NCBI GenBank assembly: GCA_028290305.1
Contig: JAQGKC010000146.1
Span: forward strand, 34,586 to 98,585
Reading direction: 5' to 3'
DNA length: 64,000 nucleotides
DNA from: Bradyrhizobium sp.
GTDB lineage: Bacteria > Pseudomonadota > Alphaproteobacteria > Rhizobiales > Xanthobacteraceae
Position 1 is the stretch's first letter. Every line of letters begins with the position of its first letter. A model generated the notes under the pieces. It saw only the letters and a program-made list of their open reading frames with translations, was not told the DNA's origin and made no database searches. Below, piece by piece: positions 1 through 64,000 of this stretch. The translations under genes and the position numbers were made by a program.

Positions 1-1207
1 GACGGTTGGCGACGGCGCACAAGAGCTGGTCGCCGCAAGGGTGACCCAGGGTATCGTTGACCTGCTTGAACTGATCGAGATCGACAAACAGCAATGCCGA
101 CAATTGCTCGGCATCATGCGGAACCGCCAAAAGACGCTCGATCTCGTCGCGGAAATTTAGCCGGTTGGGCAGCGCCGTCAGTTCATCAAAGCGCGCGAGA
201 TGACTGATCCTGGCTTCCGCCTTGCGCCGTTCGGTGATGTCTTCCACCAGCACAACGGTGCCGCCGCCGGCCATCGGCTGAAATGTCCACGACAGCGCCC
301 GGTCGTTCGCGGCGTCGGGATCGACCGTGGTGATATAGCCCGCTTGCGACTTCTCAACTTCGGAGACGACGAGTTTGCCGCTCGCAGCCGACAGTGTCGC
401 GGCGCTGATGCACGCGGCGACGATATCTCGCGCACTTGCACCTCGATAAACGAGATCGTCCGTCAGTCGCATCATATCGCTGAAACGATGATTCATGACT
501 GCAAGACAGCCATCCATACCAAACATGCACAGGCCGTGCGGCATGTTGTTCAGGGCGGCATCAAATTGCGAGGCTAGCGCCGACTCTCTTGCACTCGATC
601 TCAGCGCATTCACGAAAATCGCATGAAGGCTGATGTTGATGTTCTTAAGACCGACAAAAAAGAGCCCTAGTAAAAGGGCCGAGCCGATGTAGTAAATGTC
701 GCCACGGAGCGCCAGCGCAAGCGACATCGGTCCGCACGCAAAAAGAACATGTAATTGGACAATCTTCGGGCGGCCGTAATTCCGCGCTGCGCCCCCTGCG
801 GTATAACCGACCGTCACAGCGACGCAGAGCATATGGGCAACCGCATCGTCGCTGCCGAGAATGGTCACGAAACACCAAAGCCCAAGCGCTCCGGCATACA
901 GCACAGCACCGATCCGGTAGCGCGGCTCCCAAGCCTTCGCCTGCTCGAACGTCAGCATCGACGTGCGGCGTTCATATGTACGCATCTGGAACGCGCGTGC
1001 GGTGCCGATCGCGACGATTAGAAGCGCGCAAGGCCAAAGTAAAACATTGCCGGTCTTGACGGCGGTCATGATGGCGGCAGCGGCACTGCAGACCGAGCCA
1101 AAAAACATCGGCCAGAAATTCTGGCACATGGAATCGACCAGCGCCGCGTAAAGTGCGGGCTCCAGCTCTTCTTGGTTGCTTCGCTCTTTTTGGTCGACCA
1201 GCTGCAT
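1..1207 (-). CDS. Membrane-bound PAS-GGDEF protein, C-terminus cut by window edge
   Basis: Minus-strand frame open from ATG at 1207 to the window edge, 402 residues visible; an in-frame TAG lies just upstream of the ATG. A short N-terminal tail is followed by about five hydrophobic segments (roughly residues 32-190), then a PAS-like segment containing LNNMPHGLCMF, then the start of a GGDEF domain (LTALPNRLNFRDEIERLL, VDLDQFKQVNDTLGH). The signature GGDEF loop and any EAL domain would lie beyond position 1, so whether it makes or degrades c-di-GMP cannot be told. It lies downstream of tolB in the same direction, where pal is usual in other proteobacteria. Family assignment is firm; activity is unknown. 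Confidence 0.85.
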   Translation of the reverse strand, partial: MQLVDQKERSNQEELEPALYAALVDSMCQNFWPMFFGSVCSAAAAIMTAVKTGNVLLWPCALLIVAIGTARAFQMRTYERRTSMLTFEQAKAWEPRYRIGAVLYAGALGLWCFVTILGSDDAVAHMLCVAVTVGYTAGGAARNYGRPKIVQLHVLFACGPMSLALALRGDIYYIGSALLLGLFFVGLKNINISLHAIFVNALRSSARESALASQFDAALNNMPHGLCMFGMDGCLAVMNHRFSDMMRLTDDLVYRGASARDIVAACISAATLSAASGKLVVSEVEKSQAGYITTVDPDAANDRALSWTFQPMAGGGTVVLVEDITERRKAEARISHLARFDELTALPNRLNFRDEIERLLAVPHDAEQLSALLFVDLDQFKQVNDTLGHPCGDQLLCAVANR

Positions 1208-1389
1208 CGGGGGCGCATGCGTCCTTTTCAGGCCGTAGTTCTATCTGTCCCAGATGAAGTCTTTCTGAGGGAATATCGTTACCGCAACGTTGTCATTCAC
1301 ATGAAAAGACGAGAATTAGCTCGTTAAATCAGCAAGCTAGGCAAGCTTTGCCGACCTGAGTCCCCGCTGGTCGTGCAGCGGCGCCGATC

Positions 1390-2727
1390 TCACGAGAGCA
1401 GGGGCGACCACGCTGGATCGGACGCGAAGCCGGGGGTGGGGACCCGTTGTTCGCTGCGTCCGGAGATGTCCACGGTGAAAAGCGACGGTCCGTCGTTACC
1501 GCCGGGGTCGCGGAAGAACATCAAGACGCGGCCATTCGGCGCAAAGGTCGGACCTTCGTTGTGAAATCCGGAGGTAAGAATCCGTTCGCCGGAGCCGTCG
1601 GGCTTCATGATGCCGATGGAAAACTGTCCGCCGCCTTGTTTGGTGAAGGCGATGTAATCACCACGCGGCGACCACACCGGGGTCGAATAGGTCCCGTCTC
1701 CGAAGGAGATGCGTTGCGCGGGCCCGCCGGTTGCCGGCATCACATAGATCTGCGGCTTTCCGCCGCGGTCGGATTCGAAACATATACGCGTCCCGTCGGG
1801 CGCATAGGACGGCGAGGTATCGATCGCCGGCGTGTCGGTGAGGCGTGTGGTCGATTTCGAACGCAGATCCATCACGAACAGGTTCGAATTGCCGCCCTGC
1901 TGCAAGCTCATGATCACGCGCTGGCCGTCCGGCGAGAAGCGCGGCGAGAACGACATCCCGGGGAAATTGCCGACGATCTCGCGCTGCCCGGTCTCGATAT
2001 TGAACAGATAGACCCGCGGGTCGCCCTGCCCGAATTCCATATAGGTGATTTCCTGGGTCGAAGGCGAGAACCGCGGCGTCAGCACGAGGTCGGCGCCGCG
2101 AGTCAGGTAGCGGACATTCGCGCCATCCTGGTCCATCAACGCCAGCCGCTTGATGCGCCGTTCCTTGGCTCCGGTTTCATCGACAAACACCACGCGGCTG
2201 TCGAAATAGCCTTTCTCTCCGGTCAGACGTTCGTAGATCTGGTCGGAAATGATGTGCGCGATCCGCCGCCAGTATTCCGGCGACGTGAAATATTGCTGAC
2301 CGGTGAGCTGCTGGCCGGTGGCGACGTCCCAGAGGCGGAATTCCGCCTTCAAACGCCCATCGCCCTGTCGCGTCATGCGGCCGGTCACCAGCGCCTGCGC
2401 ATTGATGGTCTTCCAGTTCTGGAATTGCGGCGCCGCATCGATGTTGGAAATTCGTTCGATGAAGGCGGCCTGATCGATCGGCGCGAACAGCCCGCTGCGC
2501 TTGAGGTTGTTGGTGATGACCTGGGTCACGCCGGCGCCGACATCGTTATCCGATGGCGTGCCCGCCACGAAATTGGGTATAGCGATCGGCAGCGGTTGGA
2601 AATCGCCTTCGGGCACGATGATGCGCTTTGGCCCTTGACCGAAGGCGCCGCCGACACCCGCGCCCGTCAGCACGCCGAGCGAGGCCATGCTGGAAATAAT
2701 CTGCCGGCGGCTCGGGCGGAACGTCAT
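1390..2727 (-). CDS. tolB: Tol-Pal system periplasmic propeller protein TolB
   Basis: TolB is the periplasmic component that links the TolQRA inner-membrane motor to Pal and the outer membrane. The 445-residue product has an N-terminal export signal, an N-terminal domain (about residues 30-170), then propeller repeats with the typical SPDG-like turns ([50 protein letters not shown]). The signal carries SRRQII before its hydrophobic core, resembling a twin-arginine motif. I chose ATG 2727 because it places the signal peptide at the N-terminus; ATG 2754 would add nine residues. It is the last tol gene, about 75 bases after tolA. No pal follows within the window. Confidence 0.95.
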
Positions 2728-2802
2728 CTCACGCAATCCATCTTTGGGGGTCATGTTGTACGAGCCGTTTCACATTTCCGTGCCACCGACAGGCGGCCGC
2801 AA

Positions 2803-3741
2803 TCAAGTCTTTCGCTCGGTGAACACCGGTGCAAAATATTTCCATTCCTCGAAATAGGCCGCGGGCAGATTATACGGCTGGCATTCGATGATCGCGCGCA
2901 AGGCGCTCTCCTGATAGACGCGAAGGTAAGGTGTGGCCGGTGTCCCTTCCGGGAGCGGCGCCGCTTCCAACGTGCCATCGCGTTTTAGTTTGATTTCAAA
3001 AGCTGCCTCGGGATTCTGGCTCTCGATACCGCCATAGGGCTTCTTCCAGCAGCGTTCGACCTGCGACTGGAACATCGCGCCCCATGTCGCGGAGTTATCG
3101 GCGGCTTTGCCCTTGGAAAGGCCGAGCGCGGCGTTGGAATTCAAGGTTTCACCGGTCACCGCCTGCCGCGTCGGGTCACGCTTGTCGAGCAGCGCTGCAA
3201 TCTTGGACTGATCGAAGGTCCGTTCCGCCTTCGGCTTCGGCGGCTGCGGCGTCGCCGCCTGGGCCTGTGGCTTCGGCGGCGGCTTCTTCTCTTCCTTTTT
3301 CAAGGCTTCCGCGATCGGATCGACCTTGGGCGGATCCGGCTTCTTCTCGATCGGCTTCGGCTCTTCCTTGGGCTTTTCCTCGGCGACCGGCTTCGGCGGG
3401 TCGGGCTTCTTTTCGACCGGCTTTTCAATCGGCTTCGGCTGAGGCGGCGGCGAAGTGTCGGTCACGACCGGCGGCTTCTCGCTGACCTTGCCGATGGCAT
3501 TATCATCCACCGGCTTGGCTTCGGCGACTTTCTCCACCAGCGGCTTGGGATTTTCCTTTTTGCCGGTTTTCATGCCGGCGGTGACCTTGGCAAGCTGGTC
3601 GGCGGAAATGATGTCCACCGGCAAGGATTCTTCCGGCATCGACTCGAATGCTTTGGATGAAAACGACACCAGTCCCCACCCGATCACGAGGACGTGCAGG
3701 ACCACAGACGCAACAAGTGTCTTGTCGACCTTCACATTCAC
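2803..3741 (-). CDS. tolA: Tol-Pal system protein TolA (TonB-like C-terminus)
   Basis: TolA spans from the inner membrane to the periplasmic face of the outer membrane and transmits force from TolQR. The 312-residue product has one N-terminal membrane helix (about residues 8-28), a long Pro/Lys/Glu-rich spacer with repeated KPDPPK and KPIEKP units (about 60-180), and a C-terminal TolA/TonB-type domain (about 215-312) with two Cys residues (VERCWKK and IIECQPY), consistent with the disulphide seen in such domains. It begins 3 bases after tolR ends and precedes tolB. The repeat-rich linker varies in this family, so identification rests on topology, C-domain and neighbours. Confidence 0.95.
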   Translation of the reverse strand: MNVKVDKTLVASVVLHVLVIGWGLVSFSSKAFESMPEESLPVDIISADQLAKVTAGMKTGKKENPKPLVEKVAEAKPVDDNAIGKVSEKPPVVTDTSPPPQPKPIEKPVEKKPDPPKPVAEEKPKEEPKPIEKKPDPPKVDPIAEALKKEEKKPPPKPQAQAATPQPPKPKAERTFDQSKIAALLDKRDPTRQAVTGETLNSNAALGLSKGKAADNSATWGAMFQSQVERCWKKPYGGIESQNPEAAFEIKLKRDGTLEAAPLPEGTPATPYLRVYQESALRAIIECQPYNLPAAYFEEWKYFAPVFTERKT

Positions 3742-3744
3742 CCT

Positions 3745-4197
3745 TTAGGACCCCTGCTCCACTTCGGTTACCAGTGCCAGCCGCTTGAAGCCCGCGCCCG
3801 ACAATTGCCCCATCACTTTCGCCACGGTTCCGTAATCCGCCTTCTTGTCCGCCCGCATGAATATACGCTCGTCCATGCCGCCGCGGGCGTCGGTGATCGC
3901 CTTTAATTTCAGCACCAGTTCATTCATCGCGACTTCGGTATCGTTGATGAATACCCGTCCCTTGACGTCGACCGAAAGCTGCAGCGGCGTCTTGTCCTGC
4001 TCCAGGCTCTTGGCCTGGGTCTGCGGCAGATCGAGCGGCACGCCTACCGTCAACAGCGGCGCCGACACCATAAAGATGATCAGCAGCACCAGCATCACGT
4101 CCACCATCGGGGTGACGTTGATCTCCGCCATCACGGCGCGACGCCGGCCGCGACCGCGGCGTCCGCCGCCCGACGAGCCTGCCATATTCATCGCCAT
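3745..4197 (-). CDS. tolR: Tol-Pal system protein TolR (ExbD family)
   Basis: TolR forms the proton-driven motor with TolQ in the inner membrane. The 150-residue protein has a basic cytoplasmic start (residues 1-22), one membrane helix (about 30-50) with the conserved MVDVMLVLLIIFMV segment whose Asp is the proton-carrying residue in this family, and a periplasmic ExbD/TolR domain. It follows tolQ by 43 bases and is nearly contiguous with tolA, so the three are one transcription unit. Confidence 0.97.
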   Translation of the reverse strand: MAMNMAGSSGGGRRGRGRRRAVMAEINVTPMVDVMLVLLIIFMVSAPLLTVGVPLDLPQTQAKSLEQDKTPLQLSVDVKGRVFINDTEVAMNELVLKLKAITDARGGMDERIFMRADKKADYGTVAKVMGQLSGAGFKRLALVTEVEQGS

Positions 4198-4240
4198 GAT
4201 CTGATGCTCACGGATACGCTCATAATATACATACCGCTCC

Positions 4241-4954
<714 letters not shown>

Positions 4955-5360
4955 AAGCGATATCCTCTCAACGCAAGTATCCCAAATCCTCCGGGAGCAA
5001 ATGGCTGCCGGTTCCACAGCCGCGCGCCAGGCGCGCGGTAAGCGCCAGCGTGAGAGCCTTGTTGTGTCGCATGGGAGGCCCGTCCGAAGCCGAGGCCTGC
5101 ATCCGCTGCCAACATGTCAAAACGAGGGCTATCAGCGCGTCTTTACGTCCCTAACCAGACGCTAATCATGGTTAAGGCGGAGTTACCAAGGGGGATTTTG
5201 GCCGCGGCAGATGACGCCCGGTCGAGAAGCTGTTCCGGAACGGGGTTCCCGACCGCCAAACAAAACCGCCCGTCTGCTTTCGCAAACGGGCGGTTCTGTC
5301 GCCGTCAGGTTTGATGGGGGCACTACGCCTGAGGCAGAGCTTTCAAATCAGGCTTTCAAA
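4955..5360. other. Intergenic region upstream of tolQ
   Basis: About 400 bases without a convincing gene. It holds a strong hairpin near 5264-5295 that terminates the DUF2852 gene arriving from the right. The tol promoter must lie here; on the minus strand a TTGACA match is present at 5120-5115, but I see no good -10 at the right spacing, so I do not assign it. Confidence 0.6.
5264..5295 (-). terminator. Rho-independent terminator after the DUF2852 gene
   Basis: A perfect 10-bp inverted repeat, AACCGCCCGT (5264-5273) and ACGGGCGGTT (5286-5295), with a 12-nt loop. Read on the minus strand the stem is followed by TTGTTT, so it should stop transcripts from the gene ending at 5361. Confidence 0.75.
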
Positions 5361-5840
5361 TCACGCCTGGGGCTGACCGTCCGAGGGCGGCGGCGTCGGA
5401 CGCTGCCGATGCTGCGCCATGAACTGGTCGAACTCTTCCTTGTCCTTGGCGTGACGCAGGCGATCGAGGAAATCCTTGAATTCGGTCTGCTCCTCCTCGA
5501 GGCGCCGCAAGGTTTCCATGCGGTATTCGTCGAAGGCGCGGTTGCCGCTCGAGGGCGGACCGAAACCACCGAAGCCGAAACCACGGCGCTCCATGTGGTT
5601 GCGCATCCGCTCCATCTTGTACTGCATCCGCTCCATTTTATTCTGCCAACGGTCCTGATGACTCCAGCAACCCATTTTCGTGCTCCTGAGTGTGAAAAAG
5701 AGGAAGGCAAGACCGACCGGCCACCAGAAGAGGAAGCCAAGAACGGTGGCGATGACCATGCCGGGGTGCACGTGCATCTGTGGACGGTAGGGCTCGCTAT
5801 CGGGGCCGCGCCATCGATTGACATCTGCGGTGTAGGCCAT
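5361..5840 (-). CDS. DUF2852 family small membrane protein
   Basis: A 159-residue protein with one hydrophobic segment (about residues 27-50, around VLGFLFWWPVGLAFLFF) followed by a Met/Arg-rich stretch (MERMQYKMERMRNHMERRG) and a charged coiled-coil-like part with FDEYRMETLRRLEEEQ and EFDQFMA. This arrangement matches the alphaproteobacterial DUF2852 family, whose function is not known. ATG 5840 is preceded by GGAGAGGG, a better ribosome site than that of ATG 5852. The gene is monocistronic, with a terminator after it and a palindromic operator 34 bases before it that matches one at the neighbouring TetR gene, so TetR control is likely. Confidence 0.85.
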   Translation of the reverse strand: MAYTADVNRWRGPDSEPYRPQMHVHPGMVIATVLGFLFWWPVGLAFLFFTLRSTKMGCWSHQDRWQNKMERMQYKMERMRNHMERRGFGFGGFGPPSSGNRAFDEYRMETLRRLEEEQTEFKDFLDRLRHAKDKEEFDQFMAQHRQRPTPPPSDGQPQA

Positions 5841-5873
5841 TTCCCTCTCCATGACGGCATCACGCCGTTGTGA

Positions 5874-5892
5874 ATGTAAATAACATTTACAT
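5874..5892. promoter_or_regulatory. Predicted TetR operator at the DUF2852 promoter
   Basis: ATGTAAATAACATTTACAT: 8-bp arms around a 3-nt centre, perfect. It has the same length and arms (ATGTRAA-N5-TTTACAT) as the site overlapping the start of the TetR gene at 6664-6682. Position, about 34 bases before the DUF2852 start, suits repression. Confidence 0.7.
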
Positions 5893-5945
5893 ACCTAAAC
5901 CATGCCGAGTTTTTGTCAAGCCGACCACACGCCGCACCCAGAAAT

Positions 5946-6665
5946 TTATTTTGGAGAGCCCCAGGGACCGGCAGGGGGCGCGGCGGGCTTTTGCTCGGCC
6001 TGGTCTTTTTGGCCCGACGGCCTGCGGTCGGTCGGAAAACCGAGACCGCGCAGATAAATCAGCACCTCGGCTTCCAGCAGATCCTCGGCCGACATCGGCA
6101 GCTTGCGGCGCGCCGCATCTCCACGTGCAAACAGCGACGCCACACCGTGCGACATCGACCAGATATGCAGCGCCATCATCAGCGCCGGCGGCCGCGGCGT
6201 GCCGGGCGGCGCCAGCGCAGCAAGCCGCTCCGCGGCCGCTCTAATAATGCCGAAGGCGCGCTCGCTTGCCGCCAGCAGTGCCGGATTAAGGTCGACGGGA
6301 AGCCCCGATTCGAACATCGCCGAATAGAACGCCGGCTCCTCGCGGGCAAACGCGAGATAGGCTTTGCCGACACGTTCGAATGCCGTGACGGTGTCCGGAC
6401 GGCCGTCATCCCAGGCCTGGGTCAGCACCGTCTCGAACTGCTCAAAGCCGCGCTGGGCGATGCTGGAAAGCAGTTCGTCGCGGTCGCGAAAATGCCGGTA
6501 GGGCGCCGCCGGGCTGACCCCGGCCGAACGCGCTGCATCGGCGAAGGTGAACCCGGCCGGTCCCTTCTCCGCGATCAGGCCGAGGGCCGCCTGCAGCAGC
6601 GCCTCTTTCAGATTGCCGTGATGATAGCCGCGCTCGGCGCGGCTTTGTTCCTTGCGCCAGCTCAT
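5946..6665 (-). CDS. TetR/AcrR family transcriptional regulator
   Basis: A 239-residue regulator. The N-terminal helix-turn-helix (about residues 18-65: LIAEKGPAGFTFADAARSAGVSP then APYRHFRDRDELLSSIA) is typical of TetR. The C-terminal half resembles the WHG-type ligand-binding domain (MMALHIWSMSHGVASLF). The last 25 residues are Pro/Gln/Ala-rich and probably disordered. Its start codon lies inside a 19-bp palindrome matching one before the DUF2852 gene immediately downstream, so it probably represses itself and that gene. The inducer is not evident. Confidence 0.92.
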   Translation of the reverse strand: MSWRKEQSRAERGYHHGNLKEALLQAALGLIAEKGPAGFTFADAARSAGVSPAAPYRHFRDRDELLSSIAQRGFEQFETVLTQAWDDGRPDTVTAFERVGKAYLAFAREEPAFYSAMFESGLPVDLNPALLAASERAFGIIRAAAERLAALAPPGTPRPPALMMALHIWSMSHGVASLFARGDAARRKLPMSAEDLLEAEVLIYLRGLGFPTDRRPSGQKDQAEQKPAAPPAGPWGSPK

Positions 6666-6682
6666 GTGAAAGGCTTTTACAT
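6664..6682. promoter_or_regulatory. Predicted TetR autoregulatory operator
   Basis: ATGTGAAAGGCTTTTACAT, one mismatch in the arms, extended by CTC/GAG on both sides to 25 bp (6661-6685). It overlaps the TetR start codon at 6665, so binding would block its own expression. It shares ATGTRAA-N5-TTTACAT with 5874-5892. Confidence 0.65.
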
Positions 6683-6735
6683 GAGCCGGCCCCGAAGGTC
6701 ACTAGTGTCGCCATGCGGCGGGGATCGGCGCGGCC

Positions 6736-7152
6736 CTAACCTCCGGACTTGCCCTGCAATTCGGTAAATCCGGCCGCCGCCTCCTGAACATCGGCGGGAA
6801 AATCCGACATTTCCTGGACCTGGCGAATTTCGATGATCTCATTATTGGAGGCCGGGCAACGCTTGGCCCAGGCGATGGCCTCCTCGCGCGACTTCACGTC
6901 GATCATCCAGTAGCCGCCGAGCACTTCCTTGGCCTCGGTGAAGGGACCGTCAGTAACGAGGGGCTTACCGCTCGCGAAGGAGACCCGGGCACCCATAGAC
7001 GGTGGGTGCAGGCCATCCAACGTGATCAGCACGCCGGCCTCTTTCAGAGCCTGATTATATTTCATCATCGCGGCCACACGCTCAGGATCCAGCTTAACGT
7101 CCGGCGGTGCGGTCTCGTAGCCCAAGGGAATCATCAGCATCATGAATCGCAT
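6736..7152 (-). CDS. DGPF/YCII-related protein (copy 1)
   Basis: A 138-residue YCII-related protein starting MRFMMLMIPLG at ATG 7152, with AAGGA nine bases before it. It contains the hallmark VTDGPFTEAKEVLGGYWMI (about residues 70-88), a form of the DGPF motif. Members are small cytoplasmic ferredoxin-like-fold proteins of undefined function, typically encoded beside ECF42 sigma factors. The related gene at 7293 lies immediately upstream in the same direction, separated by a palindromic repeat, so the two may be cotranscribed. Confidence 0.88.
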   Translation of the reverse strand: MRFMMLMIPLGYETAPPDVKLDPERVAAMMKYNQALKEAGVLITLDGLHPPSMGARVSFASGKPLVTDGPFTEAKEVLGGYWMIDVKSREEAIAWAKRCPASNNEIIEIRQVQEMSDFPADVQEAAAGFTELQGKSGG

Positions 7153-7183
7153 GGTCGTATGTCCTTGTTGATTTAAACCTGAT

Positions 7184-7277
7184 GTCATTCCGGAGCACGC
7201 GGAGCGCGAACCCGGAATCTCGCGCTGTATTCTCCAGATTCCGGGTTCAGCCCCTAATGGGGCTGCCCCGGAATGAC
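7184..7277. repeat. Imperfect palindromic (REP/BIME-like) element
   Basis: Outer arms GTCATTCCGG and CCGGAATGAC, inner perfect 13-bp arms GAACCCGGAATCT and AGATTCCGGGTTC. It can fold into one long hairpin. It lies between two DGPF genes and probably shapes or stabilises the mRNA. Confidence 0.8.
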
Positions 7278-7292
7278 AATGGATGGACTTGT

Positions 7293-7709
7293 CTACCTCT
7301 GCGCCCCCTGCGCGCGGAGGCGTTGTTCCTGCTCGCGCAATTCGGGCGTGAGCGCCTCGCCAAAATCCTCCGCGTCGAAAACCTGCCGTATCTCGATTTC
7401 AGCACCGCCGTCGAATGGCGCGCGTTTCATCCATTCAATCGCCTCGTCACGCGACTTGACCTGAATCAGCCAGAAGCCGGCCACGAGTTCGCTGGTTGCG
7501 CCGAAGGGGCCGCTGGTGACAGTGCGGTCCTTGCCGGAATATTTGATGCGCGCGCCTTTCGAACTCGGATGCAGGCCCTCACCCGCCAGCATGACGCCGG
7601 CCTTCACCATCTCTTCGTTGAATTTTCCCATCGCCGTCAATAATTCCGTGCTCGGCATCACGCCGGCTTCGCTATTCTTGTCGGCTTTCACAATCACCAT
7701 GAATCGCAT
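7293..7709 (-). CDS. DGPF/YCII-related protein (copy 2)
   Basis: A 138-residue paralogue of the product at 6736-7152, starting MRFMVIVKAD at ATG 7709 with GGAGG six bases upstream; a GTG one codon earlier is possible. The DGPF motif reads TSGPFGATSELVAGFWLI, so the Asp is replaced by Ser. An ECF42-type promoter motif (TGTCGG-N14-GTTCGTC) lies at 7805-7779, making this a probable target of the sigma factor encoded at 15574. Function of the protein itself is unknown. Confidence 0.88.
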   Translation of the reverse strand: MRFMVIVKADKNSEAGVMPSTELLTAMGKFNEEMVKAGVMLAGEGLHPSSKGARIKYSGKDRTVTSGPFGATSELVAGFWLIQVKSRDEAIEWMKRAPFDGGAEIEIRQVFDAEDFGEALTPELREQEQRLRAQGAQR

Positions 7710-7778
7710 CACCGTCCTCCGTTTGGCATTTCGTTTCGGCCGGGCGGGCCGTTTCCGCCACCCCGGCTCTATAACTAT

Positions 7779-7805
7779 GACGAACCGGATTTTACGGCAC
7801 CGACA
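7779..7805 (-). promoter_or_regulatory. Predicted ECF42-type promoter before DGPF copy 2
   Basis: On the minus strand TGTCGG (7805-7800), 14 nt, then GTTCGTC ending at 7779; 17 nt separate TGTCGG and CGTC. The pattern and spacing are identical at three other promoters in this window. The group's published preference, as I recall it, is TGTCGA and CG(A/T)C. Confidence 0.65.
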
Positions 7806-7861
7806 TAGCGATCGGAATTATTTCGGCCCCGTGGAATCCCACGGCCCGTGCCACGCGCCCT

Positions 7862-9067
7862 TCAATCGTCGATGGCCTGATAGGCCGAGGTCCAGAAATC
7901 GGTCAGCACGCGCGGCGGCTGTGGCGAATCCATCATTCGCTGGGTAAGCAAGATTCCCGTGAGATTCTCTTTGGGATCGGAATACCATGAGGTGCCGTAG
8001 CCCCCATCCCAGCCAAACCGGCCCGGTACGTTGTAGAGATCGTCACGCCGGGTGAAAACCGAGAGGCCCATGCCCCAGCCCCTGTTGTCGCCGAAGAATA
8101 TTTCGGAGCCCAGTTTCTGTTCCGATGTGAGCTGGTCGGTCGTCATCAGTTCGACCGACGGCCGCGACAGAATGCGTTCGCTTCCAAGGCGGCCGCCATT
8201 CAACATCATCTGCGCGAACGCATTGAAATCGTCGGCGGTCGAGACCAGCCCGGCGCTGCCGTTTTCAAAGACCGGCGGGTTCGAGAATTTGCCGGTGACG
8301 GGATCGTCGAACACTTTCAGCTTTTGCGTCGCATGGTCGCGGGCATAGCTGGTTGCGAACCGATCGCGCTTGGCCTCCGGCACGCTGAACGCGGTATCCT
8401 TCATGCCAAGCGGAGCGAAGATACGCTCGCGCAGGAATTCGCCGAACGTCGTGCCGGCTGCACGCGCGATCAATACGCCCAGGATTTCCGTCCCGCTGTT
8501 GTAAAGCCAGCGCTCGCCGGGCTGATAGAGCAGCGGCAGGCTGCCGTAACGCCTCATCAATTCGTCCGGCGGGAACGACGGAAATACCGGTCCGGGCGCG
8601 AAGCCTGCCTCGGCAATGGCTTTCTGGATCGGATAGCGGTCCGGAAACACCATGAGCATGCCGTAGCCCAGCCGGAAAGTGAGCAGATCACGCAGCGTGA
8701 TCGCGCGTTTGGCCGGCACGGTATCGTCGCTCGGCGCATCGATGGCGCGCAGCACCTTGCGGTCCGCCAGTTCCGGCAGCCACCAATCGACGGGATCATC
8801 GAGCCGTAATTTGCATTCCTCGACAAGGATCATCGCCGCGGCGGCGGTGACCGGCTTGGTCATCGAAGTGATGCGGAAGATGGTGTCGCGCCGCATCGGC
8901 GCACCGTCGATTGCGATTTTTCCGATCGCGTCGACATGAATCTCGCCGTGGCGGCTCACCAGCATCACCATACCGGGCATATCGCCCGCTTCGACGTGGC
9001 CCGCCATAGTGTCGTGCATGCGATCGAGGCGCGTTTTTGACAGCCCGTCGGCGCCGGTCATTTTCAT
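7862..9067 (-). CDS. Class C beta-lactamase-like serine hydrolase/esterase
   Basis: A 401-residue serine hydrolase of the beta-lactamase/penicillin-binding-protein fold. The nucleophile motif is SMTK in FRITSMTKPVTAAAAM (about residue 69), and the second motif is YNS in ERWLYNSGTEILG (about residue 190). There is no signal peptide, so a cytoplasmic esterase-like role (EstB type) is more likely than antibiotic resistance. ATG 9067 has AAGGA eight bases upstream. An ECF42-type promoter motif lies 42 bases before the start. Substrate unknown. Confidence 0.88.
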   Translation of the reverse strand: MKMTGADGLSKTRLDRMHDTMAGHVEAGDMPGMVMLVSRHGEIHVDAIGKIAIDGAPMRRDTIFRITSMTKPVTAAAAMILVEECKLRLDDPVDWWLPELADRKVLRAIDAPSDDTVPAKRAITLRDLLTFRLGYGMLMVFPDRYPIQKAIAEAGFAPGPVFPSFPPDELMRRYGSLPLLYQPGERWLYNSGTEILGVLIARAAGTTFGEFLRERIFAPLGMKDTAFSVPEAKRDRFATSYARDHATQKLKVFDDPVTGKFSNPPVFENGSAGLVSTADDFNAFAQMMLNGGRLGSERILSRPSVELMTTDQLTSEQKLGSEIFFGDNRGWGMGLSVFTRRDDLYNVPGRFGWDGGYGTSWYSDPKENLTGILLTQRMMDSPQPPRVLTDFWTSAYQAIDD

Positions 9068-9108
9068 CGTTTCGTTCCTTCAGAGATCAGCCACAGTCCC
9101 TGTGGGAC

Positions 9109-9135
9109 GACGAACCGGACCGCGCCGAACCGACA
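9109..9135 (-). promoter_or_regulatory. Predicted ECF42-type promoter before the serine hydrolase
   Basis: Minus strand TGTCGG (9135-9130), 14 nt, GTTCGTC ending at 9109. The motif is identical to those at 7779, 15340 and 17232; its end is 42 bases from the ATG at 9067. Confidence 0.65.
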
Positions 9136-9150
9136 CGCCAACCGGCTTTT

Positions 9151-9519
9151 CTATTGCTGCTGTTTCACGAACGCGTCATCCCTGTAGGTGGCGCCAAAAT
9201 ACACATCGATGCTGCGGACTTTATCGCCGTCGAAGCGAAAGAACTCGATGTTGCGGAATTCCTTGCCGTCATGGTTGCGGATTTTGTAAGTGATGAATGC
9301 CTCGGCGCCCTGTTCGAGGATTTTCTCGATGTCGAATGCGCCCATCCGCTCGCTGTTCGGCCAGCATTTCCTAAAATAAGCGTCCTTGTCGATGGCGTCG
9401 TCATACGGACTGGTGAAACGGAAGCCGTCGGTCAGCAATCGTTCGACGACGCCACGATCTTTTGACAGGTAGCCGGCATACATGCCCCGGATGATGGCGG
9501 ACTTGCTGTTGCTGCTCAT
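9151..9519 (-). CDS. SnoaL-like (NTF2 superfamily) protein, copy A
   Basis: A 122-residue single-domain protein with the NTF2/SnoaL pattern: helical start (MYAGYLSKDRGVVERLL), FTSPYDD, and a strand-rich end with FFRFDGDKVRSIDVYFGA. Such proteins are polyketide-cyclase-like or ligand-binding folds, often of unknown activity. Its start overlaps the stop of the upstream GST gene by 4 bases (ATGA), so translation is coupled. It is closely similar to the protein at 10191-10562 on the other side of the GST gene. Confidence 0.85.
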   Translation of the reverse strand: MSSNSKSAIIRGMYAGYLSKDRGVVERLLTDGFRFTSPYDDAIDKDAYFRKCWPNSERMGAFDIEKILEQGAEAFITYKIRNHDGKEFRNIEFFRFDGDKVRSIDVYFGATYRDDAFVKQQQ

Positions 9520-10175
9520 GCCGATGCCTCCTTCGGGAACATATGGAAATAAGGTTCTGCTTCCTTGACCACGCGGGAGAAGGATGAGCGCGCCATCAGG
9601 CGGGCGAAGTAGGCGGCAACGTTCTTATGGCTATCGCCGAACGGCATCACCTGATTGGCGTAGAACAATGAAGGCGCGGCGGCGCAATCGGCGAGACTGA
9701 ACACATCGCCCATCGCCCAAGCCTGGCTTGCCATCTCGCTGTCGATCATTCGATAGGAAGTCTGCAGCCGCGCTTTGGCTTCCTCGACCCCATGCGGATC
9801 CTTTCTGTCCTGCGGGCGCATTCTATCGCCGACGATCTTTTGCATCGGTTCATGCACATAAAGGTCGTAGAAACGATCGCGCAGCCGCGTCTGCCATGCG
9901 CGGGAAAAATCCGCGGGGACGAACAGCGTCTTGCCCGGGTAATACCGATCGAGATACTCGATGATGACGGTCGATTCCGGGATGATCTGCTTCCGCGTAT
10001 CGTCACCCAGCACCGGAAACTTGCCGATCGGCCACAGCTTCAATAGCGCCGCGCGCTCGCTCTCGTTGGAGAGATCGACCATATTGGGCGTGAACGGCGT
10101 ATCGTTCTCATACAGAGCGATCAGCACCTTTTGGCAGTACGATGCCAGCGGGTGGAAATGCAACGTGAGGGACAT
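9516..10175 (-). CDS. Glutathione S-transferase family protein
   Basis: A 219-residue GST. The N-terminal thioredoxin-like domain has FHPLASYCQKVLIALYE (Ser/Cys near residues 12-14) and PIGKFPVL with the cis-Pro, followed by PESTVIIEYLDRYYP for glutathione gamma-glutamyl binding. The C-terminal helical domain contains FSLADCAAAPSLFYA, the N-capping region. It probably conjugates or reduces an electrophile; the substrate is unknown. It sits between two SnoaL paralogues in one minus-strand operon beginning at 10562, divergent from an HxlR regulator. Confidence 0.92.
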   Translation of the reverse strand: MSLTLHFHPLASYCQKVLIALYENDTPFTPNMVDLSNESERAALLKLWPIGKFPVLGDDTRKQIIPESTVIIEYLDRYYPGKTLFVPADFSRAWQTRLRDRFYDLYVHEPMQKIVGDRMRPQDRKDPHGVEEAKARLQTSYRMIDSEMASQAWAMGDVFSLADCAAAPSLFYANQVMPFGDSHKNVAAYFARLMARSSFSRVVKEAEPYFHMFPKEASA

Positions 10176-10190
10176 TCAGATGGCTCCGGA

Positions 10191-10562
10191 TTAGTTTTCG
10201 CTCTGCCTGACGAAGACGCCATTTTCGTAGGTGGCGCCGAAATAGACGTCGATGCGTTTGATCCTGTCGCCTTCGAAGGTGAAGAACTCGGTATTCCGGA
10301 AACTCCTTCCGCCTTTGGCCGTGCATCGGTAGGTCACAAAGGCCTCGTCGCCCTCGACGAAGATTTTTTCCAGCTCGTGCCGTTCGATCCAGTCGGTGCT
10401 GCGCCAGCACCGCGCGAAATATGTCGCCTTGTCGATCCCGTCGTCATAGGGACTCGTGAAGTGGAAATCTTCAGTGAGAAAATCCTCAACGGCCTTGCGG
10501 TCGTTCGAGAGGTAGGCGGCAAACATAGCACCGATGATCTCGGGCTTGCCTGGTGCGGCCAT
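10191..10562 (-). CDS. SnoaL-like (NTF2 superfamily) protein, copy B
   Basis: A 123-residue paralogue of the product at 9151-9519; both share FTSPYDD, ID(K)xxYF, and RIKRIDVYFGATY-like ends. It is the first gene of the SnoaL-GST-SnoaL operon, 15 bases before the GST start, and is divergent from the HxlR gene at 10737 with a palindromic operator candidate between them. This suggests that operon is the regulator's target. Activity unknown. Confidence 0.85.
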   Translation of the reverse strand: MAAPGKPEIIGAMFAAYLSNDRKAVEDFLTEDFHFTSPYDDGIDKATYFARCWRSTDWIERHELEKIFVEGDEAFVTYRCTAKGGRSFRNTEFFTFEGDRIKRIDVYFGATYENGVFVRQSEN

Positions 10563-10635
10563 GTCGATTCTCCCCGATGGTTCTTAAAGCAAGGCTGAAT
10601 TACCGGATTTCGCTGCGCTTCATCCGGACGATTTT

Positions 10636-10660
10636 AACCAATTGCGTTTTGCAACTGGTT
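10636..10660. promoter_or_regulatory. Predicted HxlR operator
   Basis: Inverted repeat AACCAATTGC-GTTTT-GCAACTGGTT, nine of ten arm positions matching, in the gap between the divergent SnoaL-GST-SnoaL operon and the HxlR gene. A related GTTGCA/TGCAAC inverted repeat occurs in front of the second HxlR gene at 54170-54212. Confidence 0.6.
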
Positions 10661-10736
10661 GTATGTTGGGATAACTGATGCGATATTGCAAGCGGTTTTT
10701 TCGTGGCGTTTCCGCCGCGTGTCCTGGACATCGCCG

Positions 10737-11255
10737 ATGACCGACTACCAACGCTCCGGCTGCCCGATCAATCTCACGCTGGAGGTGGTCGGCGATAAAT
10801 GGAGCTTGCTCGTCATCCGCGACATGATGTTCGGCAACCGCCGACATTTCCGTGAGCTGCTGACCAAATCCGACGAAGGCATTTCCTCCAACATCCTCGC
10901 CGACCGGCTGAAGACGCTGCTCGAGCAGGGCATCCTCACCAGGGAGGACGACCCCAGCCACAAGCAAAAGGGAATCTACTCGCTTACCGAACAGGGCATC
11001 GAATTGTTGCCGATCCTCGCCCAGATGTCGGGCTGGGGATATAAATATCTTCCCGTCAGCGAAGAGCTCGGCATCCGTGCCAAGCTGCTGAGCGAAGGCG
11101 GCCCGAACATGTGGGCCGAGTTCATGGACGAATTGCGCGAGACCCATCTCGGCGCGAAGCGAAGGAAAAAATCCGGCCCGTCCGTCGGTGAGAAACTGCA
11201 GAAGGCGTATGAGAAGGTCGTGAAGCGGAAAAAATTTTCCAGCCCACCTCCGTAA
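10737..11255 (+). CDS. HxlR family transcriptional regulator
   Basis: A 172-residue winged-helix regulator of the HxlR family. It carries the typical N-terminal CP(I) dipeptide (RSGCPINLTLEVVGDKWSLLVIRDMMFG), the recognition part FRELLTKSDEGISSNILADRLKTL and the wing LTREDDPSHKQKGIYSLTEQG. The lone Cys near residue 9 is the redox- or electrophile-sensing position in several members. ATG 10737 gives the standard N-terminus; the upstream ATG at 10659 overlaps the operator. A long basic tail (about residues 140-172) is unusual. It probably controls the divergent GST operon. Confidence 0.9.
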   Translation: MTDYQRSGCPINLTLEVVGDKWSLLVIRDMMFGNRRHFRELLTKSDEGISSNILADRLKTLLEQGILTREDDPSHKQKGIYSLTEQGIELLPILAQMSGWGYKYLPVSEELGIRAKLLSEGGPNMWAEFMDELRETHLGAKRRKKSGPSVGEKLQKAYEKVVKRKKFSSPPP

Positions 11256-11415
11256 GAGCGCGGATGAAACGCTGCTGGAATCTGCGCAGCATCACCGGCC
11301 ATTGCTCGCGCAGGATGCGAAACAACGCATAGAGGGCGCGGGCGCCGGCATTGCCGAGACACGGTCTACGGCAACGCGCTATAAGACCCATTCGATAGCA
11401 ACAAGGCGGATGGGA

Positions 11416-12204
11416 ATGACCGATAAACTTAAAAAAGTCGCGCTGGTGACCGGCGCCGCGCGTGGCATCGGGCTCGCGGTGGCGAAACGGTTTCTCGCCG
11501 AGGGCTGGCGCGTGGCGCTGCTCGATATCGAGAGTGAATTGTTAGGGAACAGCGTGGAGACACTGGCCGATGCCGGCAATACGCTGGGGCTGCATTGTGA
11601 CGTCTCTGATGCAAGCGCGGTCGCGAGCGCATTCGCCGAAATCGACCGGCGCTTCGGCAGGCTTGACGCGCTGGTCAACAACGCCGGCATCGCGGTGTTC
11701 GCGCCGCTGCTGGAGACCTCGGATGAGGATTGGAGCCGGGTGCTGGCCGTCAACCTCACCGGGCCGTTCCTTTGCACCAAGGCGGCCGCGCCGCTGATGC
11801 GCGAACATGGCGGCGGCGCGGTCGTCAATATCACGTCGATTTCGGCGGTACGCGCCTCGACGCTGCGCTCGGCTTACGGCACCAGCAAAGCCGGGCTTGC
11901 ACATCTCACCAAGCAACTCGCCGTCGAACTGGCGTCGCTCGGCATTCGCGTCAACGGCGTCGCGCCCGGTCCGGTCGAGACCGCGATGGCGAAAGCCGTC
12001 CACACGCCGGAAATCCGCGCCGATTATCACGACGCGATCCCGCTCAACCGCTACGGCCTCGAAGAAGAATTGGCGGAGGCGGTGTTCTTTTTATGCAGCG
12101 ACCGCTCAAGCTACATCACCGGACAGATTCTTGCCGTCGATGGCGGCTTCGACGCCGCCGGTATCGGATTGCCGACACTGCGGGGTGAGAGACGGAACGG
12201 GTAG
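11416..12204 (+). CDS. Short-chain dehydrogenase/reductase (SDR)
   Basis: A 262-residue classical SDR: cofactor motif TGAARGIG (about residues 12-19), NNAG near residue 90, catalytic Ser in ITSIS, and YGTSK near residue 156. It ends with GQILAVDGGFDAAG, typical of FabG-like enzymes. Asp near residue 37 (LLDIES) after the second strand suggests NAD preference. ATG 11416 is chosen over ATG 11410; GGCGG lies just upstream. No substrate can be assigned. Two hairpins follow the gene. Confidence 0.9.
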   Translation: MTDKLKKVALVTGAARGIGLAVAKRFLAEGWRVALLDIESELLGNSVETLADAGNTLGLHCDVSDASAVASAFAEIDRRFGRLDALVNNAGIAVFAPLLETSDEDWSRVLAVNLTGPFLCTKAAAPLMREHGGGAVVNITSISAVRASTLRSAYGTSKAGLAHLTKQLAVELASLGIRVNGVAPGPVETAMAKAVHTPEIRADYHDAIPLNRYGLEEELAEAVFFLCSDRSSYITGQILAVDGGFDAAGIGLPTLRGERRNG

Positions 12205-12253
12205 AACCTCGCCTGCGGGCGCTTGCGGCCGCGGTTGACCATCATTGCGCGAA

Positions 12254-12303
12254 TGGAAATGCTGACATTTCCATGACTGCATCCGTCGCGACGGACGGAT
12301 GCA
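12254..12303. repeat. Two adjacent hairpins after the SDR gene
   Basis: TGGAAATG-CTGA-CATTTCCA (12254-12273) and TGCATCCGTC-GCGACG-GACGGATGCA (12278-12303) are perfect inverted repeats back to back. Neither has a T-run, so they are not classic terminators. They may be mRNA-end structures or part of an unrecognised small RNA. Confidence 0.5.
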
Positions 12304-12376
12304 AAAATAGTATTTGTCCGCCACCATATGCGGCTGTACAACTCGGCAGCTTCTTCTCCAGTGTGAAGAGGCTAGC

Positions 12377-12688
12377 ATGAACGACTTGCACGACTTGTAT
12401 ACGTGGCTCTCCCAACAGCACCACGGCTTGCGGACCTTCCGCACTTTTCAGCAAAAACTTGACATTCTAAGCAGGGACAACCCGGAGCAACGCGCTTTGT
12501 GCCGGGTGCTGAGTGGTATCGTCGGCAGCTACATCGAAACCTTTGATGAAGAGCCGTTGCCCGTTGCGGTCGCCGACCACGCTTACCGTCGCCTGCTCGA
12601 TTTGGTGGCAAGCCTGGATTTCCGCGCCAGTGCGGACCGTCGGCTGGCCGACATCAATCGTGTCGCGGCCTGCGATTTGCGGCGTTGA
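12377..12688 (+). CDS. Hypothetical protein, 103 aa
   Basis: A 103-residue soluble protein of no family I recognise, rich in Leu, Arg and Asp and predicted mainly helical (LRTFRTFQQKLDILSRDNPEQRALCRVLSGIVGSY segment at 17-50). ATG 12377 has GAAGAGG upstream; an upstream ATG at 12314 would run through the intergenic region. Codon use resembles its neighbours. It stands alone between the SDR hairpins and a secreted protein gene. Confidence 0.6.
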   Translation: MNDLHDLYTWLSQQHHGLRTFRTFQQKLDILSRDNPEQRALCRVLSGIVGSYIETFDEEPLPVAVADHAYRRLLDLVASLDFRASADRRLADINRVAACDLRR

Positions 12689-12775
12689 TCGCGAAACCCT
12701 GCGGGGGATGCCTTGTCGCGTGACCCGCCCCTGACTAGTTGTTCCAGTCATCGGGGCGTCAAGGAGCCGCTCGCC

Positions 12776-13216
12776 ATGCAAAAGACCGGCTTAAAGATTT
12801 ATCTTGCGACGGTGCTATTGTGCGCCCTCGCCTTGTCGCCGGCGCACGCCGAGGTACGGATTCTCGCCAGTCCGGGCGGCGAGGTCGGCCCGTTCCTGGA
12901 TCTGTTCGAACGCGTGCGCGATACCGGCGAACGCGTCGTCATTGACGGACCCTGCCTGTCGGCCTGCACGTTGGTGCTGAGCGTGGTGCCGAGTGACCGC
13001 ATCTGCGTGACCCGCCGGGCGATACTGGGATTTCACGCCGCGCGATCGGTCGACAGGCGCGGCCGGATGTATGCCGAGCCGGAAGCGTCCGAGCTGGTGC
13101 TGGAGGCTTATCCCGCCGCGGTGCGGGGCTGGATCAGCCGCCGCGGCGGATTGACCTCGCGCCTGCTGTTGCTGCGAGGGCGCGAGCTCGCGGCGATCTA
13201 TCCGAGGTGCCGATAA
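12776..13216 (+). CDS. Secreted small ClpP-like periplasmic protein (COG3904-like)
   Basis: A 146-residue protein with a cleavable signal peptide ending near residue 25 (ALSPAHA). The mature part resembles the minimal ClpP/crotonase-like periplasmic proteins of Rhizobiales: a first strand (VRILASPGGEVGPFLDLF), then GPCLSACTLVL with the Ser in the nucleophile position near residue 60, and LGFHAARS with the His about 26 residues later. Four Cys residues in the mature part (CLSAC, RIC, RCR) could form disulphides. Whether it is a protease is not established. Confidence 0.65.
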   Translation: MQKTGLKIYLATVLLCALALSPAHAEVRILASPGGEVGPFLDLFERVRDTGERVVIDGPCLSACTLVLSVVPSDRICVTRRAILGFHAARSVDRRGRMYAEPEASELVLEAYPAAVRGWISRRGGLTSRLLLLRGRELAAIYPRCR

Positions 13217-13351
13217 GCGATCGACCGTTCATCAGGCAGTGGCCCTAGAGCATTGAAATTCTTCTTGCCGCCGGGATTGTCGAAGCAATTCGCGTTTTCG
13301 TCCGAATCCTTCGCTGGCGCAGCATGACCTTTCCAGCTCAAACGCCTAGGT

Positions 13352-13383
13352 TGTACGGCGCGGCGATGGTCCGGCGCCGTACA
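13352..13383. repeat. Inverted repeat before the glycine-rich protein gene
   Basis: Perfect 10-bp arms TGTACGGCGC and GCGCCGTACA with a 12-nt loop, about 40 bases upstream of the start at 13424. It could be an operator or a leader hairpin; no T-run follows. Confidence 0.5.
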
Positions 13384-13423
13384 CACCGCTCAAACTCAAC
13401 ACCGGATCGGGGAGTGTTACGTC

Positions 13424-13717
13424 ATGTCGGGAATGCTCATCAATCTGATCATCCAGATCATCAGCGGCGCCGTCGGCGGAAATGTCGCCGCGGGCGCAGC
13501 CAAGAATATCGATCTCGGTACGCTTGGAAACACCATCGCGGGCGCAGTTGGCGGCGGCATCGGGGGACAGATCCTCGGCATGCTGATTCCATTGCTCGCC
13601 AATACAGCCTCGACGCCGGATATCGGCAGCATCATCGGTCAGGTGGCCGGCGGCGGCGTTGCGGGTGCCGTTCTCACGGCGATCGTCGGCGCCATCAAGA
13701 ACAAGTCAGCAGCCTGA
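13424..13717 (+). CDS. Glycine-rich hydrophobic small protein, 97 aa
   Basis: A 97-residue protein made almost entirely of Gly/Ala/Ile/Leu segments (LIIQIISGAVGGNV, NTIAGAVGGGIGGQILGMLIPLLA, IIGQVAGGGVAGAVLTAIVGAI) and a short Lys-rich C-terminus. It resembles a small conserved rhizobial protein of unknown function; its composition recalls membrane-inserting glycine-zipper proteins. ATG 13424 follows GGGAGTG. No immunity or transport gene is adjacent, so a bacteriocin role is not supported. Confidence 0.65.
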   Translation: MSGMLINLIIQIISGAVGGNVAAGAAKNIDLGTLGNTIAGAVGGGIGGQILGMLIPLLANTASTPDIGSIIGQVAGGGVAGAVLTAIVGAIKNKSAA

Positions 13718-13870
13718 TCGATTCTGAGATCATGAGCGAAGCGGGGCACGAATAAGTGCCTCGCTGGAGCGCGTTAACAATCGTGAATGCGCTGAGACGC
13801 ACTCCGATGGGTGCGGCTTGCCGATGAGTGCGGCTTGCCGACCAATGCTGCCTGGCATGCCGATGAGAGA

Positions 13871-14281
13871 TCATCCCTCCATCGGGACGTTCACCATCCA
13901 GGGGATGCCGAACTGATCGACGCACATGCCGAATCCCTTGGAGAAGAAGGTCTTCGCGAACGGCATGTTGACACTGCCCCCTTCGCAAAGCGCGTTGAAC
14001 TTGCGCTCAGCCTCGGCGGGGTCGCCGACCGTCAGCGAGACCGAAAAGCCCTGCGGCTTATGGAAATGTTCCGGAGGCGCGTCCGACGCCATCAGCACTT
14101 GGCCGTCGATCGAAATCCTGCCGTGCATGATCTTCTTCTTCCGCTCGGGCGGCGACGGCATCGACTCCGGCGCCTCCTCATTTCGGAACATCGCCTCGAT
14201 CTTTGCGCCGAGCACCTTCTCGTAGAACTTGAACGCCGCTTCGCAATTGCCGTCGTAAAACAGATAGGGATTGATCTGCAT
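13871..14281 (-). CDS. VOC/PhnB-like glyoxalase-fold protein
   Basis: A 136-residue vicinal-oxygen-chelate protein of the PhnB (3-demethylubiquinone-type) group: INPYLFYDGNCEAAFKFYEKVLGA at the start, HGRISIDGQVLMASDAPPE in the middle and CVDQFGIPWMVNVP at the end. These proteins commonly accompany DGPF and SRPBCC genes in ECF-controlled clusters; the substrate is unknown. It is the last gene of the DoxX-SRPBCC-VOC operon, 39 bases after the SRPBCC gene, and its leader GGAGCAAGCC-ATG is identical to that of the DoxX gene. Confidence 0.88.
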   Translation of the reverse strand: MQINPYLFYDGNCEAAFKFYEKVLGAKIEAMFRNEEAPESMPSPPERKKKIMHGRISIDGQVLMASDAPPEHFHKPQGFSVSLTVGDPAEAERKFNALCEGGSVNMPFAKTFFSKGFGMCVDQFGIPWMVNVPMEG

Positions 14282-14320
14282 GGCTTGCTCCTTTGGGTGG
14301 TGGACGCTTGAAGTATCCGA

Positions 14321-14857
14321 TTATTTCTCGGTGAGCTGTTTCAGATTGGCGAGACCGATTTCAAAATCCTTGCCGACCATGTTGTCCACGTTCATGAACA
14401 GATGCATGAGCTTTCCCATGAACGGCAGCGGACCATGCATGAGCCACGTCAGATTGGTGGCATCGCCCTGCGGCAGCATTGTGAATTCGGCGGTGTTGTG
14501 TCCCTCGAACGGCTTAAAGAAATCGAGTTTGATGACGATTTTCGCCGGCATTGCCGCGTCCAGAATTTCCATGCGGCCGGAGCCGACATTGTTGTTGCCG
14601 TCCCACGCATAGACCGCGCCCTTGCCGCTCTCCGCGCCGCTATAGGTGCGCTTCATCGCGGGATCCTTTTTCTCATAAGGCGACCAGGTGACCCACTGAT
14701 GAAAATCGTTGATCAGCGGAAAGATTTTGTCCGGTGGCGCCTGGACCGTGGTCGCGCGCCGGACGCTGAACGTATCCGGCTTGGTGGCGGCGAGGATGAG
14801 GACGATCGCAATGGCGACCGCGAGTACGATGGCGACGATGGCAATGATCTCGAACAT
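14321..14857 (-). CDS. SRPBCC (START-like) protein with N-terminal membrane anchor
   Basis: A 178-residue protein starting MFEIIAIVAIVLAVAIAIVL, one membrane helix (residues 3-22), followed by an SRPBCC ligand-binding domain (RRATTVQAPPDKIFPLINDFHQWVTWSPYEKKDPAM and the usual GPLPFMGKLMHLF end). ATG 14857 puts the helix at the N-terminus; the upstream ATG 14893 adds 12 residues. It lies 37 bases after the DoxX gene and before a VOC gene, in a probable ECF42-driven operon. Ligand unknown. Confidence 0.85.
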   Translation of the reverse strand: MFEIIAIVAIVLAVAIAIVLILAATKPDTFSVRRATTVQAPPDKIFPLINDFHQWVTWSPYEKKDPAMKRTYSGAESGKGAVYAWDGNNNVGSGRMEILDAAMPAKIVIKLDFFKPFEGHNTAEFTMLPQGDATNLTWLMHGPLPFMGKLMHLFMNVDNMVGKDFEIGLANLKQLTEK

Positions 14858-14894
14858 GGAAAACTCCGTTTCTGTAAATAGGCGGCCAAGCAAG

Positions 14895-15308
14895 TCAACG
14901 CGACAGCGGGATCAGCTCGCGCAAGCTCCTGTAACGCAGCCAGAGCCCGCCCCACAGCATCAGACCGAGATAAAACCCGAACAGCACGTGGCTGAACAGC
15001 GGACTGCCGATCCGCACATGCGATGCCATGGCGCCGCCGAGATAGCCGGTCAGCAGGATTGCGCCGAGGATCGAGGTGGGCGGGATCGCATAAAGGATGG
15101 TGCAGGCGACAGTGATGAAGCCGAGGCTGCGTGCGAGAACTTCGCTCGAACCATAGCCCATCCGGTCCATCGTTTCGGTAACCACCGGCCATGGCACCAG
15201 CTTGATGGCGCCATCGAACAACAGAAACACGATAACGAGGCCGCTGAGGGCGCGGCCGGTCCAAAGCGCTGACTTGGAGACCGGTGCGGTGTCCGCAATC
15301 GTCGGCAT
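14895..15308 (-). CDS. DoxX family membrane protein
   Basis: A 137-residue protein with four membrane helices (around residues 15-35, 50-75, 77-95, 105-125), with AIKLVPWPVVTETMDRMGY in the first loop as in DoxX-like proteins. DoxX relatives affect quinone or thiol stress responses; the precise role here is unknown. ATG 15308 follows GGAGCAAGCC, the same leader as the downstream VOC gene. An ECF42-type promoter motif ends 32 bases before it, so it heads a probable sigma-controlled operon. Confidence 0.88.
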   Translation of the reverse strand: MPTIADTAPVSKSALWTGRALSGLVIVFLLFDGAIKLVPWPVVTETMDRMGYGSSEVLARSLGFITVACTILYAIPPTSILGAILLTGYLGGAMASHVRIGSPLFSHVLFGFYLGLMLWGGLWLRYRSLRELIPLSR

Positions 15309-15339
15309 GGCTTGCTCCATTGGTGATGCTCAACCCATA

Positions 15340-15366
15340 GACGAACGGGGCAAACGCAATCCGACA
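15340..15366 (-). promoter_or_regulatory. Predicted ECF42-type promoter before the DoxX-SRPBCC-VOC operon
   Basis: Minus strand TGTCGG (15366-15361), 14 nt, GTTCGTC ending at 15340; the spacing is the same as at the other three sites. Its end is 32 bases from the ATG at 15308. Confidence 0.7.
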
Positions 15367-15402
15367 GGGAGCGACAATATTTTTCGAATGCACTGCGGGA
15401 GC

Positions 15403-15540
15403 GTGCCCCGGATACCGCACAGCGCGCCGCGCCGACGGCGTGATGCGCTGCCGATCCGGGGTCCATGGCTGCACCACGAAAGTGTGGGTCCCGGCGCTGC
15501 GGCGCACCGCCGAAGAGGTGCTGCACCGCGTCCGGGACAC
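15403..15540. repeat. GTCCCGGACGCGGTGCAGC-type palindromic repeat
   Basis: Read on the minus strand it begins GTGTCCCGGACGCGGTGCAG and ends with a matching CCGGGGCAC, with internal GC-rich inverted repeats. The first 19 bases recur at the repeat between gap and pgk (36333-36437). Confidence 0.7.
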
Positions 15541-15573
15541 CGTGCCAGCGCGTTGCTCCCCTTAGGAAAGGGC

Positions 15574-16842
15574 CTACTTCCCTGCCTTCGCGCGCGGCTG
15601 GCTGTCGCGCATCAGGCGGTCGAGATGCATGCGGATATGGGCGGCTTCGGCCGAGGTGTTGGCGAGCGCGATGGCGCGGTCGAACGCGACGCGCGCTTCG
15701 TCGTTGCGGCCGAGTTGCATCAGGAACGCGCCACGCACGCCAAAGAAATGAAAATAATTCGAGAGCCGCTCACCCAACGGTTCGATCATCTCCAGCGCCG
15801 CCTCGGGGCCACGCACCTTGGACACCGCAACCGCGCGATTGAGCGTCACCACCGGCGACGGCTGCATGATTTCGAGCGTGCCATAAAGCAGATCGATCTG
15901 GGTCCAATCGGTGTCTTCGGGCTTGGCGGCGCGAGCATGCAGGGCTGCGATCGCCGCCTGAACCTGATAGGGCCCGCTGCGGTGATGGCGCATCGCCTTG
16001 TCGATCAGCGCCAGCCCCTCCGCGATCATCTTCTGATTCCACAACGAGCGATCCTGATCGTCGAGCAGCACCAACGCACCCTCGGCGTCAAAGCGCGCGG
16101 CGGCACGGGCATGCTGCAGCAGCAACAGCGCCGTCAGTCCCATGATCTCGGGTTCACTCTGGAACAGCCGCAGCAACAACCGCGCCAGGCGGATGGCCTC
16201 CTCGCACAGGGGTGCGCGGATCTCGGCGGTATCTCCGCTGGCGGAATAGCCTTCGTTGAAAATCAGATAGACCATCGCGGCGACCGAGGAGAGCCGCTCG
16301 GTGCGCTCCACGGCGCCTGGCGTCTCGAACGGCACATCGGCACCGGCAACGCGCGCTTTCGCCCGCGTGATACGCTGCTCCATCGCCGCCTCGGAGACCA
16401 GGAAGGCGCGCGCGATCTGCTTGACGGTCAGGCCGGAGACGATGCGCAGCGCCAGCGCGATCTGTTGCGTCGCCGGCAGATCGGGGTGGCAGCAGATGAA
16501 CAGCAGCCGCAGGATGTCGTCGCGATAATGCGAGCCGTCGAGCCGTTCGGCCAACGCGTCTTCGGCGTCGTCGAGATCGGAGATTGCCTCGTCCTCGGGC
16601 AGCGGCTCCTGTTTGCTGCGGCGCCTGATATCGTCGATCGCGACATTGCGCCCGACCATGATAAGCCACGCCGCGGGATCGCGTGGCGGGCCGTTTTGCG
16701 GCCAGCTTTTCAGCGCGCGCAAGGATGCGTTCTGGAACGCCTCCTCGGCGGTGTCGAGATTGCGGAAATAGCGCAGCAGCGCGCCGACCGCCTGGGGACG
16801 CGCGGAAGTCAGCGCCGCATCGATCCAGGCGGTGTCGGTCAC
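15574..16842 (-). CDS. ECF42-type RNA polymerase sigma factor with C-terminal TPR-like extension
   Basis: A 422-residue sigma factor: sigma-2 region (AVGALLRYFRNLDTAEEAFQNASLRALKSW, then DPAAWLIMVGRNVAIDDIRRR), sigma-4 region (TQQIALALRIVSGLTVKQIARAFLVSEAAMEQRITRAK), and a long helical extension (about residues 185-422) with TPR-like repeats such as VTLNRAVAVSKVRGPEAALEMI and ARVAFDRAIALA. This layout and the adjacent DGPF gene define the ECF42 group, which lacks a classical anti-sigma factor. GTG 16842 overlaps the DGPF stop (GTGA), so translation is coupled. It probably drives its own operon and three other in-window promoters. Confidence 0.92.
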   Translation of the reverse strand: MTDTAWIDAALTSARPQAVGALLRYFRNLDTAEEAFQNASLRALKSWPQNGPPRDPAAWLIMVGRNVAIDDIRRRSKQEPLPEDEAISDLDDAEDALAERLDGSHYRDDILRLLFICCHPDLPATQQIALALRIVSGLTVKQIARAFLVSEAAMEQRITRAKARVAGADVPFETPGAVERTERLSSVAAMVYLIFNEGYSASGDTAEIRAPLCEEAIRLARLLLRLFQSEPEIMGLTALLLLQHARAAARFDAEGALVLLDDQDRSLWNQKMIAEGLALIDKAMRHHRSGPYQVQAAIAALHARAAKPEDTDWTQIDLLYGTLEIMQPSPVVTLNRAVAVSKVRGPEAALEMIEPLGERLSNYFHFFGVRGAFLMQLGRNDEARVAFDRAIALANTSAEAAHIRMHLDRLMRDSQPRAKAGK

Positions 16843-17207
16843 GTCTTGAGGCTCCCCGGATTTAACAAGCCGACCGGGCGGATTTCGTAGGCTCCGCCGG
16901 GATTGGCCGCGCCGAGATCGCGCGCAACATCGAGCGCCTCGTCGAGATTCTTGCAATCGACGATGTAGAAGCCAAGCAATTGTTCCTTGGTTTCGGCAAA
17001 GGGGCCATCGATCACGACCGGCGGATTCTCCTTGCGCAGCGTGGTCGCCGCCGTCGTCGGCAACAGCCGCGCGACCGGGCCGAGCCGGCCCTGTTTGGTC
17101 AACTTGTCCTGGACAACGGCCAGTTTTTGCATGACCGCGGCGTCCTGTTCCTTGGTCCAGGAACCGACGGTGTCTTCATCGTGGTAGCAAAGAATGGTGT
17201 AGAGCAT
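16839..17207 (-). CDS. DGPF/YCII-related protein paired with the ECF42 sigma factor
   Basis: A 122-residue protein starting MLYTILCYHDED at ATG 17207, with the canonical motif IDGPFAETKEQLLGFYIVD (about residues 70-88). Its stop overlaps the GTG start of the sigma factor gene. Pairing with a DGPF gene is the hallmark of ECF42 loci; these proteins are thought to be targets or partners of the sigma factor, mechanism unknown. An ECF42-type promoter motif ends 25 bases before its start. The in-frame ATG at 17258 would overlap the promoter and is rejected. Confidence 0.92.
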   Translation of the reverse strand: MLYTILCYHDEDTVGSWTKEQDAAVMQKLAVVQDKLTKQGRLGPVARLLPTTAATTLRKENPPVVIDGPFAETKEQLLGFYIVDCKNLDEALDVARDLGAANPGGAYEIRPVGLLNPGSLKT

Positions 17208-17231
17208 GTGGAGTTCCTGTTTGATTGGAAG

Positions 17232-17258
17232 ACGAACGAGTATGCCCGGAGCCGACAT
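17232..17258 (-). promoter_or_regulatory. Predicted autoregulatory ECF42 promoter
   Basis: Minus strand TGTCGG (17258-17253), 14 nt, GTTCGTC ending at 17232, 25 bases before the DGPF start. It matches the three sites at 7779, 9109 and 15340 in sequence and spacing. Confidence 0.7.
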
Positions 17259-17293
17259 GGGTTGGGAGATTTTTTACGTGCATCACGGCAGCG

Positions 17294-17435
17294 TCGTGCC
17301 GGCCAAGCCAGGCGTGAGCCGGGACCCATAACCTCCGGCATTGCCGCTTGCAGAAAGCATCCACCCCAGTGCAGAAACGAAATGACACGGCGTATGGGTC
17401 CGGCTTGCGCTTGCTTCGCAAGCTTGCCGGGACGA
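17294..17435. repeat. Palindromic repeat with GCCGGGACCCATA arms
   Basis: Contains GCCGGGACCCATA and, about 70 bases later, TATGGGTCCGGC, flanked by TCGTGCCGGCC and CTTGCCGGGACGA. It lies between the ECF42 operon and the GhrA-like gene. Confidence 0.65.
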
Positions 17436-17460
17436 GCCATAGAGATGAGGCGAAAATCCG

Positions 17461-18426
17461 ATGAATGAAGGCACGCTCGCGTTGCTTATACATGGCGGGA
17501 CCGAAAACTGGTCTCCCGAGCGATGGAAGGGCCGGTTCGACGATGCGTGCCCCGACCGCCGTGTTGTGCTGTTACCCGATGCGGAACTCGATCCCGCCGA
17601 TGTCCACTACGCCGCAGTCTGGAAGCCGGCCCAGGGGGAGCTCGCGGCATTTCCGAACCTGCGCGTCATTTTCAATCTGGGCGCGGGCGTCGATGCGCTG
17701 ATGGCCGATCCCAGCCTGCCAAAGGTGCCGCTCGTTCGCGTTGCAGTCGGCGACCTCACCCATCGAATGACGGAATATGTCGTGCTCCACGTGCTGATGC
17801 ATCATCGACAGGAACTCTACCTGCGAGCCTGCCAGCGCGAGAAGCGCTGGGAGCCGAGATCGCAATGGCCGGCCAGCGCGATTTCGGTCGGCATGCTGGG
17901 CCTTGGCACGCTCGGATCAGACGCGGCCGAAGCCCTCAAACACCTCGGCTTTCGCGTGTCGGGCTGGAGCCGAAGCCGCAAGGAAATCGAAGGCATCGAA
18001 TGCTTTCATGGCAAAGCGCAGCTCGATGCGTTTCTGCAACGGACCGATATCCTTGTCTGTCTGCTGCCGCTCACGCCGGATACGCGGCACATCCTGAATC
18101 GGGAATTATTCTCCAGGCTCAATCGCAACGGCCCGATGGGTGCACCGGTGCTGATCAATGCGGGGCGAGGCGGACTGCAGGCGGAAGCCGACATCCTGGA
18201 ATGCCTCGGCGATGGCACGCTCGGGGCCGCATCGCTGGATGTCTTTGCAAGCGAACCGCTTCCGGCGGCCAGCCCGTTCTGGACCCATCCCAGGGTGATC
18301 CTGACGCCGCACAATGCGGCCGATACCGATCCCGACGAGATATCGAAATATGTGGCGCGCCAGATCGAACGCTTCGAAGCCGGCAGCGCGTTGGAGAACG
18401 TCGTTGATTCCTCGCGCGGCTATTAA
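17461..18426 (+). CDS. GhrA-like glyoxylate/hydroxypyruvate reductase
   Basis: A 321-residue D-2-hydroxyacid dehydrogenase. The nucleotide-binding domain has VGMLGLGTLGSDAAEALKHLGF (about residues 143-163); the catalytic set is Arg in INAGRGG (about residue 237), Glu in FASEPLP (about 266) and His in LTPHNAA (about 285). The family reduces glyoxylate or hydroxypyruvate with NAD(P)H. The N-terminal catalytic domain has FNLGAGVDAL, as in GhrA. It is monocistronic and convergent with the AHSA1/ArsR pair. Confidence 0.9.
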   Translation: MNEGTLALLIHGGTENWSPERWKGRFDDACPDRRVVLLPDAELDPADVHYAAVWKPAQGELAAFPNLRVIFNLGAGVDALMADPSLPKVPLVRVAVGDLTHRMTEYVVLHVLMHHRQELYLRACQREKRWEPRSQWPASAISVGMLGLGTLGSDAAEALKHLGFRVSGWSRSRKEIEGIECFHGKAQLDAFLQRTDILVCLLPLTPDTRHILNRELFSRLNRNGPMGAPVLINAGRGGLQAEADILECLGDGTLGAASLDVFASEPLPAASPFWTHPRVILTPHNAADTDPDEISKYVARQIERFEAGSALENVVDSSRGY

Positions 18427-18470
18427 CGGCGCGGGATCGATCTGTTGTCGTTCGCGCGAACGCGGGACCC

Positions 18471-18493
18471 GTCGCCCGGTCAAGCCGGGCGAC
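18471..18493. repeat. GTCGCCCGG hairpin downstream of the GhrA-like gene
   Basis: Perfect 9-bp arms GTCGCCCGG and CCGGGCGAC around TCAAG. A closely related hairpin (TCGCCCGG/CCGGGCGA) follows tkt at 35220-35240. There is no T-run, so it is probably a repeat rather than a terminator. Confidence 0.6.
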
Positions 18494-18589
18494 GACAGCA
18501 AAAAAGCGGGTCCGGACGTTCGCGGGACGGCGTGTTGTTAGCTGAGATTCACCGCGGTCACCGCAGCGCGTGCGCCAGAACGAACGCGA

Positions 18590-19081
18590 TCACGCCATCG
18601 TCGCAACCACCTCGGCAAGGCGGTCGTAGGCCGGCGCGACACCTTTCTCGATGCCCGAATTGAGGTGGCCGTCGCGGTTTTCCTTGGTTGTGTGAAGGAT
18701 GGTGGTTGTCAGCGTTGTCCGGCCACCGGTTTCGACGAAGGTCGACGTGACCTGGTATTCGTCGCTGGTGAATCCGGGCATCGAAAAACGTTCGGTGAAC
18801 ACGACACGCTCCGGCCGCACGATTTCGCGATAGGTGCCTTGCAGTGTGCTGTCGACGCCGTCCGGCGAACGCATCGTGAAGCGGTAAGCGCCGCCGACGC
18901 GCAGATCGATCTCGCAGACCGGCAGGGCAAGCTCGGCGCATCCGAACCAGCGCCTGACATGCTCCGGCCTGGTCATTGCGTCGAACACCAGATGCCGCGG
19001 CGCGTCGAACATACGCGTCATGGCGATTTCGAGATCCGACGGGGTGGTGATCTTCAGTGTCTTATCCACTTTTGCGTCCAT
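18590..19081 (-). CDS. AHSA1/SRPBCC family protein
   Basis: A 163-residue SRPBCC protein of the AHSA1 (activator of Hsp90 ATPase-like) group: IAMTRMFDAPRHLVFDAMTRPEHVRRWFG at residues 19-47, GGAYRFTMRSPDG, and TTILHTTKENRDGHL near the C-terminus. It is encoded with an ArsR regulator whose 3' end overlaps its start by 20 bases, a very common pairing in Proteobacteria. Ligand unknown. Confidence 0.9.
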   Translation of the reverse strand: MDAKVDKTLKITTPSDLEIAMTRMFDAPRHLVFDAMTRPEHVRRWFGCAELALPVCEIDLRVGGAYRFTMRSPDGVDSTLQGTYREIVRPERVVFTERFSMPGFTSDEYQVTSTFVETGGRTTLTTTILHTTKENRDGHLNSGIEKGVAPAYDRLAEVVATMA

Positions 19082-19466
19082 GCTGCTTCTCCTTCTTTAC
19101 CCGGACCCTGCGTTTTGTTCGGCCTGAGGCTTTCGCCGTCTCGTCGGCCTTCAATTCCTCCAGATAGTCGTCGAGGCGATTGAAGTTCTCGTCCCAGAAT
19201 CGGCGAAAATTTCCCAGCCAGCTATCGACCTGCTTGAACGAGACCGGCGCGATACGGCACGGACGCCACTGCGCCTCGCGCCCGCGCGAGATCAGGCCAG
19301 CATGTTCCAGCACCTTGAGATGTTTCGAGATCGCCGGAAGGCTCATGTCGAATGGCTCGGCGAGTTCCGTCACCGATGTTTCGCCGAGCGCGAGCCGCGC
19401 CAGAATTGCCCGCCTCGTCGGATCGGAGAGCGCCGCGAAGGTCGCACTGAGGGGATCTGGAGACAT
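19062..19466 (-). CDS. ArsR family transcriptional regulator
   Basis: A 134-residue winged-helix regulator: LSDPTRRAILARLALGETSVTELAEPFDMSLPAISKHLKVLEHAGLISRGREAQWR is the typical ArsR/SdpR-type DNA-binding domain without metal-binding Cys pairs. The basic C-terminal tail (about residues 110-134) is extra. It overlaps the downstream AHSA1 gene by 20 bases. A 14-bp perfect palindrome 24 bases upstream of its start is the likely operator for autoregulation. Confidence 0.92.
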   Translation of the reverse strand: MSPDPLSATFAALSDPTRRAILARLALGETSVTELAEPFDMSLPAISKHLKVLEHAGLISRGREAQWRPCRIAPVSFKQVDSWLGNFRRFWDENFNRLDDYLEELKADETAKASGRTKRRVRVKKEKQHGRKSG

Positions 19467-19489
19467 CCGTGCTTAGCCTATAGGTTAAA

Positions 19490-19503
19490 TAACTCATGAG
19501 TTA
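19490..19503. promoter_or_regulatory. Predicted ArsR operator
   Basis: TAACTCATGAGTTA, a perfect 14-bp palindrome in an AT-rich stretch (GGTTAAA before, AATACAG after), 24 bases upstream of the ArsR start. It fits the TAACT-type half-sites of ArsR regulators paired with SRPBCC genes. Confidence 0.6.
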
Positions 19504-19680
19504 AATACAGCAGAGCGTTGCGGGCGTCAACTACCGGCGAAATTTTTGTCTGAAGTCGGGAAACGCGAGCACGGTCCGCAGGGCGGGCGAGGCGAAGCGC
19601 GCCCACCCTCACACGCTCCATTCGTCGATTCAGTCAGGGGGGCAGTTAGGTGGGCGGTACCAGGAGCGCGTTTGCCTACC

Positions 19681-20334
19681 TTATGGCACCATCACCTGGA
19701 TCGCGCCCTTCACGATCGCCTCCAGCTCTTTGCGGGGCACACGGGCGCGGGCGCGAATCGCAATGGTATGAAGGGTCGCAGACGCCAGCTGTGACAGCAC
19801 CACCGGATCCGCGGAAGGCGGCAGCTCACCCTTTTGCATCGCAATCCGGAAACAGGCCGCGAACGCCTTGTCGAGTTCGGAAAATCCCTCCAGCACCATG
19901 GCGCGGATATCGGGATCGGACACCGCCTCCGACGCCGCCGTCATGACCGTGAAGCAGCCGCGCGGGCCTTCATCGCCCGACAGATAGATGTCGAGCGCCA
20001 CCGCGTAAATTCGCTCCAGCCGTTTGCGGATCGGCAGCTCTTCCCTGAAGATGTCGATCATCGCCGCGCGCGCGTCGGCGCGATAGCGCGCATAGCTCTT
20101 GATGTAGAGCTCGCGCTTGTCCCCGAACGCGCCATAGAGACTCGGCCGGTTCATCCCGGTGGCGGCGCTGAGATCGTCGAGCGAGGTGGCGGCGAAACCG
20201 TTTTTTCGAAACAGATCGAGCGCCTTGCCGAGCGCGATTTCGGGCTGATAGGCGCGCGGGCGGCCACGGCGCTTTGGCGCTACGGGCGCAGCGGTTTGCA
20301 CGGGCGGAGGTTGCTTCTCACTTTTTTGTACCAT
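19681..20334 (-). CDS. TetR family transcriptional regulator
   Basis: A 217-residue regulator with an extended Pro/basic N-terminus (KRRGRPRAYQPEIALGKALDLF) and the helix-turn-helix FAATSLDDLSAATGMNRPSLYGAFGDKRELY (about residues 47-78). The C-terminal part (GPRGCFTVMTAASEA, PRKELEAIVKGAIQVM) matches the TetR C-terminal group often next to GST or oxidoreductase genes. It is divergent from a GST gene across 98 bases and presumably represses it. Confidence 0.92.
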   Translation of the reverse strand: MVQKSEKQPPPVQTAAPVAPKRRGRPRAYQPEIALGKALDLFRKNGFAATSLDDLSAATGMNRPSLYGAFGDKRELYIKSYARYRADARAAMIDIFREELPIRKRLERIYAVALDIYLSGDEGPRGCFTVMTAASEAVSDPDIRAMVLEGFSELDKAFAACFRIAMQKGELPPSADPVVLSQLASATLHTIAIRARARVPRKELEAIVKGAIQVMVP

Positions 20335-20335
20335 T

Positions 20336-20376
20336 TCGAAAATAATCCGTTGACCTGATCTATATTATGCGAAACA
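20336..20376. promoter_or_regulatory. Possible TetR operator/promoter region between TetR and GST genes
   Basis: The gap contains half-sites TTTCG...ATAAT (from 20335) and ATTATGCGAAA (about 20365-20375) in inverted orientation with unequal inner spacing, overlapping a TTGACC that could be a -35. This is weak evidence of an operator. Confidence 0.35.
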
Positions 20377-20432
20377 GTATAAAAAACAATCCCAGTCCGG
20401 AGAGCCGGATCAAAGCCGCCAAGGAGGCATCC

Positions 20433-21077
20433 ATGGACCTGTGTTTCTCGCCCCTCGCCTGCTCGCTGGCGACCCGCATCGCGCTGTATGAAGCCGGCGC
20501 CGAGGCCAGATATCTCGAGGTCGATCCCAAGACCAAGGTCGTGCAGAACGACGGCTCGGATTTTTACCAGGTGAACCCGCTTGGGCTCGTGCCGACGCTA
20601 CGCACCGACGACGGACTCGTGCTCACCGAGAACGCGGCGATCCTGCAATATGTCGCGGATCGTTTCCCGCAGGCCGGCATTGCCACCGGACCAGGCATGG
20701 AACGCAGCCGGCTGCATCAATGGCTGTGCTTCATCGGCACCGAGTTGCACAAGGGATTGTTCGTGCCGGTGCTCGACAAAAAGGCACCGCCGGAGGTGAA
20801 GACCTATATCCTCGGCAAAGGCCTGTCGCGGCTCGACTATCTCGAGAAATACCTGGAAGGCCGCGAATTCCTGCTCGATCATTTCAGCGTCGCCGACGCT
20901 TATCTCGTCACCGTGATCAACTGGACCATGGCGACTCCGCCGATCGAGCTTGCGAAATGGCCGATCGTGAAAGCGTATTACGAACGGCTGCGCGCGCGCC
21001 CCAGCATCGCAAGAGCGATCGCCGAGGAGTTCAAGCTGTACCAGGCCGAACTCGCGCGACACAAAGCGGCGGCGTAG
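20433..21077 (+). CDS. Glutathione S-transferase (GstA-like)
   Basis: A 214-residue GST: MDLCFSPLACSLATRIALYEAG places Ser/Cys near residues 6-10 as in bacterial beta-class enzymes, where the Cys is catalytic. The cis-Pro is in NPLGLVPTLR and ENAAILQYVADRFP supplies the glutathione contact. The helical domain has FLLDHFSVADAYLVTVINW. ATG 20433 has AAGGAGG five bases upstream. The gene is divergent from the TetR gene and convergent with a DUF1348 gene; probably induced by an electrophile. Confidence 0.93.
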   Translation: MDLCFSPLACSLATRIALYEAGAEARYLEVDPKTKVVQNDGSDFYQVNPLGLVPTLRTDDGLVLTENAAILQYVADRFPQAGIATGPGMERSRLHQWLCFIGTELHKGLFVPVLDKKAPPEVKTYILGKGLSRLDYLEKYLEGREFLLDHFSVADAYLVTVINWTMATPPIELAKWPIVKAYYERLRARPSIARAIAEEFKLYQAELARHKAAA

Positions 21078-21134
21078 CGTAGCGCACCGTCTCTCAACGA
21101 GTCGTCGCGGCGAACGCCGGGACGACGTTGAGAC

Positions 21135-21602
21135 TCAAAACGGACTTTCGCTCAGCCCCGGAATATCAGCGGGCCGCGGGCCTGGCGCGGCCCAGCGAAA
21201 GCGGCGATCTTTCTCGGCGATCGCGGCATCGTTGATGCTGGCTTCGCGGCGGCGCATCAGGCCTTGGTCGTCGAACTCCCACTGCTCGTTGCCGTAGGAA
21301 CGATGCCACTGGCCGGAATCGTCATGCCATTCGTATTGAAACCGCACCGCGATATGGTTGCCGTCGAAGGCCCAGAGATCCTTGATCAGGCGATATTCGT
21401 GCTCTTTCGCCCATTTGCGGGTGAGGAACGCGACAATCGCGGCGCGGCCTTCGAAGAACTCGGAGCGGTTACGCCAACGGCTGTCCTCGGTATAGGCCAG
21501 CGCCACGCGTTCGGGATCGCGCGAATTCCAGGCGTCTTCGGCCATGCGGGCCTTCTGGACGGCAGTCTCTCTGGTGAACGGCGGAAATGGCGGACGCGAC
21601 AT
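21135..21602 (-). CDS. DUF1348 (NTF2-like) protein
   Basis: A 155-residue protein of the DUF1348 family, an NTF2-like fold: [56 protein letters not shown] followed by [31 protein letters not shown]. The family is highly conserved and of unknown activity. It is the last accessory gene before ybgC and is convergent with the GST gene. Confidence 0.93.
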
Positions 21603-21684
21603 GGGGAACCTCAGCTTTTGGTGTGACCACGATTGTATCGCCGCTACCAGGGGAGTCGATGGCGGATTGTCTATCGCCCGATAG

Positions 21685-22134
21685 CTAGACCAGATCGGCC
21701 TTCAACAAGGTCCGCAGCGCTTTCGGTAACGGCTGAGCCCGCCCCTCGCTGATGAAGGCGACGCGAACCTGCGCCTTGACCAACACGGCCTCGCTGCGCC
21801 GGACCTCCTGCGCCAGCGTAATCGAAGCGCCTTTCACCGCGACCGGCCATGTCACCACGTCGAGCACGTCATCCATGCGCGCAGGCTTGAGGAAATCGAT
21901 CTGCATCGAGCGCACTACAAAAGCGAAGCCCGGCGTCTCCGCTTGCGCTTCCGCAAACAGCGCATGCTGCTCGGCGCCCATCAGCCGCAGATGATTGGTC
22001 CGTCCGCGCTCCATGAAGCGCAAGTAATTGGCGTGATAGACGATGCCAGAAAAATCGGTGTCCTCGTAATAGACGCGGACCTGCATGTGGTGGCGGCCGT
22101 CGCGGATCACGCCGTCGATATGGGGAGATGTCAC
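21685..22134 (-). CDS. ybgC: Acyl-CoA thioesterase YbgC (Tol-associated hotdog fold)
   Basis: YbgC-type thioesterases hydrolyse acyl-CoA and are usually the first gene of the tol-pal cluster. The hotdog motif [29 protein letters not shown] contains the catalytic Asp (YEDTD) near the N-terminus. GTG 22134 gives 149 residues, close to the family size; ATG 22188 would give 167. It lies 17 kb from tolQ here, with a metallophosphatase and ruvB upstream. Confidence 0.92.
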
Positions 22135-22215
22135 TTGCGGTCCTCGATCACCCGGGAAGCAACCGTTTTGCGCAAAATCTGTTGTCACGCAAGCGAAGCC
22201 GGTGTTCCCCGTGAA

Positions 22216-23133
22216 CTAAGATACGGCCGCGCCCGAGCCGCCTAACGTCACCAGCACGATCTCGGGCGGCACGCCGAGGCGGAACGGCATGATGCTGCAG
22301 CCAAGCCCTCCGGACACGACGACGTCGCAATTTGTCCGCGTGTGGCCATAGGCCAGCCGGTTTCCGTAGCGCGATGGCACCACCGGCGACCACCCGAACA
22401 ACCGCACCTGGCCGCCATGGGTATGCCCCGAAAGCTGCAACGCGACCCGCGCCGGCACGCGCATCGCAACGTCGGGCTCGTGAGCCAGAAGAACGACCGG
22501 CGCGTCGTCGGTAACTTTCCCCAGCGTCGCGGCAAGATCATCGACGCCGATGCGCCGGACCGGCCTGAAGCGCCGCGCCGGAAGATAGGCCAGTTGATCG
22601 CCGAGCCCGGCCAGCCAGAACGGGCGACCATTCTTGGTAAGACGCGTTGCGTCATTCTCGTAAACCGGAATATTCACGGCTTCGAGTGCACGCCGCGCAA
22701 CCGTCAGACCCTGCCCTTCCCGCTGAACGGTCTTGTCTTCCCAATAATCGTGATTGCCGAGGATCGCGTGTACGCCGAGCGGCGCCTTCAATCCGGCGAG
22801 CACAGGCGCCCATTCGTTGGCTGGAATGTAGTGTGTCACGTGGCGATGCCCGGCCACGTAGTCGCCGAGCAAGACGATAATGTCGGCATTGAGCGCGTTG
22901 GTGCGTTCGACGATCGCCTGGATATGTGCCAGCGACATCCAGGGATCACAGGCATGGATGTCGGCGACGGCGGCAATCTTGAGCTGGAAATCGGCGGGCC
23001 ATCGCGGCGGCTGGATATCATACCGCGTAACGCGAAGCTGCAGCACGGGTTCGCCGAACCCGTATGCCGTGGTTGAACCGCCGAGAGCGCCCAGCCCACC
23101 AATGAATTGAAAGAACTGACGGCGTGAAATCAT
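22216..23133 (-). CDS. Tat-exported metallophosphoesterase
   Basis: A 305-residue calcineurin-like phosphoesterase with a clear twin-arginine signal (SRRQFFQFIGG, residues 3-13). Metal-binding motifs are in order: ADIHACD (D-x-H), LLGDYV, GNHDYW, and GHTHGGQ near residue 240. This set matches the YaeI/YkuE group, which in some bacteria hydrolyses UDP-2,3-diacylglucosamine or phospholipids; the substrate here is not known. It sits between ruvB and ybgC in the same direction. Confidence 0.9.
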   Translation of the reverse strand: MISRRQFFQFIGGLGALGGSTTAYGFGEPVLQLRVTRYDIQPPRWPADFQLKIAAVADIHACDPWMSLAHIQAIVERTNALNADIIVLLGDYVAGHRHVTHYIPANEWAPVLAGLKAPLGVHAILGNHDYWEDKTVQREGQGLTVARRALEAVNIPVYENDATRLTKNGRPFWLAGLGDQLAYLPARRFRPVRRIGVDDLAATLGKVTDDAPVVLLAHEPDVAMRVPARVALQLSGHTHGGQVRLFGWSPVVPSRYGNRLAYGHTRTNCDVVVSGGLGCSIMPFRLGVPPEIVLVTLGGSGAAVS

Positions 23134-23220
23134 GAATGGTTAATCGTGATGCATCCCATCCATATCTTGAGATTAAAGCGGATTTGAGATGGGTTTGTGC
23201 AGATTGTCAGCAGAGCGACG

Positions 23221-24267
23221 TCAGTCGTCGCTGCCATTGCCGAACAATCCGAACTGCGCGGGATCGCGCGCCGGCTCGGCGAGGCCGAGATGCCGGAAAG
23301 CATGCGAGGTCAGGAGCCGTCCGCGCGGGGTGCGCTGCAGATAGCCGCACTGGATCAGAAACGGCTCGATGATATCCTCAATCGCGTCGCGCGGTTCGGA
23401 GAGCGCCGCGGCCATGGTTTCCACACCCACAGGTCCGCCGCCGTAATTCATCGCAATGGTTAAGAGATAGCGCCGGTCCATGGCGTCGAGGCCGGCAGCG
23501 TCGACCTCGAGCGCGCTGAGCGCATTGTCGGCGATGGCGCGATCGATCGAGACGGCGTCCGCAGCGGAAGCAAAATCCCGGACCCGCCGCAGCAGCCGCC
23601 CGGCGATGCGCGGCGTACCACGGGCGCGGCGCGCGATCTCGTTGGCGCCATCCGGCGTCATGCCGATCTTGAGCACGCGGGCGCCGCGGGTGACGATCTT
23701 TTCCAGTTCTTCCTCGGTATAGAAATTCAACCGCACCGGAATCCCGAAGCGGTCGCGCAGCGGATTGGTCAACAACCCTGCGCGGGTGGTAGCGCCGACC
23801 AGCGTGAATTTCGCCAGTTCGATCTTGACCGAGCGCGCGGCCGGCCCCTCGCCGATAATGAGATCGAGCTGGAAATCCTCCATCGCCGGATACAGCACTT
23901 CCTCGACCGCGGGGCTCAGCCGATGGATTTCATCGATGAACAGCACGTCACGCTCTTCGAGATTGGTGAGAAGCGCCGCGAGATCGCCGGCCTTGGCGAT
24001 CACCGGCCCGGACGTGGCGCGGAAGCCGACGCCGAGTTCGCGCGCCACGATCTGCGCCAGCGTGGTCTTGCCGAGGCCGGGCGGGCCGACGAACAGCACA
24101 TGGTCCAGCGCCTCGCTGCGCTTGCGAGCGGCCTCGATAAAGATCGCGAGATTGGCACGCGCCTGCGCCTGGCCGACGAATTCCGACAGCAATTGCGGAC
24201 GCAGCGCGGTATCGCCGACATCGTCGACGCGGCGCTCGGGGGTAACGATGCGGGAGGGCGTGGTCAT
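23221..24267 (-). CDS. ruvB: Holliday junction branch-migration ATPase RuvB
   Basis: RuvB is the AAA+ motor that drives branch migration with RuvA. In the 348 residues: Walker [18 protein letters not shown] (about residues 60-76), Walker [12 protein letters not shown], sensor [12 protein letters not shown], and the C-terminal winged helix with [14 protein letters not shown]. It follows ruvA after a 220-base gap occupied mostly by a palindromic repeat. Confidence 0.98.
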
Positions 24268-24299
24268 GCGAAGAGACTAGCACGCGGCGGGTTGTTCTC

Positions 24300-24443
24300 C
24301 CTCTCCCCGCTTGCGGGGTCGAGACGAGCGAAGCTCGCTCTTAGAGGGTTGGGTTGAGGGGGACTCTCAACAGGCTCGGACTCGTCGACAGTCCCCCTCA
24401 CCCGGATCGCCGAAGGCGATCCGACCTCTCCCCGCAAGCGGGG
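24300..24443. repeat. CCTCTCCCCGC-type palindromic repeat between ruvA and ruvB
   Basis: Begins with the hairpin CCTCTCCCCGCTTGCGGGG and ends with CCTCTCCCCGCAAGCGGGG; the middle has GGGTTGAGGGGG and CCCCCTCACCCGGATCG. Related elements occur at 40677-40806 and 49052-49227. Confidence 0.8.
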
Positions 24444-24487
24444 CGAAGTGAAGACGGCCAGCTCAGTTATAGGAAGAGGACCAAGAC

Positions 24488-25105
24488 TCACTTCGCCAAT
24501 TCCTTCAGCCCGAGTCGAATAAGCTGCGCGGTCTCGGCGTTTTCGCCGGCGATGCGCGAGGCGCCGGCGATCGCGGCGGCCGCCTGCGGCTGACCATAGC
24601 CGAGATTGACCAGCGCCGAGATCGCATCGGTGACCGGACGCGGTGCGCGATCATGATCGATCGCGCCTGACAGGTGCACCAGCGCCGGATCGACATTGGC
24701 AAAGGCCGGCGCCTTGTCTTTCAGTTCGGTGACGATGCGCTCGGCGACCTTCGGGCCGACGCCCGGTGTGCGCGCCACCGCGGCCTTGTCGCGCAGCGCG
24801 ATCGCGTTGGCAAGGTCGGACGGCGGCAAGGTACTGAGCACCGCCAGCGCTACCTTGGCGCCGACGCCCTGCACCGTCTGCAACAGCCGAAACCATTCGC
24901 GCTCGATGTCGCCGCGAAAGCCGAACAGTTTTATTTGATCCTCGCGCACGTAGGTTTCGATCGACAATACCGCGGCCTCGCCGGGCGACGGCAGCGCCTG
25001 CAGCGTCCGCGCCGAACAATGCACCTGATAGCCGACGCCGCCGACGTCGAGGATCACGTAGTCCTCGCCGTAGCTGTCGATCAGGCCTTTCAGTTTGCCG
25101 ATCAT
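24488..25105 (-). CDS. ruvA: Holliday junction recognition protein RuvA
   Basis: RuvA binds four-way junctions and loads RuvB. The 205-residue product has the OB-fold start [28 protein letters not shown], the two helix-hairpin-helix motifs around [18 protein letters not shown] and [17 protein letters not shown], and a C-terminal RuvB-contact domain. Its ATG overlaps the ruvC stop by four bases. Confidence 0.98.
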
Positions 25106-25629
25106 ACCTCGACCACTCTCAGCCGCAGTGCTGCGCTTGCGCGGTGATGCGCATGCGTAATCGCGATCGCGAGCGCGTCGGCGGCATCGGGAGATTTCGG
25201 CTCGGCCTTCGGCAATAATATCTTCAGCATCACCAGAATCTGATTCTTGTCGGCATGACCGGCACCGACCACGGTTTTCTTCACCTGGTTCGGGGCGTAT
25301 TCCGCGACCGATATCCCGAACATCGCCGGCGCCAGCATCGCAACGCCGCGCGCCTGTCCAAGCTTCAGCGTGGCGACACCGTCCTTGTTCACAAAGGTCT
25401 GTTCGACCGCGGCTTCCGCCGGCTGGAAGTCGCCGAGCACGGCGGCAAGCCCCTCATGGATCGCCAAGAGGCGGCTCGCCAACGGCAGATTGTCGGGCGG
25501 TTCCACTGAGCCGCAGCCTATGAACATCAGACGGTTGCCGTCGATCTCGATCACGCCCCAGCCGGTGCGGCGCAGGCCCGGATCGATGCCAAGGATGCGG
25601 ACGGGATGGCGAATCGGCTGAGATGTCAT
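25102..25629 (-). CDS. ruvC: Holliday junction resolvase RuvC
   Basis: RuvC cleaves Holliday junctions symmetrically. In the 175 residues the acidic catalytic set is visible: Asp in [14 protein letters not shown] (about residue 15), Glu in AAVEQTFV (about 74), and the C-terminal pair in [17 protein letters not shown] (about 147-150). It overlaps ruvA by four bases. Confidence 0.98.
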
Positions 25630-25705
25630 GGGTATTTATAACCCATGGGGAAGTCTCAAGCCTAGCGCAGGTGGTTCGCTATCAACCGCGTAGCCGGCCA
25701 TGTTC

Positions 25706-25794
25706 CGTCATTGCGAGCGCAAGCGAAGCAATCCAGAAGTCCATCCGCGGAAACAGTCTGGATTGCTTCGTCGCTTACGCTCCTCGCAATGACG
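25706..25794. repeat. CGTCATTGCGA palindromic repeat between ruvC and yebC
   Basis: Arms CGTCATTGCG and CGCAATGACG at the ends and AAGCAATCCAGA / TCTGGATTGCTT inside, giving one long imperfect hairpin. This is a repeat form widespread in Rhizobiales. Confidence 0.8.
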
Positions 25795-25798
25795 TGAC

Positions 25799-26545
25799 CT
25801 ACTCACCCATCTTCTTCATCAGCGCGTCCGAGACCTCGAAATTGGCGTACACGTTCTGCACGTCGTCGTGTTCGTTCAGAAGATCGATCAGCTTCAGCAG
25901 CTTCTCGCCGGTCTCGTCATCCACTGGAACCGTGTTGTGCGGCTTCCAGGTCAGCGCTGCCTTGCGGGCTTCGCCGAATTTGGCTTCCAGCGCTTTGGCG
26001 ACTTCGCGGAATGTTTCCTGCGACGCGTAGACTTCATGCCCGTTCTCACTGGAAGAAACATCGTCGGCGCCGGCCTCGATCGCCGCATCCAGCATCGCAT
26101 CGTCAGAGGCGACCTTGGCGTCGTATTCGATGATGCCCGTGCGGTCGAACATGAAGGCAACCGAGCCAGTTTCGCCGAGATTACCGCCGGACTTGGTGAA
26201 ATAGGACCGGATATCGGAGGCCGCGCGATTGCGGTTATCGGTCAGCGCCTCGACGATCACGGCGACGCCGCCCGGGCCATAGCCTTCGTAGCGAATCTCG
26301 TCGTAGTTTTCCGCATCGCCGCCGCTGGCCTTCTTCACCGCGCGCTCGATCGAGTCCTTCGACATGTTTTCCTGGCGGGCCGAGATGATCGCGGCGCGCA
26401 GCCGCGCGTTCATACTGGGATCAGGCTGACCCATTTTGGCCGCGACAGTGATTTCCCGCGCCAGCTTGCCGAACAGTTTCGACTTCTGGGCGTCCTGCCG
26501 CCCCTTGCGGTGCATGATGTTCTTGAACTGGGAATGTCCGGCCAT
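25799..26545 (-). CDS. YebC/PmpR family regulatory/translation factor
   Basis: A 248-residue YebC-family protein ([23 protein letters not shown] at the start, then [18 protein letters not shown] and [19 protein letters not shown]). YebC proteins have been described as transcription regulators and recently as factors easing ribosome stalling at proline runs. ATG 26545 gives the standard length; the open frame extends much further upstream only because it has no stop. Linkage to ruvCAB is widespread. Confidence 0.96.
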
Positions 26546-26711
26546 GCGGGTTTCTTTCGGGATTCGTCGGGATGTGTTGGATCGGAGGCGCGGCGTTATA
26601 GGCCTGCGACCTGCCAAAATCAAAGATTTGGCAGCTTTTCGGTATTTCAGTAGTGGCCGCTGCCTGCGAATGAGGCAAATGTTAACCATGATTTCACAAG
26701 GGAATGCGAGG

Positions 26712-28502
26712 ATGCCGGCCTCATCCATGCTCCGAAAGTGGCCCATGGCGTTCGGTTTGTTTCGAAAACCTCGGCCGGAACCGGCCGCGCCGACCGTCGA
26801 GCCGGAGACGGTGAGGGCGACAGCTGTGGCCGATGCGGTCGCTTCGGACAGCGATTCCGCCACGGAAATCCTCGAACTGCTCGAACTCGAACTCGGCGCG
26901 ATGATCCGGCAACTCGAGCGCGCGGCCGATTCGGTCGCCGGCGGCGCCGAGGCGACAGCAGCAACCCTTTCCACCATTCGCCAGCGCACCGACGCGCTGA
27001 CCGGGCGCACCAGCGCCGCGCAGTCAACCGCGACCACCTTCTCGCAGGCCGCCGACAAGTTCACCCTTTCGGCACAGGGTATCGGGTCTCAGGTGCGCGA
27101 CGCCAGCAAGCTCGCCGATCAGGCCAGCGCCGCCGCCCATGAAGCCAGACTCAATGTGGACCGTCTCCGGGAATCGTCGGCGGCCATCAGCAATGTCGTC
27201 AATCTGATCGCGCAGATCGCCAGGCAGACCACATTGCTGGCGCTCAACTCCACCATCGAGGCGGCGCGGGCCGGCACGGCCGGCCGCGGCTTCGCGGTCG
27301 TCGCCTCCGAGGTCAAGGCGCTCGCGGTGCAGACCCAGCACGCCACCGAAGAAATCACCAAAAAGATCGACGCGCTGCAGAAGGATGCCGCGGGTTCGGC
27401 CGATGCGGTGCACCGGATCTCGCAGGCGATCGAGGCGATCCGCCCCGTTTTCGAAAACGTCAACGGCGCGGTGGCGGAACAGAACGAAACCACCAGCGAG
27501 ATGTCCGATAACGTCGCCACCGCATCGCATTTCATCGTCTCGGTCGGCGACAGCGCCGCCGACATCGACAGCGCGACCAAGGAGGCCGAGGCTCACGGCG
27601 AAAGCGTCGCCAAGGCGGGCCAGGCCGTCACCATGTTCGCGCAAAAACTTAAAGCCCGCTGCGCGGTGCTGCTGCGCCAGGACCAGCGCGAAGACCGGCG
27701 CAAGCGCGAACGGCTGCCATGCCATCTCAAAATCGACATTCAAACCGCGCGCGGCCTGATCACAGCACCGGTCTACGAGATTTCCATGGAAGGCATCTTG
27801 ATCTCAGGACCGGGCGCCGAAAGGCTGCCGCTGAACGAAAGCCTCCACGCCAACCTGGAAGGCGTCGGCGCGTGCCGGATTCGCACCTGCGAGCGTTCAA
27901 AGGCGGGGGTGCAGGCGCGGTTCGAGGCGGCTGACGCAGAGCTTACCGAAAAGATTGAAGACAGACTGTGGTCGATCCACGACGAGAACACCGAGTTCGT
28001 CACCCGTGCCATGGAAGCCGGCACCGCGCTGACGAAAATTTTCGAGGACGCCGTCGCCAGCGGTGCCATCGCCATCGACGACATGTTCGACACTGACTAT
28101 GTCGAGATCGCGGGCAGCAATCCGCTTCAGCACCGCACCCGGATTCTGGACTGGACGGATCGCGCACTGCCTCCGTTCCAGGAGGCCTTCCTCGCCAGGG
28201 ACCCGCGCATGGCGTTCTGCGTCATGATCGATCGCAACGGCTATCTGCCGGTGCACAACAAGATCTATTCTCATCCGCAACACCCCGGCGATGTCGCCTG
28301 GAACACCGCCAACAGCCGCAACCGCCGAATCTTCAACGACACCGCGGGCCTCGCCGCCGGCCGCAACCTGCGCTCCTATCTGATCCAGAGCTATGCCCGC
28401 GACATGGGCAACGGCACCACCATCATGATGCGCGAGATCGATGTGCCGATCCGCGTCAACGGCCGCCACTGGGGCGGCTTCCGCACAGCGTACAAACTTT
28501 GA
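26712..28502 (+). CDS. Soluble methyl-accepting chemotaxis protein with PilZ and C-terminal sensor-like domain
   Basis: A 596-residue chemoreceptor without membrane helices. The order is: coiled coil, signalling domain with the conserved hairpin tip around [20 protein letters not shown] (about residues 170-190), a PilZ domain (about 325-420: [12 protein letters not shown] with the R-x-x-x-R element and [10 protein letters not shown] as the second motif), then a C-terminal domain (about 435-596) with [13 protein letters not shown]. The PilZ motifs suggest c-di-GMP binding. ATG 26712 has AAGGGA eight bases upstream; 26745 is the alternative. The C-terminal domain recurs in the next gene. Confidence 0.85.
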
Positions 28503-28548
28503 TCCAAGAAACGATTCAAGAAACGATCCAAGGAACGATTCAAGGCAA
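28501..28548. repeat. Four 12-bp tandem repeats between chemoreceptor genes
   Basis: Four consecutive units GATCCAAGAAAC, GATTCAAGAAAC, GATCCAAGGAAC, GATTCAAGGCAA, starting at the TGA stop of the first chemoreceptor gene and ending 18 bases before the start of the second. Confidence 0.85.
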
Positions 28549-28566
28549 CATCCGCACCCGAGAGCC

Positions 28567-30030
28567 ATGAACCACTCATCGAAGCCATCCACCCTGACGA
28601 ATGCAGCGATGCCAGTTGCGCAGCCGGTAAAGTTGGACTGTGCGGCGCCGTCGGAGAGCGAACGCCTGGTCGATCAGCTCGCGAACCGGATCGGCGGCCT
28701 TGGGGTTGAGCTCGCGGATGTGGCCGGCAATCTCAGGGAAGTCGCCGGCCGCGTGTCCAGCCAATCCGACCGGTTCGGGCAACTTCAAAAGACCGCCGAG
28801 ACGATGGTTTCCGCCAATCACGACATCGCAAGCGCGTCGCGGGCGGTGCAGTCCGCCACATCGGCGGCCGTGGGTGAAATCACGCAATCGCGCGCCGCCG
28901 TGGAAATAGCTGTCGAGCACATTGCCGAATTGATCCGGGCGGTCGGCCGCATCGAACTTCGTCTCGGTTCGGTCGGAACGGCGCTCGCCCAGGTGGCCAA
29001 GGTATCCGGCTCGATCGAGGCGATCGCCAAGCAAACAAACCTGCTCGCCCTCAACGCGACGATCGAGGCTGCCCGCGCCGGCGCGGCGGGAAAAGGCTTT
29101 GCCGTCGTCGCCAGCGAGGTGAAAAGCCTCGCCGAAGCGACGCGCCAGGCGACGCATCTGATCGGCGACACCGTTCGCGATCTCGACGGTCAGGTCGGCA
29201 ACCTGATCGGCGAAAGCGGCGACGCTTCGCTTCGGGCAAAAAGCGCCGGCGAAGGCGCCCAGCAGATTCAAGACATTATCGTTCGCGTGCAGGATGGCTT
29301 CACGGCGGTCGGCCACGAGATCGATGGCGTCGCCAAGGCGGCCAATTCCAATCTCGCTCACTGCGACATGGTGATCTCCGAACTCAACAACCTCGCAAAG
29401 GGCGTCGATCTGTCATCGACCGATCTGACGCAGGCTGACGACCGGGTCGCCAAACTGCTCGACCTTTCCGAGGGACTGATCGAGCTGATCGCCGATAGCG
29501 GGGTAGAAACATCGGATGCGCCGTTGATCCGCGTCGTGATCGATACCGCAAGGCAGATCTCCGCCGCTTTCGAGGCAGCCATTGAGCGGGGCGACATCCG
29601 TATCGATCAGTTGATGGACGAGAACTATCGCGAAATCTTGGGCACCAACCCCAAGCAATACCTCACGGACTATGTCGCATTCACCGACCGGATCTTGCCG
29701 CCGATCCAGGATCCGATTCAAAAGATCGATCCCCGCATCGTGTTCTGCGTCGCCTGGGCGAAGGGCGGATATCTGCCGACGCATAATCCGAACTATCGCC
29801 TGCCGCAGGGAGCCGACCCGGTCTGGAACAATGCCAATTGCCGAAACAAGCGGCTGTTCGACGATCGCGCGGTGCGCAAGGTGGCGGCGAACAGCAAGCC
29901 GTTTCTGTTGCAAACCTACCGACGGGACATGGGCGGCGGCAATTTCGTTCTGATGAAGGACCTCTCGTCGCCGATCACCATTCACGGCCGCCATTGGGGC
30001 GCATTCCGCATGGGCTTTCGGCAAGCCTGA
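28567..30030 (+). CDS. Soluble methyl-accepting chemotaxis protein, paralogue without PilZ
   Basis: A 487-residue receptor with no membrane helix. The signalling domain contains [44 protein letters not shown] (about residues 150-195), and a C-terminal sensor-like domain (about 345-487) ends in [14 protein letters not shown], aligned by eye with that of the preceding gene ([13 protein letters not shown] versus [14 protein letters not shown]). It lacks the PilZ insert. ATG 28567 is chosen because the upstream frame overlaps the first gene. No CheW-binding gene lies nearby. Confidence 0.85.
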
Positions 30031-30155
30031 GTTACTGGACGGGATAACCTGACGGATTCCCGGAAATAACCTGCATCCCGGCATGTCGTCGTTTGTTCAT
30101 TTGGGAGCCCTATTAACCGTCTTAACTGGTGAAACAGCTTTGTCGGGAGTTTGAA

Positions 30156-30389
30156 ATGAGCGGTGAGCATCCGGAACTCGACGACCTGCAGGTCAGCTAC
30201 AAAGACGCGGTGGAGGCCTGGATCTCCTCAATTCGGAAAGAGGAAGCGCTCGCTTCCGTGAATCATTCCGTCGCCGAAATCGACCTGTGGGAGAAGGCGT
30301 ATTTCGATGAGGAAGAGATGCGCAATGCTGTCAGAGCCGCGAAGACAAAGTACGAGGACGCATTGCGCGCCAAATTCTTCGGATTCTAG
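30156..30389 (+). CDS. Small acidic helical protein, 77 aa
   Basis: A 77-residue protein, predicted helical and rich in Glu/Asp/Lys (EHPELDDLQVSYKDAVEAW, then EEMRNAVRAAKTKYEDALRAKFFGF). ATG 30156 is preceded by GGGAG. I do not recognise the family. It lies alone downstream of the chemoreceptors and convergent with the ymdB-like gene. Confidence 0.65.
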   Translation: MSGEHPELDDLQVSYKDAVEAWISSIRKEEALASVNHSVAEIDLWEKAYFDEEEMRNAVRAAKTKYEDALRAKFFGF

Positions 30390-30444
30390 ACCCAGATTAA
30401 TTTTAGAACAAAGCTTGAGAAGCGAGCCTGGGACGAGCCAGATC

Positions 30445-31269
30445 CTAACTCGCCCAAAACCCCGGCAGCGTCGGCTCCAGCCGTCCGCCTATCCGCACCG
30501 GTGCGACCCGCAGCGCCAGCCCGGTTGCATCATCGGTCTCGACCGCGACGCCGCTGAGCGTCGCGGTGCCTAGCGCCGGCTCAAAACGCCCCGAGGGAAT
30601 CCCTGACGTGAAGCGCCGCAGCGGCTCTTCCTTCTGCATGCCGATGATCGAGTCATAATCGCCGGTCATGCCGGCGTCGGTCATGTAGGCAGTGCCGCCC
30701 GAGAGGATCTGATGGTCGGCGGTCGGCACATGGGTGTGGGTGCCGACGACGAGACTGGCGCGGCCGTCGCAGAAAAATCCGATGCCCTGCTTTTCGCTGG
30801 TCGCTTCGCAATGGAAATCGATCACGATGGCATCCGCCGCCATGCGCAGCGGACAGGCTTCGAGCTCACGGTTGATGACGGCGAACGGATCGTCGAACGG
30901 CGTCATGAAGACGCGGCCGATGGCGTTGATGACCAGCGCGCGCTTGCCGTTTTTGGTGTCGATCAGTGCGGTACCGCGGCCCGGCGTGCCCTTCGGAAAA
31001 TTCGCCGGGCGAACGAGCCGCGGGGCGCGCTCGATGAAAACCAGCGCCTCGCGCTGATCCCATGCATGGTTGCCGAGCGTGACGGCATCGGCGCCGGCGT
31101 CGATGAATTCCTGGTAGATCGCCTCGGTGATGCCGAAGCCGCCGGCGGCATTCTCGCCATTGACAATAACGAGATCGAGCGCCCAATCCCGGATCATGCC
31201 GGGCAGATGCTCTGAGATGGCGGTGCGTCCAGCCCTGCCGACCACGTCACCGACGAAAAGAATGCGCAA
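30445..31269 (-). CDS. YmdB-family metallophosphoesterase (TIGR00282-like)
   Basis: A 274-residue phosphoesterase with dimetal motifs FVGDVVGRAG (residues 4-13), VNGENAAGG, LGNHAWDQ, DFHCEATSEK and GTHTHVPTAD. The family (YmdB) hydrolyses 2',3'-cyclic nucleotides in Bacillus and influences global gene expression there. It lies 2 bases after fthC, so these two genes form a unit behind the 6S RNA and zapA. Confidence 0.93.
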   Translation of the reverse strand: MRILFVGDVVGRAGRTAISEHLPGMIRDWALDLVIVNGENAAGGFGITEAIYQEFIDAGADAVTLGNHAWDQREALVFIERAPRLVRPANFPKGTPGRGTALIDTKNGKRALVINAIGRVFMTPFDDPFAVINRELEACPLRMAADAIVIDFHCEATSEKQGIGFFCDGRASLVVGTHTHVPTADHQILSGGTAYMTDAGMTGDYDSIIGMQKEEPLRRFTSGIPSGRFEPALGTATLSGVAVETDDATGLALRVAPVRIGGRLEPTLPGFWAS

Positions 31270-31271
31270 AA

Positions 31272-31865
31272 TTACAATCTCCGGAAATCGAGTACTTGCG
31301 TTTCCGTTAGCACATAATCCAGCGCCACGTCGTGCGGGAACGCCGGCACGGCCTCAATTTCCTGCACCGCGAAAGCAACGCCAACAGCCGTGATGGCTTG
31401 CAATTTGCGCAATTGCTCGAGGGTGCGGTCGTAATGACCGGCGCCATAACCAATGCGGTGGCCGGCGCGGTCGAACGCAGCTAGCGGAACGAGCAGGATG
31501 TCGGGAATGATTTCGGCAGCATCAGGCGACGGTGCGAGGATGCCGAGCGGACCGCGCTGCAATGTATCGCCGGGTGTCCATGCGCGGAATTTGAGCGGCT
31601 GATCCCGCGCCGTAATCACCGGCAGCGCGAGCTGCACACCTTGCGCGGCAAGTTCTCGCATCAAGGGGGCTGGATCGATCTCACTGCGGATCGGCGAGTA
31701 ACCGGTGACGACCATGCCAGGCATGATTTTAATCGGCAGCCCGCGCGTGGCGATCGCTTCCGCCGCGGCGACGCGGTGCTCGCGGCTCAGCGCATCGCGC
31801 GCCGCGAGCGCGGCTGCGCGCAGGATTGCTTTTTGCGTTTCCGGAGCAGAAGGAGGACCCGACAT
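31272..31865 (-). CDS. fthC: 5-formyltetrahydrofolate cyclo-ligase
   Basis: Converts 5-formyl-THF to 5,10-methenyl-THF with ATP. The 197 residues carry the family signature GYGAGHYDRTLEQL (about residues 140-153) and KFRAWTPGD. The 6S RNA lies upstream and zapA beyond it, the conserved proteobacterial arrangement. A palindromic repeat (31874-31960) lies directly before the start. Confidence 0.95.
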   Translation of the reverse strand: MSGPPSAPETQKAILRAAALAARDALSREHRVAAAEAIATRGLPIKIMPGMVVTGYSPIRSEIDPAPLMRELAAQGVQLALPVITARDQPLKFRAWTPGDTLQRGPLGILAPSPDAAEIIPDILLVPLAAFDRAGHRIGYGAGHYDRTLEQLRKLQAITAVGVAFAVQEIEAVPAFPHDVALDYVLTETQVLDFRRL

Positions 31866-31873
31866 TCACCACC

Positions 31874-31960
31874 GTCATGGCCGGGCTTGTCCCGGCCATC
31901 CACGACTTTCTTCATTCGCAGCCTAAAGACGTGGATGCCCGGCACAAGGCCGGGCATGAC
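31874..31960. repeat. GTCATGGCCGGG palindromic repeat
   Basis: GTCATGGCCGGG at the left and CCGGGCATGAC at the right, with a CTTGTCCCGGCC / GGCACAAGGCCGG hairpin. Closely similar in sequence to 50333-50420. Confidence 0.8.
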
Positions 31961-31980
31961 GACAACCAATATTGAAAAGT

Positions 31981-32141
31981 GCGAAGCCGCGATGGCCGTT
32001 GGAGCGCTCGATCCCGGAGTTCCCTACGAAAGTAGGTGGGCACCATGTAGCCAAGTCCACGGACCTGGCCAGGGACAGTTCCCGGAAGGATCGATAAGGC
32101 CCCGGGGATATATGGCTCCTGACGCGCGACACAGCTTCGCC
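31981..32141 (-). ncRNA. ssrS: 6S RNA (RNA polymerase-binding regulatory RNA)
   Basis: It lies between zapA and fthC, the classic 6S locus. The minus-strand transcript has closing arms GCGAAGC (32141-32135) and GCTTCGC (31987-31981), central bulge flanks, and the conserved alphaproteobacterial segments TGGCTACATGGTGCCCACC and CTTTCGTAGGG near the 3' half. The RNA mimics an open promoter and binds sigma-70 RNA polymerase. TACATT lies about 7 bases upstream of the 5' end as a possible -10. Ends are my estimate. Confidence 0.85.
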
Positions 32142-32195
32142 CCGTCAATGTAACCATGGTTGCGTCAAACCGCCAGCGTTAACGCGAGGCATTGG

Positions 32196-32579
32196 TCAAC
32201 CAATCGCCACGCCGCCGCCAATGGTGCGGTTCAGCACCTGCGTCGTCTTCTCGATGCGGTCGGCAGCGGAGTTCAGTGCCTTGGCCACCGCGGTCTGCGT
32301 CGCCCTGGCACGATCCGCCGCCGCCACGCGAATGTCGCGCAACGCGTCAAGCTCTGCTTCGAGACTGCGGATGCGATGACTGGCATCGAGCAATTCATCG
32401 CAGACCGTCAGCGCCGCCATAACGGTGAGACGCGCATCGCCGATTTCGCCGAACTTGCCGCGCAGCGTTCCGATTCGCGCCTCGAAGCTTTCCGCCAGGT
32501 TCAACAGCCGTGCCTCCTGGCCCTCCTCGCAGGCCATGCGGTATTGTCGGCCGTTGATGGTGACGTTGATATGGCTCAT
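32196..32579 (-). CDS. zapA: Cell division protein ZapA
   Basis: A 127-residue ZapA: short N-terminal domain (MSHINVTINGRQYRMACEEGQEARLLNLAE) and a long coiled coil (about residues 65-120). ZapA bundles FtsZ at the division ring. Its ATG overlaps the stop of the DUF4164 gene by four bases (ATGA), so the pair is coupled, followed by 6S RNA. Confidence 0.93.
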   Translation of the reverse strand: MSHINVTINGRQYRMACEEGQEARLLNLAESFEARIGTLRGKFGEIGDARLTVMAALTVCDELLDASHRIRSLEAELDALRDIRVAAADRARATQTAVAKALNSAADRIEKTTQVLNRTIGGGVAIG

Positions 32580-32896
32580 GGGGTCTCTCCAGCATCGAGC
32601 ACGGAGCGGATGGTGCCGATCGCCGCATCCAGCCGTTCGGCGATCTCGCGATTGGCGCGCTCCAGCCGGCGCGATTTCACCAGCGATCCGTCGAGTTCAT
32701 CGGCGAGCCGCGAGCGATCCGCGCCCAGCGCCTGAATCCGGCTCGCCAGCTCGTTCTCGTCGCGATCGGCCTCGCGCCGCCGCTCCACCGCGCTTTCCAG
32801 CGCGTCGAGTGCCGTCATCAGCCGCCGCGTCGCGGCGTCGATATCGGCCGATGTGGGCTCGGCGTTGCCGAGACCGTTGGCGGGACGATCGCTCAT
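32576..32896 (-). CDS. DUF4164 coiled-coil protein
   Basis: A 106-residue protein that is almost wholly coiled coil (AATRRLMTALDALESAVERRREADRDENELASRIQALGADRSRLADELD). It matches the DUF4164 family encoded next to zapA in Rhizobiales; a role in division is suggested by context only. ATG 32896 is chosen; the ATG at 32956 adds 20 non-conserved residues. It is divergent from tkt. Confidence 0.85.
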   Translation of the reverse strand: MSDRPANGLGNAEPTSADIDAATRRLMTALDALESAVERRREADRDENELASRIQALGADRSRLADELDGSLVKSRRLERANREIAERLDAAIGTIRSVLDAGETP

Positions 32897-33182
32897 GCAG
32901 TCAGCGCGGACCTTCCGTGAACCAGCCGCAGGGCAGAAAAATCCGCGGCTAGGCAAGCGTTTAGGCGACGAAATTTACGTGGCAAGCGAGGCCAGCGCAA
33001 CGCCGCTCCGAAACTATGCACCGCAAAGCAACTTTTCGGCCTTGTGGCGCGTTTCACTGCCTTGGACTCCGGGAAATACAGGTGCTATCCAGCTTGGGTT
33101 CCCGTTGCCACAGCACATCCCGAAGCCATTCACCCACCGGGCGGATCGCCATCAAGCAGCTCATTTCAGGCGGATTTTCAAC

Positions 33183-35168
33183 ATGACGCGCGTCGATCAT
33201 TCCCGTATGGCCAATGCGATCCGCGCGCTGGCTATGGATGCCGTGGAGAAAGCGAAGTCCGGCCATCCTGGCCTGCCGATGGGCGCCGCCGACATCGCCA
33301 CCGTGCTGTTCACGCAATTCCTGAAATTCGACGCCGCCGACCCAAAATGGCCGGACCGCGACCGCTTCGTTCTATCGGCCGGGCACGGTTCGATGCTGCT
33401 GTACGCGCTGCTATATCTTACCGGCAATACCGACATGACGCTCGACCAGATCGAGCATTTCCGGCAACTTGGCTCCAGAACGCCTGGGCATCCTGAGAAT
33501 TTCCTCACCTCCGGCGTCGAGACCACCACCGGCCCGCTCGGACAAGGCGTCGCTTTCTCGGTCGGTTCTGCACTGGCCGAGCGGCTGCTTGCCGCGGAAT
33601 TCGGCGAAGATATCGTCGATCATCATACCTATGTGCTGTGTTCCGACGGCGATTTGATGGAAGGCGTCAGCCACGAAGCGCTCGCGCTCGCAGGGCATTT
33701 CAAGCTGTCGAAGCTGATCTTCCTGTACGACAGTAACGGCATCACCATCGACGGTCCGCTCTCGCTGTCCGACGATGTCGATCAGGTGGCGCGCTTCAAG
33801 GCGCATGGCTGGAACGCGGTGCGGATCGACGGACACGATCAGAAAGCGATCGCCGCCGCAATCACGCAGGCGCAGGCATCCGACCGTCCCTCGATGATTG
33901 AGTGCAAGACCACGATCGGTTTCGGCGCGCCGACCAAAGCGGGCACGTCGAAGGCCCATGGCGAGGCGCTCGGCGCTGAAGAACTCGCGGGCGCGAAGAA
34001 GGCGCTCGGCTGGAATTACGGCCCGTTCGAAATTCCCGATGACGTGCTGCAGGCATGGCGCGCCGTCGGCAAGCAAGGCGCCAGCGCGCATGCCGATTGG
34101 CGCCTGCGCTTCGACGCGATGCCTAACGCGCAACGCGACGAATTCCAGCGGCGCGTGATCGATCGGGCGCGCCCGAAAGGTCTCACCGAAACGATCCGCA
34201 AGCTCAAGGACAAGCTCGTCGCCGATCCGCCGACGGTCGCCACGCGCAAGGCGAGCGAGATGGCGCTCGAGGTGCTGGTCCCCGAGATGCCGGAATTGCT
34301 GCTCGGCTCGGCCGACCTCACGCCGTCCAACAACACCCGCACCAAGGGTTTGAAAGAGGTGACGCCGGGCGATTACAGCGGCCGCTACATCCATTACGGC
34401 ATTCGCGAGATGGGCATGGCGGCGGCCATGAACGGCCTGTCGGCCCATGGCGGCTTTGCGCCCGCGGGCGGCACCTTTCTCTGTTTCACGGATTATGCGC
34501 GGCCCTCGATGCGGATCGCGGCGCTGTCGCACACGTCGGTCGTCTATATCATGACCCACGATTCGATCGGTCTCGGCGAAGATGGCCCCACCCACCAGCC
34601 GGTGGAGCATCTCGCGGCGCTACGCGCGATGCCGAATATGCGGCTGTTCCGCCCGGCAGATGCCGTGGAGACCGCGGAATGCTGGCAACTGGCGCTGGAG
34701 CGCACCTCCGGCCCGACGGTGCTGGCATTGTCCCGTCAAAATCTGACCCCGGTGCGGACCGTCGCGAACGCCGACAATCTGTGCAGCCACGGCGGCTATG
34801 AGCTGGTCGCCGCGCAGGGCGAGGCCAAGGTGTCGCTGTATGCCTCGGGCTCGGAGGTTGAAATCGCGGTTGCCGCGCAGAAACAGCTTGCGCAAGCCGG
34901 CATCGCGACGCGGGTGGTGTCGGTGCCTTCTCTCGAACTGCTGCTGCAGCAACCGGTGGAGCAGCGGAAGGCGATCATCGGCGGAACCCCGGTCAAGATC
35001 GCGATCGAAGCCGCGGTCCGCTTCGGCTGGGACGCCGTGATCGGGCCGGACGGGATTTTCATCGGCATGAGCACCTTCGGCGCCAGCGCCCCGGCCAAGG
35101 ACCTTTACAAGCATTTCGGTATCACCGCCGAAGCCGTCGTGGAGGCCGCTCGGAAGCAAGTGGGGTGA
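33183..35168 (+). CDS. tkt: Transketolase
   Basis: A thiamine-diphosphate enzyme of the pentose-phosphate and Calvin pathways. From ATG 33183 it is 661 residues, the usual size: GHPGLPMGAADIATVLF (about 28-44), TPP motif GDGDLMEGVSHEALALAGHFKL (about 155-175), and the catalytic Glu region LGEDGPTHQPVEHLAALRAMPN (about 465-486). Earlier in-frame starts (32853) overlap the divergent DUF4164 gene and are rejected. First of the tkt-gap-pgk-fba cluster. Confidence 0.97.
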   Translation: MTRVDHSRMANAIRALAMDAVEKAKSGHPGLPMGAADIATVLFTQFLKFDAADPKWPDRDRFVLSAGHGSMLLYALLYLTGNTDMTLDQIEHFRQLGSRTPGHPENFLTSGVETTTGPLGQGVAFSVGSALAERLLAAEFGEDIVDHHTYVLCSDGDLMEGVSHEALALAGHFKLSKLIFLYDSNGITIDGPLSLSDDVDQVARFKAHGWNAVRIDGHDQKAIAAAITQAQASDRPSMIECKTTIGFGAPTKAGTSKAHGEALGAEELAGAKKALGWNYGPFEIPDDVLQAWRAVGKQGASAHADWRLRFDAMPNAQRDEFQRRVIDRARPKGLTETIRKLKDKLVADPPTVATRKASEMALEVLVPEMPELLLGSADLTPSNNTRTKGLKEVTPGDYSGRYIHYGIREMGMAAAMNGLSAHGGFAPAGGTFLCFTDYARPSMRIAALSHTSVVYIMTHDSIGLGEDGPTHQPVEHLAALRAMPNMRLFRPADAVETAECWQLALERTSGPTVLALSRQNLTPVRTVANADNLCSHGGYELVAAQGEAKVSLYASGSEVEIAVAAQKQLAQAGIATRVVSVPSLELLLQQPVEQRKAIIGGTPVKIAIEAAVRFGWDAVIGPDGIFIGMSTFGASAPAKDLYKHFGITAEAVVEAARKQVG

Positions 35169-35219
35169 CGGTTGAGATTGGCCAAAAAAAGGGTTACCTA
35201 ACCGTCATATTGTCCGTTC

Positions 35220-35240
35220 TCGCCCGGCCGAACCGGGCGA
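35220..35240. repeat. TCGCCCGG hairpin between tkt and gap
   Basis: Perfect 8-bp arms TCGCCCGG and CCGGGCGA around CCGAA. Same core as 18471-18493. No T-run follows, so termination is doubtful. Confidence 0.5.
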
Positions 35241-35317
35241 TCCGCCGTAATCACCTCCGTGGATGGCCTAAGCGTCCTCCGCGGGGATGATGGCAGCTAT
35301 TAGAGGAGAAACGCGAG

Positions 35318-36325
35318 ATGGCAGTCCGGGTTGCAATCAACGGGTTTGGCCGTATCGGCCGCAATGTGCTGCGGGCCATCGCCGAGTCCGGCCGCACAGA
35401 TATCGAGGTGGTCGGCATCAACGACCTCGGCCCGGTCGAGACCAATGCCCATCTCCTGCGTTTCGATTCGGTGCACGGCCGTTTCCCCGGCACCGTGACG
35501 GTCGAAGGCGACTCGATCAGCGTCGGCAATGGCAAGATCAAGGTCTCCGCCGAACGCGATCCCACCAAGCTTCCGTGGAAAGAACTCGGCGTCGACATCG
35601 CGCTGGAATGCACCGGCATCTTCACGGCGAGGGACAAGGCCGCAGCGCATCTCACCGCCGGCGCCAAGCGCGTCCTGGTATCCGCGCCCGCCGACAACGC
35701 CGATGCGACCATCGTGTTCGGCGTCAACCACGACAAGCTGACCAGGGAGCATCTGGTGGTCTCGAACGGCTCCTGCACCACGAACTGTCTTGCGCCGGTT
35801 GCGAAGGTCTTGAACGATACCGTCGGTATCGAAATGGGTTTCATGACCACGATCCATGCCTATACCGGCGACCAGCCGACCCTCGATACCCTGCACAAGG
35901 ATCTCTACCGCGGCCGCGCCGCGGCGATGTCGATGATCCCGACCTCCACGGGTGCGGCCAAGGCGATCGGCCTGGTGCTGCCGGAACTGCTGGGCAAGCT
36001 CGACGGCGTCTCGATCCGCGTGCCGACCCCGAACGTCTCGGTGATCGATCTCAAGATCGTGGCTTCGCGCAAGACGGATGCGAAGGAGATCAACGAGGCG
36101 ATGAAGCGCGCCAGCGAGCAGCAGATGAAGGGTATCCTCGGCTACACCACCGCGCCCAATGTCTCGATCGACTTCAACCACGATCCGCATTCGTCCACCT
36201 TCCACATGGACCAGACCAAGGTGCAGAACGGCACGCTGGTGCGGGTGATGTCGTGGTACGACAATGAATGGGGCTTCTCCAACCGCATGGCCGATACCGC
36301 CGTGGCGATGGGGAAGCTGCTGTAA
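35318..36325 (+). CDS. gap: Glyceraldehyde-3-phosphate dehydrogenase, type I
   Basis: A 335-residue GAPDH with the Rossmann motif [14 protein letters not shown] (residues 7-20), catalytic Cys in [13 protein letters not shown] (about residue 155) and His in [10 protein letters not shown] (about 182). It serves glycolysis and, in autotrophic relatives, the Calvin cycle. The start is preceded by GGAGAAACGCG. It follows tkt by 149 bases. Confidence 0.97.
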
Positions 36326-36332
36326 GTCTCAT

Positions 36333-36437
36333 GTCCCGGACGCGGTGCAGCGTCTTTACGCTGCTCCGCTGAGCCGGGACCAATACATGGGTCCCGCTTC
36401 TGCAGCGCACCGTTTCGCGTTGCGCAGCGCCCGGGAC
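36333..36437. repeat. GTCCCGGACGCGGTGCAGC-type palindromic repeat between gap and pgk
   Basis: Begins GTCCCGGACGCGGTGCAGCG and ends CAGCGCCCGGGAC; internal GAGCCGGGACC and GGGTCCCGC are also inverted. Same family as 15403-15540. Confidence 0.8.
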
Positions 36438-36448
36438 AAGAGCCCGAA

Positions 36449-37645
36449 ATGACCAAATCATTCCGCACCCTCGATGACGTCGACGTGAAGGGCAAGCGCG
36501 TGCTGCTGCGCGTCGATCTCAACGTGCCCATGGAAAACGGCCGCGTCACCGACGCCACCCGGCTCGAACGCATAGCGCCCGGGATCATCGAGCTGTCCGA
36601 CAAGGGCGGCAAGGTGATCCTGCTGGCCCATTTCGGCCGGCCCAAGGGGCGCGACCCCAAGGACTCGCTGAAACCCGTTGCCGCTGCACTGGCGCAAGTG
36701 CTCAGGAGGCCGGTGGCCTTTGCCGAGGATTGCATCGGTGAAGCCGCCGAAAAGGCTGTTGGCGCGATGAAGGACGGCGACATCCTTTGTCTGGAAAATA
36801 CCCGCTTCCACAAGGAAGAAGAGAAGAACGATCCGGCTTTCGTGGCCGAATTGGCCAGGCTCGGCGATATCTGGGTCAACGATGCGTTCTCGGCGGCGCA
36901 CCGGGCGCACGCTTCAACCGAAGGCCTCGGCCACAAGCTGCCGGCCTATGCCGGACGCACCATGCAGGCCGAGCTCGACGCGCTCAACAAGGCGCTGGAA
37001 GCGCCGACCAAGCCGGTGATTGCGATCATCGGCGGCGCCAAGGTCTCCACCAAGATCGACCTTTTGGAAAACCTCGTCAGCAAGGTCGATGCGCTGGTGA
37101 TCGGCGGCGGTATGGCCAACACCTTCCTGCATGCGCAGGGCGTCGGCATCGGCAAGTCGCTGGCGGAAAAAGACCTCGCGGCCACCGCGCTGCGGATTTT
37201 CGAAAAGGCGGATGCGGCGAATTGCGCCATCATCCTTCCGGTCGATGCCGTGGTCGCGTTTCACTTCGCGGCCAATTCGCCGTCCCATGCCTATGGCCTC
37301 GATGCGATCCCGGCGGAGGGCATGATCCTCGACGTCGGTCCGCGGTCGATCGCGCGGATCCATGCGGCGATCGACGACGCCGCGACGCTGGTCTGGAACG
37401 GCCCGCTCGGCGCGTTCGAGATGAAACCGTTCGACCGCGGCACCATGTTGGCGGCGAAGCACGCGGCCGAGCGGACCAAAGCGAAGAAGCTGATCTCGGT
37501 CGCCGGCGGCGGCGACACGGTAGCGGCCCTCAACCAGGCCGGCGTGGCCGGCGATTTCACCTATGTTTCGACCGCCGGCGGCGCATTTCTTGAATGGATG
37601 GAAGGCAAACCCTTGCCGGGTGTCGAGATTTTGAGGATACGCTAG
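36449..37645 (+). CDS. pgk: Phosphoglycerate kinase
   Basis: A 398-residue [30 protein letters not shown] at the N-terminus, [14 protein letters not shown], the hinge segment [15 protein letters not shown] (about residues 195-209), and [16 protein letters not shown] near the C-terminus. It produces ATP from 1,3-bisphosphoglycerate. Part of the tkt-gap-pgk-fba cluster. Confidence 0.97.
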
Positions 37646-37693
37646 ACTAAGGCCGGATCGGGCGTCGCAGCCCCAACGCGGAGAACAGGACCC

Positions 37694-38761
37694 ATGCCTC
37701 GCATCACGTTGCGTCAATTGCTCGACCACGCGGCGGAACACGATTACGGCGTACCGGCCTTCAACATCAACAACATGGAGCAGGCGCTCGCCATTATGGA
37801 CGCCGCCTCCAGCCTGGACGCGCCCGTCATCATTCAGGCCTCGCGCGGCGCGCGCTCCTACGCCAATGACATCATGCTCAAGCACATGATGGATGCGGTC
37901 ACAGAAATCTATCCGCAGATCCCGGTCTGCGTGCACCTCGATCACGGCAACGGACCCGACACCTGCATGACCGCGATCCAGGCCGGCTTCACGTCGGTCA
38001 TGATGGATGGCTCGCTGAAGGCCGACGGCAAAACCGCCGCCGACTGGGACTACAATGTCGGGGTCACCAAGACCGTGACCGGCATGGCCCATCTCGGCGG
38101 CATTTCGGTGGAGGGCGAACTCGGCGTGCTGGGCTCGCTCGAAACCGGCATGGGCGACAAGGAGGACGGTCACGGCGCCGAGGGCAAGCTGTCGCACGAC
38201 CAGTTGCTCACCAATCCCGACGAGGCCGTGAAGTTCGTCAAGGAAACCAAGGTCGACGCGCTGGCCATTGCGATGGGCACGTCGCACGGCGCCTACAAAT
38301 TCACCCGCAAGCCGGACGGCGACATTCTGGCCATGAACGTGATCGAGGAAATTCACCGCAAACTGCCGAACACGCATCTGGTGATGCATGGTTCGTCGTC
38401 GGTGCCGCAGGACCTGCAGGACATCATCAACGCCAATGGCGGCAAGATGAAGCCGACCTGGGGCGTGCCGGTTTCCGAGATCCAGCGCGGCATCAAGAAC
38501 GGCGTCCGCAAGATCAACATCGACACCGACAATCGCATGGCGATGACCGGCCAGATCCGCAAGGTGCTCAGCGAGGATCCAAGCGAATTCGATCCGCGCA
38601 AATATCTCAAACCGGCGATGGAAGCGATGGCCAAGCTCTGCAAGCAGCGGCTGCAGGAATTCAACACCGCGGGCCAGGCCAGCAAGTTCAAGAAGGTGCT
38701 GACCACGGCCGAAATGGCGAAGCGCTACAGCAAGGGCGAACTCGATCCGAAAGTCGCATGA
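37694..38761 (+). CDS. fba: Class II fructose-bisphosphate aldolase, Calvin-cycle subtype
   Basis: A 355-residue zinc-dependent aldolase: [21 protein letters not shown] near the start, [11 protein letters not shown] (catalytic Asp and Zn His, about residues 82-85), and [18 protein letters not shown] near residue 235. The length and NNMEQ motif match the Calvin-type subfamily found in bradyrhizobia. ATG 37694 is preceded by GGAG. Confidence 0.96.
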
Positions 38762-38771
38762 CGTTGCAGCC

Positions 38772-38795
38772 GCGGGATACGTCCCGCCCCTTTTT
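38772..38795 (+). terminator. Possible Rho-independent terminator after fba
   Basis: GCGGGA-TACG-TCCCGC followed by CCC and six T residues. The stem is short (6 bp), so it may be only partial. Confidence 0.5.
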
Positions 38796-38827
38796 TGGCC
38801 GCAGTCCGGGGGCACCAAGCCGACATC

Positions 38828-39505
38828 ATGGCCACTAAACCTCCGCCGCGCCCCGTGCCGCGTCTCTATCTCGCGACGCCGGTTGTGGACGATCCGTCGT
38901 CGCTGACGGCAAGTCTCCCAGACCTGCTCGCCAAGACCGATGTTGCGGCGGTGCTGGTGCGGCTAAAGCCGACCGATCAGCGCACGATGATCACCCGCGT
39001 CAAGGCGCTCGCGCCTGCGATCCAGGACAGCGGCGCTGCGCTGTTGCTCGATGGTCACGTCGAACTGGTTGCCCGCGCCGGCGCCGACGGCGCGCATCTG
39101 ACCGGCATCGAAGCGATGGAAGACGCGCTGCCGAGCCTGAAACCCGACCGCATCGCCGGCGTCGGCGGATTGACGACACGGCACGACTCGATGGCCGCGG
39201 GCGAAGCCGGCGCGGACTACGTGCTGTTCGGCGAGCCCGACGCGAAGGGACAGCGGCCCTCCGTCGAAGCGATCGCTGAACGCCTGCAATGGTGGGCCGA
39301 ACTGTTCGAGCCGCCATGTGTCGGCTTTGCGGCATCACGCGAGGAGGCCAGCGAATTCGCGGCGGCCGGCGCGGATTTCGTCCTGGTCGGCGATTTCATC
39401 TGGGCCGATCCGCGCGGCGCGGCGGCGGCATTGATGGACGTGGAGCAGACGATCAGACAGGTGCACGCCGCTTTGTCCGGAAAAGCCACGGTCGAGCAGA
39501 GATAG
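38828..39505 (+). CDS. Thiamine-phosphate synthase-like (TenI/ThiE) protein
   Basis: A 225-residue TIM-barrel protein: RLYLATPVVDDPSSL start, LLDGHVELVARAGADGAHLTG and GAAGADYVLFGE-like glycine turns (EAGADYVLFGEPD), ending AAAGADFVLVGDFIWADPRGA. These are ThiE/TenI features, but the usual phosphate-binding residues near the end are altered, so enzymatic activity is uncertain. It commonly accompanies fba in bradyrhizobia. Confidence 0.75.
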   Translation: MATKPPPRPVPRLYLATPVVDDPSSLTASLPDLLAKTDVAAVLVRLKPTDQRTMITRVKALAPAIQDSGAALLLDGHVELVARAGADGAHLTGIEAMEDALPSLKPDRIAGVGGLTTRHDSMAAGEAGADYVLFGEPDAKGQRPSVEAIAERLQWWAELFEPPCVGFAASREEASEFAAAGADFVLVGDFIWADPRGAAAALMDVEQTIRQVHAALSGKATVEQR

Positions 39506-39513
39506 CGTCGGCA

Positions 39514-40605
39514 ATGAAGATCCCGCGTCCGATACCGATCCTCGCGAGCTGTCTGATGCTGGCGGCAAATAGCGCCGCGGCGCAAATCTCGCTGTCGCCT
39601 CCCGGAGCTGAAAAGCCGCCGGCGGCAAACAAACCGGCCGCGAAGCCGAAGGCAAAACCGCACGAGGTCGTCAAAAAGCCCCCGGCTGCTGCCGCCACGC
39701 CGAAACCAGCGGCAACCCCAGTTGCGCCGACCGCGACCGTGACCCCTGCACCCACGCCTGACGATCCCAATGTCGATCTGGTGTACGGCGCTTATCAGCG
39801 CGGACAATACAAAACCGCATTCGATCTCGCGACCAGGCGCGCGCAGGAGAGAAGCGATCCGAAGGCGATGACGATGCTGGGCGAGCTTTACGCCAATGCG
39901 CTGGGCGTCAAGCTGGACTATGCAAAAGCCGCCGACTGGTACAAGCGCGCCGCAGACGCGGGCGACCGGGAGGCCATGTTCGCGCTGGCGATGTTTCGCC
40001 TCGAAGGGCGCGGCGGTCCCGTCAATCGCGAGGAAGCCGTCAAATGGCTGGCGTCCTCGGCCAAGCTCGGCAACCCGAAGGCGGCCTACAATCTCGCGCT
40101 GCTCTATCTCGACGGACAGACGCTGCCGCAGGACCTCAAACGCTCGGCGGAATTGCTTCGCCTTGCCGCCGACGCCGGCAATCCGGAAGCGCAATACGCG
40201 CTTGCCACCTTCTACAAGGAGGGCACCGGCGTGGAGAAAGACGTCGAGAAGGCGGTCCGGCTATTGCAGGCGGCATCGCTTGCCGACAACGTCGACGCCG
40301 AGGTCGAATACGCCATCGCGCTCTATAACGGCACCGGTACGCCGAAGAACCAGGCCGCCGCGGTGGCGTTGTTGCGCAAGGCCGCCCAGCAAAACAGTCC
40401 GATCGCACAAAACCGCCTCGCGCGGGTGCTGGTGAGCGGACAGGGCGCGCCGATGGACAAGATCGAGGCCCTGAAATGGCACATTGTCGCGAAAACCGCC
40501 GGAAAGGGCGACCCGATGCTCGACGAGGTCCTCGCCGATCTCAGCCCGGGGGATCGCGCCAAGGCCGAGGCGGCCGCGCGCAAATGGCTTGGCACCACCA
40601 AATGA
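39514..40605 (+). CDS. SEL1-repeat secreted protein
   Basis: A 363-residue exported protein: signal peptide (about 1-23, ending NSAAAQ), a Pro/Ala/Lys linker (about 25-85), and about six SEL1/TPR repeats (AMTMLGELYANALGVKLDYAKAADWYKRAADAGD, AMFALAMFRLEGRGG, AAYNLALLYLDGQ, AQYALATFYKEGTG). It probably acts in the periplasm as a scaffold; partners are unknown. ATG 39514 places the signal peptide correctly. Confidence 0.85.
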   Translation: MKIPRPIPILASCLMLAANSAAAQISLSPPGAEKPPAANKPAAKPKAKPHEVVKKPPAAAATPKPAATPVAPTATVTPAPTPDDPNVDLVYGAYQRGQYKTAFDLATRRAQERSDPKAMTMLGELYANALGVKLDYAKAADWYKRAADAGDREAMFALAMFRLEGRGGPVNREEAVKWLASSAKLGNPKAAYNLALLYLDGQTLPQDLKRSAELLRLAADAGNPEAQYALATFYKEGTGVEKDVEKAVRLLQAASLADNVDAEVEYAIALYNGTGTPKNQAAAVALLRKAAQQNSPIAQNRLARVLVSGQGAPMDKIEALKWHIVAKTAGKGDPMLDEVLADLSPGDRAKAEAAARKWLGTTK

Positions 40606-40676
40606 TCCGCCTTGACGCCACCACAACCACAGGGCACCCAGTTCGGGGCTCGATTACGACATCGGGCGCTTTTTCA

Positions 40677-40806
40677 CCTCTCCCCCTCGGGGAGAGGTCG
40701 GCGCTCACGGCGACGCGACGCGTCGTCCGGACAGCGCCGGGTGAGGGGGTTCGAACCTCACTGAATCTGTAACCCCTCACCCCAACCCTTTCCCAACGGG
40801 AGAGGG
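40677..40806. repeat. CCTCTCCCC-type palindromic repeat
   Basis: Starts with the hairpin CCTCTCCCCCTCGGGGAGAGG and ends with CCCCTCACCCCAACCC and ACGGGAGAGGG. Same family as 24300-24443 and 49052-49227. Confidence 0.8.
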
Positions 40807-40869
40807 AGCGCGTTTCCCGCCGTCGAAACGTCGAGATAAACGTTCCATAATTTAACATAAGCCGAGATC

Positions 40870-41664
40870 ATGCTGCATTCAGCCCTTATCAACGTCATGG
40901 TGAAAGCCGCGCGCCGCGCCGGCCGCAGTCTCAAGCGCGACCTCGGCGAGGTCGAAAATCTTCAGGTGTCGCTGAAGGGACCGGCCAATTTCGTCACCAT
41001 GGCCGACAGGCGCGCCGAGGAGATGCTGTACACCGACCTCACCAAGGCAAGGCCGGGTTACGGTTTCATCGGCGAAGAAGGCGGCACCCGCGAAGGCGAC
41101 GACAAGAGCCATACCTGGATTGTCGATCCGCTCGACGGCACCACGAATTTCCTGCACGGCATTCCGCAATTCGCGATCTCGATCGGCCTGCAGCGCGAGG
41201 GCACCGTCATTGCGGGCCTGATCTACAATCCGGCCAACGACGACCTCTATATTGCCGAGCGCGGCAAGGGCGCCTTCCTCAATGACCAGCGGCTGCGCGT
41301 GGCCGGCCGGCGTAACCTCAACGAATGCGTGATCGCCTGCGGGCTGCCGCATATCGGACGCGGCGACCACAACCTGTCACGTTCCGAGATGACCGAAATT
41401 CAGAACAAGGTAGCCGGCCTGCGCCGGTTCGGCGCCGCCTCGCTCGACATGGCTTTCGTCGCGGCCGGACGCCTCGATGGATATTGGGAACGCAACCTGC
41501 AGCCATGGGATATGGCGGCCGGACAAATTCTCGTGCGCGAGGCCGGCGGCGTCGTCAGCGGCATTGCGGGCGATGATGATCCGCTCAAGACCGGCAATTT
41601 GATCTGCGGCAACGAATTCGTCCACGGCGAACTGGTGAAGATTCTGAAGCCGCTGAGGAAGTAG
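40870..41664 (+). CDS. suhB: Inositol monophosphatase family protein (SuhB-like)
   Basis: A 264-residue IMPase: FVTMADRRAEEML, GEEGGTREG, the metal site DPLDGTTNFLHGIPQF (about residues 84-99) and the second site WDMAAGQILVREAGG (about 215). It hydrolyses inositol or related sugar phosphates; SuhB also binds Nus factors in E. coli, which is not testable here. It starts after a palindromic repeat. Confidence 0.93.
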   Translation: MLHSALINVMVKAARRAGRSLKRDLGEVENLQVSLKGPANFVTMADRRAEEMLYTDLTKARPGYGFIGEEGGTREGDDKSHTWIVDPLDGTTNFLHGIPQFAISIGLQREGTVIAGLIYNPANDDLYIAERGKGAFLNDQRLRVAGRRNLNECVIACGLPHIGRGDHNLSRSEMTEIQNKVAGLRRFGAASLDMAFVAAGRLDGYWERNLQPWDMAAGQILVREAGGVVSGIAGDDDPLKTGNLICGNEFVHGELVKILKPLRK

Positions 41665-41700
41665 CCGCGCTGATCCGACAATCGTCCGGCACCGTTTGTC

Positions 41701-41835
41701 GTCATCATCCGCCACCGGGTCGGCGCAAAGCGCCGCCCGATGGCAGGCTTCAGCGGATGATCCAGTATTCCGCGTCGCTGACGCTCAACTCCGGCGTCAC
41801 GGAGTACTGGATGCGCCGCCTGCGCGGGGCATGAC
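41701..41835. repeat. GTCATCATCCGCC palindromic repeat
   Basis: Left end GTCATCATCCGCC, right end GGGGCATGAC, with internal CGGATGATCCAGTA and TACTGGATGCG. It fills the convergent gap between suhB and the RND gene. Confidence 0.7.
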
Positions 41836-41840
41836 GACCG

Positions 41841-44800
41841 TTACTGTTGCACCGGCTCCGGCGGTCCATAAACCTCGCCCTTCGGCTGCGGCGCCGCTTC
41901 GCGATCCCGCGCCAGGAACCGCTGCACCGTCACGAAAAACACCGGCACCATCAACAGCGCGAGCACGACCACCGCGATCATGCCGCCCATCACGCCGGTG
42001 CCGAGCGCCTGCTGGCTCGCGCCGCCGGCGCCGGTCGCGATCACCATCGGCAGCACGCCGCAGACGAAGGCCAGGCCCGTCATGAGGATTGGGCGGAAGC
42101 GCAAGGTGCAGGCTTCCACGGTTGCCTCGATCAGCGGTTTGCCCTGCGCGCGCAAATCCCTGGCGAATTCGATGATGAGAATGGCGTCCTTGGCCGCAAG
42201 CCCGATGATGGTGATCAAGCCGACCGTGAAGTAGACATCGTTCGGCAGGCCGCGCAGCGTCGCCGCCAACACCGAGCCGCAGATACCGAGCGGCACCGTC
42301 AGCAATACCGCCAGCGGTATGGTCCAGCTTTCGTAAAGCGCCGCGAGACAAAGGAACACCACCAGCGCCGACAGGCCGAGCAGAAACGGCGCCTGCGAGC
42401 CCGAGAGTTTTTCCTGCAGCGACTGCCCGGTCCATTCATAGCCGAAGCCGCGAGGAAGCAGGTTCGCGAGCCGCTCCATTTCGGCGATGGCATCGCCGCT
42501 GGTGTAACCCGGCCTCGCTTCACCGCTGATGCGCACCGACGGATAAAAATTAAATCCCGCGATCTGCGTCGGCCCTTTCGACCATTCGATGGACGCAAAG
42601 GCGGAGAACGGCACCAACTGGCCGCGGCTGTTCTTCACGTTGTAGTTCAGGATGTCGTCCGCATTCATGCGGCTATTCCCGTCAGCTTGCACGATCACAC
42701 GCTGCATCCGGCCACGATTTGGAAAGTCGTTGATGTAATTCGATCCGAGGTTGGTGGAGATCGTGTTGTTGATATCCTCGAAGGTGACGCCGAACGCGCC
42801 GGCCTTCTCGCGGTCGATCGCGAGATTGACCTGCGGCGCGGGCGGCAGACCTTCGATATAGACCTTCTGCAGAACCGGACTCGCATTGGCATCGGCGATC
42901 AGGCGGTCGGCGGCACTGACCAGCGCCGGATAGCCCTTCTGCCCACGATCCTGCAGGCGGAAGCTGAAGCCCGAGGAATTGCCGAGATTGTCGATCGGCG
43001 GCGGCTGCAGCGCGGAAATCTTGGCGTCACGGATCGACGACAGCTCCTTGTTGATGTCGGCCACGATCGCGGCGGCGGAATCCTTCGCCGGGCGCTCCGA
43101 CCAGTCCTTCAACGAGATGAAGGCCTGCGCCGTGTTCATGCCCTGGCCGAGAAAGCTAAAGCCGGTGAGGAACGTCACATTCTCGACACCTGCGCGTTGC
43201 GCCAGATATTTCTCGACCTTTTCGACCGCTGCCTCGGTACGAGCGAACGACGAGTCGGACGGCGTCTGTACGTCGGTGGTGATGAAACCCTGATCGTCAA
43301 CCGGCAGAAAGCCGCCGGGCAACCGGACGAAGGCCCAGGTCAATCCGATCAGAAGTGCGGCGTAGATCAGCATCAGCCGCCCGGTGCGCTTGAGCAACCA
43401 GCCCACCGTGCCGGCGTAGCGCCCCTTCACGGTATCCAGGCCGCGGTTGAACCAGCCGAACACGCCCTTGCGGGCATGGCCGTGGCCGGCGGTGACCGGT
43501 TTGAGAAGCGTCGCGCAGAGGGCTGGCGTCAGCGACATCGCGAGCAGCGCCGAAAAAGCAATGGCGGCGACCATGGTGACGGAGAACTGCCGGTAGATGA
43601 TGCCGACCGATCCCGGGAAAAAGGCCATCGGCACGAACACGGCGATCAGCACCAGCGTGATGCCGATGATGGCGCCCGATATCTGCGCCATTGCTTTGCG
43701 CGTCGCTTCCTTCGGCGGCAGCCCCTCCTCCGCCATGATGCGCTCGACGTTCTCGACCACGACGATGGCATCGTCGACCAGGATGCCGACCGCCAGCACC
43801 ATGCCGAACATCGTCAGCATGTTGATGGAGAAGCCGGCGAGCAACAGCACGGCACAGGTGCCGAGCAAGGCGACCGGAACCACGATGGTCGGAATGATGG
43901 TGTAGCGGATGTTCTGCAAAAACAGGAACATCACGATGAACACGAGCACCACCGCTTCGACCAGCGTCGACAAAACCTTTTCAATCGAGGCCTTTACAAC
44001 CGGCGTGATGTTGTAGGGAATATCGTACGCGATATTGGCGGGGAAGAACCGTGACAACTCCTTCATCTTGGTTTCGACGGCGTTTGCGGTGGCGAGCGCA
44101 TTGCCGGTCGGCGACAGCAGCACCGAAAGGCCCGCAGTCGGCTGACCATTGAGCCGCGTGGTAAATTGATAACCCATGCCGCCGATTTCGATTCGGGCGA
44201 CGTCGCGCAGCCGGACGGTCGAACCGTCCGGATTTGCACGCAACATGATCGATCCGAATTCGTCCGGCGAACTGAGCTGGCCTTTTACCAGGACAAGCGC
44301 CGATATCTTCTGCTCCGGTGTACTCGGCTCAGCGCCGATGCTTCCCGATGCGACTTGGGCATTCTGGGCGTTGATCGCTTGGGTCACGTCATCCGCTGTC
44401 AGGCCGTAGCCGACGAGCCTGGCCGGATCGATCCATATTCGCAGCGATCGCTCCGTGGAATACAGCGTGGCGCGTCCGACGCCCGGGATGCGCCTGATCT
44501 CGCCGAGCACGCTGCGGATCATGAAGTCGCCGAGTCCGACCTCGTCGAGGCTGCCGTCGGTCGAACGCAGCGTGATGATCTGCAATACCGCGCTGGAAGC
44601 TTCCTCGACCAGGATGCCCTGCTGGATCACCGCACGCGGCAAACGTGCTTCAACGCGCTTGAGGCGGTTCTGGACCTCCACCGACGCCGCGCCGGTGTCG
44701 GTGCCCGGCACGAAGTTGGCGGTGATTTCGACCTGCCCAAGCGAGTCGCTGGTGGATTCGAAATTCAGGATGCCGGACGCACCATTGAGCTCCTCTTCGA

Positions 44801-44993
44801 TCAGCCGCGTGACGCTGTTGTAGAGGTTCTCCGGCGACGCGCCGGGATAGCTGGTGCTGATCGATATCGATGGCGGCGCGATGATCGGATATTGCGCGAC
44901 CGCAAGCAGCGGAATCGAGATCGCGCCGATCAGGCAGATGAAAAGTGCGACGACCCAGGCGAAGATCGGCCTGTCAATGAAGAAGCTGGGCAT
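41841..44993 (-). CDS. RND multidrug efflux transporter (AcrB/HAE-1 family)
   Basis: A 1050-residue inner-membrane drug/proton antiporter. TM4 carries GILVDDAIVVVENVER with the paired Asp of the proton relay, TM10 carries LAAKDAILIIEFA with the Lys, and the N-terminus is IFAWVVALFICLIGAISI. It begins 6 bases after the membrane fusion protein gene. No outer-membrane channel gene is adjacent, so it probably uses a TolC-like partner elsewhere. Substrates unknown. Confidence 0.96.
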   Translation of the reverse strand: MPSFFIDRPIFAWVVALFICLIGAISIPLLAVAQYPIIAPPSISISTSYPGASPENLYNSVTRLIEEELNGASGILNFESTSDSLGQVEITANFVPGTDTGAASVEVQNRLKRVEARLPRAVIQQGILVEEASSAVLQIITLRSTDGSLDEVGLGDFMIRSVLGEIRRIPGVGRATLYSTERSLRIWIDPARLVGYGLTADDVTQAINAQNAQVASGSIGAEPSTPEQKISALVLVKGQLSSPDEFGSIMLRANPDGSTVRLRDVARIEIGGMGYQFTTRLNGQPTAGLSVLLSPTGNALATANAVETKMKELSRFFPANIAYDIPYNITPVVKASIEKVLSTLVEAVVLVFIVMFLFLQNIRYTIIPTIVVPVALLGTCAVLLLAGFSINMLTMFGMVLAVGILVDDAIVVVENVERIMAEEGLPPKEATRKAMAQISGAIIGITLVLIAVFVPMAFFPGSVGIIYRQFSVTMVAAIAFSALLAMSLTPALCATLLKPVTAGHGHARKGVFGWFNRGLDTVKGRYAGTVGWLLKRTGRLMLIYAALLIGLTWAFVRLPGGFLPVDDQGFITTDVQTPSDSSFARTEAAVEKVEKYLAQRAGVENVTFLTGFSFLGQGMNTAQAFISLKDWSERPAKDSAAAIVADINKELSSIRDAKISALQPPPIDNLGNSSGFSFRLQDRGQKGYPALVSAADRLIADANASPVLQKVYIEGLPPAPQVNLAIDREKAGAFGVTFEDINNTISTNLGSNYINDFPNRGRMQRVIVQADGNSRMNADDILNYNVKNSRGQLVPFSAFASIEWSKGPTQIAGFNFYPSVRISGEARPGYTSGDAIAEMERLANLLPRGFGYEWTGQSLQEKLSGSQAPFLLGLSALVVFLCLAALYESWTIPLAVLLTVPLGICGSVLAATLRGLPNDVYFTVGLITIIGLAAKDAILIIEFARDLRAQGKPLIEATVEACTLRFRPILMTGLAFVCGVLPMVIATGAGGASQQALGTGVMGGMIAVVVLALLMVPVFFVTVQRFLARDREAAPQPKGEVYGPPEPVQQ

Positions 44994-44999
44994 CGGATA

Positions 45000-46208
45000 T
45001 CACTGATGCGCTTGCTTGATCAGCTTCGCATCCGGAGCCGTGTCCGTGGAAGCATCCGCTTCGGTCCAGTTCTCAGGTCTGACCTTGTCGCCGGCAGCGA
45101 ACTTCTGGAAGCCTTCGACCACGACCTTGTCGCCGGCTTTCAATCCTTCGGTGACAAACCATTGGCCGCCCTGCAGCGATCCGGTGCGAACGGCTTGCGT
45201 CGCGACGCGGTTGTCGTCCTTGACCACGAACACTTCGCTGCCGCCCCCGCTATTGCGCTGGATTGCCTGCTGCGGCACGGCGATGGCGTCGGTATCGATA
45301 CCCTGCTCGATCAGCACGCGAAGATACATGCCGGGCAAAAGTTCGCGCTTCGGATTTGGGAATTGTCCGCGCAGCGTCACCTGCCCGGTATGGGCATCGA
45401 CCTTGGCCTCCGAGAACAGCAATTTGCCGGCGTTCTCGTAGATCGTTCCGTCGTCGAGAACCAGGCGGACCTTGGCCGCGCCGGGCGCGATGCGGTCGAG
45501 ATCACCGTTCTCAAAGGCGCGCCGAAGCTGATTAAGCTCGGTGACCGATTGCGTGAAGTCGGCGTAGATCGGATCGAGCTGCTGAATCGTCGCGAGACCA
45601 GCGGTCTCGTTCTGCACGACGAGCGCGCCCTCGCTGACCAGCGCGGCGCCGACGATGCCATCGATCGGCGCGCGGATCGTCGCATAGTCGAGGTTGAGTT
45701 TGGCGCGCGCAACGTCGGCTTTGCGGCCTTCGACATCGGCTTCCGCCTGGCGCTGGGCAGCGATAGCTTTCTCATTCTCCGCTTCGGGGGCCGAGCGTTG
45801 AGCTGTCAGGGTGGCGATCCGGCGCGCGTGCTGCGAAGCCTGTTCGAGCACGGCCTTGGCCCTGGCGAGCGCGGCCTCGTTGGACTGGACCTCGACTTCA
45901 AAGGGTCTGGGATCGATCTGGTAAAGCGGATCGCCAGCCTTGACCTCACTGCCCTGACTGAACATCCGCTGGACCACGATGCCGGAGACGCGCGGACGGA
46001 CGTCGGAAACGCGTGTCGGCGCGATCCGCCCCGGCAGTTCGCGCACCATCGCGCGTGGCTGCGGCTTGACGGCGACGATACTGACGTCGGGTTCGGACGA
46101 TTGCGCCGCGGCCGAAGCCGAAGTCGGTTCATCGCATCCGGCAAGCAGAGGCGCCACGGCAGCAAGCATCAATGCAATGCATGCCGATTGCGCACGAAAT
46201 CCTGACAT
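45000..46208 (-). CDS. RND membrane fusion lipoprotein
   Basis: A 402-residue periplasmic adaptor with a lipoprotein signal (LAGC at residues 22-25, with Cys25 as the acylated residue). It has a beta-barrel/lipoyl region (VSGIVVQRMFSQGSEVKAGDPLYQIDP), a coiled-coil hairpin (about residues 95-160) and NLDYATIRAPIDGIVG. It is the first gene of the pair. No adjacent regulator gene is visible. Confidence 0.94.
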   Translation of the reverse strand: MSGFRAQSACIALMLAAVAPLLAGCDEPTSASAAAQSSEPDVSIVAVKPQPRAMVRELPGRIAPTRVSDVRPRVSGIVVQRMFSQGSEVKAGDPLYQIDPRPFEVEVQSNEAALARAKAVLEQASQHARRIATLTAQRSAPEAENEKAIAAQRQAEADVEGRKADVARAKLNLDYATIRAPIDGIVGAALVSEGALVVQNETAGLATIQQLDPIYADFTQSVTELNQLRRAFENGDLDRIAPGAAKVRLVLDDGTIYENAGKLLFSEAKVDAHTGQVTLRGQFPNPKRELLPGMYLRVLIEQGIDTDAIAVPQQAIQRNSGGGSEVFVVKDDNRVATQAVRTGSLQGGQWFVTEGLKAGDKVVVEGFQKFAAGDKVRPENWTEADASTDTAPDAKLIKQAHQ

Positions 46209-46522
46209 TAGACCATCGCCCCAAGTTTGTGTTCGATTGCGAATCGGAAGTTCGCGTGACGCGAAGACACCCGCGCTCTTGATGACGGCAGGATAAGAAA
46301 ACCTTGTTGCGATGCAACGCAGACTGCGGGCGGCGCAATGTCACACGCGGCTATCGCACTGACCAAACAGCTATTTCACGGTCGGCCATATTGTCGCGGG
46401 TCCGGGTTCCGCCCTGGAAGGGAGCGCTTCCAGAAACAAAAACCATTTTAAGTTCTTGAGAAGACACCATCGCGCAAGATTGTGAGGGACGTTGCAACGA
46501 ATCGGCCGGCGCCAACAAGCCC
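46209..46522. other. Intergenic region before the RND operon
   Basis: About 310 bases without a gene. It must contain the RND promoter and the end of the methyltransferase transcript. I see only short palindromes (GTTGC-GAT-GCAAC near 46306; CGTTGCAACG at 46490-46499), no classic terminator. Confidence 0.5.
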
Positions 46523-47551
46523 TCAGCCTGCTGCTTTCATCCGGTAATGGCTGACGCCCCATTCGCTGCCGTCGTCGTAGCCGAACAGCCCTGCGATGGC
46601 GAGGAAGAACCAGCGCCAGCGCCGCATCCACAACGCGGTGTCGCTGCCGTACACCGTGCGAAGAATGCTTTCGATCTCGTCACGGTGAGAGTCAAAATTG
46701 CCGAGCCAGTCGAGCGAGGTGCGCTGATAATGCGTGCCGCTCCAGCGCCACTCCTTCTCGACCTCGAACAGATCGGCATATTGCCGGATCAGATGATGGC
46801 TCGGCATCACGCCGCCGGTGAAAAAATGCTGGGGGACCCAGTCTTCCCCGTCAGTGCGATCGAACAGATAGGCGCCGGAGCGATGGGTGAAGATATGCAT
46901 GAAGAAGCGGCCGTCCGGCGCAAGCCACGACCTCACCCGCGACATCAATTCACGCCAGTTCATCATGTGCTCGAACACTTCAACCGACACGATGCGGTCG
47001 AACCGGCGCTCCGGGTCGAACACGTTCATGTCTTGCGTGACCACGCGAAGATTTTTCAAACCGCGCGCCACGGCCTCGCGCTCGATATATTCGCACTGCG
47101 ACCGCGAATTCGACACCGCGGTGATTTCGGATTTCGGAAATTGCCGCGCCATCCACAGCGACAGCGAACCCCAGCCGCAGCCAAGTTCGAGGATCGATTG
47201 CCCGTCAGCGAGACCGGCGTGCTCGACGGTCTGGCGCAGCGCTTCTTCCTCGGCCTCCCGCAGCGTCGACGCCGGCTCCTTATAGAAACACGACGAGTAT
47301 TTTCGGTTCGGGCCGAGCACGTGAGCAAAGAAGGCCGCCGGCACCTCGACATGCCGGGCATTGGCCTCGCCGCTGCATTCGGCAACGGCGCGTGCCGCCA
47401 TTTCGCCGGCGAACGAGGCGTCGCTTTCCGCGTTACCGCTGGCCAGCCGGGTCGCGGTGCGCGAGCACAGCCGCTGGACGGCGGCGCGAATGATGACGTC
47501 CGGCAGCGGCACCCGCTCCGCAGTGCCGATAATCCTGGATACGAAGCTCAT
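46523..47551 (-). CDS. Cyclopropane-fatty-acyl-phospholipid synthase-like methyltransferase
   Basis: A 342-residue SAM methyltransferase of the CFA/mycolic acid synthase group: SAM site ILELGCGWGSLSLWMA (about residues 125-140), SVEVFEHMMNWRELM, and SCFYKEPASTLREAEEEAL before the SAM domain. It methylates unsaturated acyl chains of phospholipids or a related substrate. ATG 47551 overlaps the stop of the truncated DUF1295 gene by four bases (ATGA), keeping the usual gene pair but with a shortened partner. Confidence 0.92.
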   Translation of the reverse strand: MSFVSRIIGTAERVPLPDVIIRAAVQRLCSRTATRLASGNAESDASFAGEMAARAVAECSGEANARHVEVPAAFFAHVLGPNRKYSSCFYKEPASTLREAEEEALRQTVEHAGLADGQSILELGCGWGSLSLWMARQFPKSEITAVSNSRSQCEYIEREAVARGLKNLRVVTQDMNVFDPERRFDRIVSVEVFEHMMNWRELMSRVRSWLAPDGRFFMHIFTHRSGAYLFDRTDGEDWVPQHFFTGGVMPSHHLIRQYADLFEVEKEWRWSGTHYQRTSLDWLGNFDSHRDEIESILRTVYGSDTALWMRRWRWFFLAIAGLFGYDDGSEWGVSHYRMKAAG

Positions 47552-47808
47552 GTGACCACTCCCTCTTGCGGTGGCAGCGGAAAGAACATGCTGGTGGGCG
47601 ACTGATAGTCGCGATGGCGCGCGCCCGGCGCGACATCCGCAACCGGCCACAATGCGCCGCCGGCGCCGACCGGCCCGCGCGAGAACGTCCGGATGGTGTC
47701 GACCCGACCGGAATTGCCAGTGCGCTGCTGCGCCATCCATGCACCAGCCATCAGGGCCAACAGGCACAGCGCGATCGCAGCAAGGGCCTCGGAATACAAA
47801 ACGATCAT
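47548..47808 (-). pseudogene. DUF1295 gene with internal in-frame deletion
   Basis: An 86-residue frame. Residues 1-65 (ALCLLALMAGAWMAQQRTGNSG, VDTIRTFSRGPVGAGGALWP) look like the start of a DUF1295 steroid-reductase-like membrane protein, and residues 69-82 (YQSPTSMFFPLPP) look like its extreme C-terminus. Normal DUF1295 proteins are about 250-260 residues, so roughly 170 internal residues appear to be missing in frame. The stop still overlaps the methyltransferase start. It may be a pseudogene that maintains coupling, or a residual membrane peptide. Confidence 0.6.
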
Positions 47809-48012
47809 GCAAAAGCCCGTTAATCGCGGGGGGATGTCAAAGATTTATGAAATACACTGCTAGTCTAAGCCCGGTTTTACGCCGAAGTTCCCTGTTCCTG
47901 TCCCCAAGGAGACGCAACTGGCCTTTTCTCCCGGCACCGCTGTGCCATATTGGTGCCGGAAACTGCTCCCCTCGCAAAAGCCGCTCCCCTCGCAACAGGT
48001 AACAATCAGCCG

Positions 48013-49011
48013 ATGCAGTCAGGCCCCTCTTCCCGCTCCGCGATGGAAATCGAACTGAGCAAGCTGTCCTCGCCACGGATTTTCCTGGTTCGGATGCTGG
48101 TGTTCCTGGTGCTGTGCGGGCTGGTGATGGTGGTGCTCTACAAGCAGATCGTGCTGGCGTTCTTCGCCAATCCCGGCCTGAACGCGCTGATCGGCGCGGT
48201 GCTGGCGATCGGCATCATCCTGTCGTTTCGCCAGGTGATCCGGCTCTATCCCGAGGTCGCCTGGGTTAACAACTTCCGCATCGCCGATCCCGGCCTCGCG
48301 ATCGACCGGCGCCCCACTTTGCTGGCGCCGATGGCGGCGATCCTCGGCGGCGAGCGCAGCGGCCGAATGACGATCTCGCAACAGACCATGCGGCATCTGC
48401 TGGATTCCATCGCCACCCGGCTCGATGAGGCCCGCGACATTTCCCGCTACATGACAGGCCTTCTGGTGTTCCTCGGGCTGCTCGGCACCTTCTGGGGCTT
48501 GATCGAAACCGTAGGTTCGGTCGGCAAGGTGATCGACGGCCTGAAGGTCGGCGGCGATGCCGGCGCCTTGTTCGATACGCTGAAAGAAGGCCTCGCCGCG
48601 CCGCTCGGCGGCATGGGCATTTCGTTTTCGTCGTCGCTGTTCGGACTCGCCGGCTCGCTGATTCTCGGCTTTCTCGATTTGCAGTCGAGCCAGGCGCAGA
48701 ACCGGTTTTATACCGACCTTGAAGACTGGCTCGCTTCCACGGTGCGCGAATATTCCGGCGAGACCGCCGCCGGCGCCAGCGGCGACCTGCAGAACGCCAT
48801 CGAACGGCTGCGTTCGACCATGGAGGAAGGCGGCAATAACCGCGGCACCACGTCGGCGATGGCCAATCTTGCCGAGGCCATTCAGGGTCTGGTCGCGCAC
48901 ATGCGGACCGAACAGCAGATGATCCGCGAATGGGCCGATGGCCAGGGCGAACAGAACCGCGAGATCAAGAAATTGCTCGAGCGGATCGCGCGTCAACCTG
49001 AGAAGAATTAG
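48013..49011 (+). CDS. MotA/TolQ/ExbB-like inner-membrane protein
   Basis: A 332-residue protein with two N-terminal helices (about residues 25-45 and 50-70), a long cytoplasmic part, two further helices near FLGLLGTFWGLIETVGSV (about 155-172) and GMGISFSSSLFGLAGSLILGFLDL (about 202-225), and a C-terminal coiled coil. The GLLGTFWGL-like helix matches the MotA/TolQ family. It is followed by an OmpA/MotB-like protein, so the pair probably forms a proton-driven stator of unknown target. ATG 48013 is chosen; a TTG at 47950 is possible. Confidence 0.88.
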   Translation: MQSGPSSRSAMEIELSKLSSPRIFLVRMLVFLVLCGLVMVVLYKQIVLAFFANPGLNALIGAVLAIGIILSFRQVIRLYPEVAWVNNFRIADPGLAIDRRPTLLAPMAAILGGERSGRMTISQQTMRHLLDSIATRLDEARDISRYMTGLLVFLGLLGTFWGLIETVGSVGKVIDGLKVGGDAGALFDTLKEGLAAPLGGMGISFSSSLFGLAGSLILGFLDLQSSQAQNRFYTDLEDWLASTVREYSGETAAGASGDLQNAIERLRSTMEEGGNNRGTTSAMANLAEAIQGLVAHMRTEQQMIREWADGQGEQNREIKKLLERIARQPEKN

Positions 49012-49051
49012 AATTTGCTTATGAGTTTGGAAGTGGTGCGGCGAATTTGGT

Positions 49052-49227
49052 CTTACCTCTCCTATTGGGAGAGGTAAGATCGCCCTTGCGATCCGGGTGA
49101 GGGGTTACGGCCTATCGATAGACCGTAACCCCCTCACCCCAACCCTCTCCCAATCGAAGTCGGATATATCCGACTTCGACAATTATAATGCCCAACTCGG
49201 GTAAACCGAGTTGGGTGGGAGAGGGAG
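49052..49227. repeat. Composite CCTCTCC-type palindromic repeat with nested hairpins
   Basis: A CTTACCTCTCC hairpin, then a GGTTACGG/CCGTAACC pair with GGTGAGGGG/CCCCTCACC, a 24-bp perfect palindrome centred at 49166/49167 (arms CGAAGTCGGATA), and a 10-bp stem CCCAACTCGG/CCGAGTTGGG (49191-49215), ending GGGAGAGGGAGC. The two small palindromes look inserted into the basic repeat. Confidence 0.75.
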
Positions 49228-49272
49228 CGCGGTCCCGATGCCGCAATGCTTTAGTTTGGATGGAGAGACCAC

Positions 49273-50301
49273 ATGGCCCTTGCCCGCGCTCGCCGCAACG
49301 AATCCGGATTCAATTACTGGCCGGGCTTTGTCGACGCGCTGTCGACGCTGGTGCTCTCGATCGTGTTTCTGCTCTCGGTGTTCCTGGTGGTGCAGTTCTT
49401 CCTGTCGCAGGAGGTCACCGGCAAGGACAAGGCGCTGGAACAGCTCAACGCCAGGATCGCGCAGTTGAACGATCTGTTGTCGCTGGAAAAACTCGGCAAA
49501 CTCAATCTCGACGACCAGGTCTCGCAACTCAAGGCCGGATTGGCGTCAGCCGAGGGAGAGCGTGACCGGATCAAGGGCCTCTATGAAGGCCTCGCCGGCG
49601 CGGGCAGCGACGCCGCCGGCCGCGCCACCGAACTCAACAAGGCGCTGGATTCCGAAAAGCAGGTTTCGTCGCGCGCGCTGGCGCAGATCGAGGTGCTGAA
49701 CCAGCAGATCAGCGCCCTGCGCCGGCAGCTCGCGGCGCTTGAAGAAGCGCTCGATGCCTCGGAGAAACGCGACAAGGAATCGCAGGGGCGGATCGCCGAT
49801 CTCGGCCAGCGGCTGAACGTCGCTTTGGCGCAGCGGGTGCAGGAATTGTCGCGCTACCGTTCGGAATTCTTCGGCCGGCTTCGCACCATTCTCGGCAACC
49901 GGCCGGATATCCGGATCGTCGGCGACCGCTTCGTGTTCCAGTCTGAAGTGTTCTTCGACACCGGACAGGCGCAATTGCTGCCCGAAGGGCGCACCGAACT
50001 CGACAAGCTGGCGACCGCGCTGATCGATCTCGACAAACAAATTCCGGGCGAAATCGCCTGGGTGCTGCGGGTCGATGGCCATACCGATGTGAGGCCGATC
50101 AACAGCCCGCTGTTCAAGTCGAACTGGGAATTGTCGTCGGCGCGCGCAATCTCTGTGGTGCAGTATCTGGTCTCGCTCGGCGTGCCGGCGCAGCGGCTGG
50201 TCGCGGCAGGCTTTGCGGAATTCCAGCCGCTTGATACGGCGCAAACCGAAGACGCCTACAAGCGCAACCGCCGCATCGAGCTGAAGCTGACGGAACGCTG
50301 A
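49273..50301 (+). CDS. OmpA/MotB-like peptidoglycan-binding stator protein
   Basis: A 342-residue protein with one N-terminal helix (about residues 20-42) containing an Asp (GFVDALSTL) in the position of the proton-carrying Asp of MotB/TolR, a long coiled coil (about 50-200), and a C-terminal OmpA domain (about 220-342) with RVDGHTDVRPINSP, NWELSSARAISVVQYLVS and RNRRIELKL. It pairs with the MotA/ExbB-like gene 260 bases upstream. Role unknown; not near flagellar genes. Confidence 0.88.
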   Translation: MALARARRNESGFNYWPGFVDALSTLVLSIVFLLSVFLVVQFFLSQEVTGKDKALEQLNARIAQLNDLLSLEKLGKLNLDDQVSQLKAGLASAEGERDRIKGLYEGLAGAGSDAAGRATELNKALDSEKQVSSRALAQIEVLNQQISALRRQLAALEEALDASEKRDKESQGRIADLGQRLNVALAQRVQELSRYRSEFFGRLRTILGNRPDIRIVGDRFVFQSEVFFDTGQAQLLPEGRTELDKLATALIDLDKQIPGEIAWVLRVDGHTDVRPINSPLFKSNWELSSARAISVVQYLVSLGVPAQRLVAAGFAEFQPLDTAQTEDAYKRNRRIELKLTER

Positions 50302-50332
50302 GTGGCCGATTTGCTAAATAATCTCCAACATC

Positions 50333-50420
50333 GTCATGGCCGGGCTTGTCCCGGCCGTCCATGTCTTGCCGCGTCATTGGAAAGAAAGACGTGGATGCCC
50401 GCGACGAGCGCGGGCATGAC
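50333..50420. repeat. GTCATGGCCGGG palindromic repeat
   Basis: Left end GTCATGGCCGGGCTTGTC and right end CGCGGGCATGAC. Closely similar to 31874-31960. It abuts the GNAT start at 50430. Confidence 0.8.
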
Positions 50421-50429
50421 GGTCTAGCC

Positions 50430-50888
50430 TTGAGCACTTCCTTTCACTTGCGCCCCTATCGCGCCGAGGACGAAGAAGCCGCGATCGCGCTGTGGCTTGA
50501 AACGTGGCAGCAGGCCTATCCCTCGATCGATTTCGCCGCGCGCGTGACGTGGTGGCGCGAGCGTTGGCGCAACGAATTGGTGCCGAATGCCAACATCGTG
50601 GTGGCCGAACAGACCGATACGCTGATCGGGTTCGTGACCATCGATCTCAAGGGCTATCTCGATCAGTTGGTCGTCGCACCCGATCACTGGGGTTCGGAAC
50701 TCGCCACCACGCTGGTCGATGAGGCGAAGCGGCTTTCACCTGATCACATCACGCTGTTGGTCAACACCGACAACATCAGAGCCATCCGCTTCTACGAGCG
50801 CAACGGTTTTGCCCATGCCGGCGGCGACGTGAATCCGACATCGGGCCGGCCGGTGCTGCGGATGGAGTGGAGCCGTGAGTGTTGTTGA
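50430..50888 (+). CDS. GNAT family N-acetyltransferase
   Basis: A 152-residue GNAT: FHLRPYRAEDEEAAIALWL, GFVTIDLKGYLDQLVVAPDHWGSELATTLVDEAK (acetyl-CoA loop) and NIRAIRFYERNGF. TTG 50430 is chosen because upstream ATGs (50346) fall in a palindromic repeat. Substrate unknown. Confidence 0.8.
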   Translation: MSTSFHLRPYRAEDEEAAIALWLETWQQAYPSIDFAARVTWWRERWRNELVPNANIVVAEQTDTLIGFVTIDLKGYLDQLVVAPDHWGSELATTLVDEAKRLSPDHITLLVNTDNIRAIRFYERNGFAHAGGDVNPTSGRPVLRMEWSRECC

Positions 50889-50908
50889 CGGGCGCATCCT
50901 CACGTCCC

Positions 50909-50993
50909 GCCGTCATCCAGTAATCGCCGACGTTCGAGATAAGACGAGGCACCCTGGAATACTGGATCACCCGCTTTCGCAGGTGATGACGGC
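50909..50993. repeat. GCCGTCATCCAGTA palindromic repeat
   Basis: Left GCCGTCATCCAGTA, right TACTGGATCACCCGC and GTGATGACGGC. Convergent gap between GNAT and ABC exporter genes. Related to 60731-60830 and 62801-62899. Confidence 0.75.
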
Positions 50994-51032
50994 TTCTACG
51001 CCGAACGGCTGTACGCCGTAACCGGCAAGCTC

Positions 51033-52886
51033 TCAAATCCCCTCGAACTGCAGCCGTGCCAATCGCGCATAAAGCCCGTTGGCGGCAACCAGCGAGGCGT
51101 GGGTGCCCTGTTCGACGATGCGGCCCCGATCCATCACCATGATCCGGTCGCACGACAATACGGTGGCGAGGCGATGCGCGATCACCAGCGTGGTGCGATG
51201 ACGCATCAATTCCTCCAGCGCGGTCTGTACCAGCGTCTCGGATTCCGCATCGAGCGCGGAGGTGGCTTCGTCGAGCAGCAGCAACGGCGCGTCGCGAAGG
51301 ATGGCGCGCGCGATCGCGATGCGCTGGCGCTGGCCGCCCGACAACGTGACACCGCGCTCGCCAAGCTGCGCGTCGAATCCGCCAGGCAGGCGGCGGATGA
51401 ATTCGGTGGCGTGGGCAAGATCCGAGGCGCGTTCGACCTCGGCATCGGTTGCGTCGGGCCGGCCGAAACGGATGTTCTCGCGCGCGCTCGCGGCGAAAGC
51501 CACGGAGTCCTGCGGCACCAACGCGATGCGCGAGCGCACCTCGTGCGGATCGGCCGATTTGATCGGAACGCCGTCGAGCGAGATTGTGCCGGATGCGGGA
51601 TCGTAGAACCGCAGCAGCAAATGAAACAGCGTGCTCTTGCCCGCGCCTGACGGGCCGACGATCGCGACCTTCTCGCCGGCGCGGACCGACAGCGAAACGC
51701 CATCGACCGCGAGCGCGTCCGGCCGCGTCGGATAGGCGAAGCAGACGTTCTCGAAGTTGACGTCGCCACGTGCCGGCACCGGCAACGCGCGCGGCGATGC
51801 CGGCGCCGTTATGGCCGACTTGACGCGAAGAATTTCGAACAATCGCTCCGACGCGCCGGAGGCGGCCGAAACCTCGCCCCAGACCTCGCTGAGCTGGCCA
51901 AGCCCGGCCGCGGCGAAAGCCGCATAGAGGATGAACTGGCCGAGCCGGCCTGGGGTGATGGAGCCGGTCAGCACATCGTGCGATCCGACCCACAGGATCG
52001 CCACGACGCTGGTAAAGACGATGAAGATGATGATCGCGGTCAGAACCGCACGCGCCCGGGTCGAACTGCGCGCCGCTTCATAGGCCTGTTCGACTTCACC
52101 GCCGAAGCGCGCATTGGCCAGCCGCTCACTGGTATAAGCCTGTACGGTTCGGATGGCGCCGACCAGCTCGGAAGCATAGGCGGTGGCTTCCGCCAGCGTA
52201 TCCTGGGCGTTGCGCGACAACCGTCGCACCCAGCGGCCGAACGCCACCAGCGGAATCACGATCACCGGAATTGCCAGCAGCACGAAGCCCGAAAGCCGTG
52301 GGCTGGTGATCACCATCATCGCGGCAGCGCCGACGAACAGCATGAAATTGCGCAGCGCGATCGACACCGATGCGCCGGCCGCGGATTTGATCTGGGTGGT
52401 GTCGGCGGTGAGCCGCGAGATCAGTTCGCCGCTGCGCGCGGAATCGAAGAAGGCCGGCGACAGCGAAATCAGGTGAGCGAACACATCGCGGCGCAGATCG
52501 GCGACGATGCGCTCGCCGATGGTCATCACCAGATAGAACCGCGACGCACTGGCGGCCGCAAGCACCGCGACCACCGCGATCATCACGCTGAAATAGCTGT
52601 TGATCATGGCGATGCCTTTGGGGGTGAACCCGAAATCGATCATCCGCCGCACCGCGACCGGCACCACCAGCGTCGTAATCGCGGCAACCGTCAGCGAGAT
52701 CAACGCCAGAATCGCGCGCCAGCGATAACGCGCCACATAGGGCGCCAGCGCCAACAGCGGACGAAGCCGCGCGCTGCTCCTGGCCGGCGATTGCGTCAGT
52801 GCAACGTCGATGGCCGCTGCCGGCGCCGGATCGGGCAACGGCGGCGTTTCGCCACTCCGGTCGTCAAGTCGTTCCACTGCGCTCAT
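51033..52886 (-). CDS. ABC-type exporter (fused membrane and ATPase domains)
   Basis: A 617-residue half-transporter: six-helix membrane domain (about residues 50-340) and an ATPase domain with Walker A VGPSGAGKSTLFHLL (about 400-415), signature LSGGQRQRIAIA, Walker B LLLLDEATSALD and H-loop IAHRLATV. It resembles the MsbA/lipid and multidrug exporter group; the substrate is not known. ATG 52886 is preferred to ATG 52958. The 72 upstream codons are not conserved-looking. Confidence 0.93.
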   Translation of the reverse strand: MSAVERLDDRSGETPPLPDPAPAAAIDVALTQSPARSSARLRPLLALAPYVARYRWRAILALISLTVAAITTLVVPVAVRRMIDFGFTPKGIAMINSYFSVMIAVVAVLAAASASRFYLVMTIGERIVADLRRDVFAHLISLSPAFFDSARSGELISRLTADTTQIKSAAGASVSIALRNFMLFVGAAAMMVITSPRLSGFVLLAIPVIVIPLVAFGRWVRRLSRNAQDTLAEATAYASELVGAIRTVQAYTSERLANARFGGEVEQAYEAARSSTRARAVLTAIIIFIVFTSVVAILWVGSHDVLTGSITPGRLGQFILYAAFAAAGLGQLSEVWGEVSAASGASERLFEILRVKSAITAPASPRALPVPARGDVNFENVCFAYPTRPDALAVDGVSLSVRAGEKVAIVGPSGAGKSTLFHLLLRFYDPASGTISLDGVPIKSADPHEVRSRIALVPQDSVAFAASARENIRFGRPDATDAEVERASDLAHATEFIRRLPGGFDAQLGERGVTLSGGQRQRIAIARAILRDAPLLLLDEATSALDAESETLVQTALEELMRHRTTLVIAHRLATVLSCDRIMVMDRGRIVEQGTHASLVAANGLYARLARLQFEGI

Positions 52887-53071
52887 GAGATCTGACCAAT
52901 CGCTTTGCCGTCCCCAGATAGGCCCCGCCGCCACCGCTGGCAAATCCTTAGAAGACACGAATCCGGGAAGATACTCGGCTTGTTTTGCCGGGCCTGCTGC
53001 GTTATAGAGCGACCCAAATCCGTCCCCACAGCCATCTCCGAGACAGGCGCCGGCGCGCCGAAGGATCTGCC

Positions 53072-53299
53072 ATGAAAGCCGAAATTCACCCGGAATATCA
53101 TATGATTACGGTCGTAATGACCGATGGCACCGAATACCAGACGCGCTCGACTTGGGGCAAGGCAGGCGACAAGCTGAACCTCGATATCGACTCCAAGTCG
53201 CATCCGGCCTGGACCGGCGGCACCCAGCAGATGCTCGATCGCGGCGGCCGCGTGTCGCGGTTCCAGAAGAAGTTTTCGGGTTTCCTCAAGAAGGATTGA
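53072..53299 (+). CDS. rpmE: Ribosomal protein bL31
   Basis: A 75-residue L31 protein ([28 protein letters not shown], then [26 protein letters not shown]). It lacks the CxxC zinc-binding Cys residues, so it is the zinc-independent form. AAGGA lies seven bases before the ATG. A strong terminator follows. Confidence 0.96.
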
Positions 53300-53350
53300 G
53301 GCTTCCTGAGCCTCTTAGCTTCGTGAGCCTCTTAGTTGAGCCCAGATATC

Positions 53351-53383
53351 AAAACGCCCCTGCTTGGTCAGGGGCGTTTTTCG
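53351..53383 (+). terminator. Rho-independent terminator after rpmE
   Basis: AAAACGCCCCTG-CTTGGT-CAGGGGCGTTTT, a perfect 12-bp stem, followed by TTCG, making a strong U-run within the stem end. It lies 51 bases after the rpmE stop. The AAAA on the left would also serve the opposite strand. Confidence 0.9.
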
Positions 53384-53424
53384 TATCGAAGCCCGGGCTG
53401 CGCTTCGCGAGCGCCACGGCACCG

Positions 53425-54138
53425 CTAATGCGGTTTCAGCATGATCTGCACGCCAATCGCGACGAAAACTGCTGAACCGAGACCAATACTGATGCCGACG
53501 CCCTGTTCCAGCGGAAGGCCTGCGAAACAGGCCCCTGCGGCCAGCACGCCGGCCAATCCTGTCAACGCGCCTGCGAGCGCGACGGGCTTGCTCGCGATCG
53601 GCGCTGTCGACCGCATTTCACTCGTCAATGCGAGCACGGCGCCGGCTCCGAATGCCGTCGTTCCCAAAAGAAACAGCACGTCAAACAGACGCTTGAATCC
53701 CGCAAACGCGCCCGCACCATCCCGCATCGCGGCAACCGGGCCCAGCATATAGCCCACGATCGCATCGACGAAAGTAAAGACGACAATACTCAAAAGGATC
53801 GCGATCCAGCCGGCGACCGCAAGACCTCTTCCACGCCGGGCTAGTTCAAGCGCGACAAGAAGCGCACCCACCGCCATCACGATATCCGAAAAAATACCGA
53901 TAGTGCCGGCCCCAGACATGGTGCGCGCACCGGCGACAGCACCGGCCAGCGCCAGTGCTTGATCGAAGGGCTGCGTCGGCAGCGCCGCGGCAGGTGGTGA
54001 AAGCGCATAAAGCACGCTCGTTGCGGTGACGCCGAGGGATCCCAGCGCGACCGCGCCGCCGCCGGCGGTTAAATTCGAACCAACCTCCCCGTCGTCCATC
54101 GCCAAACCAAGATCAACTCTCGCCGGAACGTCAGTCAT
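53425..54138 (-). CDS. Hypothetical multi-pass membrane protein, likely HxlR target
   Basis: A 237-residue protein with about six hydrophobic segments (for example IGIFSDIVMAVGALLVALEL, LAVAGWIAILLSIVVFTFV, LFDVLFLLGTTAFGAGAVLAL, GVGISIGLGSAVFVAIGVQIML). I do not recognise its family. The ATG at 54138 is chosen; longer in-frame starts overlap the HxlR gene. It is divergent from that HxlR gene with an inverted repeat between them, so it is probably regulated by it. Confidence 0.7.
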   Translation of the reverse strand: MTDVPARVDLGLAMDDGEVGSNLTAGGGAVALGSLGVTATSVLYALSPPAAALPTQPFDQALALAGAVAGARTMSGAGTIGIFSDIVMAVGALLVALELARRGRGLAVAGWIAILLSIVVFTFVDAIVGYMLGPVAAMRDGAGAFAGFKRLFDVLFLLGTTAFGAGAVLALTSEMRSTAPIASKPVALAGALTGLAGVLAAGACFAGLPLEQGVGISIGLGSAVFVAIGVQIMLKPH

Positions 54139-54169
54139 TCCCAACTCCTGTTGCTCGGACGCAAATTTA

Positions 54170-54212
54170 GTTGCAGAGTGAAACCATACGACAAAAGGTT
54201 TCACTGTGCAAC
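54170..54212. promoter_or_regulatory. Predicted HxlR operator
   Basis: Arms GTTGCAGAGTGAAAC and GTTTCACTGTGCAAC (14 of 15 bases matching), spacer 13 nt, located between the divergent membrane protein gene and the HxlR gene, ending 2 bases before the HxlR start. Confidence 0.75.
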
Positions 54213-54213
54213 C

Positions 54214-54750
54214 ATGCCCGGCAAGACGGATCTTTCGGAACTGAACTGTTCGTTGGCGCGGACCCTGGAGGTTGTGGGGGACTGGTGGACGCTGCTGATT
54301 GTTCGCGACGTATTCCTCGGCATTCGCCGCTTCGGCGACTTCCAGAAGAGTCTCGGCATCGCAAAAAATATTCTCTCGGTGCGACTGGAGCGTCTCGCGG
54401 CGAACGGCATCCTTGAGCGGGGCGGGTCCGAGAGGCGTCCTGTCTATCAGCTCGCTGATAAAGGTCGCGCGCTGCTGCCGGCCATCGTCGCCCTGATGCA
54501 ATGGGGCGATAGATGGGCATCCGCAAGCAACCCGCCGGTCATTGTGACCGACGAGAAAGGGCGGCCGGTCGCATCAATCAAATTGAAGAGCGGTGGAAGC
54601 GATGTGACCGCACAGACCATCCGATTTCATCCGGGTCCAGGCGCGACGGCACGAACACGCGCTTTCTTCAATGAGCTGTCACTGTCGAGCAGCAAACCTG
54701 TCGCCCGGTCAAAGATTTCGCCGAAAAGAGCAGACAGATCGCGCGCTTGA
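54214..54750 (+). CDS. HxlR family transcriptional regulator
   Basis: A 178-residue winged-helix regulator: Cys near residue 11 (LSELNCSLARTLEVVGDWWTLLIVRDVFLGIRRFGDFQKSLGIAKNILSVRLERL) and a wing with RRPVYQLADKGRALLP. The C-terminal half (about 100-178) is longer than the minimal family and may bind a ligand. ATG 54214 fits the family N-terminus. The inverted repeat directly upstream suggests autoregulation. Confidence 0.9.
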   Translation: MPGKTDLSELNCSLARTLEVVGDWWTLLIVRDVFLGIRRFGDFQKSLGIAKNILSVRLERLAANGILERGGSERRPVYQLADKGRALLPAIVALMQWGDRWASASNPPVIVTDEKGRPVASIKLKSGGSDVTAQTIRFHPGPGATARTRAFFNELSLSSSKPVARSKISPKRADRSRA

Positions 54751-54773
54751 GCCGATCCCCGCCTCAGCCGCCT

Positions 54774-55286
54774 TCAGCGCTCGAATGCTGCCTTCAGGCG
54801 ATTGAGCTGCGGCACCAGCGGATTGCCGATTGCGGAACGTTCCGCAGACGGCGCGTGGATGGTGGTATCGAGACGGCGGACCTTGGCTTGCAACGCCATC
54901 GAACGGGCGATCAGGTCCTGCAATTGTTGCGGCAGCTTTTCGATCATGTCGTTGGTGCCGGGGTCTGCTGCGCTGAGCTTGACCTTGGTCTTTTCGCGAT
55001 TGGCCTGGGTCAGCGTCATCTCCCCTTCCTTCACCGCGCGGTGCAGCAACAGCCACGACGCCAGTTGCATCAGACGCGTGGTCAGCCGCATGCTTTCTGT
55101 CGCGTAGGTAAGGCTGACGGAGCGATCGAGCGCCTTGGCTTCGGCGCGGCCGATCCCATCAAGATAGGCAGCGGTCTCCTCGACCAGATCCATGCCTTCC
55201 CGGAACAGGGTTCCGAACGCCGCGGAGTTGGTAAGACGCTCGCTGAACTGCACGAGAGCGGTTTCGCCTTGCGAACGGTCCGACAT
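54774..55286 (-). CDS. rcdA: DUF1465 family protein, RcdA-like CtrA-degradation factor
   Basis: A 170-residue helical protein of the DUF1465 family. The Caulobacter member RcdA is an adaptor that helps ClpXP degrade CtrA at the swarmer-to-stalked transition. Here SLTYATESMRLTTRLMQLASWLLLHRAVKEGEMT and MIEKLPQQLQDLIARSMALQAKVRRLD are the characteristic helices. The gene stands alone, convergent with HxlR. Function by family analogy. Confidence 0.85.
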   Translation of the reverse strand: MSDRSQGETALVQFSERLTNSAAFGTLFREGMDLVEETAAYLDGIGRAEAKALDRSVSLTYATESMRLTTRLMQLASWLLLHRAVKEGEMTLTQANREKTKVKLSAADPGTNDMIEKLPQQLQDLIARSMALQAKVRRLDTTIHAPSAERSAIGNPLVPQLNRLKAAFER

Positions 55287-55733
55287 GGTTAATGCCTCAC
55301 GCCACTGTTTACGCTGCCGGCTTGAAACCCCGCCGGCTTATGATGAACAAATCATTGCGCGCCCGCAGGCGAGAGTCCAGCCGCAAGAGATTTTATGGTT
55401 TCCAACGCGGTGACAAAGACGCCCAAAAAAAGAGCCGCCGTTTCCGGCGGCTTTTGAAGTTGATAACAGGGAGGCGTCAAACAGAGTGGACAGGAGCCAC
55501 TCGGTGTCCAAAAGAGGACACTCCAGGTCATAAACGAGAAAGCTTAATTAATCGTAAATGACGGATTTTCTTTAGGCTTCGTTTGCCATGTCGGTCATTG
55601 GCCGAGTGCGGATGACGGGTTAAATTCAAAATTCTTTTGCGGTCACTGTCATCATCCCGCCGCGCTTGAGCGCTGATCGAGAATGAACCCGTAGCGATCG
55701 ATTGAGAAACAAATCCCAATAATTGGATGCCCA
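55287..55733. other. Gene-poor region between rcdA and the secreted protein gene
   Basis: About 450 bases. It holds a short basic frame (55340-55561, about 73 residues rich in Arg/Lys) that I do not accept as a gene because the terminator hairpin at 55433-55452 lies inside it. The rest is AT-richer than neighbouring DNA and could hold promoters or an unrecognised small RNA ending at the hairpin. Confidence 0.5.
55433..55452 (-). terminator. Bidirectional Rho-independent terminator
   Basis: AGCCGCCG-TTTC-CGGCGGCT, perfect 8-bp stem. On the minus strand it is followed by CTCTTTTTTTG (seven T in a row), on the plus strand by TTTG. It could end a minus-strand transcript from the secreted-protein gene. 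Confidence 0.7.
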
Positions 55734-56276
55734 TCAACATCCGCTGGGTGAAATAGCCCCGAAAAGATCGCCTGGACTCAACGCCCCCGCCGTTGAAGGT
55801 ATCGCGGGATGGCAGAGAGCGGTGGAGGCGGCGCCAGGCTGCGATGCCGTGGTAATCGGACCTTCCTTCGCGGTGTTGGGGGCCTCGCCCGGCAATTGCG
55901 CGGCCGTCTGAGGATTGATTGACGGAGAGGCGCTGATGGTACCGCTTGTCGATCCCGTTGCGGCTCCCGTCGTCGAGCCGGCCGGAGAAATCGCGGACGA
56001 ACCCGGCACATTAAAGCTGGGCACGCTCAACGGGTCGGAAGCGCAACCGGGCGCTGTCGCAGCACCGCCGACCAATGTGCTTGATATTGAACAGGGCGTT
56101 TGCGTCAGGCCCGTTCCACCGGGACCCGCTTGCGTTGCACCGCCAGTCATCGAAGAAGGAACAGCGGTACTCGGCCCAGAACTGAGTGGGGGACTGAGTT
56201 GGGGGCTGACTTGGGCGTGGGCCGTCTCGAAGGCTGCAAGCCACAAGATCATCACAAAGATGAACATTCGTTCCAT
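55734..56276 (-). CDS. Secreted Ser/Pro/Gly/Thr-rich low-complexity protein
   Basis: A 180-residue protein with a signal peptide (hydrophobic core FIFVMILWLAAFETAHA, residues 5-21) and a mature part rich in Ser, Pro, Gly, Ala and Thr with four spread Cys residues (TPCSI, PGCAS, ALCHP, SGC). No domain is recognisable. It is likely exported and disordered; function unknown. Confidence 0.65.
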   Translation of the reverse strand: MERMFIFVMILWLAAFETAHAQVSPQLSPPLSSGPSTAVPSSMTGGATQAGPGGTGLTQTPCSISSTLVGGAATAPGCASDPLSVPSFNVPGSSAISPAGSTTGAATGSTSGTISASPSINPQTAAQLPGEAPNTAKEGPITTASQPGAASTALCHPAIPSTAGALSPGDLFGAISPSGC

Positions 56277-56390
56277 CGCGCGCTCCTATATTCCAAGCGT
56301 CGATGAGGTTCGCGGCGACATACGCGCGCAGTCTGTGGCACTAACACATTTGGATTGATCGCGTTCCAGGTGTCCCGGCGAACGCCGCGA

Positions 56391-56582
56391 TTACGATTTG
56401 AAAAAGCTATTCGCCGCATCCTTCGAAGCACGCTTTTTGGTCACCGCCTGCTGCAGCCGTTCGATCTCCGAGGTCATCAGCGCGATGCGCTCGTGCAGTT
56501 CCTCGACCGACAGCAGCGACAGGTCCTGCCCGATCTCGTGGGTGATTTTCTTCCTCGGCTTGTCGTCGTCCTCGATGGCCAT
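56391..56582 (-). CDS. DUF1192 small protein
   Basis: A 63-residue protein: basic start MAIEDDDKPRKK and one helix LSLLSVEELHERIALMTSEIERLQQAVTKKRASKDAANSFFK. It matches the alphaproteobacterial DUF1192 family, function unknown. ATG 56582 is used; the ATG at 56603 adds seven residues. The gene is divergent from the quinone oxidoreductase gene. Confidence 0.85.
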   Translation of the reverse strand: MAIEDDDKPRKKITHEIGQDLSLLSVEELHERIALMTSEIERLQQAVTKKRASKDAANSFFKS

Positions 56583-56687
56583 ATGTCTCCTCCCGTGCCT
56601 CAACGATCGGTGAAACGGTTGCCAGTCGGAGCGCGGCTGGCTAATCAGGTGCCTCGTCTAGGCTCCCGCGTTTCGCAAGGAAAAACC

Positions 56688-57686
56688 ATGGAAAAGCTGC
56701 CCGCGCAAATGACCGTGATCGGCATCAGCAAGCCCGGCGGCCCGGAAGTGCTTGTGCCCGAGACCCGCGCGGTGCCGGTGCCCGGCCCGGGCGAAATCCT
56801 GATTAAGGTCGCGGCCGCGGGCGTCAACCGTCCCGATGTTGCGCAGCGATCCGGCAGCTACCCGCCGCCGCCCGGCGCCAGCGATTTGCCAGGCCTGGAA
56901 GTCGCGGGTGAAGTCGTCGCGGTCGGGCCCGGCGCCACCAAGCACAAGGTCGGCGACAAGGTGATGTCGCTGGTGGCCGGCGGCGGTTACGCGCAATATT
57001 GCATCGCGCAGGATGCCCAGGCGATGGCGGTGCCTTCGGTGTTGTCGATGCAAGAGGCCGGCGCCATTCCGGAAACGCTGATGACGGTCTGGCACAATGT
57101 GTTTGAGCGAGGGGCGCTGAAGGCCGGCGAGACGCTGTTGATCCACGGCGGCTCGTCCGGCATCGGCACCATGGCGATCCAGTTGGCCAAGGCCTTTGGC
57201 GCCAAGGTGATCGTGACCGTCGGATCGAAAGACAAGGCCGATGCGTGTCTCAAGCTCGGCGCCGACCACGCGATCAACTACAAGACCGAAGACTTCGTCG
57301 CTGAAGTGAAGACGGCGACTTCGGGCGCCGGCGTCAACGTCATTCTCGACATGGTCGGCGGTGATTATATCGAGCGCAATTACGACGCTGCCGCGATCGA
57401 AGGGCGCGTGGTCCAGATCGCCTTCCTCGGCGGACCCAAGGCAAATGTTAATTTTGCCAAGCTGATGGTGAAAAGGCTGCACCACACCGGCTCCACGCTG
57501 CGCCCCCGTAGTAATGCGGACAAGGCGGCAATGGTCGCCGCGATCGAGGCCAAGGTGATGCCGCTGCTGCACGAAGGGCGCATTAAACCCCTGATGGACA
57601 GCACGTTCCCGCTGGAAAAGGCCGCCGACGCCCATCGGCGCATGGAAACCAGCGAACATATTGGCAAAATTGTGTTGGTCGCTTAG
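56688..57686 (+). CDS. NAD(P)H quinone oxidoreductase (QOR/zeta-crystallin type)
   Basis: A 332-residue MDR-family reductase without catalytic zinc: VAAAGVNRPDVAQRSGSYPPPPG at the start, NADPH-binding LLIHGGSSGIGTMAIQLAKAFGAKVIVTVGS (about residues 145-175), and RLHHTGSTLR in the C-terminal part. It resembles the PIG3/Qor group that reduces quinones with NADPH. Confidence 0.92.
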   Translation: MEKLPAQMTVIGISKPGGPEVLVPETRAVPVPGPGEILIKVAAAGVNRPDVAQRSGSYPPPPGASDLPGLEVAGEVVAVGPGATKHKVGDKVMSLVAGGGYAQYCIAQDAQAMAVPSVLSMQEAGAIPETLMTVWHNVFERGALKAGETLLIHGGSSGIGTMAIQLAKAFGAKVIVTVGSKDKADACLKLGADHAINYKTEDFVAEVKTATSGAGVNVILDMVGGDYIERNYDAAAIEGRVVQIAFLGGPKANVNFAKLMVKRLHHTGSTLRPRSNADKAAMVAAIEAKVMPLLHEGRIKPLMDSTFPLEKAADAHRRMETSEHIGKIVLVA

Positions 57687-57805
57687 CGCCCGGGAGCGCA
57701 ACGCGGCTGGAAACCCTTTGATTTCCTTCGCTTTCATGTCATTTATCCCGCAGCGTCGGGCAGTTCGCTTCGCCTGGCAATTTCGTTGATCGCGGAGAAC
57801 TGACA

Positions 57806-60682
57806 TTGCGTCTGATCAGGTGCCTCGCGCCCCTCGCGCTGGGCCTCATGATTTTTGCCGCCGCATCGCCGGCGCGCGCCATCGACGCGGTCAGCGTCCG
57901 CAGTGATGCGCCCGCGATCGACCTCACCGCCGTACTCGATCATCAGCGCAGCGACACCGACCGCATTCAGGTCTCCACCGCGCCGGGCACCGACGGCATC
58001 GTCCGCCGCATCGAAGTCCGCGCCCGCGAAGGCGGACAGAACTGGGTGGTGTTCGCGCTCGCCAACAACACCGACGACCAACTCGACCGCCTGATCGTTG
58101 CGCCGCATTATCGCATCGTGTCGTCGGGGCTGTTGTGGCCCGATCTCGGATTGTCGCGTATCGCGACCATCACGCCGTCGACCGGCGACCGTCCCGAACG
58201 CCAGGAGAGCGCCACCGCGGACATCTTCCGCATCACGCTCGATCCCGGCGCCGTCATCACCTTTGTCGCGGAATTGCGCACCGATAAATTGCCGCAGCTC
58301 TATCTGTGGGAACCGGACGCCTACAAGGACAAGGTCAACTCGTTCACGCTGTATCAGGGCATCGTGATCGGTATTTCCGGATTGCTGGCGCTGGTGCTGA
58401 CCATCCTGTTCGTGGTCAAGGGCAGCATCATGTTTCCCGCCGCCGCCGCGCTGGCGTGGGCGGTGCTGGTCTATATCGGCGTCGATTTCGGCTTCTGGGG
58501 CAAGGTGCTCGATATGTCGAACAATGCCGAGCGGGTCTGGCGCGCGGCGGGCGAAGCGATCCTGGCCGCGACGCTATTGGTGTTTTTGTTCGCCTATCTC
58601 AATCTCAGCCGCTGGCATGTGCGCTATTCCCATATCACCGTGGGCTGGCTGGCCTTTCTCGGCTCGCTGGTGGCGCTGGCGCTGTTCGATCCCGCGGTCG
58701 CCTCAGGCATCGCGCGGATGTCGCTGGTGTTGATCGCGTTCGCCGGCTTCGCGCTGATCGTCTATCTGTCGACCCATGGGTTCGACCGCGCGGTGCTGCT
58801 GATCCCGACCTGGTTCCTGCTGGTGGTCTGGGTGATCGCGGCCGGCATGACGGTGGCCGGCAGCGTCACCAACGACATCGTCGGCCCGGCGCTGCTCGGC
58901 GGCCTGGTGCTGATCGTGATGCTGATTGGATTTACGGTGATGCAGCACGCCTTCGCGGGCGGCGGCGCGACCACGGGCGTGGTCTCCGACGTCGAGCGCC
59001 GCGCGCTGGCGCTGACCGGCTCCGGCGACCTGATCTGGGACTGGGACGTTTCGGCCGACAAGGTCTTCACCAGCCCCGAGACCGAAAGCCTGCTCGGATT
59101 AAAACGCGGCACGCTGGAAGGCCCCGCCGCGAAATGGCTCGAAGTGCTGCACCCGCTCGATCAGGACCGTTTCCGCGCCGCGCTGGACAGCGTGCTCGAC
59201 CAGCGCCGCGGCCGGCTGGTGCAGGATTTCCGGCTGCGCACGCCCGACGGCCATTTCATGTGGTTCGCGCTGAAGGCGCGCCCCGTGGTCGGCTCCGACG
59301 GTGAAGTCTCGCGCGTGGTCGGCACGTTGACGGACGTGACCGAAACCAAGAACGCCGAGGAGCGCCTGCTGCACGATTCGGTGCATGACAATCTCACCGG
59401 CCTGCCGAACCGCAAATTATTCATCGACCGCCTTGGCGCGGTGGCCAATTTCGCCAAGACTATGCCGAACCTGCGGCCGACGCTGATGGTGATCGATCTC
59501 GACCGCTTCAAGCAGGTCAACGACTCCGTCGGCATCGCGGTCGGCGATTCGATCCTGCTGACGCTGGCGCGGCGGCTGACCCGCATCCTGAAGCCGCAGG
59601 ACACGCTGGCGCGGCTTGCCGGCGACCAGTTCGGGCTGATCCTGATGTCGGAACAGGACCCGGCGCGCATCACCGCTTTCGCCGAGACCATCCGCAAAAC
59701 CATCCGCGCGCCGATCGCCTTCAACGACCGCGAGATTTTCCTGACCGCCTCGATCGGTCTGGCGCTGAGCGATCCGCAGACGCAATTGTCCGACGAGATC
59801 ATCAAGGATGCCGAGCTGGCGATGTATCATTCCAAGCGCATCGGCGGCGACCGCATCGACGTCTACAAGCCGGCGATGCGCGCGCGCAAGACCGACCGGC
59901 TGACGCTCGAATCCGAATTGCGCCGCGCCATCGAGCGCGAGGAAATCACCATCCTGTATCAGCCGATCGTGCGGCTGGAAGATCGCTCGATTGCCGGCTT
60001 CGAAGCGCTGGCGCGCTGGGACCATCCAAAACTGGGACGGATGTCGCCGGTGGAATTCATCTCGATCGCCGAGGAAATCGGCCTGATCGTCGATCTCGGC
60101 ATGTTCGTGATGGACCAGACCGCGAAGCAGCTTGCGATCTGGCAGCGCGCGATGCGTTCGCGCGAACCGATCTTCGCCAGCGTCAACGTCTCCTCGCGGC
60201 AGTTATTGCGGCATGATCTGATCCACGACATCCGCACCGTGCTGTCGCGCTCGTCGGTGGCGCGCGGCACGCTGAAGCTGGAACTGACGGAATCGCTGGT
60301 CATGGAAAATCCGGAGCACGCGGCGCAGATGCTGACGCGGATCCGTGAACTCGGCACAGGCCTGTCGCTGGACGATTTCGGCACCGGCCATTCGTCGCTG
60401 GCTTATCTGCAGCGCTTCCCGTTCGACACCATCAAGATCGACCAGTCGTTCGTGCGCACCACCAGCCGCGGCACACGGCCGGTGATCCTGAAATCGATCA
60501 TCGCGCTGGCGCACGACCTCGGCATGGACGTGGTCGCCGAGGGCGCGGAGACCGATTCCGACGCGGTGGAGCTTTACCAGCTCGGCTGCGAATACGCCCA
60601 AGGCTTTGCGTTCGGCGAGCCCATGGACGCCGACGCCGCGATGCGGCTTCTCACCGAAGAACGGCTTGAGGCGGCGAGTTAA
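57806..60682 (+). CDS. 7TM-sensor PAS-GGDEF-EAL protein, probable c-di-GMP phosphodiesterase
   Basis: A 958-residue signalling protein with a signal peptide (about 1-25), a periplasmic domain (about 26-180), seven-helix membrane region (about 185-390), a PAS domain (about 400-520), GGDEF (about 530-690) and EAL (about 705-950). The cyclase signature reads AGDQF (about residue 605), so the GGDEF domain is degenerate. The EAL active site appears intact (FEALARW, NVSSRQL, ELTESLVM, LDDFGTGHSSL, IKIDQSFV). The likely role is c-di-GMP hydrolysis, with GTP regulating. Confidence 0.9.
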   Translation: MRLIRCLAPLALGLMIFAAASPARAIDAVSVRSDAPAIDLTAVLDHQRSDTDRIQVSTAPGTDGIVRRIEVRAREGGQNWVVFALANNTDDQLDRLIVAPHYRIVSSGLLWPDLGLSRIATITPSTGDRPERQESATADIFRITLDPGAVITFVAELRTDKLPQLYLWEPDAYKDKVNSFTLYQGIVIGISGLLALVLTILFVVKGSIMFPAAAALAWAVLVYIGVDFGFWGKVLDMSNNAERVWRAAGEAILAATLLVFLFAYLNLSRWHVRYSHITVGWLAFLGSLVALALFDPAVASGIARMSLVLIAFAGFALIVYLSTHGFDRAVLLIPTWFLLVVWVIAAGMTVAGSVTNDIVGPALLGGLVLIVMLIGFTVMQHAFAGGGATTGVVSDVERRALALTGSGDLIWDWDVSADKVFTSPETESLLGLKRGTLEGPAAKWLEVLHPLDQDRFRAALDSVLDQRRGRLVQDFRLRTPDGHFMWFALKARPVVGSDGEVSRVVGTLTDVTETKNAEERLLHDSVHDNLTGLPNRKLFIDRLGAVANFAKTMPNLRPTLMVIDLDRFKQVNDSVGIAVGDSILLTLARRLTRILKPQDTLARLAGDQFGLILMSEQDPARITAFAETIRKTIRAPIAFNDREIFLTASIGLALSDPQTQLSDEIIKDAELAMYHSKRIGGDRIDVYKPAMRARKTDRLTLESELRRAIEREEITILYQPIVRLEDRSIAGFEALARWDHPKLGRMSPVEFISIAEEIGLIVDLGMFVMDQTAKQLAIWQRAMRSREPIFASVNVSSRQLLRHDLIHDIRTVLSRSSVARGTLKLELTESLVMENPEHAAQMLTRIRELGTGLSLDDFGTGHSSLAYLQRFPFDTIKIDQSFVRTTSRGTRPVILKSIIALAHDLGMDVVAEGAETDSDAVELYQLGCEYAQGFAFGEPMDADAAMRLLTEERLEAAS

Positions 60683-60730
60683 GCTACCATCGCCGCCGTT
60701 GTTGTGACGTCCCGCGCTGATCCACTGTTT

Positions 60731-60830
60731 GACGTCATACCCGCGAAAGCGGGTATCGAGTAAACTGCGAGGCCACGGCTGATCACGAACGTTTCGGAAT
60801 ACTGGATCACCCCGCTTTCACGGGTGATGG
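60731..60830. repeat. GACGTCATACCCGCG palindromic repeat
   Basis: Left GACGTCATACCCGCGAAAGC, right TACTGGATCACCCCGCTTTC with GTGATGG. Same family as 62801-62899. Confidence 0.75.
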
Positions 60831-60862
60831 TTGCGGCGTAGCGCACTTTACAAGCCAAAACT

Positions 60863-61117
60863 CTACTTCATCCGCTTGAACCGCACACTCTTCCCGTCCG
60901 CAAGCCGTGTGGCAATGTAGCCGCCGGCGAGACAGGCCCCGCGTTGCGGCATCTTTTCCTGCGGACTGCGCAACGTCTCCCACCACGACGCGCGATGTGC
61001 CGCGCGCGGCAGCGCCGCGTCGATGATCTCCTCGATCCGGTCGAAGCTCAACACGAATTCCGGGAGGGTTTGTTTCTTCAGATAATCGCGCAACGCGTCG
61101 TAGTCGTTCACGTGCAT
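60863..61117 (-). CDS. DUF7662-like small protein
   Basis: An 84-residue protein: DYDALRDYLKKQ, VLSFDRIEEIIDAALPRAAHRASWWETLRS, then AGGYIATRLADGKSVRFKRM. This pattern (a helix, LPxAAxxxxxWW, and a short strand end) matches a family I associate with DUF7662. Function unknown. It stands between two c-di-GMP genes. Confidence 0.7.
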   Translation of the reverse strand: MHVNDYDALRDYLKKQTLPEFVLSFDRIEEIIDAALPRAAHRASWWETLRSPQEKMPQRGACLAGGYIATRLADGKSVRFKRMK

Positions 61118-61272
61118 CCCTGGTTGTGAAAGGTGGTTCGAAACCGTCGTGCCGTTTGCGCGTCAATTCACCCCATTCCGGCAACCCATCGTTAACTTAT
61201 TCCCGCATCGTTGTCGTCACTTAAGCCGGCCGCAACGATTCTGAGCGCATCCATCCGGTTCGGGAGCGAACG

Positions 61273-62769
61273 ATGCGATTCGGACGGCGCAAGGACGAGG
61301 CCAGCCGGCCCTGGCGGCTATCAGCGAAGCTGCTGATCGTCTCATCCGTGGTGACGGTCATCGGCTTCTCCACGACCTGTGCCAGCATCATGCTCGATAT
61401 GCGCCGCGGCGAGGAAGAGCTGGCGCGCCAGACTCTCGAGAACCTTGCATCCGGTATCGACGCCGACATCAGTCGCAACGTCGAACTTTACGACCTGTCA
61501 CTGCGCGCCGTCGCGAGCAGTATGGTGATGCCGGAGATCAAGGACGTCAGCAAGTCGATACGGCATCTGATCCTGTTCGATCGTGCCGCGACCGCGAAAC
61601 ATTTCGGCGCGATCCAGGTGTTCGATGCCAGAGGGCAACTGACCATCGACGCCTCTACGCTGGATCCGGCCCCCGACAACCGCGCCGACGAGGAGTACTT
61701 CAGGGTTCATCGCGACAACCCTGACGCAGGCCTGTTCATCAGCCGCCCGATGCTGCATCACGGCGCTTATGCCATCGTGTTCAGCCGGCGTATCACTGGC
61801 GCCGACGGAAGTTTTCTCGGTGTAGTCGCGGGCTCGATCCGCTTCAGCTATTTTCACGATCTGTTTGGCCGCCTGCTGCTCGGCCCGGAAGACACCATCA
61901 CCGTCCTGCGCCACGACGGCACCGTGATCATGCGGACGCCGTTCGACCTCGACTTGATCGGCAAGAATATCGGCGAGATCCCCGGCATCAGGCGCGTGCT
62001 GTCCGAGCCGAGCGGATCATATTCGGCAGTGGACGCGGCGGACGGGGTGCCGCGGCTGTTCATCTGGCGCGACAGCAGCCGGCCGCTTGTCGTTCTGGTC
62101 GGAAAGCCTTGGAGTGGCGTTCTCAATCTATGGCGCATCGAGGCGATCCGGATCGGCGCGATCATGGTCGCGCTGATCGTGTTCATGCTTGCCGTGACGC
62201 TGTTCCTGGCGCGCGAAATCGGCCGCCGCGCGCAGGCGGAGGACAAGCTCGAGGAGCTTGCGACGACCGACGCGCTCACCGGCTTGAAAAACCGACGCAA
62301 GTTCGATGCCGTGATCGATGCCGAGTGGCGGCGTGCGACGCGCCAGAAAGTGCCGCTCGCCCTGCTGATGATCGATGCCGACCATTTCAAGTCCTACAAC
62401 GACACCTTCGGACATCAGGCCGGCGACGAGGTGCTGGTCGGCGTCGCCATCTGCATCTCGGATTCGGTCCGGCGGGCCGGCGATTGCGCCGCGCGTTACG
62501 GCGGCGAGGAATTTGCGGTGCTGCTGCCGGGGGTCTCGTCCGCGGAAGCGCTGGGGGTGGCCGAGACGATCCGGCTGAAAGTTCAGCACTGGTGCGACGA
62601 GCCGATGGTCACAACCGTCAGTATCGGCATCGCGAGCCTGACGCCTGTCGCACCCATGGAATGGTCCGAACTCGTGAGAGCTGCCGACAAGGCCCTCTAC
62701 GCGGCCAAGGCCAATGGCCGCAACCGGTCGGTGCTGGCTACCATCCCGAAACTGACGCTGGTGGCGTAG
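61273..62769 (+). CDS. Membrane-bound Cache-GGDEF diguanylate cyclase
   Basis: A 498-residue protein: membrane helix (about residues 20-38), periplasmic dCache-type domain (about 45-280), second helix (about 288-312), and GGDEF domain (about 325-498). The signature is ARYGGEEFAVLLPG (about residue 410) with the conserved IDADHFKSYNDTFGHQAGDEVL before it. It synthesises c-di-GMP from two GTP. ATG 61273. Confidence 0.94.
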   Translation: MRFGRRKDEASRPWRLSAKLLIVSSVVTVIGFSTTCASIMLDMRRGEEELARQTLENLASGIDADISRNVELYDLSLRAVASSMVMPEIKDVSKSIRHLILFDRAATAKHFGAIQVFDARGQLTIDASTLDPAPDNRADEEYFRVHRDNPDAGLFISRPMLHHGAYAIVFSRRITGADGSFLGVVAGSIRFSYFHDLFGRLLLGPEDTITVLRHDGTVIMRTPFDLDLIGKNIGEIPGIRRVLSEPSGSYSAVDAADGVPRLFIWRDSSRPLVVLVGKPWSGVLNLWRIEAIRIGAIMVALIVFMLAVTLFLAREIGRRAQAEDKLEELATTDALTGLKNRRKFDAVIDAEWRRATRQKVPLALLMIDADHFKSYNDTFGHQAGDEVLVGVAICISDSVRRAGDCAARYGGEEFAVLLPGVSSAEALGVAETIRLKVQHWCDEPMVTTVSIGIASLTPVAPMEWSELVRAADKALYAAKANGRNRSVLATIPKLTLVA

Positions 62770-62800
62770 GCGAAGTTAGTTCACGTGAAGTCCACGTTGT

Positions 62801-62899
62801 CGTCATGCCCGCGAAAGCGGGCATCCAGTATGCCGCAAGGCTGCGTGCTATAACTGACGTCGCTGAATACTGGATCGTCCGCGTTCGCGGATGATGACG
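62801..62899. repeat. CGTCATGCCCGCG palindromic repeat
   Basis: Left CGTCATGCCCGCGAAAGCGG, right TACTGGATCGTCCGCG and GATGATGACG. Between the cyclase gene and galU. Confidence 0.8.
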
Positions 62900-62964
62900 C
62901 ATGTGGTTTAACGCGCACCGTCTATCTCACTTCTACGGATGCGCTTGAACGCGCGCCATCGATC

Positions 62965-63846
62965 TCACTTCTCCAAATACTTCTTCATCTCCGCCCGCAG
63001 GCCGTCGCGCAAATCGTCGCGCGCCATGCCGAAGGCGATGTTGGCGCGGAGGAAACCGGCCTTGGAGCCGCAATCATGCCGCTCGCCCTCGAACTCGACG
63101 CCATAGAAGCTTTGCGTTTTTGCCAGGCCGATCATCGCATCGGTGAGCTGGATCTCGCCGCCGGCGCCACGCTCCTGGGTTTCCAGGATTTTGAAAATTT
63201 CCGGCTGCAAAATGTAACGCCCGGTGATCGAAAGATTCGACGGCGCGGCGCCCTGTGGCGGTTTCTCCACCATGCCGTCGACCTCGAACAGGTTGCCGTG
63301 TTGGTGGCGCTTGCCGACGCCGCAGATGCCGTAATTGTGCGTGAGATGCGCGGGCACTTCTTCCACCGCGATCAGGTTGGACTTGTCGCCGAGCTTGCCC
63401 GCCGCCTCGATCATCTGTGCGAGGCATCCCGGCGTGTTCAGCACCAACTCGTCTGGCAGCACCACCGCGAACGGCTCGTTGCCGACAATGTCGCGGGCGC
63501 ACCACACCGCGTGGCCAAGTCCGTGCGGTGCCTGCTGTCGCGTGAAACTCATGGCGCCGGCTTCGGGCTGGTCACGCGCCAGAATCGCCATCTCGGCCTT
63601 CTTGCCACGCGCGGCGAGCGTGGCATCGAGTTCGTACATCCTGTCGAAATGGTCCTCGATCACAGCCTTGTTTCGGCCGGTGACGAAGATGAAATGCTCG
63701 ATGCCGGCTTCCCTGGCCTCGTCGACCACATACTGGATCAGCGGCTTGTCGACGATGGTCAGCATTTCCTTCGGCATCGCCTTGGTGGCGGGCAGGACGC
63801 GGGTGCCGAGGCCGGCGACCGGGAAGACAGCTTTGCGGATTTTCAT
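62965..63846 (-). CDS. galU: UTP-glucose-1-phosphate uridylyltransferase
   Basis: A 293-residue GalU: nucleotide-binding GLGTRVLPATKAMPKEMLTIVDKPLIQYVVDEA (residues 13-46), FVTGRNKAVIEDHFD, FAVVLPDEL and CGSKAGFLRANI near the end. It makes UDP-glucose for exopolysaccharide, LPS and trehalose. The gene ends 195 bases after the cyclase stop and is convergent with it. Confidence 0.97.
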   Translation of the reverse strand: MKIRKAVFPVAGLGTRVLPATKAMPKEMLTIVDKPLIQYVVDEAREAGIEHFIFVTGRNKAVIEDHFDRMYELDATLAARGKKAEMAILARDQPEAGAMSFTRQQAPHGLGHAVWCARDIVGNEPFAVVLPDELVLNTPGCLAQMIEAAGKLGDKSNLIAVEEVPAHLTHNYGICGVGKRHQHGNLFEVDGMVEKPPQGAAPSNLSITGRYILQPEIFKILETQERGAGGEIQLTDAMIGLAKTQSFYGVEFEGERHDCGSKAGFLRANIAFGMARDDLRDGLRAEMKKYLEK

Positions 63847-64000
63847 GTGGGTCTCGGGTGCCCTAAAGAAAGCATACGGATATGGTACATTGATCGCATG
63901 TTGGTAGCCGGTTTGCAGCCCCGAACAAAGGCGGATGTGTGGTTCCCACGGCCGGAGGGCGGAAACCGGCCGAGATTCGCAGGAATTCCGACAACAAAAT

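What the first reader, a model, noticed from the sequence alone, without database searches (positions are those of the whole stretch)
7779..17258. A compact ECF42 sigma-factor regulon with a shared promoter motif
Four minus-strand promoters carry the same TGTCGG-N14-GTTCGTC pattern at 7779-7805, 9109-9135, 15340-15366 and 17232-17258, with identical 14-nt spacing. They precede a DGPF gene, a serine hydrolase, the DoxX-SRPBCC-VOC operon and the DGPF-ECF42 operon itself, and end 25-70 bases before the start codons. ECF42 factors are known to pair with DGPF proteins and to prefer TGTCGA and CG(A/T)C elements, as I recall. The hydrolase and DoxX operon would be new members of such a regulon.
Basis: partly seen in the sequence, partly recalled or inferred. 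Interest (0 to 1): 0.75.

Follow-up and report, generated by a model that had tools for sequence, protein, structure and literature searches.

The report
ECF42 sigma regulon with shared promoters
A soil bacterium related to Bradyrhizobium carries one promoter signature before a sigma-factor operon and several small, probably protective enzymes, and in many relatives the same signature also sits before a DNA-repair gene called Ku.

Summary
The fourth is at 17231-17257, one base off.

The ECF42 reading is supported. Promoters of Sinorhizobium RpoE10 (ECF42) carry the same elements and spacing. In 80 ECF42 loci from Bradyrhizobium and relatives, 134 sites occur at N15 and 2 at all other spacings N11-N19; 127 of 134 precede homologues of the window's genes. 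S. meliloti already showed SRPBCC-like and glyoxalase-like targets, so the kind is known; hydrolase and DoxX are additions.

Two findings go further. Sixty Bradyrhizobium genomes carry one to four ECF42-type genes each; the 33 examined fall into three groups, each with its own code before its own operon. And the window's code stands before Ku (DNA end joining) in 39 of 60 genomes: 69 of 150 listed Ku genes, up to two mismatches, including the 51 best-scoring. Of 20 other Ku genes fetched, none has a proper site. No paper in the library joins ECF42 and end joining.

All is sequence evidence: no expression was measured, the window's genome is not held, and Ku control in its organism is untested.

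The parts
17231..17257 (-). ECF42-type promoter (TGTCGG-N15-TTCGTC) of the DGPF-a/ECF42 operon (presumed autoregulatory site)
   Evidence: exact match; 61 of 79 DGPF-a homologues in related loci have a site with at most one mismatch
16839..17207 (-). DGPF-a, YCII-related protein (122 aa), first gene of the sigma operon
   Evidence: Pfam YCII 9.8e-22
15574..16842 (-). ECF42 sigma factor (422 aa, GTG start overlapping the DGPF-a stop as GTGA): sigma regions 2 and 4, DUF6596, weak TPR
   Evidence: 80 relatives kept at 85-93% identity
15340..15366 (-). ECF42-type promoter of the DoxX-SRPBCC-VOC operon
   Evidence: exact match; 27 of 30 DoxX homologues have a site with at most one mismatch
14895..15308 (-). 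DoxX_2 family protein
   Evidence: Pfam DoxX_2 4.5e-17
14321..14857 (-). SRPBCC / polyketide-cyclase-like protein with a hydrophobic N-terminal stretch (seen by eye)
   Evidence: Pfam Polyketide_cyc2 6.4e-11
13871..14281 (-). VOC / PhnB-like glyoxalase-fold protein
   Evidence: Pfam 3-dmu-9_3-mt and Glyoxalase; below the NCBIfam cut-off for YjdN
9109..9135 (-). ECF42-type promoter of the serine hydrolase
   Evidence: exact match; 3 of 4 hydrolase homologues have a site with at most one mismatch
7862..9067 (-). serine hydrolase of the beta-lactamase fold (401 aa); best NCBIfam match is a methyl acetate hydrolase, far below its cut-off
   Evidence: Pfam Beta-lactamase 1.3e-69
7779..7805 (-). ECF42-type promoter of the second DGPF gene
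   Evidence: exact match; 19 of 20 DGPF-b homologues have a site with at most one mismatch
7293..7709 (-). DGPF-b, YCII-related protein
   Evidence: Pfam YCII 1.9e-15
6736..7188 (-). DGPF-c, YCII-related protein; no exact site of its own here, though 35 of 54 homologues have one with at most one mismatch; may be read through from 7779 (inference)
   Evidence: Pfam YCII 1e-22

Best explanation
The four sites are promoters for the ECF42 sigma factor encoded at 15574-16842. The factor, held or released through its own C-terminal DUF6596/TPR extension (from the literature, not shown here), reads TGTCGG at -35 and WTCGTC at -10 with exactly 15 bases between. It raises its own DGPF-ECF42 operon and a set of small enzymes and membrane proteins: DGPF/YCII proteins, serine hydrolase, DoxX, SRPBCC, VOC. 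These look suited to handling reactive or foreign small molecules. In many related Bradyrhizobium the same factor probably also drives particular Ku paralogues and an MFS transporter, so the response would join detoxification to DNA end joining. Shown: the sites, their spacing, their conservation, the genes behind them, and the different codes before the ECF42 paralogues. Inferred: that this sigma factor reads them, what triggers it, and what the enzymes do.
For: Exact sites against 0.02 expected. S. meliloti RpoE10 (ECF42): the sequences printed in Table 1 of PMC6180224 hold TGTCGG-N15-TTCGTC before SMc01151 (YCII)-rpoE10 and SMc01149-SMc01148, and TGTCGG-N15-TGCGTC before SMb20475; SMc01149-48 and SMb20475-74 rose on RpoE10 overexpression. 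In 80 ECF42 loci (1.5 Mb): 134 sites at N15 against 0, 0, 0, 0 at N11-N14 and 2, 0, 0, 0 at N16-N19; 127 of 134 within 170 nt before a homologue start. With at most one mismatch and the first -10 base free, 235 of 466 homologue upstream regions have a site, against a mean of 0.9 (largest 16) for 40 scrambled motifs. Genes inside operons lack it as expected: ECF42 0 of 80, VOC 2 of 75. Whole genomes: 369 hits in 60 genomes against 26 for the reversed pattern. Of 109 distinct sites looked at, 100 precede a gene of a recurring or recognisable family (domains of 20 representatives). Among the first genes behind these sites no other sigma gene was seen; second genes were not examined. ECF42 paralogues have different codes before their own operons: TGTCGT-N15-TTCGAC in 25 of 28, TGTCGA-N15-ATCGTC in 2 of 2; of 30 fetched genome hits each, 14 and 11 precede an ECF42 operon.
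Against: No transcription data exist here, and the window's genome is not held. In S. meliloti, overexpressing RpoE10 did not raise its own SMc01151 operon, whose motif overlaps the mapped start. Raw genome counts do not single out N15: in five genomes N12 to N18 gave 7, 32, 22, 27, 24, 21, 2. In one genome 15 of 17 hits at other spacings lie inside coding-like frames, but the same crude test also scored 4 of 6 N15 sites there, and 1 of the window's 4, as coding-like, since open frames can run upstream of the real starts. Eight of 109 sites look like noise or have no gene, and one has an inserted element behind it. The hybrid code TGTCGT-N15-TTCGTC was also above its reversed control, 66 against 33. 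Enzyme roles are guesses from fold families.
Confidence: 0.87

Rival explanations
1. The sites belong to another ECF sigma factor of the genus (EcfG/ECF15, EcfF/ECF16, ECF26, ECF41), or are shared with one, and ECF42 is only one of the genes read.
For: Ku sites carry a constant GGAAC inside TGTCGGAAC, which resembles the -35 of general-stress promoters (recalled); the S. meliloti ECF41 promoter also begins with TGTC.
Against: Spacing does not fit: where the Ku sites have CGTT, GGAAC stands 10 nt before it, against 16-17 in EcfG promoters (recalled). The EcfF consensus is GTAAC-based and the ECF26 consensus is GGAATA-based. The S. meliloti ECF41 site has TGTCAC. The only sigma gene seen behind these sites is the ECF42 of the window's group (its DGPF gene is the first gene), and most non-Ku targets have no GGAAC.
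Confidence: 0.08
2. ECF42 controls the cluster and similar enzyme genes, but the Ku sites are read by something else that uses a similar sequence.
For: Ku sites have extra conserved bases (AAC after TGTCGG, TTGAATCC after TTCGTC). They are narrow in distribution: of 30 Ku loci fetched from the order, 3 have an exact site, two of them from genomes of the genus set and the third in G171 at 84% identity. Twenty-one of 60 genomes show no listed Ku with a site, among them G016, which has the window's four target genes in the same order.
Against: Both elements and the 15-nt spacing are those of the ECF42 operon's own promoter. Two DoxX promoters beside an ECF42 gene share the TTCGTCTTGAATCCG tail. 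Extra conserved bases are expected among paralogous Ku copies. The -10 variant ATCGTC of some Ku sites also occurs before an ECF42 operon of the same group (L088).
Confidence: 0.25
3. Chance or codon-driven matches.
For: At other spacings the same two hexamers occur about as often genome-wide.
Against: 0.02 expected in the window; 134 against 2 at other spacings in ECF42 loci; position before starts and coherent gene families.
Confidence: 0.02

Closest known systems
RpoE10 (ECF42) of Sinorhizobium meliloti and its targets (PMC6180224; passages and section 12 seen)
   Same: YCII gene followed by an ECF42 gene, same TGTCGG-N15-TTCGTC elements, targets with hydrophobic-ligand and glyoxalase-like domains
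   Different: In what I saw, no serine hydrolase, DoxX or Ku target is reported; its own operon did not rise on overexpression; only six genes responded
ECF42 factors of Streptomyces venezuelae (Liu et al. 2018, Wu et al. 2019; not held, known here from passages of the reviews PMC8999054 and PMC8103513)
   Same: C-terminal TPR extension needed for activity, YCII neighbour, control proposed through protein interaction
   Different: Motif TGTCGA with CG(A/T)C and mainly DGPF targets are recalled, from no call; the window's code is TGTCGG / TTCGTC
ECF-10 of Pseudomonas putida (named in passages of PMC8999054 and PMC6180224)
   Same: ECF42 group, linked to oxidative stress, antibiotic response and biofilm
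   Different: Its regulon and promoter were not compared here
Stress-inducible Ku genes of S. meliloti under RpoE2 (Dupuy et al. 2019; not held, seen only as a citation in PMC9069715; the RpoE2 link is recalled)
   Same: Ku paralogues placed under an alternative sigma factor
   Different: RpoE2 is an ECF15 general-stress factor; here the promoter code is that of ECF42

Membership tests
ECF42 sigma factors | Sigma-70 region 2 and region 4 of the ECF type | tested here: met
   Sigma70_r2 6.3e-12, Sigma70_r4_2 3e-10; sigma70-ECF superfamily above cut-off in NCBIfam
ECF42 sigma factors | Long C-terminal extension with TPR repeats | tested here: met
   About 255 residues after region 4; DUF6596 5.3e-35; TPR_2 and TPR_1 match only below Pfam's cut-off, so the TPR part is weak
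ECF42 sigma factors | DGPF/YCII gene beside the sigma gene | tested here: met
   YCII protein whose stop overlaps the sigma start (GTGA)
ECF42 sigma factors | No anti-sigma gene nearby | tested here: met
   The named neighbours are YCII, DoxX_2, SRPBCC, VOC and, divergent, a 2-hydroxyacid dehydrogenase; no known anti-sigma family among them
ECF42 sigma factors | TGTCG-type -35 and CG(A/T)C -10 before its own operon | tested here: met
   TGTCGG-N15-TTCGTC at 17231-17257; same in S. meliloti ECF42 promoters. The general consensus is recalled
ECF42 sigma factors | Transcription of the sites by the factor | not testable with these tools
   No expression or binding data
ECF42 regulon, Ku as member (Bradyrhizobium) | Site of the same code and spacing before Ku | tested here: met
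   30 of the 30 best-scoring Ku loci: 21 exact, 7 with one, 2 with two mismatches; 69 of 150 listed Ku genes, 39 of 60 genomes, up to two mismatches
ECF42 regulon, Ku as member (Bradyrhizobium) | Found in the window's own organism | tested here: inconclusive
   None of the window's four sites precedes Ku and no genome is held; absent from G016, which has the same four targets in the same order

The most novel reading that the evidence does not exclude
In Bradyrhizobium one of three groups of paralogous ECF42 sigma factors, told apart from its siblings by single bases in the -35 and -10 elements at a fixed 15-nt spacing, has captured dedicated Ku paralogues. A response to harmful small molecules would thus switch on DNA end joining together with detoxifying enzymes and export. 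Plant flavonoids may be one cue: a symbiosis-island Ku of B. japonicum (BJS_08160) is one of 15 genes reported as induced 10- to 43-fold by genistein (PMC9069715, passages seen; whether that Ku has the site was not tested).
Probability: 0.55. Interest if true: 0.75.

Novelty: new variant of a known kind. Interest (0 to 1): 0.57.

Why it matters
ECF42 factors are widespread, but their targets and cues are little known. This gives a defined set of likely targets across many genomes, and a separate promoter code for each of three groups of paralogues, thus a direct test of how sister sigma factors keep apart. If Ku is a true target, error-prone end joining in soil and root bacteria is tied to chemical stress by a route other than the general stress response, which bears on how these genomes mutate and take up foreign DNA.

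Tried and rejected
A raw spacing test over whole genomes failed to single out N15, because other spacings are as frequent and mostly fall in coding sequence. The crude coding test could not judge N15 sites. The hybrid code TGTCGT-N15-TTCGTC gave 66 hits in 59 genomes against 33 for the reversed control, G001 left out because one repeated sequence accounts for its 52 hits. The hybrid TGTCGG-N15-TTCGAC was not run. EcfG, EcfF, ECF26 and ECF41 were considered as readers of the Ku sites and set aside on spacing or sequence. Absence of ECF42 could not serve as a test, since all 60 genomes have at least one DUF6596 gene. In 150 genomes of the order, 94 have no exact site. Of the 30 loci fetched automatically there, most look like chance by eye; L364, L369 and L370 look like targets. 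Of 20 further sites that I chose, mostly from genomes with several hits, 17 precede DGPF, VOC, DUF1428-like, transporter-like or other enzyme-like genes by eye, and none precedes Ku. Three distant Ku loci have a near site 136-138 nt upstream of the start; not followed. The B. japonicum start-site paper (PMC4842269) has no occurrence of TGTCGG or end-joining in its main text.

Rows dropped: 122 sites in the loci were reduced to 109 by removing identical ones; four fetched loci (L115-L118) were left out of that call by mistake and looked at. In one search matches covering under 60% of a query, and genes too near a locus edge, were dropped.
Full report
OBSERVATION. The four sites are real. A search for TGTCGG-N14-GTTCGTC finds them exact at 7779-7805, 9109-9135, 15340-15366 and 17231-17257, all on the minus strand. 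Written as TGTCGG-N15-TTCGTC there are 4 matches and 0.02 expected, at most 1 in any of 100 shuffles. The last coordinate in the finding is off by one. Read against the sequence, the sites end 69, 41, 31 and 23 nt before the starts of DGPF-b, the hydrolase, DoxX and DGPF-a.

GENES. Pfam names them as YCII (three DGPF proteins), Beta-lactamase fold, DoxX_2, Polyketide_cyc2 (SRPBCC), VOC/PhnB-like and an ECF sigma factor with DUF6596 and a weak TPR. The sigma gene starts with a GTG that overlaps the DGPF-a stop. The 80 relatives kept are 85-93% identical, nearly all from Bradyrhizobium records. DNA of the cluster is about 78-83% identical to the 14 best related loci.

WHAT READS THE SITES. For the S. 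meliloti ECF42 factor RpoE10, the printed promoter sequences hold TGTCGG-N15-TTCGTC before SMc01151 (YCII)-rpoE10 and before SMc01149-SMc01148, and TGTCGG-N15-TGCGTC before SMb20475. SMc01149 has a hydrophobic-ligand domain; SMc01148 and SMb20475 are glyoxalase-like; these operons rose on overexpression, while SMc01151 did not. Same elements, same spacing, same kinds of gene. It also shows that much of the window's set is of a known kind.

CONSERVATION. In the 80 loci, TGTCGG and TTCGTC stand 15 nt apart 134 times, 16 nt apart twice, and at no other spacing from 11 to 19; 127 of the 134 lie within 170 nt before a homologue of a window gene. These loci were chosen because they hold ECF42. With at most one mismatch (first -10 base T or A): DGPF-a 61 of 79, DoxX 27 of 30, DGPF-b 19 of 20, DGPF-c 35 of 54, SRPBCC 40 of 73, GST 15 of 21, SnoaL-b 14 of 29, hydrolase 3 of 4, SnoaL-a 1 of 1, VOC 2 of 75, ECF42 0 of 80; VOC and ECF42 lie inside operons. 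With the first -10 base left free the total is 235 of 466, against a mean of 0.9 (largest 16) for 40 scrambled motifs.

WHOLE GENOMES. The window's genome is not held, so 60 genomes drawn from the genus of Bradyrhizobium barranii (L078, G001) were searched. All 60 have the exact pattern, 369 hits, against 26 for the reversed pattern. A caution: other spacings of the same hexamers are about as frequent genome-wide (N12 to N18 in the five genomes fully listed: 7, 32, 22, 27, 24, 21, 2); in one genome 15 of 17 such hits lie inside coding-like frames, but the same test also scored 4 of 6 N15 sites. I looked at 109 distinct N15 sites in fetched loci, not all 369. Ninety-four fall into recurring families: DGPF 18, Ku 13, SRPBCC 13, MFS transporter 11, an 85-110 aa protein with a signal-like start and no domain match 8, PhnB/VOC 7, GST 5 and 2, SnoaL 5 and 2, AHSA1 5, DoxX 3, DUF1428 2. 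Six more are single cases: RibD_C, DUF2277, hydrolase, aldo-keto reductase, VOC, AHSA1. Of the other nine, one precedes a transposase-like element inserted before a DGPF-type gene, and eight look like noise or have no gene (domains of 20 representatives). Four further fetched loci precede AHSA1-like, MFS, VOC-like and Ku genes.

THREE GROUPS, THREE CODES. Each of the 60 genomes has one to four DUF6596 genes. I examined 33 loci, grouped by identity to the window's factor and by N-terminal sequence, not by a tree. Three of the window's group (84-89% identical) have TGTCGG-N15-WTCGTC, 25 of 28 of a second group (42-48%) have TGTCGT-N15-TTCGAC, and 2 of 2 of a third (40-41%) have TGTCGA-N15-ATCGTC upstream. 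Genome searches for the second and third codes gave 162 against 33 and 99 against 7. Of 30 fetched loci for each, 14 and 11 stand before an ECF42 operon; most others look like background, though one second-code site stands before an alpha/beta-hydrolase-like gene. So, as far as examined, the window's group is the one with a dispersed set of targets. Residues in the regions expected to read the -10 and -35 elements differ between the groups (only two sequences stand for the third group; region assignment is mine).

KU. The 30 best-scoring Ku loci all have TGTCGGAAC-type sites just before the gene: 21 exact cores, 7 with one and 2 with two mismatches. Among the 13 Ku sites the start codon is 33-38 nt downstream in 12; the thirteenth (L188) precedes a Ku gene that is broken by a frame change. 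In a coordinate match, 69 of 150 listed Ku genes (the list was cut; more exist) have the extended motif with up to two mismatches, including all of the first 51, in 39 of 60 genomes; of 136 motif hits, 55 of 59 exact, 11 of 19 with one and 3 of 58 with two mismatches stand before a listed Ku. Hits with two mismatches are thus mostly something else; some precede DoxX and DGPF genes of the cluster. Twenty Ku genes without such a hit were fetched: 19 have nothing better than three mismatches and one has a decayed site with two; one of the 19 has only 114 nt of upstream sequence. In a tree of these 50 proteins the label is clustered, five changes against 15 in shuffles, but only 7 of 42 inner branches are well supported and near-copies make the clustering weak evidence. 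Of 30 Ku loci from the order, 3 have an exact site: two from the genus set and G171 at 84% identity; an 80% identical Ku in G202 has none.

LITERATURE. No paper in the library holds both ECF42 and end joining; nine hold ECF42 with sigma factor. Most subscription papers are not held, so absence from print is not shown. A symbiosis-island Ku of B. japonicum is one of 15 genes reported as induced by genistein (PMC9069715, passages); its promoter was not checked here. Review passages describe control of ECF42 through its TPR extension and suggest a role for the YCII partner (PMC8999054).

JUDGEMENT. As promoters for this ECF42 factor: very likely. As a kind: known, with S. meliloti as precedent. 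What is added is the wider set of sites, the three codes and the Ku link, which rests on sequence alone and may not apply to the window's own organism. On checking, I lowered the main confidence from 0.88 to 0.87 and interest from 0.58 to 0.57, since second genes behind the sites were not examined and the groups rest on 33 loci.

Noticed in passing
window 9151-10562 (-) and 10659-11255 (+): A SnoaL-GST-SnoaL operon lies beside a divergent HxlR-type regulator and has no exact ECF42 site here, although many related GST and SnoaL genes elsewhere do.
   Followed up: partly
window 7183-7278: Between two DGPF genes sit nested inverted repeats (15-nt and 13-nt arms), perhaps a dispersed intergenic repeat.
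   Followed up: no
L084 (G001:C1:8419335-8419361): A transposase-like element follows the ECF42-type site and separates it from a DGPF-type gene.
   Followed up: no
L161 and seven similar loci: A conserved small protein with a signal-like start follows an ECF42-type site, in most cases about 149 nt downstream; the one tested (L161) has no Pfam or NCBIfam match.
   Followed up: partly
G003:C1:5864744 and many other genomes: An element TGTCGTTTTTATCGACACTTATTCGAC recurs across genomes and matches the second ECF42 code, but may be a different regulatory element.
   Followed up: no
L328, L332, L333: Three distant Ku genes have a near-match to the ECF42 site, with one or two mismatches, 136-138 nt upstream of the start.
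   Followed up: no
L273; same site sequence in G026, G028 and G032: The second ECF42 code stands before an alpha/beta-hydrolase-like gene in L273, a possible further target of the second group; the other copies were not looked at.
   Followed up: no
L188 (G026:C1:4073778): A Ku gene behind an exact site is broken: its start lies in one frame and the rest in another.
   Followed up: no
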